Assembly (NCBI GenBank): GCA_002863145.1
Contig: PKDW01000100.1
Coordinates: forward strand, 1 to 59,227
Origin: Flavobacteriales bacterium
GTDB lineage: Bacteria > Bacteroidota > Bacteroidia > Flavobacteriales_D > Sanyastnellaceae
Length of the DNA stretch: 59,227 bases
Direction: 5' to 3'
Shown: positions 1-59,227 of the stretch, piece by piece
How positions within the stretch are numbered: position 1 is the first letter of the stretch
How the letters are laid out: each line of letters opens with the position of its first letter
Translations under genes and position numbers: made by a program
The notes under the pieces: model-generated
What the model was told of the DNA's origin: nothing
Databases searched by the model: none
The model's input: the letters and a program-made list of their open reading frames with translations, nothing else

Positions 1-887
1 AACAAGCGGTTCATGTGCCAGCCCGTGTTGAGGTCGCCGCGAATCTCGCGGAGGACGCGTTTTTGGGCATCGGTCAACTCGAAAGAGAGCCGGTCGTGGT
101 AAAACGTGTTGAAGGCATCCCCGACCTCCCCAAACCGCACCCCGGGCATGTCCTCGGTCACGGTCTTCTTGTGCTGGAGCAAGGTCAACTGCAAGAGAAA
201 GAGCTCTTCAAAGCGAAGTCGGGTTTGCGCCCGTTCCGCTTCTTGAGGCGTGGATGGGGCGTGCACGGTGCGCAGAGCCTCCGACCGTCCCGGCAACTTC
301 ATTTCTCGCAACACCCGCTCAGGCAGCGTTTCTGTCATGGCCGGTTGCACCGCTGCGGCCACATTGCGAATCAACTTGGCGAGGCCCTGGCTGTGCAGGC
401 CCTGACGGCCAAGTTTCTCCGTGCTGGAGTACACGGGATGCAAGCCATCTCCCTTCCTTGTCTCAAAATGGGACAACAATTCCACCTCCGGGTGGGCGAT
501 GTTCCACTTGCCCTTGTACAAGCTGGGCTTGCCGTAAATGACAACCTGCTTCTGCACCGGCAGATTCCGCAGAATCCATTGGGCGCCGCGGAACCACTGA
601 AGCTCCATCGTCGCTTCGCCGTCGTCAAACACCGCAATAAGTCGGCTGCCTCGGGCGCCTCGCACTTCCTTGGCTTGGGTGATGACGCCCAGCATTTGGA
701 CGGCGGTGTGCTCGCCCTGGATGTCCGCAATGCGGTGAAACTGGCTGCGGTCTTCGTACCGAAACGGCAAGTGCAAGAGCAGGTCCATGCACGTCCGAAT
801 GCCCAGCTCAGAAACAAGGGCGTCGGACCGTTTGGGCCCGACGCCTTTGAGAAATTCTACAGGAGTGGATGGGAGCACCTCGGCCAT
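1..887 (-). CDS. recG: ATP-dependent DNA helicase RecG, N-terminal part (cut by window edge)
   Basis: This is the first 295 codons of RecG, the monomeric helicase that remodels stalled replication forks and branched recombination intermediates. The ATG lies at 887-885 and opens MAEVLPSTPVEFLKGVGPKR, which contains the family's wedge-domain entry motif (FLKGVGPKR). It continues through FRYEDRS and an OB-fold-like region to LTDAQKRVLREI and HMNRL. The window ends just before the Walker A motif that normally follows MNRLLQGDVGSGKT, so the motor domains lie outside. The gene begins 29 bases after pdhC and runs the same way, so it is probably read from the pdh transcript. Confidence is high from the N-terminal motifs; the rest is unseen. 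Confidence 0.9.
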   Translation of the reverse strand, partial: MAEVLPSTPVEFLKGVGPKRSDALVSELGIRTCMDLLLHLPFRYEDRSQFHRIADIQGEHTAVQMLGVITQAKEVRGARGSRLIAVFDDGEATMELQWFRGAQWILRNLPVQKQVVIYGKPSLYKGKWNIAHPEVELLSHFETRKGDGLHPVYSSTEKLGRQGLHSQGLAKLIRNVAAAVQPAMTETLPERVLREMKLPGRSEALRTVHAPSTPQEAERAQTRLRFEELFLLQLTLLQHKKTVTEDMPGVRFGEVGDAFNTFYHDRLSFELTDAQKRVLREIRGDLNTGWHMNRL

Positions 888-916
888 GGTCACAGCAAGC
901 TACGTCCCTTCCCCCG

Positions 917-2194
917 TCAGACCAACATCAAGACGGGATTCTCCAAGTTTTGCTTGACTTCATTCAAGAAAGCCGCACCGGTCGCGCCGTCCACCACGCG
1001 ATGGTCGCAGCTCAAGGTCACCTTCATGGTGTGGCCAGGCACCACAGCGCCATCGCGCACCACAGGCACCGCTTGGATGCCACCGACCGCGAGGATGCAC
1101 GCATCGGGCGGGTTGATGATCGCCGTGAATTCGTCGATGCCAAACATGCCGAGGTTTGAAATCGTGAAGGTGTTGCCTTCCCAATCGGCAGGCTGAAGCT
1201 TTTTGTCTTTCGCTTTTTGGGCAAACTCGCGCACTTCCACGCCAATCTCACCGAACGACTTCGCGTTCGCGTGGCGCACCACGGGCACAAGCAAGCCGTC
1301 TTCCACCGCCACGGCCACGCCGATGTGGACGTGCTCATTGTAGCGGATTCGGTCCTCCAACCAACTGCTGTTCACGGCGGGGTGGTTCTTGAGCGCCATG
1401 GCCACGGCCTTCACGACCATGTCATTGAAGCTGACCCGGTGAGACCCGCGGTCGTTGATGGCTTTGCGTGCGGCCATGGCGGCGTCCATGTCAATGGTTA
1501 GGCTCAAGTAGAAGTGAGGCGCGGTGAATTTGCTCTCGGCCAAGCGGCGGGCAATGGTCTTCCGCATCTGCGAAACACCCACTTCCGTGAAGCGCTCCAC
1601 TGCCGTGGCTGCGCTGGCGCCACCACCCATGAAGGCTTCGACGTCGCGTTTGACAATGCGGCCGCCTTCACCCGAACCTGGGATCAAGCCCAAGTTCAGT
1701 CCGCGCTCCTCAGCCAAACGCTTGGCCAATGGAGAAGCTTTCACGCGGGCGCTCGCCGAAGCGGGGGGAGCTGGAGCAGGTGCCGCTTGCGCCGCAGGGG
1801 CAAGCGCAGGGGCCGCTGCGGGTGCAGGGGCTGGTGCGGGAGCTGGGGCTGGAGCCGCTGCCGGTGCTGGGGCTGGAGCAGGTGCGGCTGGCGCTTCCTC
1901 TGCCGAGGCCTCGGCCTCTGCCTCTGCAGAAGCGAGCAATTCAGCAATGTCTTCGCCCTTCTCTCCGAGCACGCAGAGCACGCTGTCTACGGGTGCTGTG
2001 CCGCCTTTCTCCACGCCAATGTGAAGCAAGACACCATCCTGGAAGGATTCAAACTCCATGGTGGCTTTGTCGGTTTCGATTTCGGCGAGCAACTCGCCGC
2101 TTTCCACCTCGTCGCCAATGTTTTTGTGCCACTCAGCGACGACCCCGTCGGTCATGGTGTCGCTCAGTTTGGGCATGCGAATGATTTCAGCCAT
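917..2194 (-). CDS. pdhC: Dihydrolipoamide acetyltransferase, E2 of pyruvate dehydrogenase
   Basis: This 425-residue protein is the E2 core of the pyruvate dehydrogenase complex. It carries acetyl groups on a lipoyl arm and transfers them to CoA. Residues 1-80 form one lipoyl domain with the lipoylated lysine in ETDKATMEF (K43). A roughly 60-residue Ala/Pro linker follows, then a peripheral subunit-binding domain (about 150-190, VKASPLAKRLAEERG). The rest is the acyltransferase domain ending with the DHRVVDG signature; His398 and Asp402 match the catalytic pair. The ATG sits one base after the pdhA stop, so the two are co-transcribed. E1 beta and E3 are not in the window. The linker DNA is low-complexity GC-rich sequence, which explains spurious antisense reading frames there. 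Confidence 0.97.
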   Translation of the reverse strand: MAEIIRMPKLSDTMTDGVVAEWHKNIGDEVESGELLAEIETDKATMEFESFQDGVLLHIGVEKGGTAPVDSVLCVLGEKGEDIAELLASAEAEAEASAEEAPAAPAPAPAPAAAPAPAPAPAPAPAAAPALAPAAQAAPAPAPPASASARVKASPLAKRLAEERGLNLGLIPGSGEGGRIVKRDVEAFMGGGASAATAVERFTEVGVSQMRKTIARRLAESKFTAPHFYLSLTIDMDAAMAARKAINDRGSHRVSFNDMVVKAVAMALKNHPAVNSSWLEDRIRYNEHVHIGVAVAVEDGLLVPVVRHANAKSFGEIGVEVREFAQKAKDKKLQPADWEGNTFTISNLGMFGIDEFTAIINPPDACILAVGGIQAVPVVRDGAVVPGHTMKVTLSCDHRVVDGATGAAFLNEVKQNLENPVLMLV

Positions 2195-2195
2195 G

Positions 2196-3266
2196 TCAGT
2201 CGTTCACAAAAGGGTAATCAGATTGCATATAGACGTCTTCGTATAGCTCTGAAGCGTCGGGAAGCGGGCTCTCTTCCGCAAACTTGATGGCTTCCTCCAC
2301 TTGAGCCTTGACCTGCTTTTCAACGGCCTTGAGCTCCTCTTCCGTGTTCCATTTGTTCTCGAGGATGACCCCGCGGACGTGGGCGATGGGGTCGCGTTCC
2401 ACGTAGCCCGCCACCTCGTCCTTGGTGCGGTACTTCTGGGGGTCACTCATCGAGTGTCCCTTGTAACGATAGGTCTGGATGTCCAACAGGGTTGGTCCCT
2501 CTCCCTTCCGGCCGCGCTCTGCAGCTTCGGCAATGGCGTCATGGACAGCCTCAGGGCTCATTCCATCCACCGTGGCCGATGGCATTTTGTAGCTCGCGCC
2601 GAGCGTCTCGAGGTCGGTCACGTTGGACGTGCGTTCGACCGAGGTGCCCATGGCGTACTGGTTGTTCTCAATGATGAAAATCACTGGGAGCTTCCAGGTC
2701 ATGGCCATGTTGAAGGTCTCGTGCAGCATGCCTTGGCGCGCAGCACCGTCCCCCATGAAGCACACGGTCACGTGGTCCTCTTTGCGGTACTTGTCTGCGA
2801 AGGCGATGCCGGCGCCGAGGCCAATCTGACCACCGACGATGCCGTGTCCGCCAAAGAGGTTGCGCTCCTTGTCAAACATGTGCATCGAACCGCCCTTTCC
2901 CTTGCTCGTGCCTGTCTTCTTGCCGAACATCTCGGCCATGACGAACTTGGGATCGGTGCCCAACACGAGAGGGTGAGCGTGGTCGCGGTACGCCGTAATC
3001 ACACGGTCCGTGGGGCGGATGGCCTCACGCATGCCGGAAAGCACGGCTTCTTGTCCAATGTACAAGTGGCAAAAGCCACCGAATTTTTGTTGAATGTACA
3101 GTTGGCCGCAACGTTCCTCGAACTTTCGCATGAGGTACATCTCGCGGAACCAGCGCGTGTATGTGTCTTTGTTCAGGCCCTTTGCTGACTTCTTGGCAGC
3201 GGGCTTACGTCCTGCTTTTGCAGGCTTTTTGGGCGCTGCAGTCGCTGTAGGTTGTGAAGTTGCCAT
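2196..3266 (-). CDS. pdhA: Pyruvate dehydrogenase E1 component, alpha subunit
   Basis: This 356-residue protein is the thiamine-diphosphate-binding E1 alpha subunit that decarboxylates pyruvate. The ThDP motif is visible: GDGAARQG begins it and ENNQYAMG closes it. The phosphorylation-loop-like stretch YRYKGHSMSDPQKYR is also present. A TTG 21 bases upstream could extend the frame, but that codon lies inside the -7 element TATATTTG (3285-3292), so the ATG at 3266 is the likely start. The first 35 residues are an unusual Lys/Ala/Pro-rich basic tail before the conserved fold begins at KDTYTRWFREMYLMRKFEER. pdhC follows after one base. Confidence 0.96.
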   Translation of the reverse strand: MATSQPTATAAPKKPAKAGRKPAAKKSAKGLNKDTYTRWFREMYLMRKFEERCGQLYIQQKFGGFCHLYIGQEAVLSGMREAIRPTDRVITAYRDHAHPLVLGTDPKFVMAEMFGKKTGTSKGKGGSMHMFDKERNLFGGHGIVGGQIGLGAGIAFADKYRKEDHVTVCFMGDGAARQGMLHETFNMAMTWKLPVIFIIENNQYAMGTSVERTSNVTDLETLGASYKMPSATVDGMSPEAVHDAIAEAAERGRKGEGPTLLDIQTYRYKGHSMSDPQKYRTKDEVAGYVERDPIAHVRGVILENKWNTEEELKAVEKQVKAQVEEAIKFAEESPLPDASELYEDVYMQSDYPFVND

Positions 3267-3284
3267 CGCGTTCGGATTAACATT

Positions 3285-3292
3285 CAAATATA
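3285..3292 (-). promoter_or_regulatory. Promoter -7 box of pdhA-pdhC (TATATTTG)
   Basis: TATATTTG on the minus strand is a perfect match to the Bacteroidota -7 consensus TAnnTTTG, 18 bases before the pdhA ATG. No TTG lies at the usual -33 spacing; the nearest is about 27 bases upstream. Its position rules out the upstream in-frame TTG as the pdhA start. Confidence 0.6.
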
Positions 3293-3345
3293 GCGTTCCG
3301 CCTCACCCATTCGCCAGACCAAGGTTACGAGCCATGCACCAGCTT

Positions 3346-3370
3346 ATATCGTGTACAAAATACACCATAT
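3346..3370. promoter_or_regulatory. Inverted repeat, candidate operator between pdhA and the VTC gene
   Basis: ATATCGTGTA, a 5-base spacer CAAAA, then TACACCATAT: 10-bp arms with one mismatch. It lies in an AT-rich patch, about 54 bp upstream of the pdhA -7 box and about 60 bp upstream of a weak -7-like box (TACCTTCA, 3433-3440) facing the VTC gene. The arrangement resembles a dimeric repressor or activator site. The regulator is not identifiable here. Confidence 0.45.
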
Positions 3371-3477
3371 CAAGCACACATTTCTATACCCCCAAAGAGT
3401 CCCGCGCAACGAACGCCTTACAAAGCGCGTTGTACCTTCACGGCCGCTCCCCGGGCGACCCACATCAAACCTGCGAT

Positions 3478-4311
3478 TTGTCTCCTCAACTCCATCAACT
3501 TCTTCAGAGCCGAAGTCCCCTTGGACTGGAGGCCATTGACGCCGTGGCGCTGATGGACCGCTTCGACTCCAAGTACGTGGTGCCTCTGGCATGGCTGGAA
3601 AACCTCGTCCAAGACCTGGGCGAACACAGTGTTCTTTCCATCCAAGACCAAGTCTCCACGGTCTACAACAACCTCTACTTCGACACGCCGGAAGGAACCT
3701 GCTTGGAAGACCACACCCGCGGCAAAAACATCCGGTACAAGGTGCGCGTTCGCCAATACGCCAACACCGGCGTGGCTTTCTTGGAGGTGAAGTTGCGCGA
3801 CGTGCACAGCAAAACCTTCAAACACCGCATTGTGCGCCAGGGGGCATGGGACGGCCCTCTGACCCCAGAGGAATTTGACTTCCTCGGTCAACACCTTCCC
3901 AACGCGAGCGCACTGGCACCCACGTTGCAGAGCTCCTTTGAACGCTTCACCTTGATTCAAGTGGGCCGGGGTGAACGCATCACCTTTGACCAAGACCTTC
4001 AATTCAAGGTGCCTGCCATAAAGGAACGTGGAGATCATCCTTGGGTGAAACCCATCCCGCATTTGGCCGTGGTAGAGTGGAAACAAAGCAACGTCAACCA
4101 CCAGGGCGAGCTCATTCAGGCCCTCCGCATTCAGCACGGGCGCCGCGGCCCCCTCGGTCGCAATTTGCGCCTGTCCAAATTTGTGCTGGGCCAAGCCCAT
4201 CTTGCCCCGAAGCGTAACTTCCGAGGCTACCGTGCAGCGCTGCGTGACTTGGCGCGCGCCGAACATTACGCTGCAAACCCAACCTTCGCGCCGCAATCCA
4301 TTTTGAGATGA
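3478..4311 (+). CDS. VTC-domain protein (polyphosphate polymerase family)
   Basis: This protein of about 277 residues belongs to the VTC/CYTH-like tunnel fold typified by the yeast vacuolar polyphosphate polymerase domain. The family's opening pattern is seen as LEAIDAVALMDRFDSKYVV, followed by VYNNLYFDTP, IRYKVRVRQY and AFLEVKLRD, the basic and acidic strands lining a triphosphate tunnel. I chose TTG at 3478 because it gives the usual 15-20 residues before LEAIDAV. The ATG at 3334 would run codons through the AT-rich inverted repeat at 3346-3370. The stop overlaps the DUF4956 start (ATGA), so the two are translationally coupled. Whether it makes polyphosphate or only binds phosphate chains cannot be told from sequence. 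Confidence 0.8.
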   Translation: MSPQLHQLLQSRSPLGLEAIDAVALMDRFDSKYVVPLAWLENLVQDLGEHSVLSIQDQVSTVYNNLYFDTPEGTCLEDHTRGKNIRYKVRVRQYANTGVAFLEVKLRDVHSKTFKHRIVRQGAWDGPLTPEEFDFLGQHLPNASALAPTLQSSFERFTLIQVGRGERITFDQDLQFKVPAIKERGDHPWVKPIPHLAVVEWKQSNVNHQGELIQALRIQHGRRGPLGRNLRLSKFVLGQAHLAPKRNFRGYRAALRDLARAEHYAANPTFAPQSILR

Positions 4312-4955
4312 CCGCATCCTTGTCTACGATCTTCAATGCCACATTCATGAGCCCAGGCTGGGAATCCCTCCTCGGCCTGTTTGCCCTCAACCTCGTGTCT
4401 TCACTCGTCGTGGTGCGCTTGATATACCACATGGCCGCAAAGCGACGCGACTTCGTGTTCACGTTTATGCTGGTGTCCACGGCCGTGTTCTTGTTGTGCC
4501 GCCTGCTGGCTGGCGTGGAAATCGATTTGGCGTTTGCCTTGGGCCTGTTCGCCATTTTCGGCATCATTCGCTACCGAACCAGCGCCATCCCGATTCGGGA
4601 AATGACGTACCTGTTCATTGTCATCACGCTGGCCGTCATCAATGCCTTGGCCCCGCTGGCGGCTTCATGGCTCGAGATTGCCATGGCCAACGTGTTGATT
4701 TGGGTCCTTTCCTACGTCTTGGAACGGCTGTGGTTTGTGGAGCACCTGGCGACCAAAATCGTCATTTACGACCGCATCGACTTGTTGCACGAAGGACGTC
4801 GTCACGAGCTGATCGCGGACCTCGAGCAACGCACTGGCGTCACGATTGTGCACTTGGAGATTGGCAAGGTGGACTTGCTTCGAGACACCGCCAACTTGAA
4901 GATTCACTTCTCTGCGGACCAAGAGCCCGGTCACTTCGAGGAACTTCAGCCCTGA
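4308..4955 (+). CDS. DUF4956-family membrane protein
   Basis: This 215-residue protein has about four hydrophobic helices in residues 15-140 and a soluble C-terminal domain. It resembles DUF4956 proteins, which often sit beside VTC-domain genes in bacteria. Its LFAIFGIIRYRTSAIPIREM loop with several arginines is the recognisable conserved segment. It overlaps the VTC gene by ATGA. The likely role is a membrane partner or channel for the VTC-like enzyme, analogous to coupled synthesis and translocation of polyphosphate, but this is inference. The CotH-kinase gene that commonly completes such loci is absent here. The gene ends 10 bases from the convergent ispF. Confidence 0.8.
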   Translation: MTASLSTIFNATFMSPGWESLLGLFALNLVSSLVVVRLIYHMAAKRRDFVFTFMLVSTAVFLLCRLLAGVEIDLAFALGLFAIFGIIRYRTSAIPIREMTYLFIVITLAVINALAPLAASWLEIAMANVLIWVLSYVLERLWFVEHLATKIVIYDRIDLLHEGRRHELIADLEQRTGVTIVHLEIGKVDLLRDTANLKIHFSADQEPGHFEELQP

Positions 4956-4965
4956 TTGGACTGCA

Positions 4966-5445
4966 TCATTGCGCTTGAAGAAGGACCACAGCATGGGCGC
5001 TCACGCCCTGCTCTAACCCCACAAATCCGAGCTTTTCAGTGGTGGTGGCTTTGATGCCCACCTGTCCCAAATCCACGCCCAAAATGTCTGCAATGCACTG
5101 ACGCATCGCGGGGATGTGCGGTTTGAGCTTAGGCTGCTGCAAACACACTGTGGAGTCAAGATTGGCCAGTCCATAGCCTTGCGCTTGGACCATCTTCCAC
5201 GTATCCCTCAACAAGATTTTGCTGTCGATGCCTTTGAAGGCTAGGACCGTGTCGGGAAAGTGCGTGCCGATGTCTCCCAAGGCGAGTGCGCCCAACATGG
5301 CGTCACAAATGACGTGGAGAAGCACGTCAGCGTCGCTGTGGCCCACCGATCCCTTGTGATGCGGAATGGTCAAGCCGCCAATGACGAGATCCTCGCCTTC
5401 AGCCAGCTCGTGAACGTCATAGCCGTAACCGATGCGCAAGCTCAT
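4966..5445 (-). CDS. ispF: 2-C-methyl-D-erythritol 2,4-cyclodiphosphate synthase
   Basis: This 159-residue enzyme carries out the fifth step of the MEP isoprenoid pathway, releasing CMP to form the cyclic diphosphate. Full length is normal for the family. Metal ligands Asp10 and His12 (GYDVH) and His44 (HSDADVLLH) are in place, as are GDIGTHFPD and the C-terminal ATTTEKLGF. Its ATG overlaps the porV stop by four bases (ATGA), so it is the last gene of the porU-porV-ispF unit. The coupling to a secretion gene is probably incidental. Confidence 0.97.
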
Positions 5446-6695
5446 TCGTCGCTGTTGACGTAGTCCGCCAAATCCGAGAACTGCAACCGGAGCGAGAAGC
5501 GAAGGGTGTTGGCCAACGGATTCTGCTGGGTGGTGCTGATAAGGTAGCTGAGGTCCACCGTGAACACGGTGTACTTCACGCCCGCCCCCAACGTCACAAA
5601 CTGGCGGTTGCCCTTGCTGAAGTGCTCAAAGAAGTATCCTGTGCGGAAGGCAAACACATCGGCGAAGTTGTATTCCAATCCGGCACCCAAATTCACCTCG
5701 CGCAACTCCTCGCGCAAGCGACTTCCCTCGAGGACAGAGGCCGTGCCTTCGCTGTCGAAAGTCACAATGCCCGGGGCGTCGTAGAAGCTCTGCACGATGC
5801 CTGTGGCGACACCCACATTGGGGTCCATGCCACTGATGATTTGGGAGGGGTCCTCCAACGCGTAGACAGGCTGCGTGGGCACCAACAATTTGTTGGCGTC
5901 CAGCGCCACAGTCAGGCTGTTGTACTCGTCCAACTCGGTTTCGTACGCCGCACCAATGCGGAGGTTGCTCGGGATGAAATCACGCGCAGCCGTCTCGGTG
6001 TAAGACATCTTCGCCCCGAGGTTGCTCATGTTCAAGCCCATGCTAAACGTGCCGTCCTTCTCACCCCAATCTGCCTGGTCGTTCACGTAGTACATGCTCA
6101 GGTCGGCCGCAACCGAAATGCCAGGTCGGCTTTCTGCACCCTGCACGGCTGTGCCACCCGTCAAGTTGCTGTGGATGAACCGCGCCGAGAAACCGCCACT
6201 GAAGCGGTCAGAGAATTTCTGAGAAAAGCCGCCGTCGAGACTGAGCTCCGCAGGTTGAAAGTCGCGGATCGTGGTGCCAACTTCGTCGGTGAAGGTGATG
6301 TTGCCCAAGCTGAAGTAGCGAAGTGCCACCCCGAAGGCCTGACGCTTGTTCAAGCGACGCACCGAACTGACGTACGCCAAATTCATGTCGTCCACCAAGG
6401 CGCGCAACCAGGGGGCGTAGCTCAAGCTCATTTCCACTTCGTTCTCCGAAAACGCCATCTTGGCCGGATTCCAATGCATGCTGTTGGCGTCGGGAGACAA
6501 CGCCACACCCACGTCGCCCATCGCCCCCGAACGCGAGTCCGGCGCAATCATCAAAAACGGCACCGCAGTGGTGATGGTGTTCAGCTGGAGCAGCTGCGTT
6601 GGGTCTTCTTCCACAATTTGACCCCACGTGTTTGTGGGGGACCAAAGGGTCAGGACCGCAATTGCAATCGCGGTGATGTTGAGGAGTTGCTTCAT
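5442..6695 (-). CDS. porV: Type IX secretion outer-membrane protein PorV (LptO)
   Basis: This 417-residue barrel of the FadL-like fold partners PorU in the surface attachment complex and shuttles T9SS cargo from the translocon. A signal peptide ([18 protein letters not shown]...TWGQ) precedes the PorV signature [20 protein letters not shown] and [12 protein letters not shown]. The C-terminus alternates like beta strands ([10 protein letters not shown]). An in-frame ATG at 6719 exists, but a perfect -7 box (6707-6714) lies between it and the ATG at 6695, so 6695 is taken. porU lies upstream by 36 bases in the same direction; ispF overlaps downstream. Confidence 0.95.
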
Positions 6696-6706
6696 CGTAG
6701 AGCTGC

Positions 6707-6714
6707 CAAAGTTA
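6707..6714 (-). promoter_or_regulatory. Promoter -7 box of porV-ispF (TAACTTTG)
   Basis: TAACTTTG on the minus strand matches TAnnTTTG and lies 11 bases before the porV ATG. It could give porV its own short-leader transcript apart from porU read-through. No clear -33 TTG is seen. Confidence 0.5.
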
Positions 6715-6731
6715 ATCATCGGTCCGAGGTG

Positions 6732-9700
6732 TCATTGGGGTCGAAGAACGACCAACTTGTCCGCGTATTGTGCGGTTTGGCCAAATTCGTTTTCCCACGT
6801 CACCCGAAACACGTACACGCCTGGAGGTACGCGCCCTCCGGAAGAAGGTTTCAAATCCCAGGTCATCACATCGTCGCGGAACCCCAAGACCTCGCCTTCA
6901 AACGTTTGCTCGTGGACGCGCTGGCCTTGGACGTTGTGCACAGCCAGCGTCACCTTGGCTTCGCGGCAGGCCTGGTTGCCCGACATGCGGAACGTCACTT
7001 GTTCGTGGGCGGGGTTGGGGTATGCCAGCACTTCCAACAAGGCGACTTCAAGCGAAGAGGCGACGACAAAGTGGGTTTGGGCTGAAGCACTGTTGTTGGC
7101 CACGTCCCACACCTTGAGTTCCAAGTGGTGCTCGCCTTCGCTCAGGTTTTGGAATGGGAAGCGGATGCTCCCGCGCTGGTAGGTGTCCAAATCCGAGACG
7201 AAGTACTCGTTCAACACAAAGGGGCGACTCGCATCTCCATCCAAGATTGCCTTGGCGTCATGGCCGATGCCATTGCCCGAGGTGTTGATGCCGCTGGCGT
7301 CAAAAATGCGGGCGAACAGCCATGGGTCTTCGTGGACCACATCCCCTGCCTTGAACAACGTGTCATTCACGAACAAGTCAACTTCAGGCCCCTCGTCATC
7401 GAGCGTGGGGTTGTCCGAGGTGCCTCCGATGATGAATGCTTCGGTGTATCCGTGGGCATCGGTGTCATTCGACAAGGCGTAACAACTGATTCGACCCGGG
7501 CCGTAGGCGTAATTCAAATCCCGCGGCACAATGAATCGGAATTCAAATTCTCCGTTCACCACGGAAGCCAAGCCCTTGTGCAAGATGTTTTGGAACACCT
7601 CGTAGGTGAACGGCCCTTCACTGGCGTCGTTGTCCAGCGTCGTGACCGAGGCGCGTTTGTCAAACACCGTGGGCACCACCACCCCGTTGAAGGCCGTGAG
7701 TGTATCGCCTTGCGCGTTCCCGACGTACCCCCCGACGACCACTTCGTCGAGCGAACGCATGGTGTCGGGCACCTGCGTGAGGTACACGCGCTCGGAGGGA
7801 TAAGACAGTTCAAGCGCCGGATCGCCCATCAAGCTAAAGTTGCGGCTGTTGGTGTGGGACGTGATTTGGTCGGAGTCCTTCGTGTCGCGGTAAATGTCCC
7901 CCAAACAGCGCCCCTGCGCGTCGTCCAGCGCCGTCTCAAAAAAGGCGCGATTCACTTGCTGGTTGCCTGAGCTGTACACCGTGCGGGTCGTGGTGAGGAG
8001 CGCCACACCTCCCCCTTGGGGGTTGAACAAAATGGCTTCTCCCGCCGAGTAGGTTTCAGGGTCGTCGTATCGGAACAATTCGCACGTGGCGGTCATGAAC
8101 ACCGGCAGACGCCGCAGGTTGGTCCACCCCTGAATCGTCTCCAAGTTCAAAATGCGTTCGTGGGCCCACCCGCGTTCTCCGCCGTGGCCGATGTAATTGA
8201 CAATCAAGGCACCTTCGTCCACGCGCCTCGCAATCTCGGCCGTGGCATCCTCATACCGCTCACCGCCTGGGGTGTTGGTTTGGACATAGGCATCGGGATA
8301 GACCTTGACCACGTCGTATTCATTGTGGTTGGCGCGAATGGTGTTGCTGTGCTCCTCGCTGTTTTCCATGTACCGGTGGCCGTCTTGGTTGTTGCCATCC
8401 TGGTCGTCTGAGACAAACAACACCCGGTTGCGCCATGGCCCGTAGGTGCTCGTGCCATTGGGGTCCAAACACGAGGCTGCATCGATGGCCCCTTCGTCCA
8501 CCCCCGAGTACGTCGCCACTTTCCCCACCACCGCCATGGCTGATGCCAAATCCGAAGCAGGAATACGCCCCACCCCCAACTGCAGCAGCTCTTCTGGCTT
8601 TTCACTCTGTCCCTCGGCCACCAAGGCGAAATAATCGTCGGAGATGTAGCTGGTCGTGGTTTGAAGCGATTCCGATGAGTAATGACCTACAATCGTCGTG
8701 CCGTTGCCCTGCACATTGCGGTTTTCGTAGGAGGCATCACCCATCAAGGTCAAATACCGCGGGGGCTGAATGGCCCCGTCGCTCTGGGCCGCGCGGTCGG
8801 TAAGCATCATCATGAGCATCTTGACGGCGGTGGGATCTGCCACGCCCGAACTGAACGCATCGAACACGTCTTGTTGAGGCACCACCGCCACGCGCAATCC
8901 CCTCGCCGCATGCAGGCTGGCCAACGAATCGGCGGCCTCCAGCAAACCAGGAACCGTGACAATCACGTTGTCCACTTCGCCGAGCCCGTGCACGTTGCTG
9001 TTGCCCACCGCCCCGAGTGCTTCAGGCCTCAGCACAGAAGACCAACGGAAGGCAGCGTAGCGCTTTGGCGCATCCCCCACGACATCTTGCCACACGGTGC
9101 TGCCGTTGGCGTTGGTGGTGGCCACACGCTTGACCTCGAGCGGGTCCGTCACATCCCACACCTCGTCAGGGGCGTTGCCACCCAAGACGTATTCCGCACC
9201 AGCAACGGGGTTCCCTTCCGCGTCGATTGGAAGGCCATTGATGTGCATTTGGCCTGAGGTGTAGACCAAATTCTGAGAGGCCTGATAGGTCAAAAAATCA
9301 ATCCACGCATTGCTGTCGTCGGTCCCCGGGGTGAACGTCGCCAGCACTTGAATCCCCTCCAGGGTCAGTGGCGCGATCAACTCACCGCCCACGTAGCGGG
9401 CATAAAGCAGCGAGGACGGGGAAAGCAAATTGTCCGTGAGGGTGACCGACTGGCCTTCGAATTCGTAGTTCAATTGGGAAGCGCTGCCGGTGCCCACGCT
9501 GCGCATGGCGGCCCCAAAACGCACTGTCGCGGGCGTGCCCAAGACGGCGTGGTTGAGCGGGATGTTCCACGTGGCCGTGTTGGCCCCAAGCGCGGAAAGC
9601 CGAGCTCCAAACCAATTTCGGCCTGAGCGGATCAAATTCACCTCGTGATCTTCACGGACGCCGTACGCGACGTGTTGGGTGCGAACCTCGTCCACACCCC

Positions 9701-10661
9701 CCGTCCAGGGCGCTGCAAACGCCATGTGCGTCAACGGAAGCGAGTCTGGTGCGTCCGTGCGCAAGAACCACTTCGCCGTGTCTCCCCAAAGCGCCGCTTC
9801 ATGCGTCCACCCATCGTCCTCGGTCCATGCCCATGTTTCGTGTGAGCTGGCATGCCAGCACATCTCGTCGCCTGGATCAAACGACCCATCCTCCAATCCG
9901 CGCAACACCACATGCTGTTGGGGAACGTCCAACGGCCGTTCCGCGTCGTTGTTCAGCGGAAGGTGTCGCCCACCTCGACCGTACAATCGGAGATTTGCGG
10001 GGTCAATGGCCCCGGGATCGACCCCAGACGCGATGAGCTCGTCGTACCCCATGCAGTGCACACCCTCTTTTGTGGTGGCGAAGGCATGCCAGATCCCCGT
10101 GACCAGAGCACTCTCCATGGGCCAGTTTCTTGTCACCCGATGGCATCCAACCGGCGACGCCCCAAGAATCGCCTTCAAGGACGTCAAGCGCTCCCATGCG
10201 CCTCGCCTGTGACGGATGACCGAACCGCTTCCGCGGAGCACCATCTGAAATCCATCCCCTTCAGCCACCCACGACCAAGGCTCGGTCGTGCGGCTGCGCC
10301 ATTGGCGTGTCCATGCCTCGTGGAGATCGGACTCCAACGGCAGCCACTCCTCTTCTACATCGAGCACCTCCACACCCTGCCATTCCAGAGAAAGCGGCAT
10401 TTGCCATGTCGCCACAGCACGGGGCTCGGGTCGCGCGACAAACGTTTGAATGTCCTCCACCTCCCACGCCAAATCGACATGCATCACCACCCCTTCGTCC
10501 GTGACGTCAGCGGAGGTTTGGGCCCAGGTATGGCTGGTCCCATGGCCTCCGAAGAGCCACAAACAACACCCCAAACCCGCATACCAAAACACCCTCCACC
10601 CACGTTGAGATGTGAACAACCTCCCCGCGAACCCGGGAAGTTCAATGTGTGAATCGCGCAT
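6732..10661 (-). CDS. porU: Type IX secretion sortase-like protease PorU (C25 family)
   Basis: This protein of about 1309 residues removes the C-terminal signal of T9SS cargo and attaches the cargo to lipopolysaccharide. The gingipain-like C25 core is clear: NYIGHGGERGW carries the catalytic His (about 826) and TATCEL the Cys (about 860). A long beta-rich N-terminal region precedes it. The C-terminal 100 residues form an Ig/CTD-like module (AYPNPAHEQVTFRM). The start is uncertain. ATG 10661 gives a long leader before the hydrophobic stretch VFWYAGLGCCLWLF, while a TTG at 10619 would give a more typical signal peptide ending TWAQ. An upstream ATG at 10823 overlaps the divergent promoter and is unlikely. 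It is first in the porU-porV-ispF unit. Confidence 0.95.
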   Translation of the reverse strand: MRDSHIELPGFAGRLFTSQRGWRVFWYAGLGCCLWLFGGHGTSHTWAQTSADVTDEGVVMHVDLAWEVEDIQTFVARPEPRAVATWQMPLSLEWQGVEVLDVEEEWLPLESDLHEAWTRQWRSRTTEPWSWVAEGDGFQMVLRGSGSVIRHRRGAWERLTSLKAILGASPVGCHRVTRNWPMESALVTGIWHAFATTKEGVHCMGYDELIASGVDPGAIDPANLRLYGRGGRHLPLNNDAERPLDVPQQHVVLRGLEDGSFDPGDEMCWHASSHETWAWTEDDGWTHEAALWGDTAKWFLRTDAPDSLPLTHMAFAAPWTGGVDEVRTQHVAYGVREDHEVNLIRSGRNWFGARLSALGANTATWNIPLNHAVLGTPATVRFGAAMRSVGTGSASQLNYEFEGQSVTLTDNLLSPSSLLYARYVGGELIAPLTLEGIQVLATFTPGTDDSNAWIDFLTYQASQNLVYTSGQMHINGLPIDAEGNPVAGAEYVLGGNAPDEVWDVTDPLEVKRVATTNANGSTVWQDVVGDAPKRYAAFRWSSVLRPEALGAVGNSNVHGLGEVDNVIVTVPGLLEAADSLASLHAARGLRVAVVPQQDVFDAFSSGVADPTAVKMLMMMLTDRAAQSDGAIQPPRYLTLMGDASYENRNVQGNGTTIVGHYSSESLQTTTSYISDDYFALVAEGQSEKPEELLQLGVGRIPASDLASAMAVVGKVATYSGVDEGAIDAASCLDPNGTSTYGPWRNRVLFVSDDQDGNNQDGHRYMENSEEHSNTIRANHNEYDVVKVYPDAYVQTNTPGGERYEDATAEIARRVDEGALIVNYIGHGGERGWAHERILNLETIQGWTNLRRLPVFMTATCELFRYDDPETYSAGEAILFNPQGGGVALLTTTRTVYSSGNQQVNRAFFETALDDAQGRCLGDIYRDTKDSDQITSHTNSRNFSLMGDPALELSYPSERVYLTQVPDTMRSLDEVVVGGYVGNAQGDTLTAFNGVVVPTVFDKRASVTTLDNDASEGPFTYEVFQNILHKGLASVVNGEFEFRFIVPRDLNYAYGPGRISCYALSNDTDAHGYTEAFIIGGTSDNPTLDDEGPEVDLFVNDTLFKAGDVVHEDPWLFARIFDASGINTSGNGIGHDAKAILDGDASRPFVLNEYFVSDLDTYQRGSIRFPFQNLSEGEHHLELKVWDVANNSASAQTHFVVASSLEVALLEVLAYPNPAHEQVTFRMSGNQACREAKVTLAVHNVQGQRVHEQTFEGEVLGFRDDVMTWDLKPSSGGRVPPGVYVFRVTWENEFGQTAQYADKLVVLRPQ

Positions 10662-10812
10662 TTTCGCAGTGAAGATTGAACCCATGATGCTCATGTCCAT
10701 CAGCACCCTTACGCACAAAGGTGCGGCATATTGTGCCTCGCACCTCCATTCGGGGTCATGCGCTGGTGGACGTGACGCGAAGTCGAGGCGCACCTCATAT
10801 ACCTCACCAAAA

Positions 10813-10827
10813 TTCCGTAACATTGTG
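10813..10827 (+). promoter_or_regulatory. Shared 15-base promoter block before the porP-like gene
   Basis: TTCCGTAACATTGTG occurs here and again, identically, at 18573-18587 before a lipoprotein gene. It contains TAACATTG, a variant -7 box, preceded by CGTAAC, which resembles ECF-sigma -10 elements. It lies 21 bases before the ATG at 10849. Whether it is an alternative-sigma promoter is inference. Confidence 0.45.
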
Positions 10828-10848
10828 GGTTCAACACATTGTTCAATT

Positions 10849-11844
10849 ATGACGAAATTGACCTCCTGCCTTCTGCTTCTCGCGATGACCGCCGCGTTCG
10901 TCGTCGTCGTAGCGCCTCAGGATGCCCACGCACAAGACCCAGAATTCTCGCAATTCTACTCCAACCCCTTGCTGCTTAACCCGGCATTTGCAGGCACAGC
11001 ACGCGGGCCTCGTGTGGTGATGTCTCACCGCAACCAGTGGCCTTCCATGAGCGGCGCATTCGTCACACAGGCCGTGGGGTACGACCAGCACTTCAATTCC
11101 ATATCTGGTGGATTGGGGTTGGTCTTGATGAACGACCAAGCGGGCCAAAACACCTTGACCACCACCCGCATCACCGGGATGTACTCGTACCAACAAGCCA
11201 TCACGCGGAAGTTGTCCTTGCGCATGGCGCTTGAAGCGAGCTACTTCCAGAAGGCGTTGGATTGGAGCAACCTCACGTTTGGGGACATGATTGATCCCCG
11301 TCGAGGTTTCATCTACGAAACGGCCGACACGCCGCGTGGCGAAACGGTGAAGAAAGTGGACTTCGGTGCGGGCTTGCTCGCCTTCACGGAGAAATTCTAC
11401 GCCGGCGTCGCAGGGCACCACTTGAACGAACCCAACGAAAGCCTCGTTGTAGGCACGAGCCGCTTGCCCATGAAAATCACGGGACACGCAGGAGCCAAGC
11501 TTCCCTTGCAACGCAGTGTCAAAGGCGTGGAAGCTTGGATTTCCCCCAACGTGCTGTACCGCCGTCAAGGTGAATTCCAACAATTAAACTTGGGGGTGTA
11601 TGTCAGCAAAGGGCCCCTCGTGGCTGGAGTGTGGCACCGGGGATTCTTCTCGGAGGACACGCGTGACGCCCTGATTGTGCTTTTGGGAGTTGAAACCGCC
11701 CTGATGCGCTTCGGATACAGCTACGACATCACCATCTCGGACTTGACGCCAGCCACGGGTGGCGCTCATGAGCTGAGCTTGAGCATGAGGTTCGCTTCTC
11801 CTCAACGATCCAAATTCAGAACGGTCTCATGCCCGACCTTCTGA
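10849..11844 (+). CDS. PorP/SprF family type IX secretion outer-membrane protein
   Basis: This 331-residue barrel protein has a signal peptide (MTKLTSCLLLLAMTAAF...AHAQ) and the hallmark PorP/SprF opening DPEFSQFYSNPLLLNPAFAG. It continues with alternating strands such as GGLGLVLMNDQAG and ends in a beta-strand region (HELSLSMRF). Family members dock T9SS cargo or anchor the periplasmic ring to the outer membrane. Several paralogs usually exist per genome, so I do not assign porP itself. It is divergent from porU and 49 bases upstream of gldJ in the same direction. The ATG at 10849 is chosen because it directly precedes the signal peptide. Confidence 0.92.
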   Translation: MTKLTSCLLLLAMTAAFVVVVAPQDAHAQDPEFSQFYSNPLLLNPAFAGTARGPRVVMSHRNQWPSMSGAFVTQAVGYDQHFNSISGGLGLVLMNDQAGQNTLTTTRITGMYSYQQAITRKLSLRMALEASYFQKALDWSNLTFGDMIDPRRGFIYETADTPRGETVKKVDFGAGLLAFTEKFYAGVAGHHLNEPNESLVVGTSRLPMKITGHAGAKLPLQRSVKGVEAWISPNVLYRRQGEFQQLNLGVYVSKGPLVAGVWHRGFFSEDTRDALIVLLGVETALMRFGYSYDITISDLTPATGGAHELSLSMRFASPQRSKFRTVSCPTF

Positions 11845-11893
11845 CGCAAGAAACCTGCATCTACTCGAAACCTGAAAATTGAATCCGCACAAC

Positions 11894-13648
11894 ATGACGC
11901 AAAAGCACATTTACGGCTTGCTCGCAGTCGCCATGGGTCTCATGACCATGAATGGATGTTATTACGAGCGCTCAGGCGCTACAGGTTGGGCGTACAACTT
12001 CTATGAGAATGGCGGCTTTGAACGGACGCCGTATTTCGAACAAGAAACGGGCCCCGGTCTGATTTTCGTGGAAGGAGGTACGTTCACCATGGGCCAAGTG
12101 GATGACGACCTGAACTACGCGTGGGACAACATTCCCCGCCGCACCACCGTGTCGTCCTTCTACATGGACGAGACCGAGGTGACCAACCACTTTTGGACGG
12201 AATACCTCGCCTGGTTGCAACGCATCTACGGCTCTTCCTACCCCGAAATTGTGGAGCGCGCCTTGCCCGACACGGCGGCTTGGAGAAACAAGCTGGCCTA
12301 CAACGAGCCCATGGTTAATTTCTACTTGCGCCACCCCGCCTACCGCGATTACCCAGTGGTTGGTGTGAGTTGGTTGCAAGCCAACGACTTCTGCAAATGG
12401 CGGTCGGACCGTGTGAACGAGGGCATCCTTGTCCGTGAGGGCCTCTTGTTGCACAACCCCGATGCCCAAATCGACGAAGAGCACTTCACCACAGAAACGT
12501 ACCTCTCTGGCCAGTACCAGGGCGAGCGTGAGCGCGAAGGCCTGCCGAGCTACAGCCTGAACGCAGAGTTTCGCGACGTCCGCATGGAGGACGGCGTGCT
12601 CTTGCCCAACTACCGTCTGCCCACGGAAGCCGAGTGGGAGTTCGCAGCCCTCGGCCTCATTGGCAACAGCTTGGGTGAACTCGTTGCAGAGCGCAAAACG
12701 TATCCTTGGAATGGTCACTTCGTACGGAACGGAGACAGCCGCACCGGCGGATACGGAAGCATCAATGCCAACTTCGTAAAAGGACGTGGTGACTACATGG
12801 GTGTCGCGGGTGCGTTGGATGACTTCGGAGACATCACTGTCGACGTGTACGCCTACGCCCCCAATGACTACGGCTTGTTCAACATGGCTGGGAACGTCAA
12901 CGAGTGGGTGATGGACGTCTACCGTCCCTTGTCCATCCAAGACAACAACGAATTCCGCCCCTTCCGTGGCAACGTCTACCAAACGAAGCGCCTTGATGCG
13001 GAGGGACGCCCTGTCGACAAGTACGACTACGTGGTCTACAACATTCCCGGTGTCAAGGAATTCCTCGGCACGTATGAGAGGGAAGGCAACAGCGTCGGCA
13101 TTTTCACGCCAGAAGACGTGGATTTGATGGGCAACCTCACGTCCAAAGTCAATGAGGCCGAAGAGCGCTTGAAGCAACAGCGTTTTGAGGAAGCCCAAAC
13201 CCTCATGCAAGACGCCATGGATCTCATTGTGGACAGCGACGCCATTGCCGCATCTGATTTACGCAAGGGCTTCAGCAACAACATCGATGCCCTTCCAGGC
13301 CAAATGCAAAAGCGGAACGAGTCCCTTGAGGAGAACTTGAACCGGACCAACTACCGCATCGCCGACAACATCGACTACCTCGATGGCGATCGCAACAGCT
13401 CGTTCGATTTCGCGGCCCAGTCGGCTGAGGAAGATCAGCTGAAAGACAAACGCGTGTACAACTTTGGAGGCTCGTCGCTCATCAGCAACCGCAGCCGCGT
13501 CTACAAAGGCGGAGGTTGGGATGACCGCGCCTACTATCTCATTCCAGGCACGCGTCGCTACCTCGACGAACGTCAGAGCTCGGCTTCCATCGGCTTCCGA
13601 TGTGCCATGGACCGCGTGGGAACACCGGTTCCCTTCAGCGGACAATGA
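11894..13648 (+). CDS. gldJ: Gliding motility/T9SS lipoprotein GldJ
   Basis: This 584-residue lipoprotein has a lipobox at MTMNGC (Cys22). GldJ is needed for T9SS function and stabilises GldK and other core parts. The body is a formylglycine-generating-enzyme-like (SUMF1) fold: FVEGGTFTMGQ, FYMDETEVTNHFW, YRLPTEAEWEFAA, GNVNEWVMDVYRP and GFRCAM. A long insert near residues 390-520 contains a charged helical stretch (NEAEERLKQQRFEEAQTL). As in other GldJ proteins the fold is thought to be non-catalytic. The TTG five codons upstream is less likely than the ATG at 11894. It follows the PorP-like gene and ends before a strong terminator. Confidence 0.94.
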   Translation: MTQKHIYGLLAVAMGLMTMNGCYYERSGATGWAYNFYENGGFERTPYFEQETGPGLIFVEGGTFTMGQVDDDLNYAWDNIPRRTTVSSFYMDETEVTNHFWTEYLAWLQRIYGSSYPEIVERALPDTAAWRNKLAYNEPMVNFYLRHPAYRDYPVVGVSWLQANDFCKWRSDRVNEGILVREGLLLHNPDAQIDEEHFTTETYLSGQYQGEREREGLPSYSLNAEFRDVRMEDGVLLPNYRLPTEAEWEFAALGLIGNSLGELVAERKTYPWNGHFVRNGDSRTGGYGSINANFVKGRGDYMGVAGALDDFGDITVDVYAYAPNDYGLFNMAGNVNEWVMDVYRPLSIQDNNEFRPFRGNVYQTKRLDAEGRPVDKYDYVVYNIPGVKEFLGTYEREGNSVGIFTPEDVDLMGNLTSKVNEAEERLKQQRFEEAQTLMQDAMDLIVDSDAIAASDLRKGFSNNIDALPGQMQKRNESLEENLNRTNYRIADNIDYLDGDRNSSFDFAAQSAEEDQLKDKRVYNFGGSSLISNRSRVYKGGGWDDRAYYLIPGTRRYLDERQSSASIGFRCAMDRVGTPVPFSGQ

Positions 13649-13687
13649 GGACGTCCCCAAGGACGAGTCAACAACTTCAATGCAACG

Positions 13688-13719
13688 AACCCCACAGCCG
13701 AGCTGTGGGGTTTTTCTTT
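13688..13719 (+). terminator. Rho-independent terminator of gldJ, fused to a murF -7-like box
   Basis: CCCCACAGC (13690-13698), loop CGA, GCTGTGGGG (13702-13710), then TTTTTCTTT. The flanking AA/TT extends the stem to 11 bp. The T-run reads straight into TTTCTTTG (13713-13720), one mismatch from TAnnTTTG and 12 bases before the murF ATG. Confidence 0.85.
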
Positions 13720-13732
13720 GCCTCAAGACACC

Positions 13733-15025
13733 ATGATAGACCTCTCTGATCCTACCCTGTTGCGACTGCTCGCGGCCCGAGACGCTGCTGATGGCGTGTC
13801 CTCCGACACCCGGGCTGAGCTCAAGGGAATGATGTTTGTGGCACTTACAGGCGCCAACTTCGACGGGAACGTCTTTGTGCAACACGCTTTGGAACAAGGG
13901 GCGACCCACGCCATCACCTCGGATCAACAATGGGCAGGCTCGGCGAACGTCACGGTCGTGGAGGACACCCTGGGCGCCTTGCAGACCTTGGCAAGGGCTT
14001 ACCGCAGACGCTGGAAGTGTCCGGTAATCGCCATGACAGGAAGCAACGGCAAAACCACCACCAAGGAACTCATCCGTGACGTGCTGGCCACACGCTACCG
14101 CGTGCACGCCACCCTGGGCAACCTGAACAACCACATTGGCGTACCTCTGACGCTGCTCAACGCCCCTGCGCAACCCGAATTTGTCGTGGTTGAGATGGGC
14201 GCCAACCACCAAAAAGAAATCGACCTCCTCGCCCGCATTGCAGAACCCACACACGGCTACATCACCAACATAGGCCTTGCCCACCTCGAAGGATTCGGTG
14301 GCCCAGAGGGGGTGTATCGAGGCAAGAAGGAATTGTTTGACCATCTGGCCGCCCAAAAGGGCACGGCCTTTGTCCAACAGGGAGACGACAAGGTGGTTCG
14401 GGCCAGCGAAGAGGTCCACTCCCGCGTGCAGGTCCCCACCCCTGAGTGGACGTGGTCCTCTCGCCCAGGTGGAGGTGGCATCGCCTCTCTGGAAAGCACA
14501 TCCATCCCCATGAACCTCGAGGGCAGCTACAACTTGCCAAACGTGGTGGCCGCCTTGGCCATTGGTGTGCACTTCGGCGTGTCTGAGGAGGAAGCTTGTC
14601 AAGCCTTGTCCAACTACGTGCCCTCCAACCACCGATCGCAATCGGTCAAAACCACCCAAAACTGGGTCATCCTGGACGCCTACAATGCCAACCCTTCCAG
14701 CATGACCCATGCCCTGAACGATTTTGCGTCACGCGGGCATGACAAGCCTTTGGTCATCTTGGGCGACATGGCTGAATTGGGCGATGCCAGCGAGGCGGCA
14801 CACCGGGAAATGGTCGACATGTGCCGCGCACAGGGTCTGGAACTGTGGAGTGTCGGGCAGTGGTTTGGACGCATTCATGACGCTGGAGGCCACAAGGATT
14901 GGATGCATTTCAGTGGCCTCGACGCGTTGGTGGCCCATTTGCAATCGAATCCATCTGAAGGACGACAGATCCTGGTGAAAGGAAGCCGAAGCGCCGCACT
15001 CGAACGGCTCCTCCCTTACTTGTAA
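13733..15025 (+). CDS. murF: UDP-N-acetylmuramoyl-tripeptide--D-alanyl-D-alanine ligase
   Basis: This 430-residue cytoplasmic ligase adds D-Ala-D-Ala to the peptidoglycan precursor. The Mur-ligase ATP loop AMTGSNGKTTTKELI is present near residue 100. It is followed by GNLNNHIGVPLTLL, VVEMGANHQKEIDLL and, in the C-terminal domain, VILDAYNANPSSM. Length is typical. The ATG at 13733 (MIDLSDPTLLRLL) is favoured over a TTG five codons upstream, which is part of the terminator tail and -7-like box. Cell-wall and gldJ genes also adjoin in related genomes. tyrS starts 20 bases downstream with its own promoter box. Confidence 0.96.
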   Translation: MIDLSDPTLLRLLAARDAADGVSSDTRAELKGMMFVALTGANFDGNVFVQHALEQGATHAITSDQQWAGSANVTVVEDTLGALQTLARAYRRRWKCPVIAMTGSNGKTTTKELIRDVLATRYRVHATLGNLNNHIGVPLTLLNAPAQPEFVVVEMGANHQKEIDLLARIAEPTHGYITNIGLAHLEGFGGPEGVYRGKKELFDHLAAQKGTAFVQQGDDKVVRASEEVHSRVQVPTPEWTWSSRPGGGGIASLESTSIPMNLEGSYNLPNVVAALAIGVHFGVSEEEACQALSNYVPSNHRSQSVKTTQNWVILDAYNANPSSMTHALNDFASRGHDKPLVILGDMAELGDASEAAHREMVDMCRAQGLELWSVGQWFGRIHDAGGHKDWMHFSGLDALVAHLQSNPSEGRQILVKGSRSAALERLLPYL

Positions 15026-15032
15026 CGGGCGT

Positions 15033-15040
15033 TATCTTTG
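15033..15040 (+). promoter_or_regulatory. Promoter -7 box of tyrS (TATCTTTG), leaderless layout
   Basis: TATCTTTG matches TAnnTTTG exactly and lies only 5 bases before the tyrS ATG. Transcription starting a few bases after the box would begin at or in the start codon. The nearest upstream TTG is only 10 bases away, not at -33. Confidence 0.6.
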
Positions 15041-15045
15041 CCTCC

Positions 15046-16323
15046 ATGTCGTTGATCGAAGAACTGAAATGGCGAGGGCTGCTGCATGACATCATGCCCG
15101 GCACCGAGGAATTGATGGAACAGGAACGTGTCAAGGCCTATGTGGGCTTTGATCCGACAGCCGACAGCCTCCACATCGGAAACCTCGTCCCCATCATGTT
15201 GCTCGTTCATTGGCAACGCGCTGGGCACACGCCCGTCGCACTCGTGGGTGGCGCCACAGGCATGGTGGGCGATCCCAGCGGGAAGACCACGGAGCGCCAG
15301 TTCCTCGACCTCGGCGTATTGAATCACAATCTGGCCTGTCAGCGCGCGCAACTGGAGAAGTTTTTGGACTTCAAAGGAGACAATGCGGCGAGCGTGGTCA
15401 ACAATTACAACTGGTTCAAGGATTTTGGGTTCCTCGACTTCATCCGAGACGTTGGAAAGCACATCACGGTCAACTACATGATGTCGAAGGACAGCGTGAA
15501 GAATCGCCTCGAAAGCGGCATGAGCTTCACAGAGTTCACCTACCAGTTGGTGCAGGGTTACGACTTCTATCACCTTTGGAAAGAACACGACGTGAAAGTC
15601 CAAATGGGCGGCAGCGACCAGTGGGGCAACATCGTCACCGGCACCGAGCTCATTCGCCGCAAAGGCAGCGGCCAGGCCTTTGCCATCACCGCTCCGCTCA
15701 TCACCAAGGCCGATGGGTCCAAATTTGGAAAGAGCGAAGGCGGCAACGTGTGGCTGGACAAAAACCGCACCTCGGCGTACAAGTTCTACCAGTACTGGAT
15801 CAATGCAGCCGATGCAGACGCCGCGCGTTACCTGCGCATCTTTACCCTGATGTCCCGAGAGGAGATTGAAGCAATCGAGGCTGCACACGCTGAAAATCCT
15901 GGCATGCGCGCCATGCAAAAGGCCCTCGCTGAAGATGTCACGCGCCGCATCCACGGAAAAGCCGACTTGGACACGGCCATTGCCGCAAGTGCGCTGTTGT
16001 TTGGAAAGAGTTCCGAAGCAGATTTACGGGCTTTGCCTGAGGCCGAGTTGCTCAGTGTTTTTGAAGGCGTTCCGCAGCGCACCGTGTCGCGCGAAGACCT
16101 CCAAGCAGGCATGGCCATCATCGACTTGCTCGCAGGGGGCGACGACGCATTCCTGGCGAGCAATGGCGAAGCACGTCGCGCGCTCAAAGAAGGCAGTGTG
16201 AGCGTCAACAAAGCCAAGGTCAACGACAGCTGCGTGATCACCACCGACGACGTGATTGGTTCAGGCATCATCCTGTTGCAACGCGGAAAGAAGAATTACT
16301 TCTTGGTGCGGGTGAGCGAATGA
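15046..16323 (+). CDS. tyrS: Tyrosyl-tRNA synthetase
   Basis: This 425-residue class I synthetase charges tRNA-Tyr. The HIGH-type motif appears as SLHIGNLVP and the KMSKS loop as KFGKSEGGNVW, the bacterial TyrS form. QMGGSDQWGN, the tyrosine-pocket region, is present. A C-terminal S4-like RNA-binding domain (RALKEGSVSVNKAKV) completes it. The gene follows murF and converges on the PiT-like permease gene with a 28-base gap. Confidence 0.97.
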   Translation: MSLIEELKWRGLLHDIMPGTEELMEQERVKAYVGFDPTADSLHIGNLVPIMLLVHWQRAGHTPVALVGGATGMVGDPSGKTTERQFLDLGVLNHNLACQRAQLEKFLDFKGDNAASVVNNYNWFKDFGFLDFIRDVGKHITVNYMMSKDSVKNRLESGMSFTEFTYQLVQGYDFYHLWKEHDVKVQMGGSDQWGNIVTGTELIRRKGSGQAFAITAPLITKADGSKFGKSEGGNVWLDKNRTSAYKFYQYWINAADADAARYLRIFTLMSREEIEAIEAAHAENPGMRAMQKALAEDVTRRIHGKADLDTAIAASALLFGKSSEADLRALPEAELLSVFEGVPQRTVSREDLQAGMAIIDLLAGGDDAFLASNGEARRALKEGSVSVNKAKVNDSCVITTDDVIGSGIILLQRGKKNYFLVRVSE

Positions 16324-16351
16324 TGGAGTACCGAGGCTGAAAAGCGAACCC

Positions 16352-17401
16352 TCAGCCAAACAACAACGCCAACTCCCTGCCCTCAACGAGGTACAGGAAC
16401 ACCACGAGCAAGACCGAAACGACCAACCCGATGGTCGCTTTTCCGAGGTCTGAAAAGACCATGGTCCACACTTTGCGGCCGTCCTGGTTGGCTTCGTCCA
16501 ACCGGAGGCGCAGGGCCACCTCGCGACCCGCAAGCATGCCGAGGAACACCCACGTGGTGCTCATGGGAATCTTGGCGCCGACGCCCAGCATGTCAAACTT
16601 GAACAGCAGCAACACAAGGCCGTAGAAGAGGTCGATGAACGTGGCGGACCTGATGTCCTGCGTGTTGGTCTTGACGCGGACGATTTCCTGAATCTTCCCC
16701 CCTCTGCGGTAGAAGATGTACCCCAACATGGCGAGCAACACCGCAAGTGCAAACGCAAAGGTGCCAACACCCACTTCGCGGGGATCTCCCAAGTACACCA
16801 TGATGTTGACCAAATCTTGGGTCAACCACTGGCTCCACAGGAAGCCCGTCGAGGCCCATTGAAGGGTTGTCCAAAACCGCCGGTTGGTCCACAGCCCGTG
16901 GTTCTCACCGCCGAACGGATGGCGCATGAACAGCCGCTCAGTGACCTTGCTCAAGGCGATGAATGCGACAATGGCAAACGTGAAGGCCACGCCGTACCCA
17001 CCCAAGCTCTTTACGAGCATTTGGGGCAAGGCTTTGGGCGCGAAGAAGGTCAGCACCAGGAAGGTCGTGCTCACCGGGATGCCAAGGCGGGTGATGAAAA
17101 GAAGGGCCAAGGGAGGCAAAACGTACCACGCACTGATGGTCGGGAACACGGTATCTCCCTTAAAAATGCCGTCGTACTTTCCAAAGGTCAGATCGTCGCC
17201 TTTGCCTCCGAGGTATTCGCCGTATCCGAGGTAACCCAGGGTGACAACCAACGCCATGATGGAACCTGCAAACAACCAAAGCTGCCACCATTTGCGCTTC
17301 TCGTTGGACACGAGGAAGGTGCCCAAGGTTTGGATGCTGTCGTTGCCCACCACCGAGTAGGCAGCGAGCGAAAATCCGAGCAAGGCGAAAACCGATTCCA
17401 C
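16352..17401 (-). CDS. PiT-like inorganic phosphate permease family membrane protein
   Basis: This 349-residue integral membrane protein has about nine hydrophobic helices. Two similar motifs stand out, GNDSIQTLGTFLVSN near the N-terminus and SKIP/PMSTTWVFLGMLAGREVA near the C-terminus, with a further GIPVSTTFL between them. The PiT phosphate transporter family shows GAND...GT and PxSTTH...G repeats, so this is probably a divergent PiT member. Replacement of the usual STTH histidine by Phe or Trp makes the substrate uncertain. The start is GTG at 17401, placing the first helix at residue 4. It converges with tyrS and lies 67 bases downstream of the LuxE-like gene, same strand. Confidence 0.6.
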   Translation of the reverse strand: MESVFALLGFSLAAYSVVGNDSIQTLGTFLVSNEKRKWWQLWLFAGSIMALVVTLGYLGYGEYLGGKGDDLTFGKYDGIFKGDTVFPTISAWYVLPPLALLFITRLGIPVSTTFLVLTFFAPKALPQMLVKSLGGYGVAFTFAIVAFIALSKVTERLFMRHPFGGENHGLWTNRRFWTTLQWASTGFLWSQWLTQDLVNIMVYLGDPREVGVGTFAFALAVLLAMLGYIFYRRGGKIQEIVRVKTNTQDIRSATFIDLFYGLVLLLFKFDMLGVGAKIPMSTTWVFLGMLAGREVALRLRLDEANQDGRKVWTMVFSDLGKATIGLVVSVLLVVFLYLVEGRELALLFG

Positions 17402-17468
17402 AAGCAGGTGTTTGCGGGCGCAAGATGACCTCGGAATCTCAGTTGAGCAACCCTTTCATGTTATGAAT

Positions 17469-18542
17469 TCACGGCGTCGCCAACAAACTGCATCCGCGCA
17501 CTTCGGAATGGTCTTGTCGTCCCAACAACATCAATCCTTTGGGCGTCAAGTTCGCGGCATCACCCGTCGCCAAAAAAGCGCAGCTGTGCACGTTTGCCAA
17601 ATCCACAATGTCCAACCGCCCCACCCGGTGTTTCAAGGCGGAGGACCGAGGATCCCGAGGCTCTCGCACAAGCGGCCTCACCCAGCATGGGAACGTGTGA
17701 TGGATGCCATCTTTGGCATACCCTTGCGACATCATTTCCGTCATCCCGTACTCTGACGCCACGTGAATGTTCGGAAGCACCGCTTTGATGCGGGCGTGGA
17801 CCTCTTCCCGAATCGGTTCGATGCCACGTCCCTTCATGCCTCCAGTTTCGATCAGTGTGACATGCCTCCAAGGAACGCTGTCCAACCACCCGCGATCATT
17901 CACCAACGAATCCAACCAATCGAGGATGGCCCAAGTGACCCCAAACAGCATCAACGGCCTCGATTGAGGGTCCTCAAAATGCCGGGTGACGCGCGCGTTC
18001 AGCTCACCATGGTCGTGCATCAACATGCCCTCCTCAAGCGCTCCCGCCTGTCCCATGAAATCGGCCACCATGGTCAGCAACGAAGCATCCTCACGTCCAA
18101 TGTAGCCTGGAAGCAAGCCCAACCATGCCCAATCGGCCACGGGTCCTCCCCATTGCGCTTGCCACGCCAAGCGCGACACCTGCGCATACCACGCGAGGCC
18201 GGCGTCGTCCATCCAGTGTTGCGCACGCGAAATCGTTTGTGTGGTGCCCGAGCTTCGGAACACGTTCTTGGGCTCCCAAGCCCCGGACTTCACATCATGA
18301 GATTTGAACACTTCGACAGGCAAGAAAGGAATGTCCTCGAGGGAGGAAATGTCCTCAGGTCGGACCCTCATCGCCTCCAAAAATGCCCGGTACGGTGCGT
18401 TGTGCAAGGCCTGCCAACGAAACAACGCCAGCGCATGGTCCAGAAACCCTTCCTCGGTGCCTTCACGCATCCAAGACCAAAGCCTCGAACGCACCTCCGC
18501 CAAAGAGGCCCCGGCACCCCAATCTTGAAAGGCGTGTGACAT
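17469..18542 (-). CDS. LuxE/PaaK-like acyl-adenylate-type acyltransferase
   Basis: This 357-residue cytoplasmic protein resembles LuxE acyl-protein synthetases and the phenylacetate-CoA ligase fold. The adenylation-type loop FRSSGTTQTISRAQHW matches the SSGTTG phosphate-binding motif. FLPVEVFKSHDV and the C-terminal EYGMTEMMSQGY (the A5 region) also fit. It should activate a carboxylic acid with ATP and pass the acyl group to a protein or thiol, but no reductase (LuxC) or acyl carrier lies nearby. The ATG at 18542 (MSHAFQDWG) is preferred to a TTG three codons earlier. It is divergent from the small lipoprotein gene with 47 bases between. Confidence 0.7.
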   Translation of the reverse strand: MSHAFQDWGAGASLAEVRSRLWSWMREGTEEGFLDHALALFRWQALHNAPYRAFLEAMRVRPEDISSLEDIPFLPVEVFKSHDVKSGAWEPKNVFRSSGTTQTISRAQHWMDDAGLAWYAQVSRLAWQAQWGGPVADWAWLGLLPGYIGREDASLLTMVADFMGQAGALEEGMLMHDHGELNARVTRHFEDPQSRPLMLFGVTWAILDWLDSLVNDRGWLDSVPWRHVTLIETGGMKGRGIEPIREEVHARIKAVLPNIHVASEYGMTEMMSQGYAKDGIHHTFPCWVRPLVREPRDPRSSALKHRVGRLDIVDLANVHSCAFLATGDAANLTPKGLMLLGRQDHSEVRGCSLLATP

Positions 18543-18572
18543 GTGCCGCAAGTTCGGAACTCTTGACCGACG

Positions 18573-18587
18573 TTCCGTAACATTGTG
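18573..18587 (+). promoter_or_regulatory. Shared 15-base promoter block before the lipoprotein gene
   Basis: TTCCGTAACATTGTG, identical to 10813-10827. The internal TAACATTG (18578-18585) ends 4 bases before the ATG at 18590, a leaderless arrangement. Confidence 0.45.
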
Positions 18588-18589
18588 TC

Positions 18590-19072
18590 ATGTCAAAGCG
18601 GCACCTCATCTTGGGTTTGGCGACGTTGGGGTTGGCCAGCTGCCTTCCCGAAGCGCAATATGAAGACGAGCCCACCCTGGCTTTTGAACGCTTCGAGACA
18701 CGGGCAGATGGCACCGCCACCATGACCTTGGCCTTCACCGACGGCGATGGCAACGTGGGCTTGACCCAAGCCGACACCTTGCCTCCCTTCTGTCAAACCT
18801 GCGTGCACCACTACAATTTGGTCGGAGAATACCAGGAATGGAAAGACACGTCCTGGCGCGTTCCCTCCTTGATTGTGCCCTATGCCTACCGCGTGCCCGT
18901 CGCCGAGCCTACGGGCTCGAGCCCCGCCTTGGACGGCACCATTCAAGTGGAGTTGACCTCGTGGTACCTCACGGGCACCGATGCGGATTCGGTTCGCTTC
19001 TCCTGGACGCTGTGGGACCGCGATTTGAATCCGAGCAACGAGGCAGCGTCCACGGCGGTCGCCGTCCCCTGA
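18590..19072 (+). CDS. Small lipoprotein of unknown function
   Basis: This 160-residue protein has a type II signal peptide (MSKRHLILGLATLGLASC, lipobox LASC, Cys18). The remainder is beta-rich, with an acidic GDGNVGLTQADT segment that could bind calcium and a Cys pair FCQTC. A similar opening (FERFETRADGTATMTLAFTD) recurs in Bacteroidota lipoproteins with Ig-like domains, but I do not recognise a named family. It is probably a monomeric outer- or inner-membrane lipoprotein. It shares its 15-base upstream block with the PorP-like gene, which hints at co-regulation. The stop is followed after one base by the convergent Na/Pi symporter gene. Confidence 0.75.
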   Translation: MSKRHLILGLATLGLASCLPEAQYEDEPTLAFERFETRADGTATMTLAFTDGDGNVGLTQADTLPPFCQTCVHHYNLVGEYQEWKDTSWRVPSLIVPYAYRVPVAEPTGSSPALDGTIQVELTSWYLTGTDADSVRFSWTLWDRDLNPSNEAASTAVAVP

Positions 19073-19073
19073 A

Positions 19074-20735
19074 TTACGCGCGCTCCTGTGCGCCCGAAAG
19101 CTCTGAGCTGACATGGGCAATGCGGTCCCCGCACTCTTCCAAGGAGGACAGCAAATCGTTGTACAGGATGCCACTCATGGCGGGGTACTTTCCCTTCTCC
19201 ACGTCGCGCACGTGCTTTTCGCGCAACTTCGCTTGCAGGGCGTTGATCTTCCCCTCCACTTCGGCCACGGCGTCCAGATCCACATCCGACGATTTGAGCT
19301 GGACATCCATGACTTTGATCGCCTCCCGCAGCAACTCAATCATTTGAAGCAGGTTGGTGCGCTGCTTGGGCATGAAATACACCCCCTCACGGGCTTTGGC
19401 ATCCATTTGCCACGCCATGCTCAAAAGGGTGTCACCCACACGCTCAAAATCTGGATTGACCGCTGACAAGGCCGCCAACCGGGCACTCAATTCTGGGCTG
19501 AGTTCTTGTTGTGCAATGTCCGAGAGTTGCATGCTCACCGTCTGCTCGATGCGGTCGGTTCGCTCTTCCCACTTGACCAAATTGTTGAGCACATCTGCCC
19601 GATCTCCAGGTTCCAAGAGCCCTAACAACTCTTCCACCCCATGGGTCATCCTTCGAAGCAAGGAGGCGCTGCGACGATAGTCGTTGAGCACTTCCTCCAA
19701 GCTCAGCCGCGCATCGACGATGCGGCCAGGGATCGCCGATATGGCAGCCTCCCCTTCCAAGTCTTCGGCCCACACCAACTTCTTGGACAACTTGACCAAG
19801 GACTCCACGAACAAGCCCATCAACATTGCATTCAAGACGTTGAAAGTCGTGTGAAACAAGGCGAGGACATAGCCATTGCGCACCTCTTGACTCTCGGCCG
19901 CTGCGAACAAATTGGACAACACTTCGGCCATCACAGGAATGAGCCAAATCATCCACAACGCCCCAAACAGGTTGATCAAAAAGTGGATGCGCGCCACACG
20001 CTTGGCCGTGCGGTTGCCCACCACGGCAGCCAAGTTCGCAGTCAATGTGGTTCCAATGTTCTCTCCGAGCACCATGGCGAGCGCACTCTCCAATCCAATC
20101 AAACCCGACACCATGGCTGCCAAAGTCAACGCAGTGGCTGCCGAGGAAGACTGAATCAAGGCGGTCAATGTGGCGCCAATCAGCATGAACAACACATTGG
20201 ACCCGAGCCCTCCCCCTTCCGGGAAGATGGAGGTGAAGAGCTCGCGGGCGCCGACGCTTTCCATTTGGCCTTTGAGCAGGTTCAATCCAATGAACAGCAA
20301 AGCAAAGCCAATCATCATGTTGGCCGCTTGCCGAGGCAAACGACGCTCCATTAGCAACAGCGGCACCGCCAAGCCCGCGATGGGCAACGCCAAATCAGAG
20401 AGCGAGAAGCCCCCCAGCGACAGCACAATCAGCCAGACGGTGATGGTGGTCCCAATGTTGGCCCCAAACAACACCCCGATGGATTCGCGGATGGTCAACA
20501 GCCGCGCATTCACCAGACTCACCAAGGTGACCGTGACGGCCGAGCTCGATTGCAACAGGCTCGTCACAAACAAGCCTGTCATGGTTCCTACCCAAGTGCT
20601 TTGGGTGATGCTGGACAGAAACTCCCGGAAAGACGTCGCTGAAGCGCGGCGAATGGCGTCACTCAGGGTACGCATCCCAAACAGGAACACACCCACCCCA
20701 CCCAACACGCTCAACAACCATTTGATCCAAATCAT
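19074..20735 (-). CDS. Na+/phosphate cotransporter with PhoU-like C-terminal domain
   Basis: This 553-residue protein has about eight membrane helices carrying two inverted QSSSA motifs of the NptA/SLC34 family: LLQSSSAVTVTLVSLVNA near residue 60 and ALIQSSSAATALTLAAM near residue 190. GANIGTTITVWL and GENIGTTLTANLAA repeat the ion-site pattern. The cytoplasmic C-terminal 220 residues are helical and PhoU-like. It imports phosphate using sodium. The start ATG at 20735 lies 6 bases after a TATCTTGG box. Convergent with the small lipoprotein gene. A PiT-like permease lies 1.7 kb away. Confidence 0.92.
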   Translation of the reverse strand: MIWIKWLLSVLGGVGVFLFGMRTLSDAIRRASATSFREFLSSITQSTWVGTMTGLFVTSLLQSSSAVTVTLVSLVNARLLTIRESIGVLFGANIGTTITVWLIVLSLGGFSLSDLALPIAGLAVPLLLMERRLPRQAANMMIGFALLFIGLNLLKGQMESVGARELFTSIFPEGGGLGSNVLFMLIGATLTALIQSSSAATALTLAAMVSGLIGLESALAMVLGENIGTTLTANLAAVVGNRTAKRVARIHFLINLFGALWMIWLIPVMAEVLSNLFAAAESQEVRNGYVLALFHTTFNVLNAMLMGLFVESLVKLSKKLVWAEDLEGEAAISAIPGRIVDARLSLEEVLNDYRRSASLLRRMTHGVEELLGLLEPGDRADVLNNLVKWEERTDRIEQTVSMQLSDIAQQELSPELSARLAALSAVNPDFERVGDTLLSMAWQMDAKAREGVYFMPKQRTNLLQMIELLREAIKVMDVQLKSSDVDLDAVAEVEGKINALQAKLREKHVRDVEKGKYPAMSGILYNDLLSSLEECGDRIAHVSSELSGAQERA

Positions 20736-20741
20736 GGGGGC

Positions 20742-20749
20742 CCAAGATA
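20742..20749 (-). promoter_or_regulatory. Promoter -7 variant (TATCTTGG) of the Na/Pi cotransporter
   Basis: TATCTTGG on the minus strand, 6 bases before the ATG. It is a TAnnTTGG form, as also seen before efp, clpP and ald, and it directly follows the terminator hairpin at 20754-20776. Confidence 0.45.
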
Positions 20750-20753
20750 GAAG

Positions 20754-20776
20754 AAGGGCGCCGTTAGGGCGCCCTT
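20754..20776 (-). terminator. Terminator hairpin after the multidomain secreted protein
   Basis: AAGGGCGCC and GGCGCCCTT form a perfect 9-bp stem around a 5-base loop. On the minus strand it is followed by CTTC rather than a clean U-run, so termination may be partial. It lies between the secreted-protein gene and the Na/Pi gene. Confidence 0.65.
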
Positions 20777-20806
20777 CCTCAATTCATGTTCATGTTATCT
20801 CCTGGC

Positions 20807-23800
20807 TTAAAGACATGTGTTGCCGAAGTCCACGAGGAACACCAAGAGGTCAGCCGTGGTCGTAGAACCGTCGCCATTCAAGTCCGTGGGACATGGGTTG
20901 GCCATGGTGAATTCGCACGAACCGTCGTCTTGCGTTGCACCCGCAGTGAAGTTGTCTGCGTTGGGGTAGGTGCACCCCACACAGTTAAACGTACACTGGC
21001 TTGCGTCGCCCAAGATGGCGTTCGCATTGAAGTTGCACGCATCGGGGTTGTTGCAACCAAAGGCAGAGCTGTTTGCAGCACCAGGGGTTCCGTTGTCCAC
21101 CCATGAGGCTTGCCAGTTGCCTGGCAAGTCGTTGCCGTTGCCGAGAGGCGTGGTCAATGAAGCAGCGAGAATCTCAGGGATGTACTCCAAGGTGGCACAG
21201 CCGCCATCGGGGCTTTCGATGTAGTTGAAGCCAAGGATGCCTTGAGCCGCAGAAGGCCATGCACCGCCATCGTCGTAGGTCACAGCGTTCACAGTGTTGC
21301 CAAAGGCGTCGCGCAATGCGAGGGCCTCACCTGAGTTGCTGAAGTTGCCTTGGGTCATTTCGAAGATTTGAGCACCGGTCGACGCGTAGTTCGCAGCACC
21401 TGCCTCAGACACAACCACGAGGATGAATTCACCGGCAGCCATGGTGGTGCCCTCAGGGAACACCACGCTGAGTTGGTCGTTGCCTCCTGTGGAGTTGTAA
21501 AACTCGTAGCCCGAAATGTCCGCGGCCAAATCGCCCGTGTTCAACAATTCCACGAACTCGTAATCGAAGTCGTCCCCTTGGCTGGTGCAGGGGTTGTAGT
21601 GAATCTCGTTGATGATGATGCTGGGCAACGTGTAGTAGCACGTGGTGTTGTCCTCAAGCGTCGTGTTCTCATTGTAGTTCAGTGCCGTGGGGTCCGTGCA
21701 ACCCGTGATGACGCAAGAGCCGTCGTCTGCCGTGGCATCGGGGTTGTAGTTGTCGGCGGATGCATCCGTGCAACCAGAAACGTCTGAGCAAGAACCGTCG
21801 TCCTCAGAAGCAAGCGGATCGTAGTTGGGGAACGTTGCGTCTGTGCAACCGATACGCACCACGTCGGCCGTGTCGCGTGGGCAAACCTTCCAGTTGCCGT
21901 AGCTGTAGAAGTTGGGGCCCGTGACGCGATAGTTCGAGCCATCTTGAACAAGTGCCACATTGACACCATCCACCAAGACGCTGTCGTTGACCGCGTTGTA
22001 GCCGAGGGATGCCGCCATGCCTTGACCGGCTCCGTCGCTGAGGATCCACTCGCCGAAGTTGGCCGTGATGCCCGTGACAGTTCCTGTCATTTCAACCAAC
22101 ACACACTCCCACTGTTCATCGTTGATGGCACCCGGAGCGAGTGTTTCTGACGCAGGCAAGGCGTTGCCTGAAGATTGCACTGTGGGCACAGCGGAGAGGA
22201 TCTGACGCAAGCCAAAGACTTCGTTGACCGTACCTGAGACTTCCACTTGGTCGCCCACAGCCACGCCATCGCCAATCACCCAAATGGCCGAGTTGGCCCC
22301 TGCACCGTTCTGAATCACGTAAGAAGGCTGACCTGCCAAAGCGCCGTTGTTGCCGTAGATGGCAGTCACAACACCTGACGTCACCACGCTTCCTGAGAAG
22401 CCCTGGGTTTGGATGTCCTGGACACTCAAGCTGGGAATGAAGATGCATGACCCGTCATCTTCTGTCGCTGTTGGATCGTAGTTCACAGCGCCTGAATCGG
22501 TGCAGCCTGTGTTGTCCACTGCGCACGCTCCGTTGAAGGTGTGCACGCCCAAGTTGGTCCAATCGTTGGAGGGATTGATGATCCACTCAGTGTCAATTTC
22601 ATTGGTGCCTGCGCTGGCCGCCCAATCCCCTCCATTTCCGAAGGAAACCTCAGGCTTACGGACCAGCGTGGCGTTTTGCGTGGCGTTGGTCACACCAGCC
22701 ACGTCAAAGCCAGAACCAGGATCGGGACCGAAGTCACCGATGGCGTCCACCACGGTCGTGTCCCCTCCGGCGATGTTCACCAAGAAGTACGCATCGTCGC
22801 CGTTGCTCAAGAACGTGAAAGTCATGTTCGCCACAGCCAAGATGATGGGGTCCGCAGTGGGGTGAGCCACGATGTATGTTCCGCCTGGCGACACTTGGTC
22901 GCCTGCAGGGAAGTTGAACGTCCAGAAATCCACGTTGTCTGTGATGCTGGATGATGCACCCAAATCGTCACAGCCATTGCTGCAGTTGCCAAACGTGTAC
23001 TCGTCCAAGAAAATGGGAGAACTCGTGGGGTTGTAAAGTTCGATGTACTTGTTGTTTGCGGAACCTTCGGCCACCTCTGAAACGAACAACCCACATTCAC
23101 CGCCTTCGATGTCACAGCTTCCATCTTCGATCGAGGCCAAAACGTTGTAGTTCAACGCACCTGCGTTGGTGCAACCGTACAGGAGGGCGTCCGCAGCGTC
23201 GCGAGGCTGCACCTTGAAGTTGCCGAAAGCGTAGTCGAGTGCACCGGACACTTGCAATTGGTTGCCCAAAGCCACCAAGCCTGCGCCAATGGCGTCGTAT
23301 CCCGCATCGTCCACACGGAGGTCGCCCGAGCCATCAGAAAGGGCCCACTCGCCAAAACCTGCGTCCGCGTTGGTCACAACACCCGTGACCTGCACCAAAA
23401 CACCTTCCCAAGGCTCCGCACCGGCATCAACCGTGGTCAACACTTCAGCGACGGGCGAGGCGTTGCCCTGGCTGAGGATGACGGTGGCGGGGGTGGAGAT
23501 TTGGGTTTTGTCGAAGTACTCCGAGACTGCACCGGTCACCTCCACCTCATCACCCAACTGAACGGGGACATCTGGAGAGAAGAGCCACAAACCGCTGTAC
23601 GCGCCTTGGCCGTCCTGGATGCTCACATTCGAGCCATAGACACCCGTCACGACGCCGCGTGTCACCACGACTGAATCGGAAAACACGCCGGTCTCTTGGC
23701 CTTGTTGAATGGTCGCAATGCTGGTCAATTCCACAATCAAGCATGAACCATCGTCGTAATCCGCAGCGGGATTGTAGTTGGCTGCAGCCGCGTTCGTGCA

Positions 23801-24826
23801 ACCGCCTGTGCCCACAGTGATGGAAGCCACCATGCCCAATGCAGCGTGAGAACCGATGGAGCAATCGTAGGTGTACACACCAGGCGTGTTGAACGTGTAG
23901 GAACCGATGCACACTCCTGCCGCGTCTCCCGAGACGGGAGCCAAGTAGAACGCTTCGGGGTTTCCAAAGGAAGAACCCGTTTGAGAATCGATGTCGCCAT
24001 TGACGTCGTGGGTGCCACCGAGGTTGGACCACACGACCGTTTGGCCGGGCTCAATGGTCAAGTTGGCAGGGTTGTATTGGAAGCTGCTTGCCTCTACCAC
24101 AACGCCGTCCACGTTGCACGCGTTGTCAAACATGCAGCTGCCATCGTCTTGGGTGGCGTCCGCATTGTAGTTCGTGGCATTGGCGTTGGTGCATCCAAGC
24201 ACTGCGGCGCCGCAGCCATCGAAGCTGTGCATGGCGAGGTTGGTCCAATCGTTTTGATCGAGGACAATCCACTCACTGCTTTCCGCATCCGTGCCTGCGC
24301 TGGTGATCCAGTCGCCGCCGTTGCCAGACTGCACAGAAGACTTGCGGACGATCGTGTGATCTTTCGTCCCTGCCGTCACACCTGCCACGTCCCAGCCTGA
24401 GCCGGGATCACCGTTCCAGTCGCCAACCGCGTCAATCTGAACAAAAGACGTCTGGTCGCCTTGAACCAAAATGAAGCCATCATCTCCATTTGAGAGGAAT
24501 GTGAATGTGTGGTCCGCCTCAGCCAGAATGGTTGGGTCTGACGAGGGGTGTGCAATCACATACACGTCGCCCGCCGCCACCATTGCACCCTCCGGAAATG
24601 CGTTCCAAAATTCATATTCGCCCACGACCGATGGTGCATTGGACACGCTGGGAAAGGCGTAACCGCTCAGGTCCACATCAGCGCCAGTTGGGTTGTAGAT
24701 CTCGAGATACTTGTTGTTCGAGGAGCCTTCCGCGGCCTCTGAGAAGAAGAGGTTTTCGCACTGGGCCCATGTGGCTCCTGCACTCCAGATGAGCAGCGCC
24801 GAAGCAAGCAAGGTTGAAAAACGCAT
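20807..24826 (-). CDS. Large secreted protein: lamin-tail, cupredoxin, OB-fold and Cys-repeat domains
   Basis: This 1339-residue protein has a signal peptide (MRFSTLLASALLIWSAGATWAQ). In order it contains: a lamin-tail domain (about 24-205); a cupredoxin (about 235-335) with all four type-1 copper ligand positions (THDVNG His, YDCSIGSH Cys and His, then LGM Met); an OB-fold-like domain (VTRGVVTGVYGSNVSIQDG); a second lamin-tail; a second OB-fold; and a third lamin-tail. Nine short cysteine repeats of the form GCTnxxAxNYNxxAxxDDGSC separate them. The last 28 residues (CPTDLNGDGSTTTADLLVFL) look like one dockerin-type calcium loop. No T9SS C-terminal domain is apparent. Upstream ATGs would precede a basic leader, so 24826 is taken. 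A -7-like TACTTTTA lies at 24856-24863. The function is unknown; extracellular copper or nucleic-acid-related roles are guesses. Confidence 0.85.
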   Translation of the reverse strand: MRFSTLLASALLIWSAGATWAQCENLFFSEAAEGSSNNKYLEIYNPTGADVDLSGYAFPSVSNAPSVVGEYEFWNAFPEGAMVAAGDVYVIAHPSSDPTILAEADHTFTFLSNGDDGFILVQGDQTSFVQIDAVGDWNGDPGSGWDVAGVTAGTKDHTIVRKSSVQSGNGGDWITSAGTDAESSEWIVLDQNDWTNLAMHSFDGCGAAVLGCTNANATNYNADATQDDGSCMFDNACNVDGVVVEASSFQYNPANLTIEPGQTVVWSNLGGTHDVNGDIDSQTGSSFGNPEAFYLAPVSGDAAGVCIGSYTFNTPGVYTYDCSIGSHAALGMVASITVGTGGCTNAAAANYNPAADYDDGSCLIVELTSIATIQQGQETGVFSDSVVVTRGVVTGVYGSNVSIQDGQGAYSGLWLFSPDVPVQLGDEVEVTGAVSEYFDKTQISTPATVILSQGNASPVAEVLTTVDAGAEPWEGVLVQVTGVVTNADAGFGEWALSDGSGDLRVDDAGYDAIGAGLVALGNQLQVSGALDYAFGNFKVQPRDAADALLYGCTNAGALNYNVLASIEDGSCDIEGGECGLFVSEVAEGSANNKYIELYNPTSSPIFLDEYTFGNCSNGCDDLGASSSITDNVDFWTFNFPAGDQVSPGGTYIVAHPTADPIILAVANMTFTFLSNGDDAYFLVNIAGGDTTVVDAIGDFGPDPGSGFDVAGVTNATQNATLVRKPEVSFGNGGDWAASAGTNEIDTEWIINPSNDWTNLGVHTFNGACAVDNTGCTDSGAVNYDPTATEDDGSCIFIPSLSVQDIQTQGFSGSVVTSGVVTAIYGNNGALAGQPSYVIQNGAGANSAIWVIGDGVAVGDQVEVSGTVNEVFGLRQILSAVPTVQSSGNALPASETLAPGAINDEQWECVLVEMTGTVTGITANFGEWILSDGAGQGMAASLGYNAVNDSVLVDGVNVALVQDGSNYRVTGPNFYSYGNWKVCPRDTADVVRIGCTDATFPNYDPLASEDDGSCSDVSGCTDASADNYNPDATADDGSCVITGCTDPTALNYNENTTLEDNTTCYYTLPSIIINEIHYNPCTSQGDDFDYEFVELLNTGDLAADISGYEFYNSTGGNDQLSVVFPEGTTMAAGEFILVVVSEAGAANYASTGAQIFEMTQGNFSNSGEALALRDAFGNTVNAVTYDDGGAWPSAAQGILGFNYIESPDGGCATLEYIPEILAASLTTPLGNGNDLPGNWQASWVDNGTPGAANSSAFGCNNPDACNFNANAILGDASQCTFNCVGCTYPNADNFTAGATQDDGSCEFTMANPCPTDLNGDGSTTTADLLVFLVDFGNTCL

Positions 24827-24855
24827 TTGTTTGGGAATTAAAGGTTTTGGACGAG

Positions 24856-24863
24856 TAAAAGTA
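24856..24863 (-). promoter_or_regulatory. Weak -7-like box (TACTTTTA) before the secreted-protein gene
   Basis: TACTTTTA on the minus strand differs from TAnnTTTG only at the last base and lies 29 bases before the ATG at 24826. The 24827-24959 interval is AT-rich and otherwise shows no clear motif. Confidence 0.3.
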
Positions 24864-24959
24864 CGCATTCCAAGACGAAAACCGGCGATTGAACGAAGAG
24901 TTCACCAAGGCTTTACATAGGCTTTGGATATAACCCTGTATAACCCGTCGAAAAGTCGT

Positions 24960-25574
24960 TCAGTCAAACAACGTGGGGGCCGGTGGCACCCAAGTGAAGG
25001 TTTTTCGGTGCATGGGGGTCGGACCGCGTTCCACCAAGGCTTGACGATGGGCCACCGTGGGGTACCCCATGTTGGTTTCCCACCCGTAGCCCGGGTAGGT
25101 TTGGGCTGCCTCAAGCATGTAGGTGTCTCGGTGGGTTTTGGCGAGGATGCTCGCGGCTGCGATGGATGCAAATTTGGCATCGCCCTTCACAAAACACGTA
25201 TGGGGGGGCATGTCCTCGTCGGACACAAAACGGTTGCCGTCGATGAGCAAGTGATCGGGCGCTCCTGCAAGCCCTCGAACCGCATGGCGCATCGCCTCAA
25301 ACGAGGCTTGCAAAATGTTCATGCGGTCGATGTCCGAAGGCGACACGAAGGCCACAGACCACGTGATGGCTTTGGACTCGATCTCTGCGCGAAGTTGCAG
25401 ACGCTGCGAGGCCGTGAGTTGCTTGCTGTCGTTCAAGGGAAGTTGTTTCGCCACTGTAGGATCGAGGACAACCGCAGCTGCGACGACCGGCCCTGCAAGG
25501 CACCCCCGGCCTGCTTCGTCGCACCCGGCCTCGATGCGGCCCTTCACCACCTGAGAAAGCAACGTTTTGCTCAT
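24960..25574 (-). CDS. rnhB: Ribonuclease HII
   Basis: This 204-residue enzyme cleaves RNA in RNA-DNA hybrids and removes single ribonucleotides from DNA. The catalytic motif GCDEAGRGCLAGPVVAAAVV (Asp19, Glu20) is at the N-terminus. DHLLIDGNRF carries the next acidic residue and AAASILAKTHRD the family's downstream motif. Length is normal. Its ATG overlaps the end of the upstream glycosyltransferase gene by four bases (ATGA), so translation is coupled. Confidence 0.96.
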   Translation of the reverse strand: MSKTLLSQVVKGRIEAGCDEAGRGCLAGPVVAAAVVLDPTVAKQLPLNDSKQLTASQRLQLRAEIESKAITWSVAFVSPSDIDRMNILQASFEAMRHAVRGLAGAPDHLLIDGNRFVSDEDMPPHTCFVKGDAKFASIAAASILAKTHRDTYMLEAAQTYPGYGWETNMGYPTVAHRQALVERGPTPMHRKTFTWVPPAPTLFD

Positions 25575-26695
25575 GTCAACAGGGTGTTCAATGCCTTGTT
25601 GAGCTTGGCCCCCGTGGCTGCCCAGGAATATGTTTTGGCGCGTGCCCTGCCGCGTTGGCTGGCGGATTGCGCCGCTTCTGAATCCAATTCCAGGCGATGC
25701 ATTTCATGGGCGATGGCCCCAGGCTGTGCAGGATCGACCAGTGCAAACGCAGCATCGCCACAGACTTCGGGCAAGGAAGTCACGTTGGAACTGATGACGG
25801 GCACCCCACATGCCATGGCTTCCACCACAGGAATGCCAAACCCTTCAAACCATGGCACAAACACCAGGCCATCTGCTCCCGCGACGGCACGCACCAAATC
25901 CGCGTTGTTCAAGCGCCCCACGAAATGCACGTGGGTGCGCATCTCCTCGGAAAGCGCAGGCAGGTCGTCACTCCACATCGCCACACCGACCACCACAAGG
26001 TCCCAGCGTCCCCCAAGCGCACGGTAAGACTCAAAGGCCGACATCAACCCTTCCACATTCTTCCGAGGATGCAAGGACCCTACGAAAATGAAGTAAGGAC
26101 GTCCTTCCGCAAGCGCCCTTCGCGCCCCTTCGCGCTCTTCAAGGCTTGCCGGCTGGAAGGCGTCGTCCGCAGCATTTGTGAACACTTCGATGGCGCCTTG
26201 GTCCAAACCGTAGGTCCGGGCCAAATCCTGACGGCTGTACTCCGAAACCGTCCCGAGGACTTGCGCGCGTTTTGCGAAGCGTGGGAATTCAGTTTGGTAA
26301 TAATCCCGCCACCGTTGTGGCAGCCCTTCAGGACGGTGCTCAAAATTCAAGTCGTGAATGACCGTCAATTGGGGAAAGTCTGGAGGCATGTCTGTGGCGA
26401 GCGGGCCTTCCAACGACACAAACGCATCGGCGTTCCACTGCCGTAGCACCCGACCCAGCGGCCGGCCAAACCACCACCTCATCAACCACGGTCGGCGCGC
26501 GGGGATACGAATCCGCACCACTTCCACGTTGGGGCCCAAACGAAACATCTCATCGACAGGCCTGTCCACCACGAGCAAAAACGCATCGTCGGGACGGAGC
26601 GCCACGAGTTGCGTCAGTGTGTTCAACGTGAACCTGCCGATGCCCTCGAGCTTCCCCGGCACCAACAATCGTCCGTTCAAGGCAATGCGCGCCAT
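25571..26695 (-). CDS. GT4-family glycosyltransferase
   Basis: This 374-residue cytoplasmic glycosyltransferase of the GT-B fold opens MARIALNGRLLVPGKLEGIG. The C-terminal Rossmann half carries the retaining-GT4 pattern FIFVGSLHPRKNVEGLMSAF and the nucleotide-sugar contact VFVPWFEGFGIPVVEAMACG, with the family's E-x7-E. It probably adds a sugar to a surface polysaccharide, consistent with the Wzz-like and O-antigen ligase genes divergently downstream. The donor and acceptor are unknown. A longer frame exists, but the ATG at 26695 is 5 bases after a perfect TACCTTTG box and is preferred. Confidence 0.85.
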   Translation of the reverse strand: MARIALNGRLLVPGKLEGIGRFTLNTLTQLVALRPDDAFLLVVDRPVDEMFRLGPNVEVVRIRIPARRPWLMRWWFGRPLGRVLRQWNADAFVSLEGPLATDMPPDFPQLTVIHDLNFEHRPEGLPQRWRDYYQTEFPRFAKRAQVLGTVSEYSRQDLARTYGLDQGAIEVFTNAADDAFQPASLEEREGARRALAEGRPYFIFVGSLHPRKNVEGLMSAFESYRALGGRWDLVVVGVAMWSDDLPALSEEMRTHVHFVGRLNNADLVRAVAGADGLVFVPWFEGFGIPVVEAMACGVPVISSNVTSLPEVCGDAAFALVDPAQPGAIAHEMHRLELDSEAAQSASQRGRARAKTYSWAATGAKLNKALNTLLT

Positions 26696-26700
26696 GACCT

Positions 26701-26708
26701 CAAAGGTA
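26701..26708 (-). promoter_or_regulatory. Promoter -7 box of the glycosyltransferase-rnhB operon (TACCTTTG)
   Basis: TACCTTTG on the minus strand lies 5 bases (AGGTC) before the ATG, the same leaderless spacing as tyrS. It is 14 bases from the divergent TACCTTCG box at 26723-26730. Confidence 0.6.
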
Positions 26709-26722
26709 CCGCCGCGGCCCAT

Positions 26723-26730
26723 TACCTTCG
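26723..26730 (+). promoter_or_regulatory. Promoter -7 variant (TACCTTCG) of the Wzz-like gene
   Basis: TACCTTCG on the plus strand, 28 bases before the ATG at 26759. It is the TTCG form, also seen before ssb, mutS and ppiD. Divergent from the TACCTTTG box of the glycosyltransferase. Confidence 0.45.
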
Positions 26731-26758
26731 CGGCGAACCACGATTCAACGCAAGCCCC

Positions 26759-27760
26759 ATGTCTTCAAACAATCCCATGGAGTCCACACACCTCTTGGTG
26801 TTCATCTATCGCAACCTAAAAACGCTGATTGCCGTTGGGTTCTTGGCCGCGGTGGCCGCCTCAGGCGTGTCCCTCATGCTCGACGAGTATTACGAGAGCA
26901 CGGTGGTCATGTTTGCCACGTCGCAACACAGTTTGGGGGAACAGTTTTTCGAAGAGACCAAAAAGAACGACCTCCTGGCGTTCGGCGAGACGGAAGACGC
27001 CGAGCGCTTGCTCCAAATCTTGAATTCGCACCGCATCCGCAACCGAATCATCGAGAAGTACGACCTGTACACCCATTACGACATCGACCCCTCTGAACCC
27101 GGAGCCAAGACCGACATGGCCTTGACCTACGGCAGCAACGTGAGTGCAAACTTGACGCGATTTGGGTCCATCCGCGTACAAGTCCTCGACACCGACCCGG
27201 AACTCGCCCGCGACATGGCCAACGACATGGCCTTCCTGGTCGACAGCGTCGCCAACAACATGCGCAACGAGCGGGCCAAGGAAGCCTACAAATTGGCCAT
27301 TGGTGCACTTGCCAAAACCTCCGAGCAAATCGCGCAAGCGGAGGACAGCTTGGCCACGTTGCACGCGAGGGGCATTTACGATTTCGAAACGCAAGTGGAA
27401 GGTTTGACGGCCCAATACGGCATGGCCGTGGCTTCCGGTCGCTCCACCTCCGCCAACCTCCTGAAGAAAGACCTCGAGCGTCTTGGTACGTTGGCCAACG
27501 GCTTCAACAACTTGTCGGCGTACCTCGAAGCGGCCTACGAACAGCAATCCCTGCTCAAAAAGCGTGTGGAATTGATGCGCGTGGACGCCGAAACGCAACT
27601 GTCGACTTCATTCATCGTGGACTACGCCAGTGCAGCGGACAAAAAGGCCAAACCCGTTCGCTGGCTGATCGTGGTGATGACGTCTGTGGTGGCCGTGGGC
27701 GCGGCCTTCTTGGCCATGCTCGCGTGGGACACATTGCAACGCGCCCAGAACGCCTCCTGA
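26759..27760 (+). CDS. Wzz-like polysaccharide chain-length determinant
   Basis: This 333-residue inner-membrane protein has one helix near residues 22-42 (LIAVGFLAAVAASGVSLML) and a second near 300-322 (WLIVVMTSVVAVGAAFL). The periplasmic loop between them is helical and coiled-coil-like. This two-helix layout with YYESTVVMFAT after the first helix fits the Wzz/PCP family that sets glycan chain length. No tyrosine-kinase domain follows, so it is the Wzz or PCP-1 type. Either ATG 26759 or ATG 26777 could start it. The O-antigen ligase gene begins 7 bases downstream. Confidence 0.8.
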   Translation: MSSNNPMESTHLLVFIYRNLKTLIAVGFLAAVAASGVSLMLDEYYESTVVMFATSQHSLGEQFFEETKKNDLLAFGETEDAERLLQILNSHRIRNRIIEKYDLYTHYDIDPSEPGAKTDMALTYGSNVSANLTRFGSIRVQVLDTDPELARDMANDMAFLVDSVANNMRNERAKEAYKLAIGALAKTSEQIAQAEDSLATLHARGIYDFETQVEGLTAQYGMAVASGRSTSANLLKKDLERLGTLANGFNNLSAYLEAAYEQQSLLKKRVELMRVDAETQLSTSFIVDYASAADKKAKPVRWLIVVMTSVVAVGAAFLAMLAWDTLQRAQNAS

Positions 27761-27767
27761 ACGAACC

Positions 27768-29207
27768 ATGACCACCGCGCGCGCTGGATGGCTGGCTGGC
27801 CTCGCCATGACCCTTCTCGCCTCGGCGGGTTGGGCGTTGGATGCGCCTTACCTGCTGGCCCTGCCCTTGGCCGCCCTCATCGCTTGGTGGGGTTTTACGC
27901 GGACGGACCTGTACCTCTCCACGGTCTTGTGTTTGGTCCCACTCTCGGTCAACCTGAGTGAATTTGGACTGACGTCCATCGGGTGGTACATGCCTACGGA
28001 ACCCATGCTTTTTGCACTGCTTGTGCTGTTCGTGGCGAAATGGTTCTCAGGCCAAACCCCCAAACGCGACTTCCTCTCCCATCCTGTCACCTACGTCGTT
28101 GCCGCGGGATTCCTGTGGATGGGCCTGACCGTGCTGCCCAGCAGCGATGTGGTTGTGTCCCTCAAAGCCTGGGTCTCGCGGGCCTGGTTCATTGTCTCCT
28201 TCTATGTGTTGCTTGCCGAGTGGTTTCGACATGACCCTCGCGCGCGCCGCAGATTTCTGGCCCTTTTGCTCATCCCCCTTTCTGTGGTCATTGGCTACAC
28301 CTTGGTCCGTCACGCGGGCTACGATTTCAGCAAGGGAGCAGGCCATTGGGTTATGAAGCCGTTCTTCAAGGACCACACCTCGTATGGCGCCGTCCTCGCC
28401 CTGTTGCTCCCGCCGGTGATCGCCATGGCATTCCACACTCGCCAAAGCACCCTGTCCAAGGTGTTGTGGTCCCTTGGCGCTGGTTGGCTCGCCTTGGGCA
28501 CGGTGCTTTCCTTCACCCGTGCAGCCTGGGTGAGCTTGGCCGCCGCCGCCGCCATCTGGGCGCTGATGCTGCTCGGGATTCGTCTCAAAACCTTGGTGGC
28601 TGCTGGGGTGACCGTTCTTGTGGGGTTGTTTTTGAGTTGGGATGCCTTGGTCATTCAACTCGAACGAAACAAACAAGACTCCTCAGACGACTTGGCCCAG
28701 CACGTGGAAAGCATTTCCAATGTGTCAAGTGACGACTCCAATTTGGAGCGACTCAACCGTTGGTCATGCGCCTTGGCCATGTTCCAGGAACGTCCGGTGT
28801 TTGGGTGGGGGCCCGGGACGTACCAATTTGAGTACGCCCCCTTCCAGCAGTCCAGCTTGCGTACACTCATCAGCACCAACAACGGAGACGTCGGGAACGC
28901 CCACAGCGAGTACCTCGGGCCGTTGGCGGAACAAGGCCTGTTGGGGGGGCTCTTTGTGATTGCCTTGCTGCTTGTGACGTGTCACCTTGGGTTCAAATTG
29001 CAGCGAACCCTGAACGACCCAGACGACCGCATGTTGGCCATGGGGCTGTTCTTGGGACTCATCACCTACTTCGTCCACGGCGTCTTGAACAACTACCTCG
29101 ACACCGACAAGGCGAGCGCCCCATTTTGGGGCTTCTTGGCGTTGCTTGTCGTGCTTGACCTCTGCAACGAAGAGGGGGCGAAAGGACTTACGAAAAGCGA
29201 CAGCTAA
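27768..29207 (+). CDS. O-antigen ligase/polymerase (Wzy_C domain) membrane protein
   Basis: This 479-residue protein has about eleven hydrophobic helices and the Wzy_C-type periplasmic loop. The visible hallmarks are FGWGPGTYQFEY and NAHSEYLGPLAEQGLLGG, the family's conserved (N/A)H..YL...E.G..G pattern with a histidine. It either ligates glycan to lipid A core or polymerises O units; sequence alone does not decide. Its neighbour is the Wzz-like gene, 7 bases upstream. Its last 20 bases overlap the convergent PP2C gene, the clearest antiparallel overlap in the window. Confidence 0.82.
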   Translation: MTTARAGWLAGLAMTLLASAGWALDAPYLLALPLAALIAWWGFTRTDLYLSTVLCLVPLSVNLSEFGLTSIGWYMPTEPMLFALLVLFVAKWFSGQTPKRDFLSHPVTYVVAAGFLWMGLTVLPSSDVVVSLKAWVSRAWFIVSFYVLLAEWFRHDPRARRRFLALLLIPLSVVIGYTLVRHAGYDFSKGAGHWVMKPFFKDHTSYGAVLALLLPPVIAMAFHTRQSTLSKVLWSLGAGWLALGTVLSFTRAAWVSLAAAAAIWALMLLGIRLKTLVAAGVTVLVGLFLSWDALVIQLERNKQDSSDDLAQHVESISNVSSDDSNLERLNRWSCALAMFQERPVFGWGPGTYQFEYAPFQQSSLRTLISTNNGDVGNAHSEYLGPLAEQGLLGGLFVIALLLVTCHLGFKLQRTLNDPDDRMLAMGLFLGLITYFVHGVLNNYLDTDKASAPFWGFLALLVVLDLCNEEGAKGLTKSDS

Positions 29208-30432
29208 GCATCGCCGTGTCGTCCAGCGGAGGTTCTTCTCCGCGGAACGCATCGAGCGCAGCCACAATGGTGCGGTGGACGGCCTCGAGGGTTTGGCCTT
29301 GGTGATGGGAGAGCAACCCCAACAAGCGGTCGGTTCCGAAGGGGACTTCAAGGTCATTCTCTTGCTCGACCAGACCATCGGTGTAGCAGCAGAGCACACT
29401 GCCCACAGGCACCGCGATTGTTCCGACGTTCATCGAAGGAATGTCTCGGAACATGCCCAGACCGACGCATCCATCTTCCAGCAGGGTGTCGCGGCCACTG
29501 GGATCCACAAACAGCGGCGGATTGTGGCCACAGTTCACGTATTCTAGCGTGCGTTTGGCAGGGTCGAACACCGCGGCAAAAAACGTGATGTACTTCTCCC
29601 CTTGGGCGATTTGCATCACACGATCATTCAAGTTGTGCAACGTGGCCGACAAGGAAGCGTGCTCCACCTGGAACAGGGCGCGCACATGGGCTTGGAAGTT
29701 GCTCATGAGCAACGCCGCACTCATGCCCTTCCCACTGACGTCCGCCATACACACCACCACTTTGCCTGAGTCCGTGGTGAACGCGTCGTAGTAGTCGCCA
29801 CCCACTTGAGTGTGGGGCTTGTAATAGCCCGCCACGTCCAAATCGAGGTGATTCCACGTTTGGGGCAACAACATGGCTTGCATTTCACCCGCGAGTTGCA
29901 ATTCGCGGCGCAACGCCTCTTGCTTTAAACTGCGGGCCACCATCTGCGTGTTTCTTCGTGCCACCACCAAGATGTTGGTCAAGGTCACGAGGAAATTCAA
30001 GTGTTTGACCACGGGGCTCACACCGCGGTCGTTGTCGGTGGTGTCACCTGCAAGGACGAGCGCAATGGCCTCGTCGTTTTGGTGGATGGGCACCACCACA
30101 TCCGAAGGATGCTGGTCGCCACCCAAGGCGCCTGCAAGTCCAATCTTGTCGAGGTCGAAGCCCTCAAAAAAGGACGCGGGTTGGGACGGTGGCCAAGGGG
30201 CCTCTGTGCCGGCAGCCACCAGAAGCTGCCATGTGTCCCCTTCCAAATCGGCGGCGTACAACACCAGTCTGTCAATGCCCAAGTTGACCTTGAGCGCATC
30301 GACATACCGCGCCATCAGGTCCTCCTCTGAAGGCTGGGCTTGAATGGCTTGCGTGACCTTCAAGAGCGCGTCGAGCTTGAAGTCTCGCAATTCGAGCTTC
30401 TGCTTCAGCCGACGTTCCTTCGGATTGGTCAT
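29188..30432 (-). CDS. SpoIIE/RsbU-type PP2C phosphatase with GAF-like sensor
   Basis: This 414-residue cytoplasmic protein begins with a helical segment and a GAF-like domain (about 60-200, VALKVNLGIDRLVLYAADLE). A PP2C-type serine phosphatase (RsbU/SpoIIE) follows from about 220. Metal-binding motifs are intact: VGGDYYDAF, MADVSGKGMSAALL, VNCGHNPPL, CYTDGLVE and LDDTAML. Such proteins dephosphorylate anti-sigma antagonist proteins in stress switches. No partner kinase or antagonist gene is beside it. ATG 30432 (MTNPKERRLKQ) is chosen because longer frames run into efp. It lies 22 bases after efp, probably co-transcribed. Confidence 0.88.
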   Translation of the reverse strand: MTNPKERRLKQKLELRDFKLDALLKVTQAIQAQPSEEDLMARYVDALKVNLGIDRLVLYAADLEGDTWQLLVAAGTEAPWPPSQPASFFEGFDLDKIGLAGALGGDQHPSDVVVPIHQNDEAIALVLAGDTTDNDRGVSPVVKHLNFLVTLTNILVVARRNTQMVARSLKQEALRRELQLAGEMQAMLLPQTWNHLDLDVAGYYKPHTQVGGDYYDAFTTDSGKVVVCMADVSGKGMSAALLMSNFQAHVRALFQVEHASLSATLHNLNDRVMQIAQGEKYITFFAAVFDPAKRTLEYVNCGHNPPLFVDPSGRDTLLEDGCVGLGMFRDIPSMNVGTIAVPVGSVLCCYTDGLVEQENDLEVPFGTDRLLGLLSHHQGQTLEAVHRTIVAALDAFRGEEPPLDDTAMLSCRFS

Positions 30433-30454
30433 GGCCTTAGGCTCCGCGGCCTGC

Positions 30455-31021
30455 TTACTTTTTGACGCGCTCTGTGTACTCACCTGTTCTGGTATCCACC
30501 TTGATCCAATCTCCTGTGTCGATGAACAAAGGCACCCTGACTTCTGCACCCGTGTCCACGGTTGCGGGCTTCAGCGAGTTGGTCGCTGTATCTCCTTTCA
30601 CACCAGGCTCGGTGTAAGTGATTTCCAATTCCACGTGGCTCGGCAGGTCGCAGCTGATGGGACGTTCCTCTTCCGCGTGGAACACAATGAGGCAGCTCAG
30701 CCCGTCCTTCAAAAACGGAGGCGCGCTGATGAGATGCTTCTCCAAGCGGATCTGCTCGTAGCTCTCTGTGTTCATGAAGTGATACCCTTCGTCGTCGTTG
30801 TACAGGAAGGTGTGCTCCCGGGTTTCGATGCGCACCGGATCGATTTTGTGGCCTGCGTTGAAGGTGTTGTCCACCACCTTGCCGGTCTCGATGTTCTTCA
30901 GCTTGGTACGGACGAAAGCAGCCCCCTTACCTGGTTTAACATGGAGGAATTCGACGATTTGCCACAACCCGTTGTTGTGGTTCAAAACCATGCCGTTCTT
31001 GATGTCGCTCGTGTTGGCCAT
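30455..31021 (-). CDS. efp: Elongation factor P
   Basis: This 188-residue factor rescues ribosomes stalled at polyproline stretches. Domain I carries the modification loop VKPGKGAAFVRTK with the tip lysine (K32) where E. coli EF-P is lysylated. IGDWIKVDTRTGEY near the C-terminus is domain III. Length is standard. A TATCTTGG box (31061-31068) lies 39 bases before its ATG. The PP2C phosphatase follows on the same strand. Confidence 0.97.
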   Translation of the reverse strand: MANTSDIKNGMVLNHNNGLWQIVEFLHVKPGKGAAFVRTKLKNIETGKVVDNTFNAGHKIDPVRIETREHTFLYNDDEGYHFMNTESYEQIRLEKHLISAPPFLKDGLSCLIVFHAEEERPISCDLPSHVELEITYTEPGVKGDTATNSLKPATVDTGAEVRVPLFIDTGDWIKVDTRTGEYTERVKK

Positions 31022-31060
31022 GCTGAATTTCTTGTGTGCTGGGGTTCAATTCTCCTTGTG

Positions 31061-31068
31061 CCAAGATA
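31061..31068 (-). promoter_or_regulatory. Promoter -7 variant (TATCTTGG) of efp
   Basis: TATCTTGG on the minus strand, 39 bases before the efp ATG, giving an ordinary leader. Same TAnnTTGG form as the Na/Pi, clpP and ald boxes. Confidence 0.4.
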
Positions 31069-31078
31069 CTTCAGTCCT

Positions 31079-32536
31079 TCACGGTTCCCAACGCCATCGC
31101 CACGCGCAACGAAAGGTCTCTTGTTGAGAAGGTGACCACGAGCATTGCGCCGTCCACGATGCCTCGCGAGCCCGTTGTTGTGTCACCCAAACCCCCATGC
31201 GCCATCCCATGTTCGGGGTCCGAGACCACACCCTGCCATCCAGCGCACGAACCATGACGTATGCACCGCGCCAATCGCCTTGACCATCCAGCGCAAATAC
31301 GCCCCATTGCCGCAGACCACCTTCACCCCACGCTCCTTCCACATGCCTCGCAAACGCCTGTTCTCCCGACCGGTCCCGCCCCATCCACCAAGACGCTTTC
31401 AAGGCTTCGTGCCGGAGGTGAATCCCGCCCATGAACGTTTCATGCGTGCCCCACATTGACCATCGCCAGACGCTGCGCTTGTGGGGCTGTCCTTGAAACC
31501 GGACATCCCAATCCTCCCTGCCTCGAATCCGCACCCGTGTCTGCACCAAGCCTCCATGCTCGGGATGTTGCCAGGTGGAGAAGGTGTTCCATTGCCTCTC
31601 CCCCTGTCTCCATCCTCCCTCGTAGACCCCTTGGACCACCCAATGGGTGCCGCGGGCCCAGCGGAACGAGGTACGCAGGAGCCACCCCTTCGTGAACGTC
31701 CAGGCCCAGGCCAATTGCCAGTCCACGTTGTCTTTTTGGGCGGACCAATCCAGGCCCATACGCGCATCCTCACCCTCGGCATAGGCAGAAACGCCCCACA
31801 TCCCGTGGCGCCGCCAGCGGGTCATCCAACCGACGTGGTGTCGGCCTGCTGTGATGCCATGGGTCCAAGCCATCCCGCGATGTTCCAGCGCCGCACCCGT
31901 CAAGGCCCCCTCGAATTGTGCGTGATGCAAGCCCCTTGGGGCAAGGGGCAACTTCACTTCAGACCCCCCGACAAACAAGGCCAATCCAAACGCATCGGCC
32001 CTTGGAAGGGTCAATCCATGGCCCCAGCCCACTTGGTGGTTTCCAGCGACCCACGTCCACCCTTCTGACTGGCCGGACCACGAACCGCCCCAAGACAACG
32101 TGTCCTCCACATGCAGCCGTGTGCGAAATCCTCCCCACCTGAGGCGGACCTCATGCGAACGCGCCAACCCAGATTCTCGGAATTTCGATGTCCCCGTCAA
32201 ATGGAACGACGGACGCTTTTTTGCGGTCGGCAACCACGCCTCATGGCGTTGGACCCATGCGTTCCAGGTCTCTGACTGCATCAGCTTCGCGCATTCCAAC
32301 TCGGACAAGCCTTGAATGTGCCGGGCCTCTTCTCTGCATACAGGCCAGCCTTCTTCTTGGATGTGCTGAAATACCGCCTGGGCGCCAGACTGCGACAACC
32401 AACCTTCTTCCACGGCATTCGTCACGTGGCGCCAAACCTCCCACTCCACCAAGGAATGAATGTCTTGCTGGGCGTGGCTGGATTCAACCCCCAAGAGCGC
32501 GACCACCGTGCCGACCCACTTGGAAGTCCTCGTCAC
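31079..32536 (-). CDS. Tryptophan-rich outer-membrane barrel with divergent HhH N-terminus
   Basis: This 485-residue secreted protein has a signal peptide (MTRTSKWVGTVVALL...SSHAQ). Residues about 35-100 (LSQSGAQAVFQHIQEEGWPV, then a QGLSELECAKLM segment) look like the degenerate helix-hairpin-helix segment of the Bacteroidota HhH-plus-barrel family. The rest is strand-like and unusually rich in Trp and Gly (TWVAGNHQVGWGHGL, TWQHPEHGGLVQTRVRIRG). It starts with GTG at 32536, overlapping the upstream gene by GTGA. It is shorter than the usual 650-700 residue members, so it may be a reduced form. The exact role is unknown. Confidence 0.6.
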   Translation of the reverse strand: MTRTSKWVGTVVALLGVESSHAQQDIHSLVEWEVWRHVTNAVEEGWLSQSGAQAVFQHIQEEGWPVCREEARHIQGLSELECAKLMQSETWNAWVQRHEAWLPTAKKRPSFHLTGTSKFRESGLARSHEVRLRWGGFRTRLHVEDTLSWGGSWSGQSEGWTWVAGNHQVGWGHGLTLPRADAFGLALFVGGSEVKLPLAPRGLHHAQFEGALTGAALEHRGMAWTHGITAGRHHVGWMTRWRRHGMWGVSAYAEGEDARMGLDWSAQKDNVDWQLAWAWTFTKGWLLRTSFRWARGTHWVVQGVYEGGWRQGERQWNTFSTWQHPEHGGLVQTRVRIRGREDWDVRFQGQPHKRSVWRWSMWGTHETFMGGIHLRHEALKASWWMGRDRSGEQAFARHVEGAWGEGGLRQWGVFALDGQGDWRGAYVMVRALDGRVWSRTPNMGWRMGVWVTQQRAREASWTAQCSWSPSQQETFRCAWRWRWEP

Positions 32537-33426
32537 GGGACGTCATTGGTTTGGCGTTCCCAAGTCCACCACCAGGACCCGCCGTGGAATCTGGCGACCC
32601 TGCGAAACAACACCCCAAACGCATCACGACGTGATTCCACTCGAGACTTGCTCCGCTGCGTGGTCGCACCCAACATCTCCCTGCCGAACCTGCCCGACCA
32701 ACTCAGCGTCCATTGACCCGCGGGCCACGACCATTGCATGACCACGCGCCCAGGCATGGGTTTCCAAGGCCGCATCCCGTCCCACCAACCGGGGTCGAGA
32801 CCCCAAGCCACGTGCCACGCCCCGCCCTCTGACCAGCCCAATGCAGGCAGCCCCACCGGACCGGATTCCAAATTGGGCTTCCACCACGCCGTCCACCCAA
32901 AGGCCCCTTGAGCGGTCCGTACCAGACCCTGCTCCGTCACGCCCGCGAGCGGCAGTCCCTGACCCAATGTGGCACGGGCTTCCAAGCGGATGTCGCCCCA
33001 AGTTTCGCGTTGATGAACTTGTCCAAACAGGTCCACCAAAGGCACGTGGCGTTGGACTTCCGGCCACGAAGCCCAGCCGACATTCATGCGCAATGCGCCT
33101 CGAATTCGGTCTCCCCAGGTCTTTCCCAAGCCCAGCCACGCTTGGGTTTCGCGCCACACAGGACTTCCCTCCGTTTGGGCTCCAAGTGCCCATTCCATCT
33201 CCCGACAATGCAGGCAGTGCCCCCAGAGCGCCATCGAAAACCCATGCCAATTCACGCCCCAAGTCGGCTGGCTTCCCCACAACGCGCCCCCAGTCCAAAC
33301 CCAATGAGTCCTTGCCTGCAGGAGAGAATCGGACACGAGCGTTTGGGCTGCGAGGGAGCTGCCAAATCCCCACACAAGGAAGGCCATCCAACTCGCCCGG
33401 TTGCGCCATGTTCTTCGTCCCACCAC
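32533..33426 (-). CDS. Tryptophan-rich secreted protein, probably a small barrel
   Basis: This 297-residue protein has a signal peptide (WMAFLVWGFGSSLAAQ) and a Trp/Gly-rich body with alternating strands (WALGAQTEGSPVWRETQAWL, RVVMQWSWPAGQWTLSWSG). I do not recognise the family. Its overlap with the downstream HhH-barrel gene (GTGA) implies the two are made together. The likely start is GTG at 33426, 4 bases after TCCCTTTG (33431-33438). An ATG at 33387 is the alternative. The pair may form a complex in the outer membrane. Confidence 0.55.
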   Translation of the reverse strand: MVGRRTWRNRASWMAFLVWGFGSSLAAQTLVSDSLLQARTHWVWTGGALWGSQPTWGVNWHGFSMALWGHCLHCREMEWALGAQTEGSPVWRETQAWLGLGKTWGDRIRGALRMNVGWASWPEVQRHVPLVDLFGQVHQRETWGDIRLEARATLGQGLPLAGVTEQGLVRTAQGAFGWTAWWKPNLESGPVGLPALGWSEGGAWHVAWGLDPGWWDGMRPWKPMPGRVVMQWSWPAGQWTLSWSGRFGREMLGATTQRSKSRVESRRDAFGVLFRRVARFHGGSWWWTWERQTNDVP

Positions 33427-33430
33427 ACTG

Positions 33431-33438
33431 CAAAGGGA
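33431..33438 (-). promoter_or_regulatory. -7-like box (TCCCTTTG) before the Trp-rich pair
   Basis: TCCCTTTG on the minus strand, one mismatch from TAnnTTTG, 4 bases before the GTG at 33426. The spacing matches the leaderless class and supports the GTG start. Confidence 0.35.
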
Positions 33439-33487
33439 ACCGACTCCTTCTCCGATGCTCCGCGCACTTCACCCCGCAACATCAAGG

Positions 33488-33517
33488 TTGACAGGCGAGA
33501 AAAACCGCGTACCTTTG
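33488..33517 (+). promoter_or_regulatory. Promoter of tRNA-Leu: TTG-N19-TACCTTTG
   Basis: TTG at 33488-33490, 19 bases, then TACCTTTG at 33510-33517. This is a full Bacteroidota -33/-7 promoter, the best match in the window, placed 15 bases before the mature tRNA 5' end. It anchors the interpretation of the other -7 boxes. Confidence 0.8.
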
Positions 33518-33532
33518 CGGCCCTCGAAGGGC

Positions 33533-33612
33533 GCGGGTGTGGTGAAATTGGTAGACACGCCAGACTTAGGATCTGGTGCTTCGGCGTGGGGGTTCGAGTC
33601 CCTCCACCCGCA
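33533..33612 (+). tRNA. tRNA-Leu (anticodon TAG)
   Basis: GCGGGTG pairs with CACCCGC as a 7-bp acceptor stem. A D-loop (TTGGTAGAC), an anticodon stem CCAGA/TCTGG around CTTAGGA (anticodon TAG), a short variable arm and the T-arm GGTTCGAGTCC follow. The discriminator is A at 33612. CCA is not encoded. It is read from the strong promoter just upstream and followed after 40 bases by tig, possibly on the same transcript. Confidence 0.93.
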
Positions 33613-33652
33613 CATCTTCGAGGAAACTAACTGGCAACCAGAAAACCTGCCC

Positions 33653-35008
33653 ATGAACGTCTCCCAGACTTCCCTCGACGACCTCCGCATTGAGCTGGCC
33701 GTCACCCTCGCCCCTGAGGACTACGCACCCCGAGTGGAACGCAGCTTGAAGCGCCACCAGAAAAACGCCCAAATGCCAGGCTTTCGCAAGGGCAAAGTCC
33801 CCATGCAACTCATCAAGCGCCAGTATGGACAATCCGTGCTTGCCGAGGAGTTGAACCAAATGCTCAGCGAGCAGTTGCAGTCGCACATCCAGGAGAACAA
33901 TTTGAATGTGTTGGGCAACCCCATCCCCAGCGAGGACAAGGAAGATTCAGGCGACTGGAACAACCCCGACACGTTCACGTTCCACTACGAGTTGGGCTTG
34001 GCGCCCGCCTTGAATTTGGACTTTGGGAAAAAGGCCAAATTCACACGCCATAAAATCAAGGTCGACAAGAAAGCCATTGACAACCAGGTTGCCGACCTGC
34101 AACGTCGCCACGGGAAGATGAGCGATCCCGACCAAAGCGCCGACACGGACATGTTGATCGGTGCATTCGCCCAGCTCGACGCCGACGGCGCTGTGCTCGA
34201 CGGCGGCATCACGAGCGACAGCACCATCAGCGTAGAGTTTGTGGAAGACAAGAAGACCAAGAAGGCTTTGGTCGGTTTGGAACCCGGCAGCGAAGTGACG
34301 GTGGACCCTCACAAAGTGAGCCGCGGGCACGATGACTTGGGCCGCATGTTGGGCATCTCTCAAGAACAAGTGCATGACTTGAAGGGCGATTTCAAATTCA
34401 CCGTGAAAGAGGTGAAGCGCCTCGAGCCCCACGACGTCAACCAAGCGCTGTTCGACAAGATCTACGGCGAGGGGGTGGTGACCGACGAAAAGGCCTTCCG
34501 CGAGCGCGTGACTGAGGACCTCGACGGGCACTTCGACCGCGACGCCGAATGGGTGTTCCGCCGTCGGTTTGTGATGGACCTCATGGACCACATCAAGATG
34601 GACCTCCCCGACACTTTCCTCAAGCGGTGGATCATGTTGACCAACGAGAATCCGCTCACCCCTGAGCAGGTGGAGGAGGAGTACCCTGGCTACGCCGAGT
34701 CGTTGCGCTGGCAAATCCTGCAGCAAACCGTGGCCGAGGCCATCGATTTGAAGGTGACGGCCGAGGAGCTCGAAGGCGAGGCCAAACGCATGGTCGGCGC
34801 CCAATATGCCCAATACGGCATGCCCATGGACGAGGAAACCCTCACCAACGTGGCGAAGAACGTGCTGAACGACGAGAAGGAACGCCGTCGCATTGCCGAC
34901 ATCCTGGTGGAGCGGAAGGTCGTGGACGACCTGAAGACGCGCGTGAAGATTTCCGAGAAACAAGTGAGCTACGTTGAGTTCAGCAAGCTCGCGGACGAGG
35001 TTCGTTGA
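33653..35008 (+). CDS. tig: Trigger factor chaperone
   Basis: This 451-residue ribosome-bound chaperone meets nascent chains. The N-terminal ribosome-binding signature is seen as QMPGFRKGKVPMQLIKRQYG. The central FKBP-like domain is poorly conserved, as is common in Bacteroidota, and the C-terminal helical arms follow. Longer frames run back through the tRNA, so the ATG at 33653 is taken. clpP and clpX follow on the same strand, the same tig-clpP-clpX order as many bacteria, although a -7 box and an inverted repeat separate tig from clpP. Confidence 0.95.
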   Translation: MNVSQTSLDDLRIELAVTLAPEDYAPRVERSLKRHQKNAQMPGFRKGKVPMQLIKRQYGQSVLAEELNQMLSEQLQSHIQENNLNVLGNPIPSEDKEDSGDWNNPDTFTFHYELGLAPALNLDFGKKAKFTRHKIKVDKKAIDNQVADLQRRHGKMSDPDQSADTDMLIGAFAQLDADGAVLDGGITSDSTISVEFVEDKKTKKALVGLEPGSEVTVDPHKVSRGHDDLGRMLGISQEQVHDLKGDFKFTVKEVKRLEPHDVNQALFDKIYGEGVVTDEKAFRERVTEDLDGHFDRDAEWVFRRRFVMDLMDHIKMDLPDTFLKRWIMLTNENPLTPEQVEEEYPGYAESLRWQILQQTVAEAIDLKVTAEELEGEAKRMVGAQYAQYGMPMDEETLTNVAKNVLNDEKERRRIADILVERKVVDDLKTRVKISEKQVSYVEFSKLADEVR

Positions 35009-35020
35009 TTCTACCCCAAC

Positions 35021-35034
35021 GGTTGTGAACAACC
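35021..35034. promoter_or_regulatory. Perfect dyad (GGTTGT-GA-ACAACC) upstream of clpP
   Basis: Six-base arms with a two-base centre, about 37 bases upstream of the clpP -7 box. It has no following T-run, so it is more like an operator than a terminator. A heat-shock-type regulator is conceivable but unproven. Confidence 0.4.
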
Positions 35035-35070
35035 CGGGTCAGAAGGGCCGTGGGTGAGGAGTGGGGGCTG

Positions 35071-35078
35071 TAATTTGG
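35071..35078 (+). promoter_or_regulatory. Promoter -7 variant (TAATTTGG) of clpP
   Basis: TAATTTGG, one mismatch from TAnnTTTG, 16 bases before the clpP ATG. No TTG at -33. Confidence 0.4.
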
Positions 35079-35094
35079 CCTTAAGAATCACACC

Positions 35095-35787
35095 ATGAAC
35101 AACCGCAAAGAATTCCTGAAGTACGCCGTGCATCACCACGGCATGAGCAGCCACACCGTCGAAGATTACATCTCGGCCACACACAGTCCGGTGTCGGGTC
35201 CAGACAGCATGACGCGCACTGTGATTGAAGAACGTCCAATGCCCTTCCGGGAAGTCGACGTGTTCTCACGCTTGATGGCCGACCGCATCATCTTCCTCGG
35301 GACCGGGGTGGACGACTACATCGCCAACATCATCCAGGCTCAGCTCCTCTTCTTGGAATCGACGGATCCAGGCAAGGACATCCAGATTTACATCAACTCC
35401 CCCGGAGGAAGTGTTTACGCAGGCCTAGGCATCTACGACACCATGCAGTACATCCGCCCCGATGTGTCGACAATCTGCACGGGCATGGCAGCCTCCATGG
35501 GCGCGGTGTTGCTCTGCGGAGGCGCCGCGGGCAAACGCACTGGCTTGAAGCACAGCCGCGTGATGATTCACCAGCCTTTGGGCGGCGCACGCGGCCAGGC
35601 TTCCGACATCGAAATCACGGCGCGCGAAATCCAAAAGCTCAAGACGGAACTCTACAACATCATCGCGACGCACAGTGGACAGACCTACGACAAGGTTTGG
35701 GAAGACAGCGACAGGGACTACTGGATGATTGCCGAGGAAGCGAAAGCTTACGGCATGATCGACGAAGTCTTGGTTCGTCCGAGCTGA
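35095..35787 (+). CDS. clpP: ATP-dependent Clp protease proteolytic subunit
   Basis: This 230-residue serine protease forms the tetradecameric chamber that partners ClpX. The catalytic triad is visible: Ser134 (GMAASMGA), His159 (VMIHQPLGG) and Asp171 (QASDIEI). [11 protein letters not shown] is the head-domain strand. About 40 N-terminal residues precede the conserved core; they may be removed. clpX starts 41 bases downstream and tig lies upstream. Confidence 0.97.
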
Positions 35788-35827
35788 TTCGACGTAATTT
35801 AGGGGGCTCACAACTGAACGAACGCCC

Positions 35828-37084
35828 ATGTCCGACAAAGACATCCAATGCTCGTTTTGCGGCCGACGCAAAGACGAGGTGAACATCCTCATTGCCGGTG
35901 CGACAGGTCACATTTGTGACCGTTGCGTCGAGCAAGCTGTGGCCATTGTCCAGGAAGAAATGGACGCCAAAGGCGGCGACCAATCGGCCCTCGATTTCAG
36001 CCTGCGTCGTCCTGCAGAAATCAAGACGTACCTCGACGACTTCGTCATCGGTCAGGAAGCCGCCAAGCGCACGCTCAGCGTGGCGGTGTACAACCACTAC
36101 AAGCGGTTGACCCACAAAAGCACAGACGACGCCTCTGAAGTGGAGTTGGACAAAAGCAACGTCATCCTTGTCGGAGAAACCGGCACGGGCAAAACGCTGC
36201 TGGCCAAGACCATCGCCCGCATGCTCGACGTGCCTTTCTGCATCGCCGACGCCACGGTTTTGACCGAGGCTGGCTATGTGGGGGAAGATGTCGAGAGCGT
36301 CCTTTCCCGGCTTTTACAGGCCGCGGACTACGACGTTCAAGCGGCAGAGCGAGGCATCGTGTTCATCGACGAAATCGACAAGATTGCCCGCAAGAGCGAC
36401 AACCCGAGCATCACCCGCGATGTCAGCGGCGAAGGCGTGCAGCAAGCCCTTCTGAAGTTGCTCGAGGGAACCGACGTACAAGTGCCGCCCCAAGGGGGAC
36501 GCAAGCACCCAGAACAGAAGCTCATCACCGTGAACACGGGCAACATCTTGTTCATCTGCGGAGGGGCCTTCGCGGGCATGGAGAAGATTGTGGCCCGCCG
36601 ATTGCGCAAAAGCACGATCGGCTACGCTTCGGCTGGCCAAGTGGTGGATGAGAGCGACGCCTTGGCGTACGTGGATCCCTCGGATTTGCGCGCGTTTGGT
36701 CTGATTCCGGAATTGATTGGTCGCTTCCCGGTGTTGACGGCACTTCGACCGTTGAAGCGGCACGCCTTGCGCCGCATTTTGACCGAGCCCAAAAATGCGT
36801 TGATCCGACAGTACACCAAACTGTTCGCGATGGACGGCATCGCCTTGACCTTCGAGTCTGAGGCGCTGGATTTGGTGGTCGACCACGCGGTGAGCCGAAA
36901 ACTCGGCGCGCGCGGATTGCGGGGCATCTGCGAAGTCATCCTTCGCAACGCCATGTTTGACCTGCCCGGAGGCGACACCCAATCGCTGAAAGTCACAGCC
37001 AAGTATGCCCAAGCCCAAATCGACGCCCAGCACGAGTCATTTGACACGTCCGACAGTCCTTCGGTGGACGCCAAAGCCTCTTGA
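35828..37084 (+). CDS. clpX: ATP-dependent Clp protease ATPase subunit ClpX
   Basis: This 418-residue AAA+ unfoldase selects and threads substrates into ClpP. The N-terminal zinc finger has Cys8, Cys11, Cys30 and Cys33. Walker A is GETGTGKT (116-123), the pore loop is AGYVGEDV and Walker B is FIDEIDKIA. At the ClpP-contacting loop the usual IGF is IGY (264-266), which may be typical of the phylum. The ATG at 35828 follows clpP by 41 bases. A rhodanese lipoprotein gene begins 2 bases after its stop. Confidence 0.97.
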
Positions 37085-37086
37085 CC

Positions 37087-37548
37087 ATGCGCTCCGTCTT
37101 CTTCCCCGTCTTCACTGCACTCCTCCTGATGGCGTGTGGACAAGCCACCACCTCTCACCAAAGCGAACCCGCTGCCGACGGCGTGGCGGAGGCATCAAGC
37201 CCCATACTGAAAGACGTCAGCAACGATGAATTCGCCGCATTGATCGCCACCAAAGAAGGCGCCCTGCTTTTGGATGTTCGAACGCCTGAGGAATGGAACG
37301 AGGGACACCTTGAAGGGGCGGCACATGCCGACTATTGGGGCGATGACACCGCCTTTGAAACGGCCATGAATGCCATTCCCCGTGACCGTACCGTGCTCGT
37401 GTATTGTGCGGGCGGAGGCCGCAGCGGACTGACCGCCAAAGAGCTCATCGAGGCAGGACACCAAGAGGTCTACAACCTTGAAGACGGGATTTCAGGCTGG
37501 GAAGGACAGGGACTCCCTGTGGTGACGGGACCGCCCGTTGCGATGTGA
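37087..37548 (+). CDS. Rhodanese-domain lipoprotein
   Basis: This 153-residue lipoprotein has lipobox LMAC (Cys17 or so) and one rhodanese domain (about 45-150). The active-site loop YCAGGGRS keeps the catalytic cysteine, and LLLDVRTPEEWNEGHL and NLEDGISGWEGQGLPV are typical. It probably moves sulfane sulfur or senses redox in the periplasm. The start ATG at 37087 gives a proper lipoprotein signal. It lies 2 bases after clpX, so likely shares its transcript. Confidence 0.9.
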   Translation: MRSVFFPVFTALLLMACGQATTSHQSEPAADGVAEASSPILKDVSNDEFAALIATKEGALLLDVRTPEEWNEGHLEGAAHADYWGDDTAFETAMNAIPRDRTVLVYCAGGGRSGLTAKELIEAGHQEVYNLEDGISGWEGQGLPVVTGPPVAM

Positions 37549-37584
37549 GGGTGTGAACCCCTTGTGAATAAAGGGCCCTCAGTC

Positions 37585-37619
37585 TTTTGGGGCGCTCCGA
37601 GGCTTCCATGCTACTTTCG
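37585..37619 (+). promoter_or_regulatory. Promoter of mutS (TTTTG-N22-TACTTTCG)
   Basis: TTTTG at 37585-37589, 22 bases, then TACTTTCG at 37612-37619. The box ends 10 bases before a GTG at 37630. The layout resembles the mutY promoter. Confidence 0.5.
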
Positions 37620-37629
37620 AGGTTCCCCT

Positions 37630-40287
37630 GTGGGAAAACACTCAAAACCCCTCGACGTGGCTGGCAAGGAAACCCCTTTGATGAAGCAATACAACCGGAT
37701 CAAGGTCAAGCATCCGGACACCGTGCTGCTCTTCAGGGTCGGGGACTTTTACGAGACTTTTGGGGCAGATGCCGTGGCGGCAGCCAAGGTGCTTAACATC
37801 GTGCTGACAAAGCGCGGAAACGGCAGCGCCTCTGAGGTGGAACTCGCGGGCTTCCCGCACCACAGCCTGGACACCTACTTGCCCAAGCTTGTGAAGTCCG
37901 GTTTGAAAGTGGCCGTGTGCGACCAGCTTGAGGACCCCAAACAAGCCAAAGGCCTCGTCAAACGCGGCGTGACGGAACTCGTCACCCCGGGATTGGTGAT
38001 GCACGACCACGTGCTGGAAAGCAAAGCCAACCACTACGTGGCCGCCATTCACTGGACGTCGAAAGCCGTAGGGTTGGCCTTGCTCGACTTGAGCACGGGT
38101 GAATTCCAAGCCGCTGAAGGAGACGCGCGCTGGATCGACCGCATCCTTCGAAGCCTCGAGCCCAAGGAGTGGCTCGTCAACCGCCAATGTGAAGGAGACG
38201 TACGCGCCTTGTTTGGGGACGACGTGACACGCACCAAACTCGACGATTGGGTGTTCACAGAGGCCCATGCCCACGACCTGATCAAGCAGCAGTTTGGGAC
38301 CGGAACGTTGAAGGGCTTCGGGCTGGATGACGCCCCGTTTGCCACTGTAGCCGTGGGTGTGGTGCTCCACTACTTGGATGCCACGCACCATCGCCAATTG
38401 GATCACCTCCAAGGCATCCGCCGGCTTCGGCCGGACGAGGGGATGTGGTTGGACCGCTTCACGGTGCGCAACTTGGAAATCCTGCATCCCAACCATCCGG
38501 ATGGCACCACCCTCGTAGACGTCCTCGACCGCACGTGCACGCCGATGGGCGGCCGGGCGCTGCGACGTGCTTTGGTGGCGCCATTGACAGAATTGAAGGC
38601 CATTGAGGCACGTCACGATGCCGTGGGCCGTCTCTCTGAAGAAGTGAGTTTACGCCACGACTTTCGACAAATCCTCAACAGGGTTGGCGATTTGGAGCGC
38701 TTGACGTCCAAGGCCAGCTCGGGGCGCATCAACCCCCGTGAAGTGGGGCACATCCGTCGCGGCCTTCAAGCCGTGCAACACGTGGCCGACGCCACCGCCG
38801 GAGAAGCTTCCCTGCTCCCCTACCTCGAGCAACTCTCGCCATGCAGCGACCTGCTTGCCAAACTCGATCGAGAACTCGTCGAGGAGCCCGCCGCGGCCAT
38901 TGGCAAAGGCGAGGTCATTGCCTCCGGGGTGAGTGCCCAATTGGATGAGGTTCGCCGACTGGCTTTTCACAGCCAGGAAGCACTTGATGCCATCCGCGAC
39001 CGAGAGGCCGAAGCCACCGGCATCTCCGGATTGAAGATTGCCTTCAACAACGTTTTTGGGTACTACCTCGAAGTCAGAAATGCCCACAAAGACAAGGTGC
39101 CAGAAGGGTGGATTCGGAAGCAAACCCTGACCCAAGCGGAGCGCTACATCACAGAGGAACTCAAGGAGCTTGAAGCGCAAATCCTCCAAGCGAAGGAGCA
39201 AGCTGAATCCCTCGAACTTGCCGCATTTGCCGCATTGGTGGCCGCGTGCGTTTCCGAAGTGAGTGCACTCATGGCAAATGCCCGGGCCTTGGGCTTGCTC
39301 GACATGTTGGCGAGTCACGCAGAGACGGCCACGGAACTGGGGTACACCCGACCCCGCATGTCGGAGTCACAAGGAATCCAGATTTCCGAAGGCCGGCACC
39401 CCGTGATTGAACGGCAACTGCCGTTGGGAGAAACCTACGTCGCCAACGACGTTCAACTCGATGCGGAAGGTCGCCAAATCTTGATGGTAACCGGCCCCAA
39501 CATGTCGGGAAAGAGTGCGCTCCTGCGTCAAACCGCCCTCATCTCATTGATGGCGCAAGCCGGGTCGTTTGTCCCCGCCAAGGCGGCTGACCTCGGCATC
39601 CTCGACCGCATCTTCACACGTGTCGGTGCCTCCGACAACATCAGCAGCGGCGAGTCCACCTTCATGGTCGAAATGAATGAGACGGCGGCCATCTTGAACA
39701 ACCTGACTTCGCGCAGCCTTGTGCTGCTCGACGAAATTGGGCGAGGCACGAGCACATACGACGGCGTGAGCATTGCCTGGGCCATCGCCGAGCATTTGCA
39801 TGAATCGAAGGGTTTGAGGCCCTTGACGTTGTTTGCGACCCACTACCACGAGCTCAACGACATGAGCCAGCGGTTCTCACGCATTGTCAACGTGAACGTG
39901 AGCGTGAAGGAGATGAATGGCAAAATCGTGTTTCTCCGAAAGCTCGCCCCTGGAGGCTCCAACCACAGCTTTGGGATTCACGTCGCCCAATTGGCAGGCA
40001 TGCCTCGGTCCCTGGTTCGCAGGGCAGAAGAAGTGCTGATCTCCTTGGAGGATGCGCGTGGCGAGAAACCCACCAGCACAGCGCCCGACGTGTCCAACGT
40101 CGTCGCTGCCGAGGAGGGCCTTCAAATGAGCTTCTTTCAACTCGACGACCCTTCCCTCGAAGCCATCCGGGATCGCATCATGGAGGTCGACATCGACCAC
40201 CTCACGCCTATGGAGGCCTTGGTGAAATTGCATGAAATCAAGGCCACCCTCACAGGAAAGTCGTCCAAGGAAAGTCTGAAAGCGTAA
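37630..40287 (+). CDS. mutS: DNA mismatch repair protein MutS
   Basis: This protein of about 885 residues recognises mispairs and starts repair. N-terminal GDFYETFG carries the Phe-x-Glu mismatch wedge. Walker A is TGPNMSGKSALLRQ, with ETAAILNNLTSRSLVLLDEI and RGTSTYDG beyond it; FATHYHEL closes the ATPase. The start is GTG at 37630: it gives GKHSKPLDVAGKETPLMKQY, a suitable lead before the conserved PLMKQYNRIK, and lies just after the promoter box. A longer frame from 37564 overlaps the promoter. No mutL is nearby. Confidence 0.96.
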   Translation: MGKHSKPLDVAGKETPLMKQYNRIKVKHPDTVLLFRVGDFYETFGADAVAAAKVLNIVLTKRGNGSASEVELAGFPHHSLDTYLPKLVKSGLKVAVCDQLEDPKQAKGLVKRGVTELVTPGLVMHDHVLESKANHYVAAIHWTSKAVGLALLDLSTGEFQAAEGDARWIDRILRSLEPKEWLVNRQCEGDVRALFGDDVTRTKLDDWVFTEAHAHDLIKQQFGTGTLKGFGLDDAPFATVAVGVVLHYLDATHHRQLDHLQGIRRLRPDEGMWLDRFTVRNLEILHPNHPDGTTLVDVLDRTCTPMGGRALRRALVAPLTELKAIEARHDAVGRLSEEVSLRHDFRQILNRVGDLERLTSKASSGRINPREVGHIRRGLQAVQHVADATAGEASLLPYLEQLSPCSDLLAKLDRELVEEPAAAIGKGEVIASGVSAQLDEVRRLAFHSQEALDAIRDREAEATGISGLKIAFNNVFGYYLEVRNAHKDKVPEGWIRKQTLTQAERYITEELKELEAQILQAKEQAESLELAAFAALVAACVSEVSALMANARALGLLDMLASHAETATELGYTRPRMSESQGIQISEGRHPVIERQLPLGETYVANDVQLDAEGRQILMVTGPNMSGKSALLRQTALISLMAQAGSFVPAKAADLGILDRIFTRVGASDNISSGESTFMVEMNETAAILNNLTSRSLVLLDEIGRGTSTYDGVSIAWAIAEHLHESKGLRPLTLFATHYHELNDMSQRFSRIVNVNVSVKEMNGKIVFLRKLAPGGSNHSFGIHVAQLAGMPRSLVRRAEEVLISLEDARGEKPTSTAPDVSNVVAAEEGLQMSFFQLDDPSLEAIRDRIMEVDIDHLTPMEALVKLHEIKATLTGKSSKESLKA

Positions 40288-40299
40288 CGCGCGACTTTG

Positions 40300-41517
40300 T
40301 CAAAGGGTCGCCGCCAAAAGGTCGAGCGGCTTCCACGGCAAATTGCGCTCAGCCGCGATTTCCTCATGGGTCAAGGTGCCATTGAACATGTACACCCCCG
40401 TGGCAATCAGGTTGTGGTCTTTGATGGCAGGAACCACGCCACCCTCACCTGCAATGCCGAGGAGCATGGGCGCAAAAATGTTGCTCAACGCCTTGCTTGC
40501 CGTACGAGATACGCGAGAAGGAATGTTGGGAACACAATAGTGAATGACGCCGCACTCGATGAAGGTTGGGCGCTCGTGGCTGGTCAACCGTGATGTTTCA
40601 AACACGCCGCCGCGGTCGATGCTCACGTCCACCACAATGGAGCGCTCGCGCATTCCGGCAATCATGGGCTCACTGACCAACATCGGTGCGCGCGGGCCAG
40701 AGCCTCGAACGGCCCCGATGGCCACATCGGCGGTCTGCAGGGCCTCTTCCAACACCGACGGCTGCAAGGTTGACGTCCAGAGCCGTTGTCCGACCGCATT
40801 TTGGAGTCGGATCAGTCGGTGCACAGAGTTGTCGAAGACCTTGACGTTGGCACCCAACCCCAGGGCGGAGCGGGTGGCGTATTCCCCCACCGTTCCTGCG
40901 CCGAGAATGACCACTTCACTCGGCCGCACGCCGCTGACGCCTCCGAGCATCGTTCCTTGGCCGCGGTTGCTCGCCATCAATTCCCCCGCCAACAAAATGG
41001 CCGTGTTTCCAGCGATCTCTCCCATGGCCCGCACGAGCGGCTGAATGCCATTTTCGTTTTGAACGAAGTCCCACGCGATGGCCGTGATTTTTTTGGCACT
41101 CAACGCCTCGAGCAAGCCCTCGTTTTGAACGCTCAATTGAAGTGCGCTGATGAGGGTTTGGCGCATGCCCATCAACTCGACCTCTTCCAGCGAAGGGGGC
41201 TGCACTTTCAACACGATGTTCGCTTGGAACACTTGGCGACGGTCGTACACAATGCGTGCGCCCGACTCGCTGTAGTCGTTGTCTGAAAATTGGGCTTCGG
41301 CACCCGCTTGGGTTTCGACCAGCACTTGGTGGCCGTGGGCCACGAGGAGTGCGACCGCCTCAGGCACCAAGGCCACCCGTTTTTCTTGGAGACTCGTCTC
41401 CGCGGGAATGCCTATGGTGAGTTCAGCGTGACCTTGTTTGGCCTGCAACAACTCTTCCTGGGGAAGAAGTGCCGCCTCTCGGGCGAGGGCCTTGATGGCT
41501 TTGCGTCCAGAATCCAT
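40300..41517 (-). CDS. ald: Alanine dehydrogenase
   Basis: This 405-residue NAD-linked enzyme interconverts alanine and pyruvate. The alanine dehydrogenase/transhydrogenase signature runs through IGIPAETSLQEKRVALVPEA, and the NAD fold through VVILGAGTVGEYATRSALGL. IVVDVSIDRGGVFETSR follows. About 30 residues (MDSGRKAIKALAREAAL) precede the usual start, as in several Bacteroidota members. It converges on mutS with 12 bases between. tsaE and porX lie upstream on the same strand, but a TATTTTGG box 6 bases before its ATG suggests its own start. Confidence 0.93.
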   Translation of the reverse strand: MDSGRKAIKALAREAALLPQEELLQAKQGHAELTIGIPAETSLQEKRVALVPEAVALLVAHGHQVLVETQAGAEAQFSDNDYSESGARIVYDRRQVFQANIVLKVQPPSLEEVELMGMRQTLISALQLSVQNEGLLEALSAKKITAIAWDFVQNENGIQPLVRAMGEIAGNTAILLAGELMASNRGQGTMLGGVSGVRPSEVVILGAGTVGEYATRSALGLGANVKVFDNSVHRLIRLQNAVGQRLWTSTLQPSVLEEALQTADVAIGAVRGSGPRAPMLVSEPMIAGMRERSIVVDVSIDRGGVFETSRLTSHERPTFIECGVIHYCVPNIPSRVSRTASKALSNIFAPMLLGIAGEGGVVPAIKDHNLIATGVYMFNGTLTHEEIAAERNLPWKPLDLLAATL

Positions 41518-41523
41518 GCGGCC

Positions 41524-41551
41524 CCAAAATAACCAAGCGGAAGAGAATCAA
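41524..41551 (-). promoter_or_regulatory. Promoter of ald (TTG-N17-TATTTTGG), leaderless layout
   Basis: TTG at 41549-41551 and TATTTTGG at 41524-41531 on the minus strand, 17 bases apart. The box ends 6 bases before the ATG at 41517. Confidence 0.5.
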
Positions 41552-41970
41552 CCCCGCAACTGCGACAAAATGCACGTTCGGCTGTCGTCTGCCTCCACCT
41601 TCATCTCGATCAGCCACGCGTCGTCAGGCATCAAGCCGGGGATGCGCTCGGGCCATTCTACGAGGTTCAATGCGCCGTCGTTCAGCATTTCTGCGATGCC
41701 CGAACGTTCCGCTTCTTCTTCGTTTTCCAGACGGTACAGGTCCATGTGCCGGACTTCATGCACGTCTCCTCCCCGATGCACAACATGGTGATGCACCAGC
41801 CCAAACGTCGGACTCGCCCCCTCTTCTTCCACATTCCAGGACGCGAGGAGCTGACGCACCAAGGTGGTTTTGCCGGCGCCCATGGCCCCATGGATCGCCA
41901 CCACACCGCCATGAGGCAAGGCCTCGCCCAAGGAACGAGCCACTTCTGGCAAGGATGCCAGCCCCAACAT
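41548..41970 (-). CDS. tsaE: tRNA threonylcarbamoyladenosine biosynthesis ATPase TsaE
   Basis: This 140-residue P-loop protein activates the TsaD/TsaB complex that makes t6A37 on tRNAs reading ANN codons. Walker A is GAMGAGKTTLVRQLL. SPTFGLVHHH and HMDLYRLENEEEAE are the remaining family motifs (switch I and the DxYR stretch). ATG 41970 gives the 27-residue lead usual for the family. TTGs at 41994 or 42003 could lengthen it. A much longer frame would overlap porX. It lies downstream of porX and upstream of ald. Confidence 0.94.
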   Translation of the reverse strand: MLGLASLPEVARSLGEALPHGGVVAIHGAMGAGKTTLVRQLLASWNVEEEGASPTFGLVHHHVVHRGGDVHEVRHMDLYRLENEEEAERSGIAEMLNDGALNLVEWPERIPGLMPDDAWLIEMKVEADDSRTCILSQLRG

Positions 41971-42004
41971 GGACCAGCGTCGGAGTTCAGTCAAGGTCGC
42001 CAAG

Positions 42005-43570
42005 TCAACTTCCTTTGGGATCCAGAATGACCCATGGCACAATCATTTCCTCCATGCTGACGCCTCCATGCTGGAAAGTGTCGCGGAACGTCTTGGTGTA
42101 TTTCGCCGCATTGTTGGGGTAAACCAGAAAGTCTTTGCCCTTGCCAAAAATGTAGCTGCTCGACACGTTGGGCTTGGGCAAGCCCACGCGCTCCGGATTT
42201 CGGATTTCCATGACCTCGTCAGGATTGTACCCCAAATTCTTGCCCACTTTGTAGCGCAGGTTGTTGTTGGTGGTTTCACGGTCTCCGCGGACTTCAACCG
42301 GATGATCTACGCGCATCGTGCCGTGGTCGGTGGTCAAAATCATGCGCCCACCCATTTCGGCCATGGCATCCATCATGTCCTTGAGTGGGCTGTGCTGGAA
42401 CCAGGAATGGGTCAAACTGCGGTACGCCGCTTCATCGTCGGCCAGCTCCTTGATGACTTCCATCTCGGAGCGTGCATGGCTGAGCATGTCGACAAAATTG
42501 TACACCACCGTGACGACAGACTGGCCTTTCAGTTCGTGGAAACGGTCCGCCAATCGCTTGCCCGATTGCAGGTTGGTAATTTTGTGGTAGGACGTCTTTC
42601 CCGTCACGCCCAGCCGCGAAAACAAGCCTTGTTGCAACGCTTCTTCGTGGGCGTTTTTGGAGCCTTGCTCGTGTTCCCCAATCCACAGGTTGGGCATGAT
42701 GCGTGCGATGTCTCCGGGCGTCATGCCCGCGAAGAGGGCGTTGCGCGCGTATTGGGTCGCTGTGGGCAACATGCTGAAATAGGTGGTTTCCTCCACCACA
42801 TTCCACTTGGGCCGAAGCGTGGGCGCAATGGTGCGCCATTGGTCCCAGCGCAAATTGTCGATGACCACCAAAAATACAGGACGGCCCTGCGCCCCTTCCA
42901 ACGCTCCAGGAAGCCATTTGGGAAGAACCTCGTGGGACAAGGTGGGACCTTGTTCCATGCCCGTCATCCACGCCTCGTAATGGTCCTCCACAAACCGCAC
43001 AAATTGCTGGTTGGCCTCCGCATGTTGGTTGTCGAGAATCTCCAACATGCTCCGGTCTCCTGACTCCCCCAAGGTGGCGTGCCAATGCATGAGTCGGCGG
43101 TACACCTCGGACCACTCCTCGGCATCCATTCGGCCGCCCAACTTCATGGCCAACTCACGAAACTCCCGCATGTACGTCGACTGGGCTTGCTCGCCTCGCA
43201 ACCGGTTGTTGTCGAGGATTTTTTTGACCGAAAGCAAGATTTGGTGCGGGTTCACGGGCTTGATGAGATAGTCGCTGATCTTCGAGCCGATGGCCTCCTC
43301 CATGATGCGCTCTTCCTCGCTCTTGGTGATCATGATGACGGGCACGTCGGGATGTTTGTCCTTGATGCGCTGAAGCGTTTCAATGCCATTCAACCCCGGC
43401 ATGTTCTCGTCCAGAAAAACCACGTCGAACGGCCGCGCCTCCACCTCGTCCAAGGCCTCCACGCCACTGTTCACCCCCGTCACATCGTAGCCCTTCTCAT
43501 TCAAGAACAAAATGTGCGGCTTCAGCAGTTCGATTTCGTCGTCAGCCCAAAGAATGTGTGGTCGTCCCAT
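42005..43570 (-). CDS. porX: PorX response regulator with PglZ-type phosphoesterase domain
   Basis: This 521-residue protein regulates type IX secretion. An N-terminal receiver has ILWADDE (Asp10, Asp11) and the phospho-acceptor Asp54 in VVFLDENMPG. A linker follows, then a PglZ/alkaline-phosphatase-like domain with LPTATQYARNALFAG (the metal and nucleophile region) and LTTDHGTMRVDHPVEV. In Porphyromonas gingivalis PorX works with the PorY kinase and the ECF factor SigP. porY is not in this window. ATG 43570 (MGRPHILWADDE) matches the usual PorX N-terminus; a further ATG lies at 43582. tsaE follows on the same strand. Confidence 0.95.
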   Translation of the reverse strand: MGRPHILWADDEIELLKPHILFLNEKGYDVTGVNSGVEALDEVEARPFDVVFLDENMPGLNGIETLQRIKDKHPDVPVIMITKSEEERIMEEAIGSKISDYLIKPVNPHQILLSVKKILDNNRLRGEQAQSTYMREFRELAMKLGGRMDAEEWSEVYRRLMHWHATLGESGDRSMLEILDNQHAEANQQFVRFVEDHYEAWMTGMEQGPTLSHEVLPKWLPGALEGAQGRPVFLVVIDNLRWDQWRTIAPTLRPKWNVVEETTYFSMLPTATQYARNALFAGMTPGDIARIMPNLWIGEHEQGSKNAHEEALQQGLFSRLGVTGKTSYHKITNLQSGKRLADRFHELKGQSVVTVVYNFVDMLSHARSEMEVIKELADDEAAYRSLTHSWFQHSPLKDMMDAMAEMGGRMILTTDHGTMRVDHPVEVRGDRETTNNNLRYKVGKNLGYNPDEVMEIRNPERVGLPKPNVSSSYIFGKGKDFLVYPNNAAKYTKTFRDTFQHGGVSMEEMIVPWVILDPKGS

Positions 43571-43694
43571 CTCAATTCGCATTCGAGTGCCTGCCCGTTT
43601 CAGGGCATCGGCCAGGCGCTTATCTTGCGGCGTCTCTCGCCGTAAACCTCGCCTGTCGGCAAAGTAACGTCGAGACGCGCGACTTCGTATTTGA

Positions 43695-44942
43695 ATGAGC
43701 ACGGTCAACCGCCACAAAATTCTCAACGACCCCGTCTACGGGTTTGTGACTCTGCGCCACGAGCGGGCCCTCGACTTGATGGACCACCGATACATGCAGC
43801 GCTTGCGCCGCATTTCGCAGTTGGGGCTCTCCCATTTGGTCTACCCCGGGGCGGTTCACAACCGCTTTCACCACGCCGTGGGGTGCATGCACCTCATGCA
43901 AGAAGCCATCGACAGCCTGCGCAACAAGGGCGTGGCCATCACCGAGGCGGAGGCCGAGGCGGCGTGCTTGGCCATCCTCTTGCACGACGTGGGCCACGGC
44001 CCCTTCAGCCATGCGCTCGAACACAGCATTGTGAAAGGCGTGCACCACGAAGATGTCAGCGCCCTGATCATGGGCCGCTTGAACGACGAAATGGGGGGCG
44101 CCTTGGATTTGGCCATTGAGATCTTCAACGACCACCATCCCAAGCCGTTCCTCCACCAGTTGATCAGCAGCCAACTCGACATGGATCGCCTGGATTACCT
44201 CGCGCGGGACAGCTTCTACAGCGGCGTCACCGAGGGCAAGGTCGGCAGCGAGCGCATCCTCAAGATGTTGAACGTCGTGGACGGCCAACTCTGCATTGAA
44301 GAGAAGGCGATCTACTCCATCGAGAAGTTCATTGTGGCGCGCCGCCTGATGTACTGGCAAGTGTACCTGCACCGCACCGTCTTGAGCGCCGAGCACATGC
44401 TCATGCTGGTCCTCAACCGTGCCAAGCACCTCGCGCGTCGAGGGAAAACTGTGTTCGCCTCTCCTGCCCTGTCATTGTTCTTGCACGACGACCTCGACCG
44501 GGCCAAATTCCTAGCCGACCCCGACGTCCTCGAACGCTTCTGCGAGCTGGACGACAGCGACATTTTTGTGGCCATGAAGTCGTGGCGGCACCACGAGGAC
44601 CGCTTGCTTGCTTTATTGAGTGAACGGCTGTTGGACCGCGGCCTTTTCCGCATCGAACTGCGTCCCGAACCCTTCACGGAGGCCGACGTGGCGGAGCGTG
44701 TGCAAGCCACCGCGGAGGCCTTGGATTTCACCTTGGAGGAAGCTTCCTTTTTGGTGAGCAACGCCCGCATCGACAACAAGGCCTACGTCCCCAAAGGCAT
44801 CCACGTCCTCTACAAAGACGGCTCCGTGCGCGACTTCGCAGAGGCCAACGATCGCCTGCACATGCAGATGCTCAGCAGGCCCGTGGAAAAGAGCTTCCTC
44901 TGCTATCCCAAAGAATTGAAGGTTCCCCAAAGAGGGGCCTGA
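43695..44942 (+). CDS. HD-domain phosphohydrolase
   Basis: This 415-residue HD-superfamily protein resembles dNTP triphosphohydrolases and SAMHD1-like enzymes. The HD pair is seen as LLHDVGHGPFSHALEH, with HNRFHHAVGCMHLM upstream and LDMDRLDYLARDSFYSG downstream. Such proteins hydrolyse dNTPs or related nucleotides. It is divergent from porX, with 124 bases between, where minus-strand TTACTTTG (43660-43667) and plus-strand TATCTTGC (43620-43627) are weak -7-like matches. It converges on the RNase G gene. Confidence 0.88.
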   Translation: MSTVNRHKILNDPVYGFVTLRHERALDLMDHRYMQRLRRISQLGLSHLVYPGAVHNRFHHAVGCMHLMQEAIDSLRNKGVAITEAEAEAACLAILLHDVGHGPFSHALEHSIVKGVHHEDVSALIMGRLNDEMGGALDLAIEIFNDHHPKPFLHQLISSQLDMDRLDYLARDSFYSGVTEGKVGSERILKMLNVVDGQLCIEEKAIYSIEKFIVARRLMYWQVYLHRTVLSAEHMLMLVLNRAKHLARRGKTVFASPALSLFLHDDLDRAKFLADPDVLERFCELDDSDIFVAMKSWRHHEDRLLALLSERLLDRGLFRIELRPEPFTEADVAERVQATAEALDFTLEEASFLVSNARIDNKAYVPKGIHVLYKDGSVRDFAEANDRLHMQMLSRPVEKSFLCYPKELKVPQRGA

Positions 44943-44951
44943 CGCATCCAC

Positions 44952-44975
44952 CCCAAGGACCCTATGGCCCTTGGG
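44952..44975. terminator. Hairpin between convergent HD and RNase G genes
   Basis: CCCAAGG pairs with CCTTGGG across a short loop that also holds CC/GG. It works for both strands but lacks a T-run, so intrinsic termination is only possible. Confidence 0.4.
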
Positions 44976-44984
44976 ATGAATCCG

Positions 44985-46538
44985 TCAATCGGGGGTGATT
45001 TCCTCCCCAAGCGCGTTGTGGATGTGATACTCAAGGATCCCTAAGTTCGAATTGGACTCGATGTCGAGCTTGATGTCCAAGGACTTCTGCCACTGCCGAC
45101 GAATGGACTTCCACCAGCCCTGCATCAAGTAAGCTTCCAACATGGGGTGCACCATCAGCGTCATGCGCTTTCGGTTTTCCCCTTCCGCAAGGTATTTCAA
45201 GGCGGACTCGATGCGCTCGGGGATGAGAATGCTCGCCTCCACCTTGCCCGTTCCGTTGCACGCCGGACAAACATCTTGCGTCACCACTTCCGCCACGTCC
45301 CGAACGCGTTGTCGCGTCATTTCCATCACCCCAAAACGACTTGGCGTCGAAATGTTGTGCTTGGCCTTGTCCCGCTTCATGGCGGCGCGCATGGCATCCG
45401 TGAGCTGCTTGTTGTGTTCCCGCTTGGCCATGTCGATGAAGTCGATGGCGATGATGCCACCTATGTCCCTCAAACGAAGCAGCCGCGCGATTTCCTCTAC
45501 GACGTCGAGGTTGGTGATGAGGGCGTTTTCCTCTTGGGTTGAAGCGCCTTTTTTGCGTCCGCCGCTGTTCACGTCGATGACGTGCATGGCTTCCGTTTGC
45601 TCCAGGACCAAGTAGGAACCGCTCCGCAAATTCACCTGGCGTCCAAAGGCCGCCTTGATTTGGCGGTGAATGGACATGTTGTTGAACAGGTCTTTCGCCC
45701 GACTCACCTTGACCATGCTTTCGTCTCCGCTGCCGCTGCCGACCAAAAATTCCTTGACCTCATCTGCGACCCGAGGGTCGTTGACGTGGATGGTTTTGCA
45801 ATCGGGCGTCATCACGTCTCGCATCACCACGCTCACCTTGTTCACCTCCCCAAGCACGCGCTTGCCTGGTTTGGCGTTTTTCAAGTTGTCGTAGAGCTTC
45901 TTCCACCGCGACACGAGGTCTTGGAGGTCGCTGTGCAAATCGGCCGAGCCTTTGTTTTCCGCCACGGTCCGGACGATGATGCCGAAGCCAGGAGGCTGAA
46001 TGCTTTGCATGAGCCGTTTGAGGCGGTTGCGTTCCTTCTCCCCTTTGATGCGCGAAGACAAACTCACCTTGTCGCTGAAGGGCACCAGCACCAAATAACG
46101 CCCCGGCAGACTGACCTCGGCGGTCAATCGGGGGCCCTTGGTGCTGATGGGTTCCTTGGCGACTTGGACCAACACGAGCTGCGATGCGGACACGTAGTCC
46201 TTCATCTTGCCCTTTCGGTCGATGTCCGCTTCCCGCTTGAACTGACTGATGTCGGATGTCGGCTGCTTGCCAGACATCACGCGTTTTACCCAGATTTGCT
46301 GCGTTTTGAATTGTGGTCCCAGGTCGGAATGGTGAAGGAATGCGTCCTTCCCATGACCCACATCCACAAAGCCTGCATTCAAATTGGGCATGACTTTTCT
46401 GACGCGGCCGACATAAATGTCGCCCACGGCGTATTGCACGTCTCCCCGATCACGGTGGAGCTCAACGAGCTGTCCGTTCTCGAGAAGGGCAATGTCAACG
46501 CCCGCAGACGTCGAATTGATGACGAGTTCGGCGTCCAT
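44985..46538 (-). CDS. rng: Ribonuclease G/E family endoribonuclease
   Basis: This 517-residue RNase E/G catalytic core has no long C-terminal scaffold. An S1 domain fills about 35-120 (VGDIYVGRVRKVMPNLNAGF). The DNase-I-like subdomain has the metal acids in MHVIDVNSGGRKKG and IIAIDFIDM. The zinc link is CPACNGTGK. It processes rRNA and mRNA 5' ends. The ATG at 46538 is taken over the GTG one codon before. A 29-codon protein, a TPR protein and HU lie upstream on the same strand. Confidence 0.95.
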   Translation of the reverse strand: MDAELVINSTSAGVDIALLENGQLVELHRDRGDVQYAVGDIYVGRVRKVMPNLNAGFVDVGHGKDAFLHHSDLGPQFKTQQIWVKRVMSGKQPTSDISQFKREADIDRKGKMKDYVSASQLVLVQVAKEPISTKGPRLTAEVSLPGRYLVLVPFSDKVSLSSRIKGEKERNRLKRLMQSIQPPGFGIIVRTVAENKGSADLHSDLQDLVSRWKKLYDNLKNAKPGKRVLGEVNKVSVVMRDVMTPDCKTIHVNDPRVADEVKEFLVGSGSGDESMVKVSRAKDLFNNMSIHRQIKAAFGRQVNLRSGSYLVLEQTEAMHVIDVNSGGRKKGASTQEENALITNLDVVEEIARLLRLRDIGGIIAIDFIDMAKREHNKQLTDAMRAAMKRDKAKHNISTPSRFGVMEMTRQRVRDVAEVVTQDVCPACNGTGKVEASILIPERIESALKYLAEGENRKRMTLMVHPMLEAYLMQGWWKSIRRQWQKSLDIKLDIESNSNLGILEYHIHNALGEEITPD

Positions 46539-46590
46539 CACATGAAGTCTCGCAGGGTGAGGATGTCAACACACCCTCACGCCGAGATCA

Positions 46591-46680
46591 TCACTTCTTC
46601 TTGTGACGGTTCTTACGAAGACGCTTCTTACGCTTGTGCGTGGCCATCTTATGACGCTTGCGCTTTTTTCCGCTTGGCAT
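46591..46680 (-). CDS. AURKAIP1/COX24-type small basic ribosome-associated protein
   Basis: A 29-codon gene: MPSGKKRKRHKMATHKRKKR, then LRKNRHKKK. It is extremely basic, with a dense Lys/Arg/His pattern and no acidic residue. It matches the AURKAIP1/COX24 C-terminal motif (PF08213) found as tiny proteins in Bacteroidota. I recall a similar small protein being seen in a Flavobacterium ribosome structure, but I could not check that here. The frame is intact from ATG 46680 to TGA 46591. It sits between the TPR and RNase G genes, so it is likely co-expressed with them. Gene callers often miss it because of length. Confidence 0.85.
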   Translation of the reverse strand: MPSGKKRKRHKMATHKRKKRLRKNRHKKK

Positions 46681-46691
46681 GATAGTAGGGT

Positions 46692-47303
46692 TTAAATGCC
46701 TGAACCCGACAAGTCGGATTCAAGCCGTTCGATGATGCCCTCCACGCTCTTCGTCACCGCAGTGTCGGGCGAGAGTGGAAGGTAAGATTTGTATTCTGTC
46801 AGTGCTTGGTCCGCTTTGCCCATCGCCTCAAGGCAGCGGGCTTTGAAAAAGCGACCGTTCACATACATTTCGTCTGCTGAGATGCAAAGGTCAAAGCCCT
46901 GCACCGCGTCCTCAAGGTAGCCCTCTTCCATGTCGAGCATGGCGCGTTCCCAGTACGCCTCCACGCGGTCGGGTTGGGCGTCGATGACTTGGTCAAAACG
47001 CTCACGCGCCTTGTCCAACTGTCCACTCTGAACGCTGAAGCGACCGAGCCACATGACCGCGTCCAAATTGGGCGGCATCTCGTCGGCCAGGGCGCGCAAC
47101 GCGAGGATCCCCTCCATGGGGTTCTCGCCGCTCACTTTGGCCACCGCGATGTCCACGGGGTCGGTGCCGATGTCTTCAAGGGCCACCCCCTCCGTCACGG
47201 GAGGCTTGGGGGCAGAAGCGGGTGTGCGCGGCATCCACAGTACGCCTGCAACGAGCGCAGAAGCGCCCGCCACTAAGACCCATGTGGATTTCGACACAGC
47301 CAT
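46692..47303 (-). CDS. Membrane-anchored TPR protein
   Basis: This 203-residue protein has an N-terminal membrane anchor (WVLVAGASALVAGVLWM) and three tetratricopeptide-like helix pairs (about 70-185: VMWLGRFSVQSGQLDKARER, VEAYWERAMLDMEEGYLEDA). It is probably an inner-membrane scaffold protein. No enzymatic motif is seen. It lies 4 bases downstream of HU and 11 bases upstream of the 29-codon gene, so the HU-TPR-small protein-rng block is one transcription unit. Confidence 0.85.
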   Translation of the reverse strand: MAVSKSTWVLVAGASALVAGVLWMPRTPASAPKPPVTEGVALEDIGTDPVDIAVAKVSGENPMEGILALRALADEMPPNLDAVMWLGRFSVQSGQLDKARERFDQVIDAQPDRVEAYWERAMLDMEEGYLEDAVQGFDLCISADEMYVNGRFFKARCLEAMGKADQALTEYKSYLPLSPDTAVTKSVEGIIERLESDLSGSGI

Positions 47304-47307
47304 GTTC

Positions 47308-47598
47308 TTACTTGACCTTCACGTTTACTTTCACATTCTCCACAAAGTCCTTGCTGGGCTTGAATGAGGGAATGTTGTGGGCTGGAATCTGAATGGGCTT
47401 CTTGGCCAAAATGTTGCGGCCCGTTTTGGCTGCGCGCGTTTTGACAACAAAGCTGCCGAAACCGCGCAAGTACACATTTTCTCCGTTTTCCAAGTTGTTG
47501 CGGACCGCGCGCATAAACGCTTCCACAGTGACTTGAACGTCTCCTTTTTCCATTCCGGTTTGTTCCGAAATTTGGCTTACGATGTCCGCCTTGGTCAT
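47308..47598 (-). CDS. HU/IHF-family nucleoid protein
   Basis: This 96-residue histone-like protein opens MTKADIVSQISEQTGMEKGD. The beta-arm region is YLRGFGSFVVKTRAAKTGRN, with the proline-tipped loop KKPIQIPAHNIPSFKPSKDF. It bends DNA and packages the nucleoid. Longer frames extend over the mutY promoter; ATG 47598 fits the family's exact N-terminus. A -7 box TATTTTTG lies 68 bases upstream. Confidence 0.94.
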   Translation of the reverse strand: MTKADIVSQISEQTGMEKGDVQVTVEAFMRAVRNNLENGENVYLRGFGSFVVKTRAAKTGRNILAKKPIQIPAHNIPSFKPSKDFVENVKVNVKVK

Positions 47599-47654
47599 GG
47601 TCTGAGAGGATTTCTTGTAGGTAGTGGTTCGAAATTCAACGTCCTGTGAGGGCG

Positions 47655-47688
47655 TTTTGAGGGGTGCAAAAATACGCGCATACCTTTG
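47655..47688. promoter_or_regulatory. Overlapping divergent promoters of HU and mutY
   Basis: Plus strand (mutY): TTTTG at 47655-47659, 21 bases, TACCTTTG at 47681-47688, 8 bases before the mutY ATG. Minus strand (HU): TATTTTTG at 47667-47674. The HU box lies inside the mutY spacer, so the two polymerases would compete. Confidence 0.55.
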
Positions 47689-47696
47689 AAAACGAA

Positions 47697-48773
47697 ATGA
47701 ATGACCCAGGTTTTCTGCAAAAAAAGACAGACCAAAAACGCGCACACGCTGCCCAAAAAGCGTTGAAGGCTTGGTATTTGCAGCATGCCCGCGCCCTTCC
47801 GTGGCGCGAAATGCCCTCCCTGTACGGCACATGGCTGAGCGAAATCATGCTGCAACAGACCCGCGTCGAAACTGGCATTCCGAAATGGCATGCCTTTCGG
47901 GACCGCTTTCCGGACGTTCACACTTTGGCCGTGGCCTCCGAAGAAGAGGTGATGAAATCGTGGGAAGGTCTAGGGTATTACCGACGCGCCCGGCTGCTTC
48001 ACAAAGCGGCCAAGGCCATTCACGAAGCAGGCGCGTTTCCCGACTCGCATGCCGGATGGCTCGCACTCCCCGGCATCGGCCCCTACACCGCCGCCGCCAT
48101 TGCCTCCATTGGCCTTGGCGAGGCTGTGGCCGCCGTGGACGGCAACGTCCAGCGCGTCCTTTCTCGCTGGGCCAGCATTGAAGAGCCTGTCGATGCGAAG
48201 CCCGGGGCGGCGCACGTCCAAGCCGTCGCCGATGCATGGCTTGACACCCAAAACCCAGGCGACCACAACCAAGCCGTCATGGAACTCGGTGCGCTCGTCT
48301 GCGCCCCCCGAAACCCGTCATGCGAGAAATGCCCCCTCTCGGACACGTGCCACGCTGCCGGCGACCCCGCGATGTGGAGACGCCTGCCCGTCAAAACGCC
48401 CAAGAAGAAACCTCAAGCCTGGGACTTGACGTGGCATGTGGTCACCTGCCGCGACCATGTTGCGGTGGTGCAGCGGCCGGAAACAGGGGTTTGGGCCACC
48501 ATGTGGTGCTTCCCTGAAATCCCACCACCTGCCAACTTCGCCAAGGTGGGGAACTTGTGTGAACCGGTCACCCACATCCTCACCCACAAACGCATCACGG
48601 CCACATTCACGCTCTGGCAAGCGCCCGACCCTGACGCACTCGAAGCCTTTGCCCGAAAGCACGGCGGGGGATTGGTGACGTGGCCTGAATTCGAAGCACG
48701 TGCGAGGCCTCGGTTGTTGACCAAAGTGTGGGATGTCTTGTTGCGAGCCCATGCCCTCGGGGAAGTGGAGTGA
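47697..48773 (+). CDS. mutY: A/G-specific adenine glycosylase
   Basis: This 358-residue enzyme removes adenine opposite 8-oxoguanine. The helix-hairpin-helix LPGIGPYTAAAIASIGLG and VDGNVQRVLSRW (catalytic Asp) are present. SEIMLQQTRVETGIPKW holds the catalytic Glu. The iron-sulfur cluster is CAPRNPSCEKCPLSDTC, the C-x6-C-x2-C-x5-C pattern. The C-terminal NUDIX-like domain reads GVWATMWCFPEIPP. ATG 47697 follows the promoter box; a longer frame from 47664 would start inside it. ssb and gldE follow. Confidence 0.96.
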   Translation: MNDPGFLQKKTDQKRAHAAQKALKAWYLQHARALPWREMPSLYGTWLSEIMLQQTRVETGIPKWHAFRDRFPDVHTLAVASEEEVMKSWEGLGYYRRARLLHKAAKAIHEAGAFPDSHAGWLALPGIGPYTAAAIASIGLGEAVAAVDGNVQRVLSRWASIEEPVDAKPGAAHVQAVADAWLDTQNPGDHNQAVMELGALVCAPRNPSCEKCPLSDTCHAAGDPAMWRRLPVKTPKKKPQAWDLTWHVVTCRDHVAVVQRPETGVWATMWCFPEIPPPANFAKVGNLCEPVTHILTHKRITATFTLWQAPDPDALEAFARKHGGGLVTWPEFEARARPRLLTKVWDVLLRAHALGEVE

Positions 48774-48779
48774 GTGCTG

Positions 48780-48787
48780 TACCTTCG
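48780..48787 (+). promoter_or_regulatory. Promoter -7 variant (TACCTTCG) of ssb, leaderless layout
   Basis: TACCTTCG ends 4 bases before the ssb ATG at 48792, the tightest leaderless spacing along with the lipoprotein at 18590. Upstream TTG is not at -33. Confidence 0.5.
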
Positions 48788-48791
48788 AGGC

Positions 48792-49289
48792 ATGGCAGGC
48801 ATCAACAAAGTCATCCTCGTAGGCAACTTGGGTCAGAACCCAGAACTGCGCTACACCCCCAACGGAATCGCCGTGTGCACCCTGCGCATCGCCACGTCTG
48901 AATCGTACACCGACCGGGCGTCTGGGGAGCGCATCACCAACACCGAATGGCACAACGTGGTGCTCTGGCGCGGACTTGCAGAGACCGCAGGCAAGTACCT
49001 GAAGACAGGATCGCAGTGCTACATCGAAGGCAAGCTGAAGACCCGCCAGTGGCAAGACCAACAGGGTCAAAACCGGTATACCACAGAGGTGGTCGCCGAC
49101 GTGATGCAATTGTTGGGACCCGCCCCTGGTCGTGACAACAGCCAAGGCGCTCCCGCCGCGCAAGCCGCCCAGACGGCGGCCCAACCGGCAGCTCAGCCCG
49201 CGGCCCAACCGGCAGCCCAGCCCGAAGCCCAACCCGCCACCAAACCCGCCACCCAACCTTCTGGAGACGCGGACGATCTCCCGTTCTAA
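48792..49289 (+). CDS. ssb: Single-stranded DNA-binding protein
   Basis: This 165-residue OB-fold protein protects ssDNA. The opening [20 protein letters not shown] and [21 protein letters not shown] are canonical. The tail is Gln/Ala/Pro-rich and includes a tandem 24-bp repeat (49177-49224). It ends in the acidic protein-docking tip DADDLPF. ATG 48792 is six codons inside the longer frame and immediately follows the -7 box. It sits between mutY and gldE, a common order in gliding Bacteroidota. Confidence 0.97.
49177..49224. repeat. Tandem 24-bp repeat in the ssb tail
   Basis: Two adjacent 24-bp copies (49177-49200 and 49201-49224) differ at one base. Each encodes eight Ala/Gln/Pro residues of the flexible linker. 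It keeps the frame, so copy-number change would alter linker length without breaking ssb. Confidence 0.8.
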
Positions 49290-49329
49290 CCGATTTGTTC
49301 CCCGCGTGACGCCTGAGGCTACGTCCTTG

Positions 49330-50643
49330 ATGGACCATTGGATAAGTTTGGCCGTGGTGGCCGTGCTTTTGGTGATTTCTGCCCTGGTGTCGGGTTCAGA
49401 GGTGGCGTTTTTCAGTTTGTCTCCCCAAACGCTCAGCGACCTCGAAGAGGAAGAATCTTCCCGCGCGCAGCGCATTCTCGACCTCATGCGAACCCCCAAC
49501 ACCACAGAGGGGCCACGAAACCTGCTGGGGACCATTCTGGTGGTCAACAACCTCGTGAACATCTCCATCGTGCTTATCGCCACGGTGGTTGCGGAAGATC
49601 TGTTCCCAAGCGACACCTTGCCGCCTTGGCTCAACACGCTCACCCATGTGGTAGGCGTCACCTTCTTGTTGGTGCTCTTCGGCGAAGTCATTCCCAAGAT
49701 TTATGCGACCTCGTTTGGGGTGCAGCTGGCCAAATTCACCGCAGCGCCCTTGAGTGTCCTCCAAGGAATGTTGCGGCCCGCCTGGCTGCCGCTGGTACGT
49801 ATGGCGCGCTGGATGGACGACAAGCTCGAGCCACCCACCCGGGAAGTGAGTGTGGAAGATCTCGAACAAGCCTTGGAATTGACCGACAACGCCGGGCGCT
49901 CCGAAGACGAGCAACGCATTCTGGAGGGCATTGTGAACTTTGGGTCCAAGGACGCCAAGCAGGTGATGACCCCGCGGATGGACATCAGCACCTTTTCCAA
50001 AGAGGACACCTGGACACACGTTCGGGCGACCATTGTGGCTTCCGGCTTCAGCCGCATTCCCGTCCACGAAGGCTCGGCAGACCAGATCGTGGGCATCCTC
50101 CATGTGAAAGATTTGCTGCCCACCCTTCACCAAGACGACCTCGATTGGACCTCTGTACTGCGTTCCCCGATGTACATTCCTGAGGGCAAAAAAATCGACG
50201 ATCTTCTTCGCGAATTTCAGGCCAAAAAGGTCCACATGGCCATCGTGGTGGACGAGTACGGCGGGACCAGTGGCCTCGTCACGCTCGAAGATGTGCTGGA
50301 GGAAATCGTGGGCGAGATCGCGGACGAATTCGACGAGGAAGAGGTGATGCATTCGGTGTTGGACGAACAGACCTTCTTGTTTGAGGCCAAGACGCCCTTG
50401 CTGGACGTGTACCGCATTTTGGGCTTGGAAGAGGACAAATGGGAGGCGGCCAAAGGTGAAAGCGACACCCTTGGCGGATTCATGGTCGAACAATCTGGGC
50501 GGCTGTTGCGCAAAGGAGAATCCGTCGAATTTGAAAGGGTCCGGCTCATTGTGGATGCAGGAGATGCCCGGCGCATTCACCGTGTGAAAATCGAGTTGCC
50601 CGCCCTGAGGAAGGGGGTGAACACCCCGAAGAGACATGAGTGA
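49330..50643 (+). CDS. gldE: Gliding motility protein GldE (CNNM/CorC family)
   Basis: This 437-residue inner-membrane protein has an N-terminal DUF21 transmembrane domain (about 1-190, ISALVSGSEVAFFSLSPQTL), paired CBS domains (about 210-340, VMTPRMDISTFSKED) and a C-terminal CorC_HlyC domain (GESDTLGGFMVEQ). GldE is paired with GldD in Flavobacterium gliding and T9SS loci and is thought to act with it. A paralog of the same family lies at 55756-57042. Its stop overlaps gldD by 8 bases. Confidence 0.9.
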   Translation: MDHWISLAVVAVLLVISALVSGSEVAFFSLSPQTLSDLEEEESSRAQRILDLMRTPNTTEGPRNLLGTILVVNNLVNISIVLIATVVAEDLFPSDTLPPWLNTLTHVVGVTFLLVLFGEVIPKIYATSFGVQLAKFTAAPLSVLQGMLRPAWLPLVRMARWMDDKLEPPTREVSVEDLEQALELTDNAGRSEDEQRILEGIVNFGSKDAKQVMTPRMDISTFSKEDTWTHVRATIVASGFSRIPVHEGSADQIVGILHVKDLLPTLHQDDLDWTSVLRSPMYIPEGKKIDDLLREFQAKKVHMAIVVDEYGGTSGLVTLEDVLEEIVGEIADEFDEEEVMHSVLDEQTFLFEAKTPLLDVYRILGLEEDKWEAAKGESDTLGGFMVEQSGRLLRKGESVEFERVRLIVDAGDARRIHRVKIELPALRKGVNTPKRHE

Positions 50644-51247
50644 CGCACGCTTGTCCCTCAGCAGCCTGCCTTTGTGGACATGGCTTGTCGGACTTGTCCT
50701 GCTCGCAGGCGCCGTGGGCTGGTGGATTCAACCCGAAAATCCGGGCGTCCCCAAGCCTCTTGGACAGGTTCGGATCACGCTGCCGGACACGGCTTCCACA
50801 GTGTATTCCAGCCCGTGCGCGACGTCGTTTCGGGTTCCCAACCACGCCAAAATCGAACGGCAGGCCACCCGCCCTGGAGAGGTGGGGTGCTGGTACAACG
50901 TGTCCTTCCCGCGGTTCAACGCCCGGCTTCACTGCACCGAAATGCCCGTTGACGGACGTCTCTCGGCGTTGATGAGCGACGCCCAATCCATGGTGTTTGG
51001 GCACGAAGTGGCGGCCTCGGGCATCCGGCGACATGCCCTCGATGTGCCGGGCAAGTCGGGCATATTGTACATGCTCGAAGGCCCTGTGGCCACGCCCCTG
51101 CAATTCTTTGTCACCGACAGCACCACGCACTTCATGCGGGGGTCACTCTACTTCAACCACGCGCCCAATCCCGACAGCGTGGCCCCAGTCTTGGACCGCA
51201 TGGAGGCCGACGTACGGCGCATCATGGAAACGCTCGTTTGGTCATGA
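50636..51247 (+). CDS. gldD: Gliding motility protein GldD (no lipobox)
   Basis: This 203-residue protein matches GldD in its conserved run VPKPLGQVRITLPD, CWYNVSFPRFNARLHC, QFFVTDSTTHFMRGSLYF and PNPDSVAPVLDRMEAD. GldD is usually a lipoprotein. Here residues 10-32 (LWTWLVGLVLLAGAVGWW) form a hydrophobic segment without a lipobox cysteine, so it is probably anchored by a helix or an uncleaved signal. It overlaps gldE by 8 bases and coaX by ATGA, so gldE-gldD-coaX is one operon. Confidence 0.88.
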   Translation: MSDARLSLSSLPLWTWLVGLVLLAGAVGWWIQPENPGVPKPLGQVRITLPDTASTVYSSPCATSFRVPNHAKIERQATRPGEVGCWYNVSFPRFNARLHCTEMPVDGRLSALMSDAQSMVFGHEVAASGIRRHALDVPGKSGILYMLEGPVATPLQFFVTDSTTHFMRGSLYFNHAPNPDSVAPVLDRMEADVRRIMETLVWS

Positions 51248-52008
51248 AACACTGGATTCTCGAGATCGGCAACACCCGAGTCAAATGGGCTTGCTTTGAC
51301 GCCCAAGCGGAACTCTCAGCCTCTCCTGTCGAGGTGCACAGTGCCCCAGCCTCAGACGCCCGTGCCGCCTCAGCCTGGCGAGATGCGGTCGGCCTTGGGG
51401 ACAAGGTCATGGTGACCGGCAGTGGCCACTTGGATCCATGGGCTTCTGCGTTCCCTGAAGCGTTGATGTTGCGTCCGGGGGACCCCACCCCCTTGCCCAC
51501 AAACGTGACTGCGCCTGAAGGCCTGGGTTTGGACCGGGTGGCGAATGCCTGGGCTGTGCTTTACCATGGCTTTGCCGACGCCACAAATCACAAGGCTTGG
51601 TTGATCGTCGATGTGGGCACATGCATCACCATGGATGTCGTTCACCGAGGCAAGCACCTCGGCGGGAGCATCTCCCCAGGAATCGACATGCGCATGCGGG
51701 CGATGGCCGAGGGGACTGCGCGGTTGCCCCAACCGGAGTGGCGTGACTCACAGCCCCATCTCCTGTCTCAAACGGCCCACATTGGCCGCAACACGGAGGA
51801 AGCGCTGCTGCGCGGCGGTTTGGGCGGTGCCGCGGCGGAAATTGAGGGAACCTATGCGTCTTTGACCCAAGAAATCCCAAACCTGGGCGTGGTCTTGACG
51901 GGAGGAGACGCTCCGCGCTTGGAACTCCGCAGCATCCTCCCGAAATTCGCCGACGCCCATTTGACCCTCAAGGGTTTTCACGGACTCCTCAACCACCTCC
52001 ATGCCTGA
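51244..52008 (+). CDS. coaX: Type III pantothenate kinase
   Basis: This 254-residue enzyme phosphorylates pantothenate, the first step of CoA synthesis. The ASKHA-fold opening LEIGNTRVKWA, the central IVDVGTCITMDVV and GGSISPGIDMRMRAM are the three family motifs. The ATG at 51244 overlaps the gldD stop (ATGA). The stop region overlaps the next gene by 8 bases. CoaX is resistant to CoA feedback in known members and needs a monovalent cation. Confidence 0.96.
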   Translation: MKHWILEIGNTRVKWACFDAQAELSASPVEVHSAPASDARAASAWRDAVGLGDKVMVTGSGHLDPWASAFPEALMLRPGDPTPLPTNVTAPEGLGLDRVANAWAVLYHGFADATNHKAWLIVDVGTCITMDVVHRGKHLGGSISPGIDMRMRAMAEGTARLPQPEWRDSQPHLLSQTAHIGRNTEEALLRGGLGGAAAEIEGTYASLTQEIPNLGVVLTGGDAPRLELRSILPKFADAHLTLKGFHGLLNHLHA

Positions 52009-53428
52009 TTCATCCACCCGAATGCTCATGTTCCTTTGCCGAGGATGGGTCGCGATGTGTCTGGCCCTGCTCACCGGCGGGTTGGCATGGGGACAAGAGA
52101 CCGATTTCAGTCCGTTTGCGCGTTTTGGATTGGGCACTGCCCAAGGCAACCTCACGCCGGCCTTGGCATCCATGGCGGGCATCACCTCCGTGTCCACAAG
52201 CGGTCTCATCGTCAACGCAGACCAACCTGCAGCAGCAGCAGCCCTTTTGAACCCCACCTTCCAAGGGTCCGTTCACACGCAACGCATGGAACTGACAGAG
52301 GGGACGCAAAGCGCCAATGCCATCACCGGGGGACCTGGGAACTTTGGCTTGGTCGTCAAGCAACCGCGCTCCCTAAAAGCCCTTCAATTGGGCTTGACCC
52401 CGATGACGTCCAAATCGTTTGGCGTGAGCCGAACCGTGACCGACACCACCCTCGGCGACATCCAAGAATCGTACGTCGGATCAGGTGGCTTGGCCCGTGC
52501 CTACCTCGGGCTCGCGCACGGCTGGCGCGGACGAACTTGGATTGAGGCCGGAGCAGCTGACAGCGTATTAATCACGGCACGGGGTTTGGACATGGGCTTC
52601 CAGATGGACCACTGGTTTGGCGACGCCATCCAAACCTCCGCTCTGGACATTCAAAACATCACCTTCCGCGACGTCCGGAACGTCGTTTCATCGCGCCACC
52701 GTGCCACGGGCTGGGTGCTGGGCGCCGAAGCCTTCCAAGTCATCCGTGCGAAGTACGATGAGTTCAAACAGTTTCGCGGAAGTTGGACCCTGCGTTTGGG
52801 TGCCACTTGGAGCCCGACCCGCAACCTGAGCACCGCCTTCACCAGGCTGGTTGAATCCACTTTGATTCTGAACGGGGCGGTGCAAGGCATCGACACCTCG
52901 GCTTTCGAGCAAGCCACCCTCACGGGTGGGGTTCCGCAAGCCTGGACGCTTGGCGGTGGACTGCAATGGGACGGTGGCCGAGGCAACCGAGTTGGCATGT
53001 TCTTCGACCACAAGCAACAAGCCTGGGGAGAAGCGAACCAAGACTTGGGCCACTTGATGGATGGCTCCGCACGCTGGGGAGATGCCGTTTCGACCTCGGT
53101 CGGCGTGCTATGGACGCCCGGCCGCAAACCCGGCAAACTCAACCGATCCACCTTCCGTGTGGGATACATGCAAGCGGTGTTGCCTGTCGTGCTTGACGCC
53201 AACGACATGACGTCCCACCCCCTGCAGGAGTGGCGCGTCAGTTTGGGCATGAACACCCCGCTCAAAGGCAGCCGGAGCGCAAGTCAACTGCATCTTGGCA
53301 TGGATGTTGGTCAACGCAGCACAGATTTGACTTCCGTTCATCAAGAATTCAGCCTTCGCGGTCATCTCGGTGTCACCCTGACGCCCTTTGCAAAGAACCT
53401 TTGGCTGACCCCCCGGTTGTACGACTGA
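52001..53428 (+). CDS. Outer-membrane beta-barrel protein of unknown role
   Basis: This 475-residue protein has a signal peptide (MFLCRGWVAMCLALLTGGLAWG), then ARFGLGTAQGNLTPALASMA and many alternating strands ending in LWLTPRLYD. It looks like a FadL-like or PorV-like barrel in shape but lacks their signatures. A similar barrel gene follows coaX in related Bacteroidota genomes. Its position between coaX and a TPR protein, upstream of lptC, suggests an envelope-assembly role, which is inference. It overlaps coaX by 8 bases. Confidence 0.78.
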   Translation: MPDSSTRMLMFLCRGWVAMCLALLTGGLAWGQETDFSPFARFGLGTAQGNLTPALASMAGITSVSTSGLIVNADQPAAAAALLNPTFQGSVHTQRMELTEGTQSANAITGGPGNFGLVVKQPRSLKALQLGLTPMTSKSFGVSRTVTDTTLGDIQESYVGSGGLARAYLGLAHGWRGRTWIEAGAADSVLITARGLDMGFQMDHWFGDAIQTSALDIQNITFRDVRNVVSSRHRATGWVLGAEAFQVIRAKYDEFKQFRGSWTLRLGATWSPTRNLSTAFTRLVESTLILNGAVQGIDTSAFEQATLTGGVPQAWTLGGGLQWDGGRGNRVGMFFDHKQQAWGEANQDLGHLMDGSARWGDAVSTSVGVLWTPGRKPGKLNRSTFRVGYMQAVLPVVLDANDMTSHPLQEWRVSLGMNTPLKGSRSASQLHLGMDVGQRSTDLTSVHQEFSLRGHLGVTLTPFAKNLWLTPRLYD

Positions 53429-53472
53429 AGACGAAGCACAGACAAACCATTGAACCTGAGAAATTTGAACCC

Positions 53473-54867
53473 ATGAAGGCCCTACAGACCCTCTTAACCG
53501 CCTTGGCCGTCTTGCTTGCGACCACCGCGAGTTTGGCCCAAGACGAACGCTACGGCGACACGCCGGACCAGCAACTCAAGTGCAAGGAGGCCTTGAGTGT
53601 CTACAAGTCCTACAAGAAGCAGAAGAACTACGACGAGGCTTACGTCCAATGGAGAAAGGCCTGCGACGTGTGCCCAGAAACAGCGAGTGAAGGCTTGTAT
53701 GCGGACGGTGCATCCTTCATCGGCAAGGAATTGAAAAAAGTGGAGGACGAAGACCCTCGAAAGGCGGTCTTGGTGGACAGCCTCCTTCACTTGCACGACA
53801 AGCGCATGGAATTGTACCCAAGCACCAAGCGCAGCCCAAACAACCGTTGTGTGGTGCTCGGTCGGAAGGCCACCGACTTTTACAAGTACAACCGCGACCA
53901 GCACCAGGCGGCCTACGAGATGTTCAAAGAGAGCATTGATTGTTTGAAGGAGGAATCCTCGGCCACGACCCTTTACCAATACTACACAGCAAGCTTCTAC
54001 ACCATGAAGCGCGAGTTGAAGGGAGACACCGTGGCGCAAGCGAACATGCGCGCCCAAATGTTGACCGACTACCTCGCCTTGACGGATTACGTGCAAGCCG
54101 GTTTGGCACGCGCCCAAGAAGCGGGCAAAGACCGCGACGTCAAGCGTTACGAAAAAGCCAAGGGCAACATTGAAACGGTGTTTGTGGCCATCGCTGACTG
54201 CGCCGACATGGTTCCAGTGTTGAATGTCGCTGTGGCCGCTGATCCCGACAACATGGATCTGAAGCTCAAGGTCCTGCGGTTGCTCAACAAAAAGGAGTGC
54301 ACCGACAACGACTTGTTCTTGCCTGTGGCCACCGCTGTTTACAGCGTGGAGCCCTCCGCACCTGCGGCTTACGCCATCGGCATCGGCTTTGCCAAGGCAA
54401 GCCAACTCGACTCGAGCTTGACCTACATGGAAGACGCCGTGAATCGTTGCGGCGATTGCACCGAGAAGTTGACCTACCTCTTGAAGACAGGCCAAATCGC
54501 CAGTGCCATGGGCCGCACAAGCACTGCCCGCAATTATGCGCGTCAGGTCTTGGCAGTCGATGCTGAGAACGCCGACGCCTTCATGTTGATCGGTGACGCC
54601 ATCGCCGGAAGCTCTTCCGCCTGCAATGACGGTGCGTTGGGAGGTCGCTCTGTGTATTGGGTGGCCAGCGACTACTACGCAAGAGCCAAGCGCTTGAACG
54701 AGGAACTCGCCGAGAAGGCCAGCAAGAAAATGGCCAACATGGCCAAGCAGTTCCCCACGGTGGATGACATTTTCACCTATGGAAAGCAAGCGGGTGGATC
54801 CTTCACGGTCCCCAACAAACCCGGATGCCCTTGCTCCGGCGAGACCACCACGATTCGCGTGCGCTGA
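53473..54867 (+). CDS. Secreted tetratricopeptide-repeat protein
   Basis: This 464-residue protein has a signal peptide (MKALQTLLTALAVLLATTASLAQ) and repeated helix pairs of TPR type (KQKNYDEAYVQWRKACDVCP, SQLDSSLTYMEDAVNRCG, SSACNDGALGGRSVYWVASDYY). Many cysteines fall in xCxxC-like pairs. It ends CPCSGETTTIRVR. It is probably a periplasmic scaffold. The ATG at 53473 gives the signal peptide; a longer frame from 53230 overlaps the barrel gene. The stop overlaps the lptC start by one base. Confidence 0.85.
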   Translation: MKALQTLLTALAVLLATTASLAQDERYGDTPDQQLKCKEALSVYKSYKKQKNYDEAYVQWRKACDVCPETASEGLYADGASFIGKELKKVEDEDPRKAVLVDSLLHLHDKRMELYPSTKRSPNNRCVVLGRKATDFYKYNRDQHQAAYEMFKESIDCLKEESSATTLYQYYTASFYTMKRELKGDTVAQANMRAQMLTDYLALTDYVQAGLARAQEAGKDRDVKRYEKAKGNIETVFVAIADCADMVPVLNVAVAADPDNMDLKLKVLRLLNKKECTDNDLFLPVATAVYSVEPSAPAAYAIGIGFAKASQLDSSLTYMEDAVNRCGDCTEKLTYLLKTGQIASAMGRTSTARNYARQVLAVDAENADAFMLIGDAIAGSSSACNDGALGGRSVYWVASDYYARAKRLNEELAEKASKKMANMAKQFPTVDDIFTYGKQAGGSFTVPNKPGCPCSGETTTIRVR

Positions 54868-55487
54868 TGGCCTTGCAGTGCGCAACGGAACATGCTGGAA
54901 ACCGCTCACCCCTCGAGGAATGGGCGGTTTTCTCGTTGTGTGCCATGCTCACGGCATGTGGTCCCTCCCCTGAGGTCGAAACCACCCAAGATGCCATGCC
55001 GGACATGCGGCCCTCCCAAGTGGTGCTCGAGGGCGTGTTCGAATACACCGAGCGCGGACGCGTGGTCCAGTCCCTTGAGGCCGCCAAATTGGAGCGCTGG
55101 GAATCGTCTGAATCCGCGGAGGAAACCCCAGATGTGTGGCATGTGGACGGTGGCTTCACCCTGTACATCGGAGGAACCCAAGCGAAGCACGACGCCAAGC
55201 TGTCCGCGGTACGTGGCACCTACGACGATGAAGCCGGACGGCTCGAAGCTTGGGAAGAGGTGGTCTTGGTGAACGAAGAAGGGGAGCGGCTGGAAACAGA
55301 GCACCTGATTTGGTCGCACGATTCCGATTTGGTCCGCACCGATCGGCCTGTGGCCATCCACAGTGCCCAAGGCGTTCTCCGAGGCCGTGGACTCAACTCG
55401 GACAGCCGTTTTGAGCGGTATGAAATCCTGTCGCCGACGGGGTCTTTTGACCTCGGCATGGACGACACCGCCGCGGAAGAGCGCTGA
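54867..55487 (+). CDS. lptC: LPS export protein LptC-like lipoprotein
   Basis: This 206-residue protein has a lipobox LTAC (Cys33 or so) after a rather long N-terminus, followed by an OstA/LptC jellyroll (about 60-190: VVLEGVFEYTERGRVVQSL, VRGTYDDEAGRLEAWEEVVL, LETEHLIWSHDSDLV). LptC ferries lipopolysaccharide from the LptB2FG pump to the periplasmic bridge. In most Proteobacteria it is a bitopic protein; a lipoprotein form is common in Bacteroidota. ATG 54867 overlaps the TPR gene stop (TGATG). A small membrane protein and a CNNM protein follow. Confidence 0.85.
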   Translation: MALQCATEHAGNRSPLEEWAVFSLCAMLTACGPSPEVETTQDAMPDMRPSQVVLEGVFEYTERGRVVQSLEAAKLERWESSESAEETPDVWHVDGGFTLYIGGTQAKHDAKLSAVRGTYDDEAGRLEAWEEVVLVNEEGERLETEHLIWSHDSDLVRTDRPVAIHSAQGVLRGRGLNSDSRFERYEILSPTGSFDLGMDDTAAEER

Positions 55488-55491
55488 ACAC

Positions 55492-55499
55492 CATCTTTG
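55492..55499 (+). promoter_or_regulatory. -7-like box (CATCTTTG) of the small membrane-protein gene
   Basis: CATCTTTG differs from TAnnTTTG at one base and ends 4 bases before the ATG at 55504. The spacing is the leaderless class. Confidence 0.3.
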
Positions 55500-55503
55500 C
55501 GTC

Positions 55504-55716
55504 ATGCCCTCTGAACAAAGTCCCTTGCCCTACAAAACCGCGCGCGCCGCGGAGCTCTTCTGGCTTGTGGCCTCCATTGCCACAACCCTCTATGTCCTCT
55601 GCTTGTGGTGGACCGAAGACTTGACCCGTTGGACCTTGGGCTTGTTTCCTTGCATTTCGTGGCTTTGGTACGGCGTGCGACGCGCGTTTCGCTTGCGCAT
55701 GACGAAACCCGATTGA
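55504..55716 (+). CDS. Small two-helix membrane protein
   Basis: This 70-residue protein has two hydrophobic helices (LFWLVASIATTLYVLCLWW and WTLGLFPCISWLWYGVRRAF) and a basic C-terminus (RLRMTKPD). I do not recognise the family. It lies 16 bases after lptC and 39 before the CNNM gene. It could be a subunit or assembly factor of a neighbour, but nothing in the sequence proves it. Confidence 0.65.
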   Translation: MPSEQSPLPYKTARAAELFWLVASIATTLYVLCLWWTEDLTRWTLGLFPCISWLWYGVRRAFRLRMTKPD

Positions 55717-55726
55717 CGCTCTGATG

Positions 55727-55734
55727 TATCTTTC
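55727..55734 (+). promoter_or_regulatory. -7-like box (TATCTTTC) before the CNNM gene
   Basis: TATCTTTC is one base from TAnnTTTG and lies 21 bases before the ATG at 55756. Confidence 0.3.
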
Positions 55735-55755
55735 GATGAACGCTACTCCTCCTGC

Positions 55756-57042
55756 ATGGACCCTGACCCTTCGAGTTCGATTCTGATTCTTGCCCTGTCG
55801 CTGTTGGCTTCTGCCTTTTTCTCGGGCATGGAGATGGCCTTTGTGGCGTCCAGCAGGCTTCAAACGGAGCTCAATGCGCAATCCTCCCTTCGCGGCAAAG
55901 TCATTGCAGCCCTCTCCAACCGCCCCCAGTTGTTCATCGCATCCATGCTGGTCGGCAACAACTTGGCCCTGGTCATTTGTGGCATGGAATCAGGGGCGCT
56001 CATCAGCGAATGGCTGTTTGGGGTCTCGGGATGGCAGGAGGCCACCCAACCCATGGTGGTGTTGGCCACGCAAACGCTGATCACCACTGCCGTGGTGTTG
56101 GTGCTGGCTGAATTCATGCCGAAATCCCTCTTCCACGCCTCCCCCAACGTCTGGCTTCAGGTCATGGCGTATCCCTTGTTGTTGTTGGTTGCCGTGCTTG
56201 CCTTGCCTGCATGGATTGTGATGATGTTGAGCAAAACGCTCCTCCGTCCCTTTGTAGGTGGCCAGGTTCAAGTGTCGGTGGAGTCGCTCGGGGTCAGCGA
56301 CCTGGACCATTTTTTGAAGAGCCTGAGCGGACGGATGGAGCCGGAGCAGGAGTTGGAGCACGAACTTCAAATCCTGCAGAACGCCCTCGATTTGCCGAGC
56401 ATTCAAGCCCGGGACAGCATGGTCCCACGCAACGAAGTCAGTGGCGTCGAAATCGACACCTCCGTGGAAGCCTTGCAAGACACCTTCTCACAATCGGGCT
56501 TCTCGAAACTGGTCGTGTACAAGGGCGACATCGACCACATCGTGGGGTACGTTCACGCCAAGGATTTGTTTGACCGCCCCGAATCCCTTCGGGCCATCTT
56601 GCTGCCCACGTTTCTGGTCCCGGAGCCCATGGCTGGTGACGAATTGCTGCGTCAATTTCTGAAGCGGCGCCGCCACCTTGCGGTCGTCGTCGATGAGTTT
56701 GGCGGCACGGCAGGCATCCTCACCATGGAGGACATCGTGGAAGAACTGCTCGGCGAAATCGACGACGAACACGACGACACCGAAGCGGTGGAACACGATC
56801 TTGGAGATGGGGTGTGGCGGGTGCCCGCGCGACGTGAAATCCGCGTGCTCAACGAACTGCATGGCTGGAACTTGCCCGAAGCCGACCACTACGACACGCT
56901 CGGCGGTCTGCTTCTGGATGTGGCCGGAGACATCCCCCAACAGGGCGCCCTCATCGCGCTGGATGGCCTCTCCTTCGTGGTCCGCGAGGTGGAGGAAAAC
57001 CGCATCGCCTGGGTGGAGTTTGTGCCTCCGCGTGAGGAGTGA
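55756..57042 (+). CDS. CNNM/CorC (HlyC) family membrane protein
   Basis: This 428-residue protein has the same layout as GldE: an N-terminal DUF21 transmembrane domain (about 1-195, ASAFFSGMEMAFVASSRLQT), two CBS domains (about 210-340, ARDSMVPRNEVSGVEIDT) and a CorC_HlyC tail (DHYDTLGGLLLDVAGD). These proteins are linked to magnesium or metal handling; the gld paralog has a separate role. Both paralogs being in one 8-kb stretch suggests gene duplication with divergence. ppiD follows 71 bases later. Confidence 0.9.
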   Translation: MDPDPSSSILILALSLLASAFFSGMEMAFVASSRLQTELNAQSSLRGKVIAALSNRPQLFIASMLVGNNLALVICGMESGALISEWLFGVSGWQEATQPMVVLATQTLITTAVVLVLAEFMPKSLFHASPNVWLQVMAYPLLLLVAVLALPAWIVMMLSKTLLRPFVGGQVQVSVESLGVSDLDHFLKSLSGRMEPEQELEHELQILQNALDLPSIQARDSMVPRNEVSGVEIDTSVEALQDTFSQSGFSKLVVYKGDIDHIVGYVHAKDLFDRPESLRAILLPTFLVPEPMAGDELLRQFLKRRRHLAVVVDEFGGTAGILTMEDIVEELLGEIDDEHDDTEAVEHDLGDGVWRVPARREIRVLNELHGWNLPEADHYDTLGGLLLDVAGDIPQQGALIALDGLSFVVREVEENRIAWVEFVPPREE

Positions 57043-57075
57043 CAAGCCAAACTTCGTGAGTTGCCCCGGAAACGT

Positions 57076-57083
57076 TATCTTCG
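57076..57083 (+). promoter_or_regulatory. Promoter -7 variant (TATCTTCG) of ppiD
   Basis: TATCTTCG, the TTCG form, lies 30 bases before the ATG. A GAGAGG purine run sits just before the start codon; in this phylum Shine-Dalgarno pairing is usually not decisive. Confidence 0.4.
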
Positions 57084-57113
57084 CAAACCTTAAAAACGCT
57101 AAGCGAGAGGACC

Positions 57114-59177
57114 ATGGCAATGATTGAACAAATCCGCAACAGACAAGGACTGTTGCTCGCAATGATCGGAATTGGAATGTTGGGCTTTTTGGTGCCCTAC
57201 GACGCCGTGTTGGCCCTGATGGGCCAAGGCAATGCCCGTGACGTGGGCAGCGTGGCAGGTGAAAGCATCAGCGCCATCGATTACCGCATGGAGGTGGACG
57301 AGCGCCGCCGACTCGGCTTTTCCGGAGACCAATTGCAAGACGAAGTGTGGGCTGACCTCACTGCCAACATCGTGTTGGACGACACATACGACGCCCTAGG
57401 GTTGGAAGTGACCGATGCCGAATTCCAAGAAATGCTCTTTGGCACCTTGGACTCTCCCTACATGGGCCGCGCATTCTACAGCAACGGAGAAAACAAGGCC
57501 TTCTGGCAGCAGAACTTCGGCGCGATGTTGACCACAGACCAAGGCAAGATGAACTTGCTGAGCTACAAGCGTCTCATCATTGCCAAGCGCAAGAAGGAGA
57601 AGATGGATGCCTTGCTCACCGACGCGCTTTACACGAACAGCTTGGAAGGCAAGTACGATTACATCAATACGGAGAAGAAAGCCGAGATCAAATACGTCGC
57701 CAAGCTGTACAAGAACATCAAAGACGACGAAGTCAGCGTGTCTGACAGCGATGTGAAGCGCTACTACAACGCCCACAAGAACGACCCCAAGTACCAACAA
57801 ACCGAAGGACGCGACATCTCCTACGTGAAGATTCCCGTGGGTGCCAGCGAGTCGGACATCAAAGCCATGGAGGTGGAGATGGAAACCACAGCTGAGGATT
57901 GGGCCGATGCCGACGAGGCGGAAGCGTTTGCCCAAGCGGCCAACGGCGGCCGTGAAGACATTCGCAATCTTCGCTTGGCTCAGGTGGAACTCGACCTCAA
58001 CGAAGCGAAGTTCTTCAGCGAACCTGTAGGCACCATCGTGGGTCCTTACACCAAGAATGGTCAACTCCAGGTGGCCCAAGTGTTGGAACGCACCATGGTT
58101 CCCGACGAAGCCGCCAAGTGCCGTCACATTCTGCTCTCTGCCAAAAACGCGAAAGACGAAGCTGAGATGGCTGCACTCGGTGCGCGTGCAGACAGCCTGA
58201 AGCGCGTGTTGCGCAACGGGGGGGACTTCGACGATTTGGTCCAGCGCTTCAGCGGTGACCCCGGTTCGAAAGCCACGGGTGGTGTGTACGATTTCTTCCC
58301 CAAGGGACGCATGGTGGCGCCTTTCGAGGACTTCTGCTTTGACAAACCCATTGGCTCAGTCGGATGGGTGGAGACCACTTACGGCGTGCACTTGATTGAA
58401 GTGCTCGACCGCCGCTCTGAAGTGGAAGAAGCACGCGTGGCATTCATTTCGAAGCCTGTGGCTGCCTCTGCCGCCACGGCACGTGACGCGTACGCCATGG
58501 CCAGTGAGTTCGCCATCAATGCCACCGACAAGGAGAGCTTGATGGCTGCTGCCAAGGAGGCCGGCTACGCCACTGCAGAAGCCAACAGCATTGCCCCAGG
58601 CGCCCGCGCCATTGCCGGCATCCGTGATGCCGGTGAGATTGTGGGCTGGGCGTACCGCAGTGAGCAAGGAGAAGTCTCCAACCCCATTCTCACGTCAGAC
58701 TTCTACGTTGTGGCCCATCTCGACGCAAGCAAACAGGACGGGGTCCCCGCCTTGGCCGACGTCGAAGAGGAGATGCGTGAAGGCGCCATGAACGAAGCGA
58801 AAGGCAAGCTCTACGCCTCCAAAATGGACGGTGCCAGTCTCGAAGAGGTGGCCGAAGGCATCGGCGAAACGGTAAAGACGGGACGTGACTTGAGCGTCAA
58901 GTTCCCCACGGTGCGCGGAAGCGGAGCATCCACCGAGCCCAAAGTGGCTGGTGCTGCATTGTCCATTCCTGTGGGCAACATGTCCAGCCCCATCGTGGGC
59001 ACGCACGGCGTCTGGGTCATTGCACCACAAAAGGTCACGCCAGCCGGCACCAAGGACAGCTACTTGGAAGAACAAAGCACGCTCGCCTCAAGGGCACGCA
59101 CGAACTTCCCCTTCACAGTGTTGAACACCATGCAGAAGGCCGCAGGCGTCGAAGACAACCGCCGTCAGCTGAACTGA
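57114..59177 (+). CDS. ppiD: PpiD-like peptidyl-prolyl isomerase/chaperone
   Basis: This 687-residue membrane-anchored chaperone has one helix near residues 14-35 (LLLAMIGIGMLGFLVPYDAV) and a SurA_N-like helical region. A parvulin domain lies at about 340-430: CRHILLSAKNAKDEAEM, FDDLVQRFSGDPGSKATGGV, YGVHLIEVLDRR. A C-terminal SurA-like region follows. It folds periplasmic and outer-membrane proteins near the translocon. The ATG at 57114 is supported by the PpiD opening MAMIEQIRNRQGLLLAMI. Only 50 bases follow, with no gene visible. Confidence 0.93.
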   Translation: MAMIEQIRNRQGLLLAMIGIGMLGFLVPYDAVLALMGQGNARDVGSVAGESISAIDYRMEVDERRRLGFSGDQLQDEVWADLTANIVLDDTYDALGLEVTDAEFQEMLFGTLDSPYMGRAFYSNGENKAFWQQNFGAMLTTDQGKMNLLSYKRLIIAKRKKEKMDALLTDALYTNSLEGKYDYINTEKKAEIKYVAKLYKNIKDDEVSVSDSDVKRYYNAHKNDPKYQQTEGRDISYVKIPVGASESDIKAMEVEMETTAEDWADADEAEAFAQAANGGREDIRNLRLAQVELDLNEAKFFSEPVGTIVGPYTKNGQLQVAQVLERTMVPDEAAKCRHILLSAKNAKDEAEMAALGARADSLKRVLRNGGDFDDLVQRFSGDPGSKATGGVYDFFPKGRMVAPFEDFCFDKPIGSVGWVETTYGVHLIEVLDRRSEVEEARVAFISKPVAASAATARDAYAMASEFAINATDKESLMAAAKEAGYATAEANSIAPGARAIAGIRDAGEIVGWAYRSEQGEVSNPILTSDFYVVAHLDASKQDGVPALADVEEEMREGAMNEAKGKLYASKMDGASLEEVAEGIGETVKTGRDLSVKFPTVRGSGASTEPKVAGAALSIPVGNMSSPIVGTHGVWVIAPQKVTPAGTKDSYLEEQSTLASRARTNFPFTVLNTMQKAAGVEDNRRQLN

Positions 59178-59227
59178 CTTGCTGGAATGCCAACGAGCAC
59201 AAACCCTGCAACCCCTTGAAATCAAGC

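Follow-up and report, generated by a model that had tools for sequence, protein, structure and literature searches.

A block of 15 bases, TTCCGTAACATTGTG, occurs twice on the forward strand of a 59,227-nucleotide stretch of Flavobacteriales DNA (hereafter the window), once before a gene of the PorP/SprF family and once before a small lipoprotein gene (Table 1). The locus raises the question of whether the two copies belong to one regulon or to two separate promoters. The preliminary description had placed both copies in promoters, likened their CGTAAC to the -10 of an ECF sigma factor and, as PorX is encoded in the window, proposed a possible SigP-like target. Both places, their strand and the presence of PorX were confirmed, as was the promoter setting, with TAACATTG as a variant -7 box.

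The first copy lies in a T9SS cluster, as is evident from the adjoining genes for PorV, porU, the PorP-family protein (porP) and a GldJ-like protein (TIGR03524, below its cut-off). Here, porP is flanked by the GldJ-like gene and by divergent porU, whose actual start could be as far upstream as about 10662. Within the porU-porP gap, a second conserved block, TACGCACAAAGGTGCGGCATATTG at 10710-10733, is largely kept in all 11 genus genomes; it might serve as the promoter of porU or be bound by a regulator. The gene behind the second copy has a lipobox-like start, judged by eye (MSKRHLILGLATLGLASC); it gave no family match in profile searches and was matched in 36 of 40 genomes, its own included. 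Between it and a divergent LuxE-like gene (17469-18551), the sequence CAAGTTCGG at 18551-18560 is invariant in ten of ten congeners and may act as promoter for the LuxE-like gene. A search for known RNA leaders returned one tRNA only in the window and no Rfam family at three of the rplS loci considered below (L199, L208 and L194).

Table 1. Coordinates of the features discussed; positions are those of the window except for rplS (genome:contig:positions), and the first coordinates of the PorP-family and lipoprotein genes are those of their ATG codons.
Feature	Position	Strand	Basis
Block copy 1, porP promoter	10813-10827	+	Exact match; congener conservation
-7 box of porP, TAACATTG, A at -8	10818-10825	+	Box survey of 30 genomes
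Conserved porP element of the order, WTTTTCG-TAWTATTG-nnnn-TTCA	10809-10833	+	Logo, 20 genomes
PorP/SprF-family gene	10849-11844	+	TIGR03519, 5.6e-68
porU, divergent from porP	6732-10562	-	NF033707, 2.3e-292
PorV	5442-6719	-	NF033710
Block copy 2, lipoprotein promoter	18573-18587	+	Exact match
-7 box of lipoprotein gene, TAACATTG	18578-18585	+	TAGATTTG or TAGTTTTG in 6/10 congeners
Lipoprotein gene, 160 aa, predicted leaderless	18590-19072	+	Box end 4 nt before ATG
PorX	42005-43582	-	NF052313, 4.5e-224
CGTAnnATTG at rplS	G000:C45:8312-8321	-	Motif search

Repetition of a 15-mer is in itself unremarkable in this window. Exact 15-mer pairs more than 50 nt apart number 13, compared with a mean of 6.0 and a range of 1-10 in 20 dinucleotide shuffles. 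With up to three mismatches allowed, the block has four matches in the window versus 1.11 expected, a count reached in 5 of 100 shuffles. The genome-wide search proposed with the preliminary description returned the two exact copies alone (genome G000; 2,135,712 bases in 187 contigs, 94% complete); a wider family did not emerge, the 38 matches with up to three mismatches standing against 36 for the reversed-pattern control. The signal that counts is the common promoter position of the copies, not their repetition: among the 13 pairs, no other has its two copies each lying 60 nt or less upstream of a start on the same strand. Two unrelated, functionless 15-mers matching by chance would be in keeping with the sheer number of repeated pairs; however, conservation already makes such a match unlikely, CCGTANNATTGTG having 14 matches versus no control match in 11 genus genomes, all but one of them at porP or the lipoprotein gene. 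Together with the promoter position of both copies, this leaves pure coincidence a very slim chance of being right.

The -7 box of the primary sigma factor in Bacteroidota provides the standard for comparison. In F. psychrophilum, it is given as TAnnTTTG at -12 to -5 (PMC9723704), and in F. johnsoniae, T-12, A-11, T-8, T-7, T-6, and G-5 are described as nearly invariant, the start following 4 or 5 nt later (PMC6847099). In the present genome, 451 kb of 2,136 kb were surveyed, comprising 220 of 368 called genes (upstream gap of at least 35 nt, 120 nt of sequence), with calls from a simple codon-usage script and hence approximate starts. Within 100 nt upstream of these genes, TAnnTTTG has 50 sites versus 2.2 expected, TAnnTTCG 22 versus 1.2, and TAnnATTG two versus 0.7, the two being the blocks themselves. 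TAnnTTTG, which is also enriched in samples of four relatives, is the known Bacteroidota primary-sigma box. TAnnATTG was considered as a general variant class and rejected, as it is not enriched in the five genomes sampled (this one and the four relatives). The variant is described in no title or abstract opening of the literature searched, in which full texts were covered in part, and we do not claim that it is unpublished. A -33 TTTG or TTG element is not conserved at porP and is weak in the general set too; it is likewise reported as not seen in F. johnsoniae (PMC6847099). The distance from box to ATG peaks at 4-5 nt (12 of 72 sites in this genome and 19 of 104 in the four relatives), a pile-up that suggests a sizeable leaderless class in the family. 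Leaderless mRNAs are given as 5.5% of mRNAs in F. psychrophilum (PMC9723704).

At the lipoprotein gene, the comparison covers ten genus genomes, its own included, G002 having no match. TAnn[AT]TTG ends exactly 4 nt before the ATG in all ten, too near for a leader. Six carry the textbook TAnnTTTG, as TAGATTTG (G007 and G005) or TAGTTTTG (G006, G004, G008, and G001), at the same place at which G000, G010, G003, and G009 carry TAACATTG with A at -8. The promoter is thus most likely one primary-sigma (sigma-A) promoter. A box at -12 to -5 would put the transcription start on the A of the ATG, and from this placement we infer that the mRNA is probably leaderless; in having its box directly before the ATG, the gene resembles the flavobacterial leaderless mRNAs, a likeness drawn here from sequence. 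At this gene, the species itself and three close relatives have the A-8 spelling. These four form a clade in the protein tree (support 0.714) and not in the porP DNA tree; A-8 would have been gained once, perhaps with a reversal. GGAAC-N15-CGTAAC was also tried as an ECF promoter of the lipoprotein gene and rejected, G009 having GGAAG and porP nothing similar; the shorter GGAAC-N15-CGT has two upstream sites versus 0.4 expected.

At porP, the variant spelling prevails. Across 30 genomes, the box reads TAnnATTG in 26, TAnnCTTG in two, and TAnnTTTG in one (G026, TACATTTG), and it was not found in G019; a non-canonical -7, with A or C at the nearly invariant T, is thus kept in 28 of the 30. It stands 23 nt before the ATG in 11 of 11 genus genomes; CCGTAACATTGTG is present in three of ten congeners and the variant CCGTAnnATTGTG in five more. 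A logo was built from 20 of the 28 genomes with such a box (eight redundant ones were omitted, and G019 and G026 have no box at that place). It contains no conserved -35. The T tract, CG, and TTCA that surround the box are absent from the general box in relatives, and the porP element is therefore gene-specific. In addition, G003, which has 49% identity to the present species at porP third codon positions, keeps CCGTAACATTGTG at both genes, a degree of constraint beyond what a -7 alone would need. Two other candidates were discarded by eye. One was conservation owing to an upstream, in-frame extension of porP, as several relatives have stops or other frames; the other was the SM5 register TAnnTTGY, which does not fit. 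The promoter is read here as a conserved A-8 variant with additional conservation around its box.

A third gene has the box as well. CGTAnnATTG has 17 sites in the genome versus four control matches, and the intergenic ones are at three places only: porP, the lipoprotein gene, and rplS, which encodes ribosomal protein L19 (identified by eye). Among relatives, 30 of 36 rplS matches came with loci, two of them with no start found; in 25 of the 28 readable loci, TAATATTG (TAnnATTG) lies upstream, and in the remaining three (G034, G030, and G012), TAnnTTTG (TAAGTTTG or TATATTTG) occupies the same place. The setting of the box, TTCGTAATATTGCACCCC, is strongly conserved upstream across the order (loci L199-L228). 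Because a housekeeping gene carries the same box and exchanges A for T at -8, the primary sigma would read both spellings; the swap itself suggests that a single sigma factor does so.

The account that we favor, and consider probable, is that the block represents the -7 region of two independent core promoters in a variant spelling, with the primary sigma as the most likely reader. The lipoprotein gene would have a primary Bacteroidota sigma site placed so that its mRNA begins at the start codon. At porP, a -7 box with A for T at -8 would sit within a longer, gene-specific element found across the order, followed by a leader of about 19 nt. The rplS gene would have the same A-8 variant, swapping with TAnnTTTG in some families. 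The 15-base identity would then reflect common promoter constraint together with chance. In support of a sigma-A reading, A (4/10) and T (6/10) alternate at the lipoprotein -8 while the gap is always 4 nt. Against it stand the near invariance of T-8 reported for F. johnsoniae (PMC6847099) and the lack of general enrichment of TAnnATTG, a form that nevertheless occupies 26 of 30 porP promoters; such persistence is odd for plain sigma-A.

Alternatively, a distinct factor, either a further sigma or a regulator (activator or repressor) that overlaps the -7, might read TTCG-TAnTATTG at porP and rplS. TTTCG-TAWTATTG, extended by nnnn-TTCA at porP, would then define a separate order-wide promoter class with its own factor or regulatory state, coupling porP (T9SS) with rplS (ribosome), and in one subclade, a T-to-A change at -8 would have brought the nearby lipoprotein gene into it. 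The porP and rplS elements with A at -8 are indeed kept across the order, their flanks differ from the general box, and both blocks are kept in G003 and G010. However, A and T interchange at -8 both at rplS (T in 3/28) and at the lipoprotein gene (T in 6/10), T occurs in one porP, and the lipoprotein gene has no TTCA at the matching place. We regard such a class as rather unlikely.

The SigP-like proposal, in which CGTAAC would serve as an ECF -10 and a SigP homologue together with PorX would fire both genes, has some observations in its favor. SigP is reported to bind the porP promoter region in P. gingivalis (PMC4800418), where porP is a SigP/PorX target (PMC4800418; PMC8265659). In F. psychrophilum, an ECF class with a CGT box (SM6) is described at PorU, GldN, and other T9SS genes (PMC9723704). 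The present genome has five ECF-like sigma genes in addition to PorX, and in most relatives the porP box has a CGT in front of it; as in SM6, the CGT stands just before the variable part, with a T9SS gene downstream. Against this, the CGTAAC hexamer varies among congeners at both genes, TA...TTG being conserved instead. No AAC-type -35 is conserved at a fixed spacing, porP having none, and intergenic CGTAnnATTG extends to no T9SS gene beyond porP in this genome. The lipoprotein promoter is plain TAnnTTTG in six of ten congeners, and rplS, a ribosomal gene, has the box as well. The blocks also depart from SM6 as described in the text of PMC9723704, in that CGT is not universal at porP, the -35 is missing, and TTG is invariant. 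For P. gingivalis, the SigP motif is given as beginning with (C/T)AAA (PMC4800418) and the PorX site as CG(A/C)AAAAA-N5-T(T/A)TCTTTGC (PMC8265659); unlike both, the 15-base block has no AAA. The block is thus poor evidence for a secretion-system-specific switch, which is not supported, and its control by a SigP-like factor is, in our judgment, distinctly improbable.

A different motif resembles an ECF promoter more closely. When AAC-Nx-CGTA was scanned with spacers of 12-21, matches peaked at 17 (6 vs. 0.6 expected), in an exploratory scan that tried several motifs and spacings and in which one of the six sites resembles a terminator hairpin. The refined form TGWAACYTT-N14-CGTA has 58 matches versus two for the control in 11 genus genomes, although the 58 may include one locus counted in several species; outside the genus, it has 13 matches versus 16 for the control in 15 genomes. 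In the present genome, the shorter AACYTT-N14-CGTA has 15 matches versus eight for the control, 11 of which were assigned to intergenic sequence on short loci. Among the genes downstream are those for a PKD-repeat protein, an Hpt protein, and an ABC ATPase, as well as for several proteins with signal-peptide-like starts, judged by eye. The class is found on contigs C1, C3, C7, C11, C14, C26, and C31 of this genome and in congeners, with no member within the window, and a PorP paralogue at C3:12040 is preceded by the looser AAC-N17-CGTA. Neither block carries TGWAACYTT-N14-CGTA, the sole TGWAACYTT of the window falling within the 3' end of porU, at 6853-6845 (-). There, TGAAACCTT-N13-CGTA at 6853-6829 (-), about 110 nt before porV (6719), is an off-by-one relative of this ECF-looking class. 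As a motif often found before secreted or envelope proteins, TGWAACYTT-N14-CGTA would be more promising than the block as a candidate SigP/SM6-like regulon.

Compared with the sigma-ABfr/sigma-A element TAnnTTTG, the blocks agree in their TA and TTG, in their position relative to the ATG, and in their interchange with TAnnTTTG in relatives. They differ in having A at -8, where T is nearly invariant, and in the conserved flank that porP adds. The blocks may accordingly be taken to work like a sigma-ABfr promoter in variant form, given the T at the lipoprotein gene of congeners. The tempting lead of a SigP regulon is hereby removed as unsupported. A nearly invariant -7 base is shown to be replaceable, with the replacement kept across the order at porP and rplS, so that natural promoters are available for testing what T-8 does. 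Finally, the TGWAACYTT-N14-CGTA candidate makes sigma control of the envelope and T9SS testable in this genus.

Follow-up and report, generated by a model that had tools for sequence, protein, structure and literature searches.

The window analysed here, a stretch of 59,227 nucleotides (contig PKDW01000100.1, assembly GCA_002863145.1) from an uncultured marine Flavobacteriales bacterium, encodes a large secreted mosaic protein that ends in a short calcium-loop tail instead of the C-terminal domain (CTD) of the T9SS. The question raised by this locus is what such a tail does in the place where a T9SS signal would be expected. The reading favoured here, to which we give about even chances, is that the tail is a C-terminal tag, specific to the family, which sorts or anchors its carriers in substitution for the T9SS CTD, and that the mosaic is a non-catalytic surface or matrix protein. 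This reading builds on observed features, namely the architecture and its conservation, the recurrence of the tail at the extreme C-terminus, the lack of overlap with CTDs, the T9SS core genes and the replacement of tails in enzymes. Surface location and action as a tag are what these features suggest.

Architecture of the mosaic protein

The mosaic is encoded on the minus strand, as are all of its features given below. The open frame (20807-24868) comprises 1353 aa counted from the first ATG. Translation more plausibly begins at Met15, since this residue opens a clear signal peptide and many orthologs can be aligned only from about residue 13. From Met15, the coding sequence (20807..24826) amounts to 1339 aa plus the stop, and the 1339-residue frame proposed by the sequence-only reading is thus the preferred one. 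The signal peptide (residues 15-35, 24764..24826) reads MRFSTLLASALLIWSAGATWA and is followed by Gln36, in line with the Bacteroidetes Q-rule as described in PMC5837995.

The first lamin tail domain (LTD; about residues 37-222, 24203..24760), identified by PF00932 and a match to the ExeM N-terminus, is followed by Cys repeat 1, CTNANATNYNADATQDDGSC (24134..24193), the cupredoxin domain (about residues 251-354, 23807..24118), Cys repeat 2 (23741..23800), a first ExeM/NucH-like (OB-type) segment (23180..23737) and Cys repeat 3 (23114..23173). The second LTD (about residues 590-785, 22514..23101), recognised by Pfam and 53% identical to the first, and Cys repeat 4 (22445..22504) precede a second ExeM/NucH-like (OB-type) segment (21854..22441), which is 47% identical to segment 1. 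Behind it stand Cys repeats 5-7 in tandem (21638..21847), the third LTD (21065..21625; PF00932, best stretch 1082-1198), the degenerate Cys repeat 8 (20993..21055) and Cys repeat 9 (20915..20974). The latter lies immediately ahead of the C-terminal dockerin-type single-loop tail NPCPTDLNGDGSTTTADLLVFLVDFGNTCL (20810..20899), which was identified by a half-match to NF041540, a tail profile and a PDB match.

The Pfam scan places the LTDs in three stretches of PF00932 (E 3.7e-41), and a pattern search finds nine Cys repeats, seven of them canonical and two degenerate; both counts agree with those read earlier from the letters. Two OB-fold-like domains had been proposed as well. Two segments matching N-terminal parts of ExeM/NucH are indeed present (NF033681, two stretches, E 2e-15, NCBIfam), but a PDB sequence search with the first segment gave no significant match that would confirm the OB fold itself; the OB label of both segments is one by homology to ExeM/NucH. 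A string search of the literature for the Cys repeat motif returned only unrelated papers among the matches listed.

The likeness to the extracellular nucleases ExeM/NucH (NF033680, NF033681) had led to the suggestion of a carbon- or nucleic-acid-degrading role, and it is the argument for regarding the mosaic as a secreted nuclease or polymer-degrading enzyme. However, this likeness concerns the N-terminal non-catalytic part of these nucleases, which resembles an LTD of the mosaic and the segment after it, whereas their endonuclease/exonuclease/phosphatase domain is absent from the mosaic. The Pfam and NCBIfam scans yielded no catalytic domain, be it nuclease or hydrolase, including PF03372 (EEP), and only LTD and Copper-bind pass the Pfam curated cut-offs. 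A degrading enzyme is therefore highly improbable, and the suggestion finds no support. A secreted, surface-type mosaic, as had been suggested, is supported. Exported by Sec and cut before Gln36, it would do its work beyond the inner membrane, as a surface or matrix mosaic that is rich in disulfides and has no catalytic activity, in which the lamin-tail and ExeM-like domains may serve as binding modules and the Cys repeats as linkers.

The cupredoxin domain

The cupredoxin domain scores 33.2 bits against PF00127 (Copper-bind; cut-off 21.2). Its four type-1 copper ligand positions, H287, C336, H341 and M346, are all filled, which confirms the intact domain expected from the sequence-only reading. 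All four ligands are retained in 25 of the 26 homologs, and only L148 departs from this pattern, having lost the Cys and a His. An AF2 model built from 22 sequences, of moderate confidence (pLDDT 76), matches the folds of amicyanin, plastocyanin and auracyanin in the PDB with TM values of about 0.5-0.6, and the structure prediction proposed earlier as a check thus points to blue copper proteins. By profile and fold, the domain would be classed as a type 1 cupredoxin, with the four ligand residues apparently in register. Several phmmer matches of the segment to designed TPR proteins in the PDB are sums of weak repeats and were disregarded.

Because the ligands are so widely kept and the model resembles blue copper proteins, it is likely that the domain holds copper. 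It has the model fold and the His, Cys, His and Met positions in common with small blue copper proteins (plastocyanin, amicyanin, auracyanin), but unlike them it sits inside a protein of 1339 aa. The ligand spacing is C-x4-H-x4-M, which is of the auracyanin and rusticyanin type and not of the plastocyanin type.

Conservation of the mosaic locus

Related loci number 26; the majority are orthologs, complete or partial, with 57-97% identity from Flavobacteriales metagenome assemblies. At this level of identity the orthologs keep the whole architecture, and the same tail closes them wherever the 3' end is present. The whole-gene dN/dS against four orthologs is 0.03-0.14, a rough estimate in that dS approaches saturation against three of them, and the gene appears from these values to be under purifying selection. 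Since the orthologs keep the architecture and selection is of this kind, the mosaic is not a product of chance. Members of the GTDB family share the gene order glycosyltransferase, RNase HII, mosaic where the contig reaches, and a Na/Pi symporter gene comes next after the mosaic in its own genus and in several other genera.

Across genera, the domains encoded at this locus vary. The mosaics of distant family members (L138, L139, L142-L144) contain LTD3-type and OB-type domains and give no cupredoxin match; nonetheless, they close with a Cys repeat and a single loop, and this pair is always the final element in genes whose 3' end is available. The body of the mosaic is reshuffled, while the tail is constant.

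The C-terminal tail

The tail comprises the last 30 residues of the mosaic, with one loop, D1329-x-N-x-D-G-x5-D1340, so that the single dockerin-like calcium loop noticed earlier is indeed there. It matches the tail profile A1 with E 3.0e-15. The bracketing cysteines and the calcium loop residues are among its most conserved positions, and binding of calcium is predicted from the loop motif. The last 30 residues would be a dockerin-type unit of one calcium loop, bracketed by cysteines, and a helix, and would act as a C-terminal tag specific to the family. Counting against this interpretation is the AF2 model of the tail, which at a pLDDT of 53 is too poor for use.

Neither TIGR04183 (type A) nor TIGR04131 (type B) matches the mosaic at E up to 1 in NCBIfam. 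The absence of a T9SS CTD, already asserted by the sequence-only reading, is thus upheld, and a known T9SS CTD subtype is rejected as the identity of the tail. The type A sorting domain (TIGR04183) is also C-terminal, occurs on the same kinds of secreted enzymes and takes the same position after the catalytic domain. It has, however, no sequence match to the tail, and it is an Ig-like sandwich of about 100 residues, whereas the tail consists of about 30 residues with a loop and a predicted helix.

A related two-loop model is already known: the "GC-type dockerin" of NCBIfam (NF041540), which is of the same loop-helix sequence type and likewise C-terminal. The mosaic has one loop and reaches 19.6 bits against a cut-off of 29, aligning to profile positions 30-67 only, about half of the model; moreover, the tail replaces T9SS CTDs here. 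A literature search, whose range left out most subscription journals, found no paper describing the tail. In the PDB, the tail comes closest in sequence to a cellulosomal dockerin (E 3.7e-4). Cellulosomal dockerins, for example 2y3n chain B, have the DxNxDGxxxxxD calcium loop and the residues after it in common with the tail, but they are defined by two tandem loops, of which the mosaic has one; the tail further differs in its bracketing cysteines, and no cohesin was found in this genome.

Tail-bearing proteins of the genome

The sequence-only reading had proposed looking for the same tail in other secreted proteins of the genome. A profile built from 28 tails and run against the assembly (94% complete, 187 contigs) at E up to 0.5 finds 86 tail loops. 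Tail-bearing ORFs, listed from the regions picked by these matches, number 51, an approximate gene number because several ORFs are cut at contig ends; 49 of them end at most 7 residues after the loop. This census rules out a chance or one-off tail. The carriers are of kinds typical among secreted proteins and include M43 and M12B peptidases, Endonuclease I, EEP nucleases, esterases, a glucose dehydrogenase (GSDH), arylsulfotransferase and FG-GAP/UnbV proteins. By a crude signal peptide test, a hydrophobic N-terminal core is present in 28 of the 38 carrier frames with a complete 5' end. TIGR04183 is above its cut-off in 47 ORFs, one of which is PorU, and no ORF has both the tail and TIGR04183 at a confident score, as judged by comparing the two lists by eye for position and frame length.

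Among the 49 terminal tails, 28 have one loop and 21 have two tandem loops like real dockerins; four of the two-loop proteins reach the NF041540 cut-off. Together with the dockerin-type loop and the PDB match, these forms speak for a docking module: the carriers would leave the cell by another export route and then be bound by a calcium-dependent, cohesin-like surface receptor, giving a multi-enzyme assembly. Yet Pfam cohesin (PF00963) has no match in the 94% complete genome, so that an assembly based on a recognisable cohesin is rejected, and the single-loop forms, the mosaic among them, are without the second half of a dockerin. We therefore regard docking as somewhat doubtful.

A Cys repeat stands ahead of the tail in 19 of the 28 single-loop cases. 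Cys repeats alone also occur in T9SS-CTD proteins, for example in a 1315-aa frame of contig C29, and for this reason they are not the tag. The usual position of the tail after a Cys-rich repeat and the conservation of its cysteines and loop residues would also fit an end cap, stabilised by calcium and disulfides, whose task is to protect the secreted carriers and which has no role in sorting. Such a cap does not predict the C-terminal position in 49 of the 51 ORFs, nor the absence of double-tailed ORFs, nor the replacement of the CTD in the two enzyme families described below, and it is improbable.

Replacement of the T9SS CTD in enzyme families

In two enzyme families, one and the same catalytic domain is followed in some members by the tail and in others by the T9SS CTD. 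Among the close homologs of Endonuclease I, all 31 from the mosaic's own family carry the tail, and homologs from family f8 carry TIGR04183 (L242, 58% identity and 29.7 bits; L295, 38 bits). In the tree of this enzyme, whose weak resolution yields neither the number of changes nor their direction, the remaining tail-less homologs were counted as T9SS, with L294 and L298-L300 CTD-like by look and without a score.

For GSDH, the five own-genus sequences with the tail form one clade (support 100/100), and the other 37 homologs end in a T9SS-type CTD, as called by a profile made from the genome's own TIGR04183 matches; this amounts to one change on the tree. The change is most simply one from CTD to tail, because these 37 homologs, including the outgroup L289, carry the CTD. 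A GSDH paralog in the same genome (contig C75) shows 60-62% identity and a TIGR04183 match of 35.7 bits. Homologs of the OB/LTD segments of the mosaic outside the family (L135, L145, L150) also have TIGR04183 at their end, and so does one inside the family (L137, plus strand).

Because close relatives of some of the enzymes carry a T9SS tail at this position, the tail has the look of a tag for sorting or anchoring that is so far undescribed. On about 50 secreted proteins of the genome, this tag would take the place of the T9SS CTD. The unrecognised sorting signal suggested by the sequence-only reading is thus a reasonable interpretation, supported by the C-terminal position on about 50 proteins and by the tail swaps in enzymes; the localisation of the carriers is what we infer from these patterns. 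Nevertheless, replacement means a shared position and does not establish the same job.

Distribution among relatives

Among 150 relatives, tail counts range from 30 to more than 54 in many genera of the mosaic's own GTDB family; they are low in genera g3, g20, g7, g11, g17 and g19 and 0-3 in other families of the order. A search of 395 genomes of the phylum matched the tail in the own genome, one family member and one single-hit genome only. Many genera of a single GTDB family commonly have the tail, which is rare elsewhere. T9SS CTDs are found in 149 of the 150 relatives, and type A CTDs are present in every tail-rich genome examined. Across 20 genera, the anticorrelation between tail and T9SS-CTD densities is not significant (rho -0.25, p 0.28) and thus does not support the genome-wide trade-off that had been expected; this result weighs against the tag interpretation.

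Secretion machinery and the route of the tail

The presence of a T9SS is drawn from two genes on the minus strand of the window, those for PorV (5442..6719; NF033710, 445 bits, cut-off 250) and for the sortase PorU (6732..10823; NF033707, 972 bits, cut-off 420). A GldJ-like lipoprotein is encoded on the plus strand (11879..13648; TIGR03524, 432.7 bits, slightly below the cut-off of 458.2).

The T9SS reads more than one class of CTD (PMC12618676). The tail could thus be a third class of T9SS secretion signal, its calcium loop being read by the T9SS through some shuttle. In addition to the system itself and the type A CTDs of the tail-rich genomes, the extreme C-terminal position, which is that of T9SS signals, and the replacement of TIGR04183 in GSDH and Endonuclease I argue for this possibility. 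Known CTDs, however, are larger domains of beta structure, with about 100 aa in type A and 150-235 aa in type B (PMC12618676), against about 30 aa of loop and predicted helix. Tail-rich genomes do not stand out by a higher number of PorV-family genes (2-3 in the own genus versus 3-5 in the tail-poor g3 and g20), by which a dedicated PorV-type shuttle is rejected, and nothing connects the tail with SprA or a shuttle. A third T9SS signal is, on balance, unlikely. This explanation and that of a docking module are specific versions of the tag interpretation, and the confidence given to each overlaps with that given to the tag.

The tag itself would most likely sort or anchor its carrier at the cell surface, although the searches for cohesin and for an excess of PorV-family genes found no receptor, shuttle or exporter for it. 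In its general form, the proposal is that one Flavobacteriales family uses a second C-terminal signal for export or sorting, a disulfide-bracketed calcium loop of 30 residues, which stands in for the T9SS CTD on roughly half of the secreted proteins tagged in this family and is read by the T9SS or by another machine; we advance it tentatively, as a possibility. Should the tail indeed serve as a tag for sorting or anchoring, predictions of T9SS cargo from the known CTD profiles would miss a large part of the secreted proteome in a widespread marine Flavobacteriales family. The question is directly testable with natural pairs in which the same enzyme bears the two tails, the GSDH paralogs within one genome and Endonuclease I across families.

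Some 7-19 kb separate the mosaic from the genes for PorV, PorU and the GldJ-like protein, and porV shares a contig with the mosaic gene in many relatives as well.

Variation of the mosaic protein and its Cys repeats

The secreted mosaic protein does not carry its copper domain throughout its lineage. The positional orthologs L138, L139 and L142–L144 gave no cupredoxin match, which implies that the domain was gained or lost inside the GTDB family of the source genome. In the ortholog L148 (genome G022), two copper ligands of the cupredoxin at L148:5019-5357, the Cys and one of the His residues, have been lost (YDSGIASDVVAGM), so that this domain is possibly a natural apo variant.

The Cys repeats are independent of the dockerin-type tail, as they occur together with a T9SS type A CTD in ORFs on contigs C29, C53, C130, C160 and C165 of the source genome (G000).

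Genomic surroundings of the mosaic gene

PorV, PorU and a GldJ-like gene are encoded at window positions 5442-13648, and in many relatives the distance between porV and the mosaic gene is no more than about 20 kb. The mosaic protein is also encoded, with 95% identity, on contig NZGD01000135.1 (L112), titled Rhodopirellula sp. MED697, along with the Na/Pi symporter (98.6% identity). Such identities under this title indicate that the contig was probably misbinned within a planctomycete assembly.

Other tail-bearing proteins

Three tail carriers, L196, L204 and L212, match Cu-binding_MopE (PF11617), a putative metal-binding motif, and the match exceeds the cut-off of this profile in L204 and L212. 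The proteins of L209 and L190 have an extra internal copy of the loop, located about 80–90 residues upstream of the terminal one.
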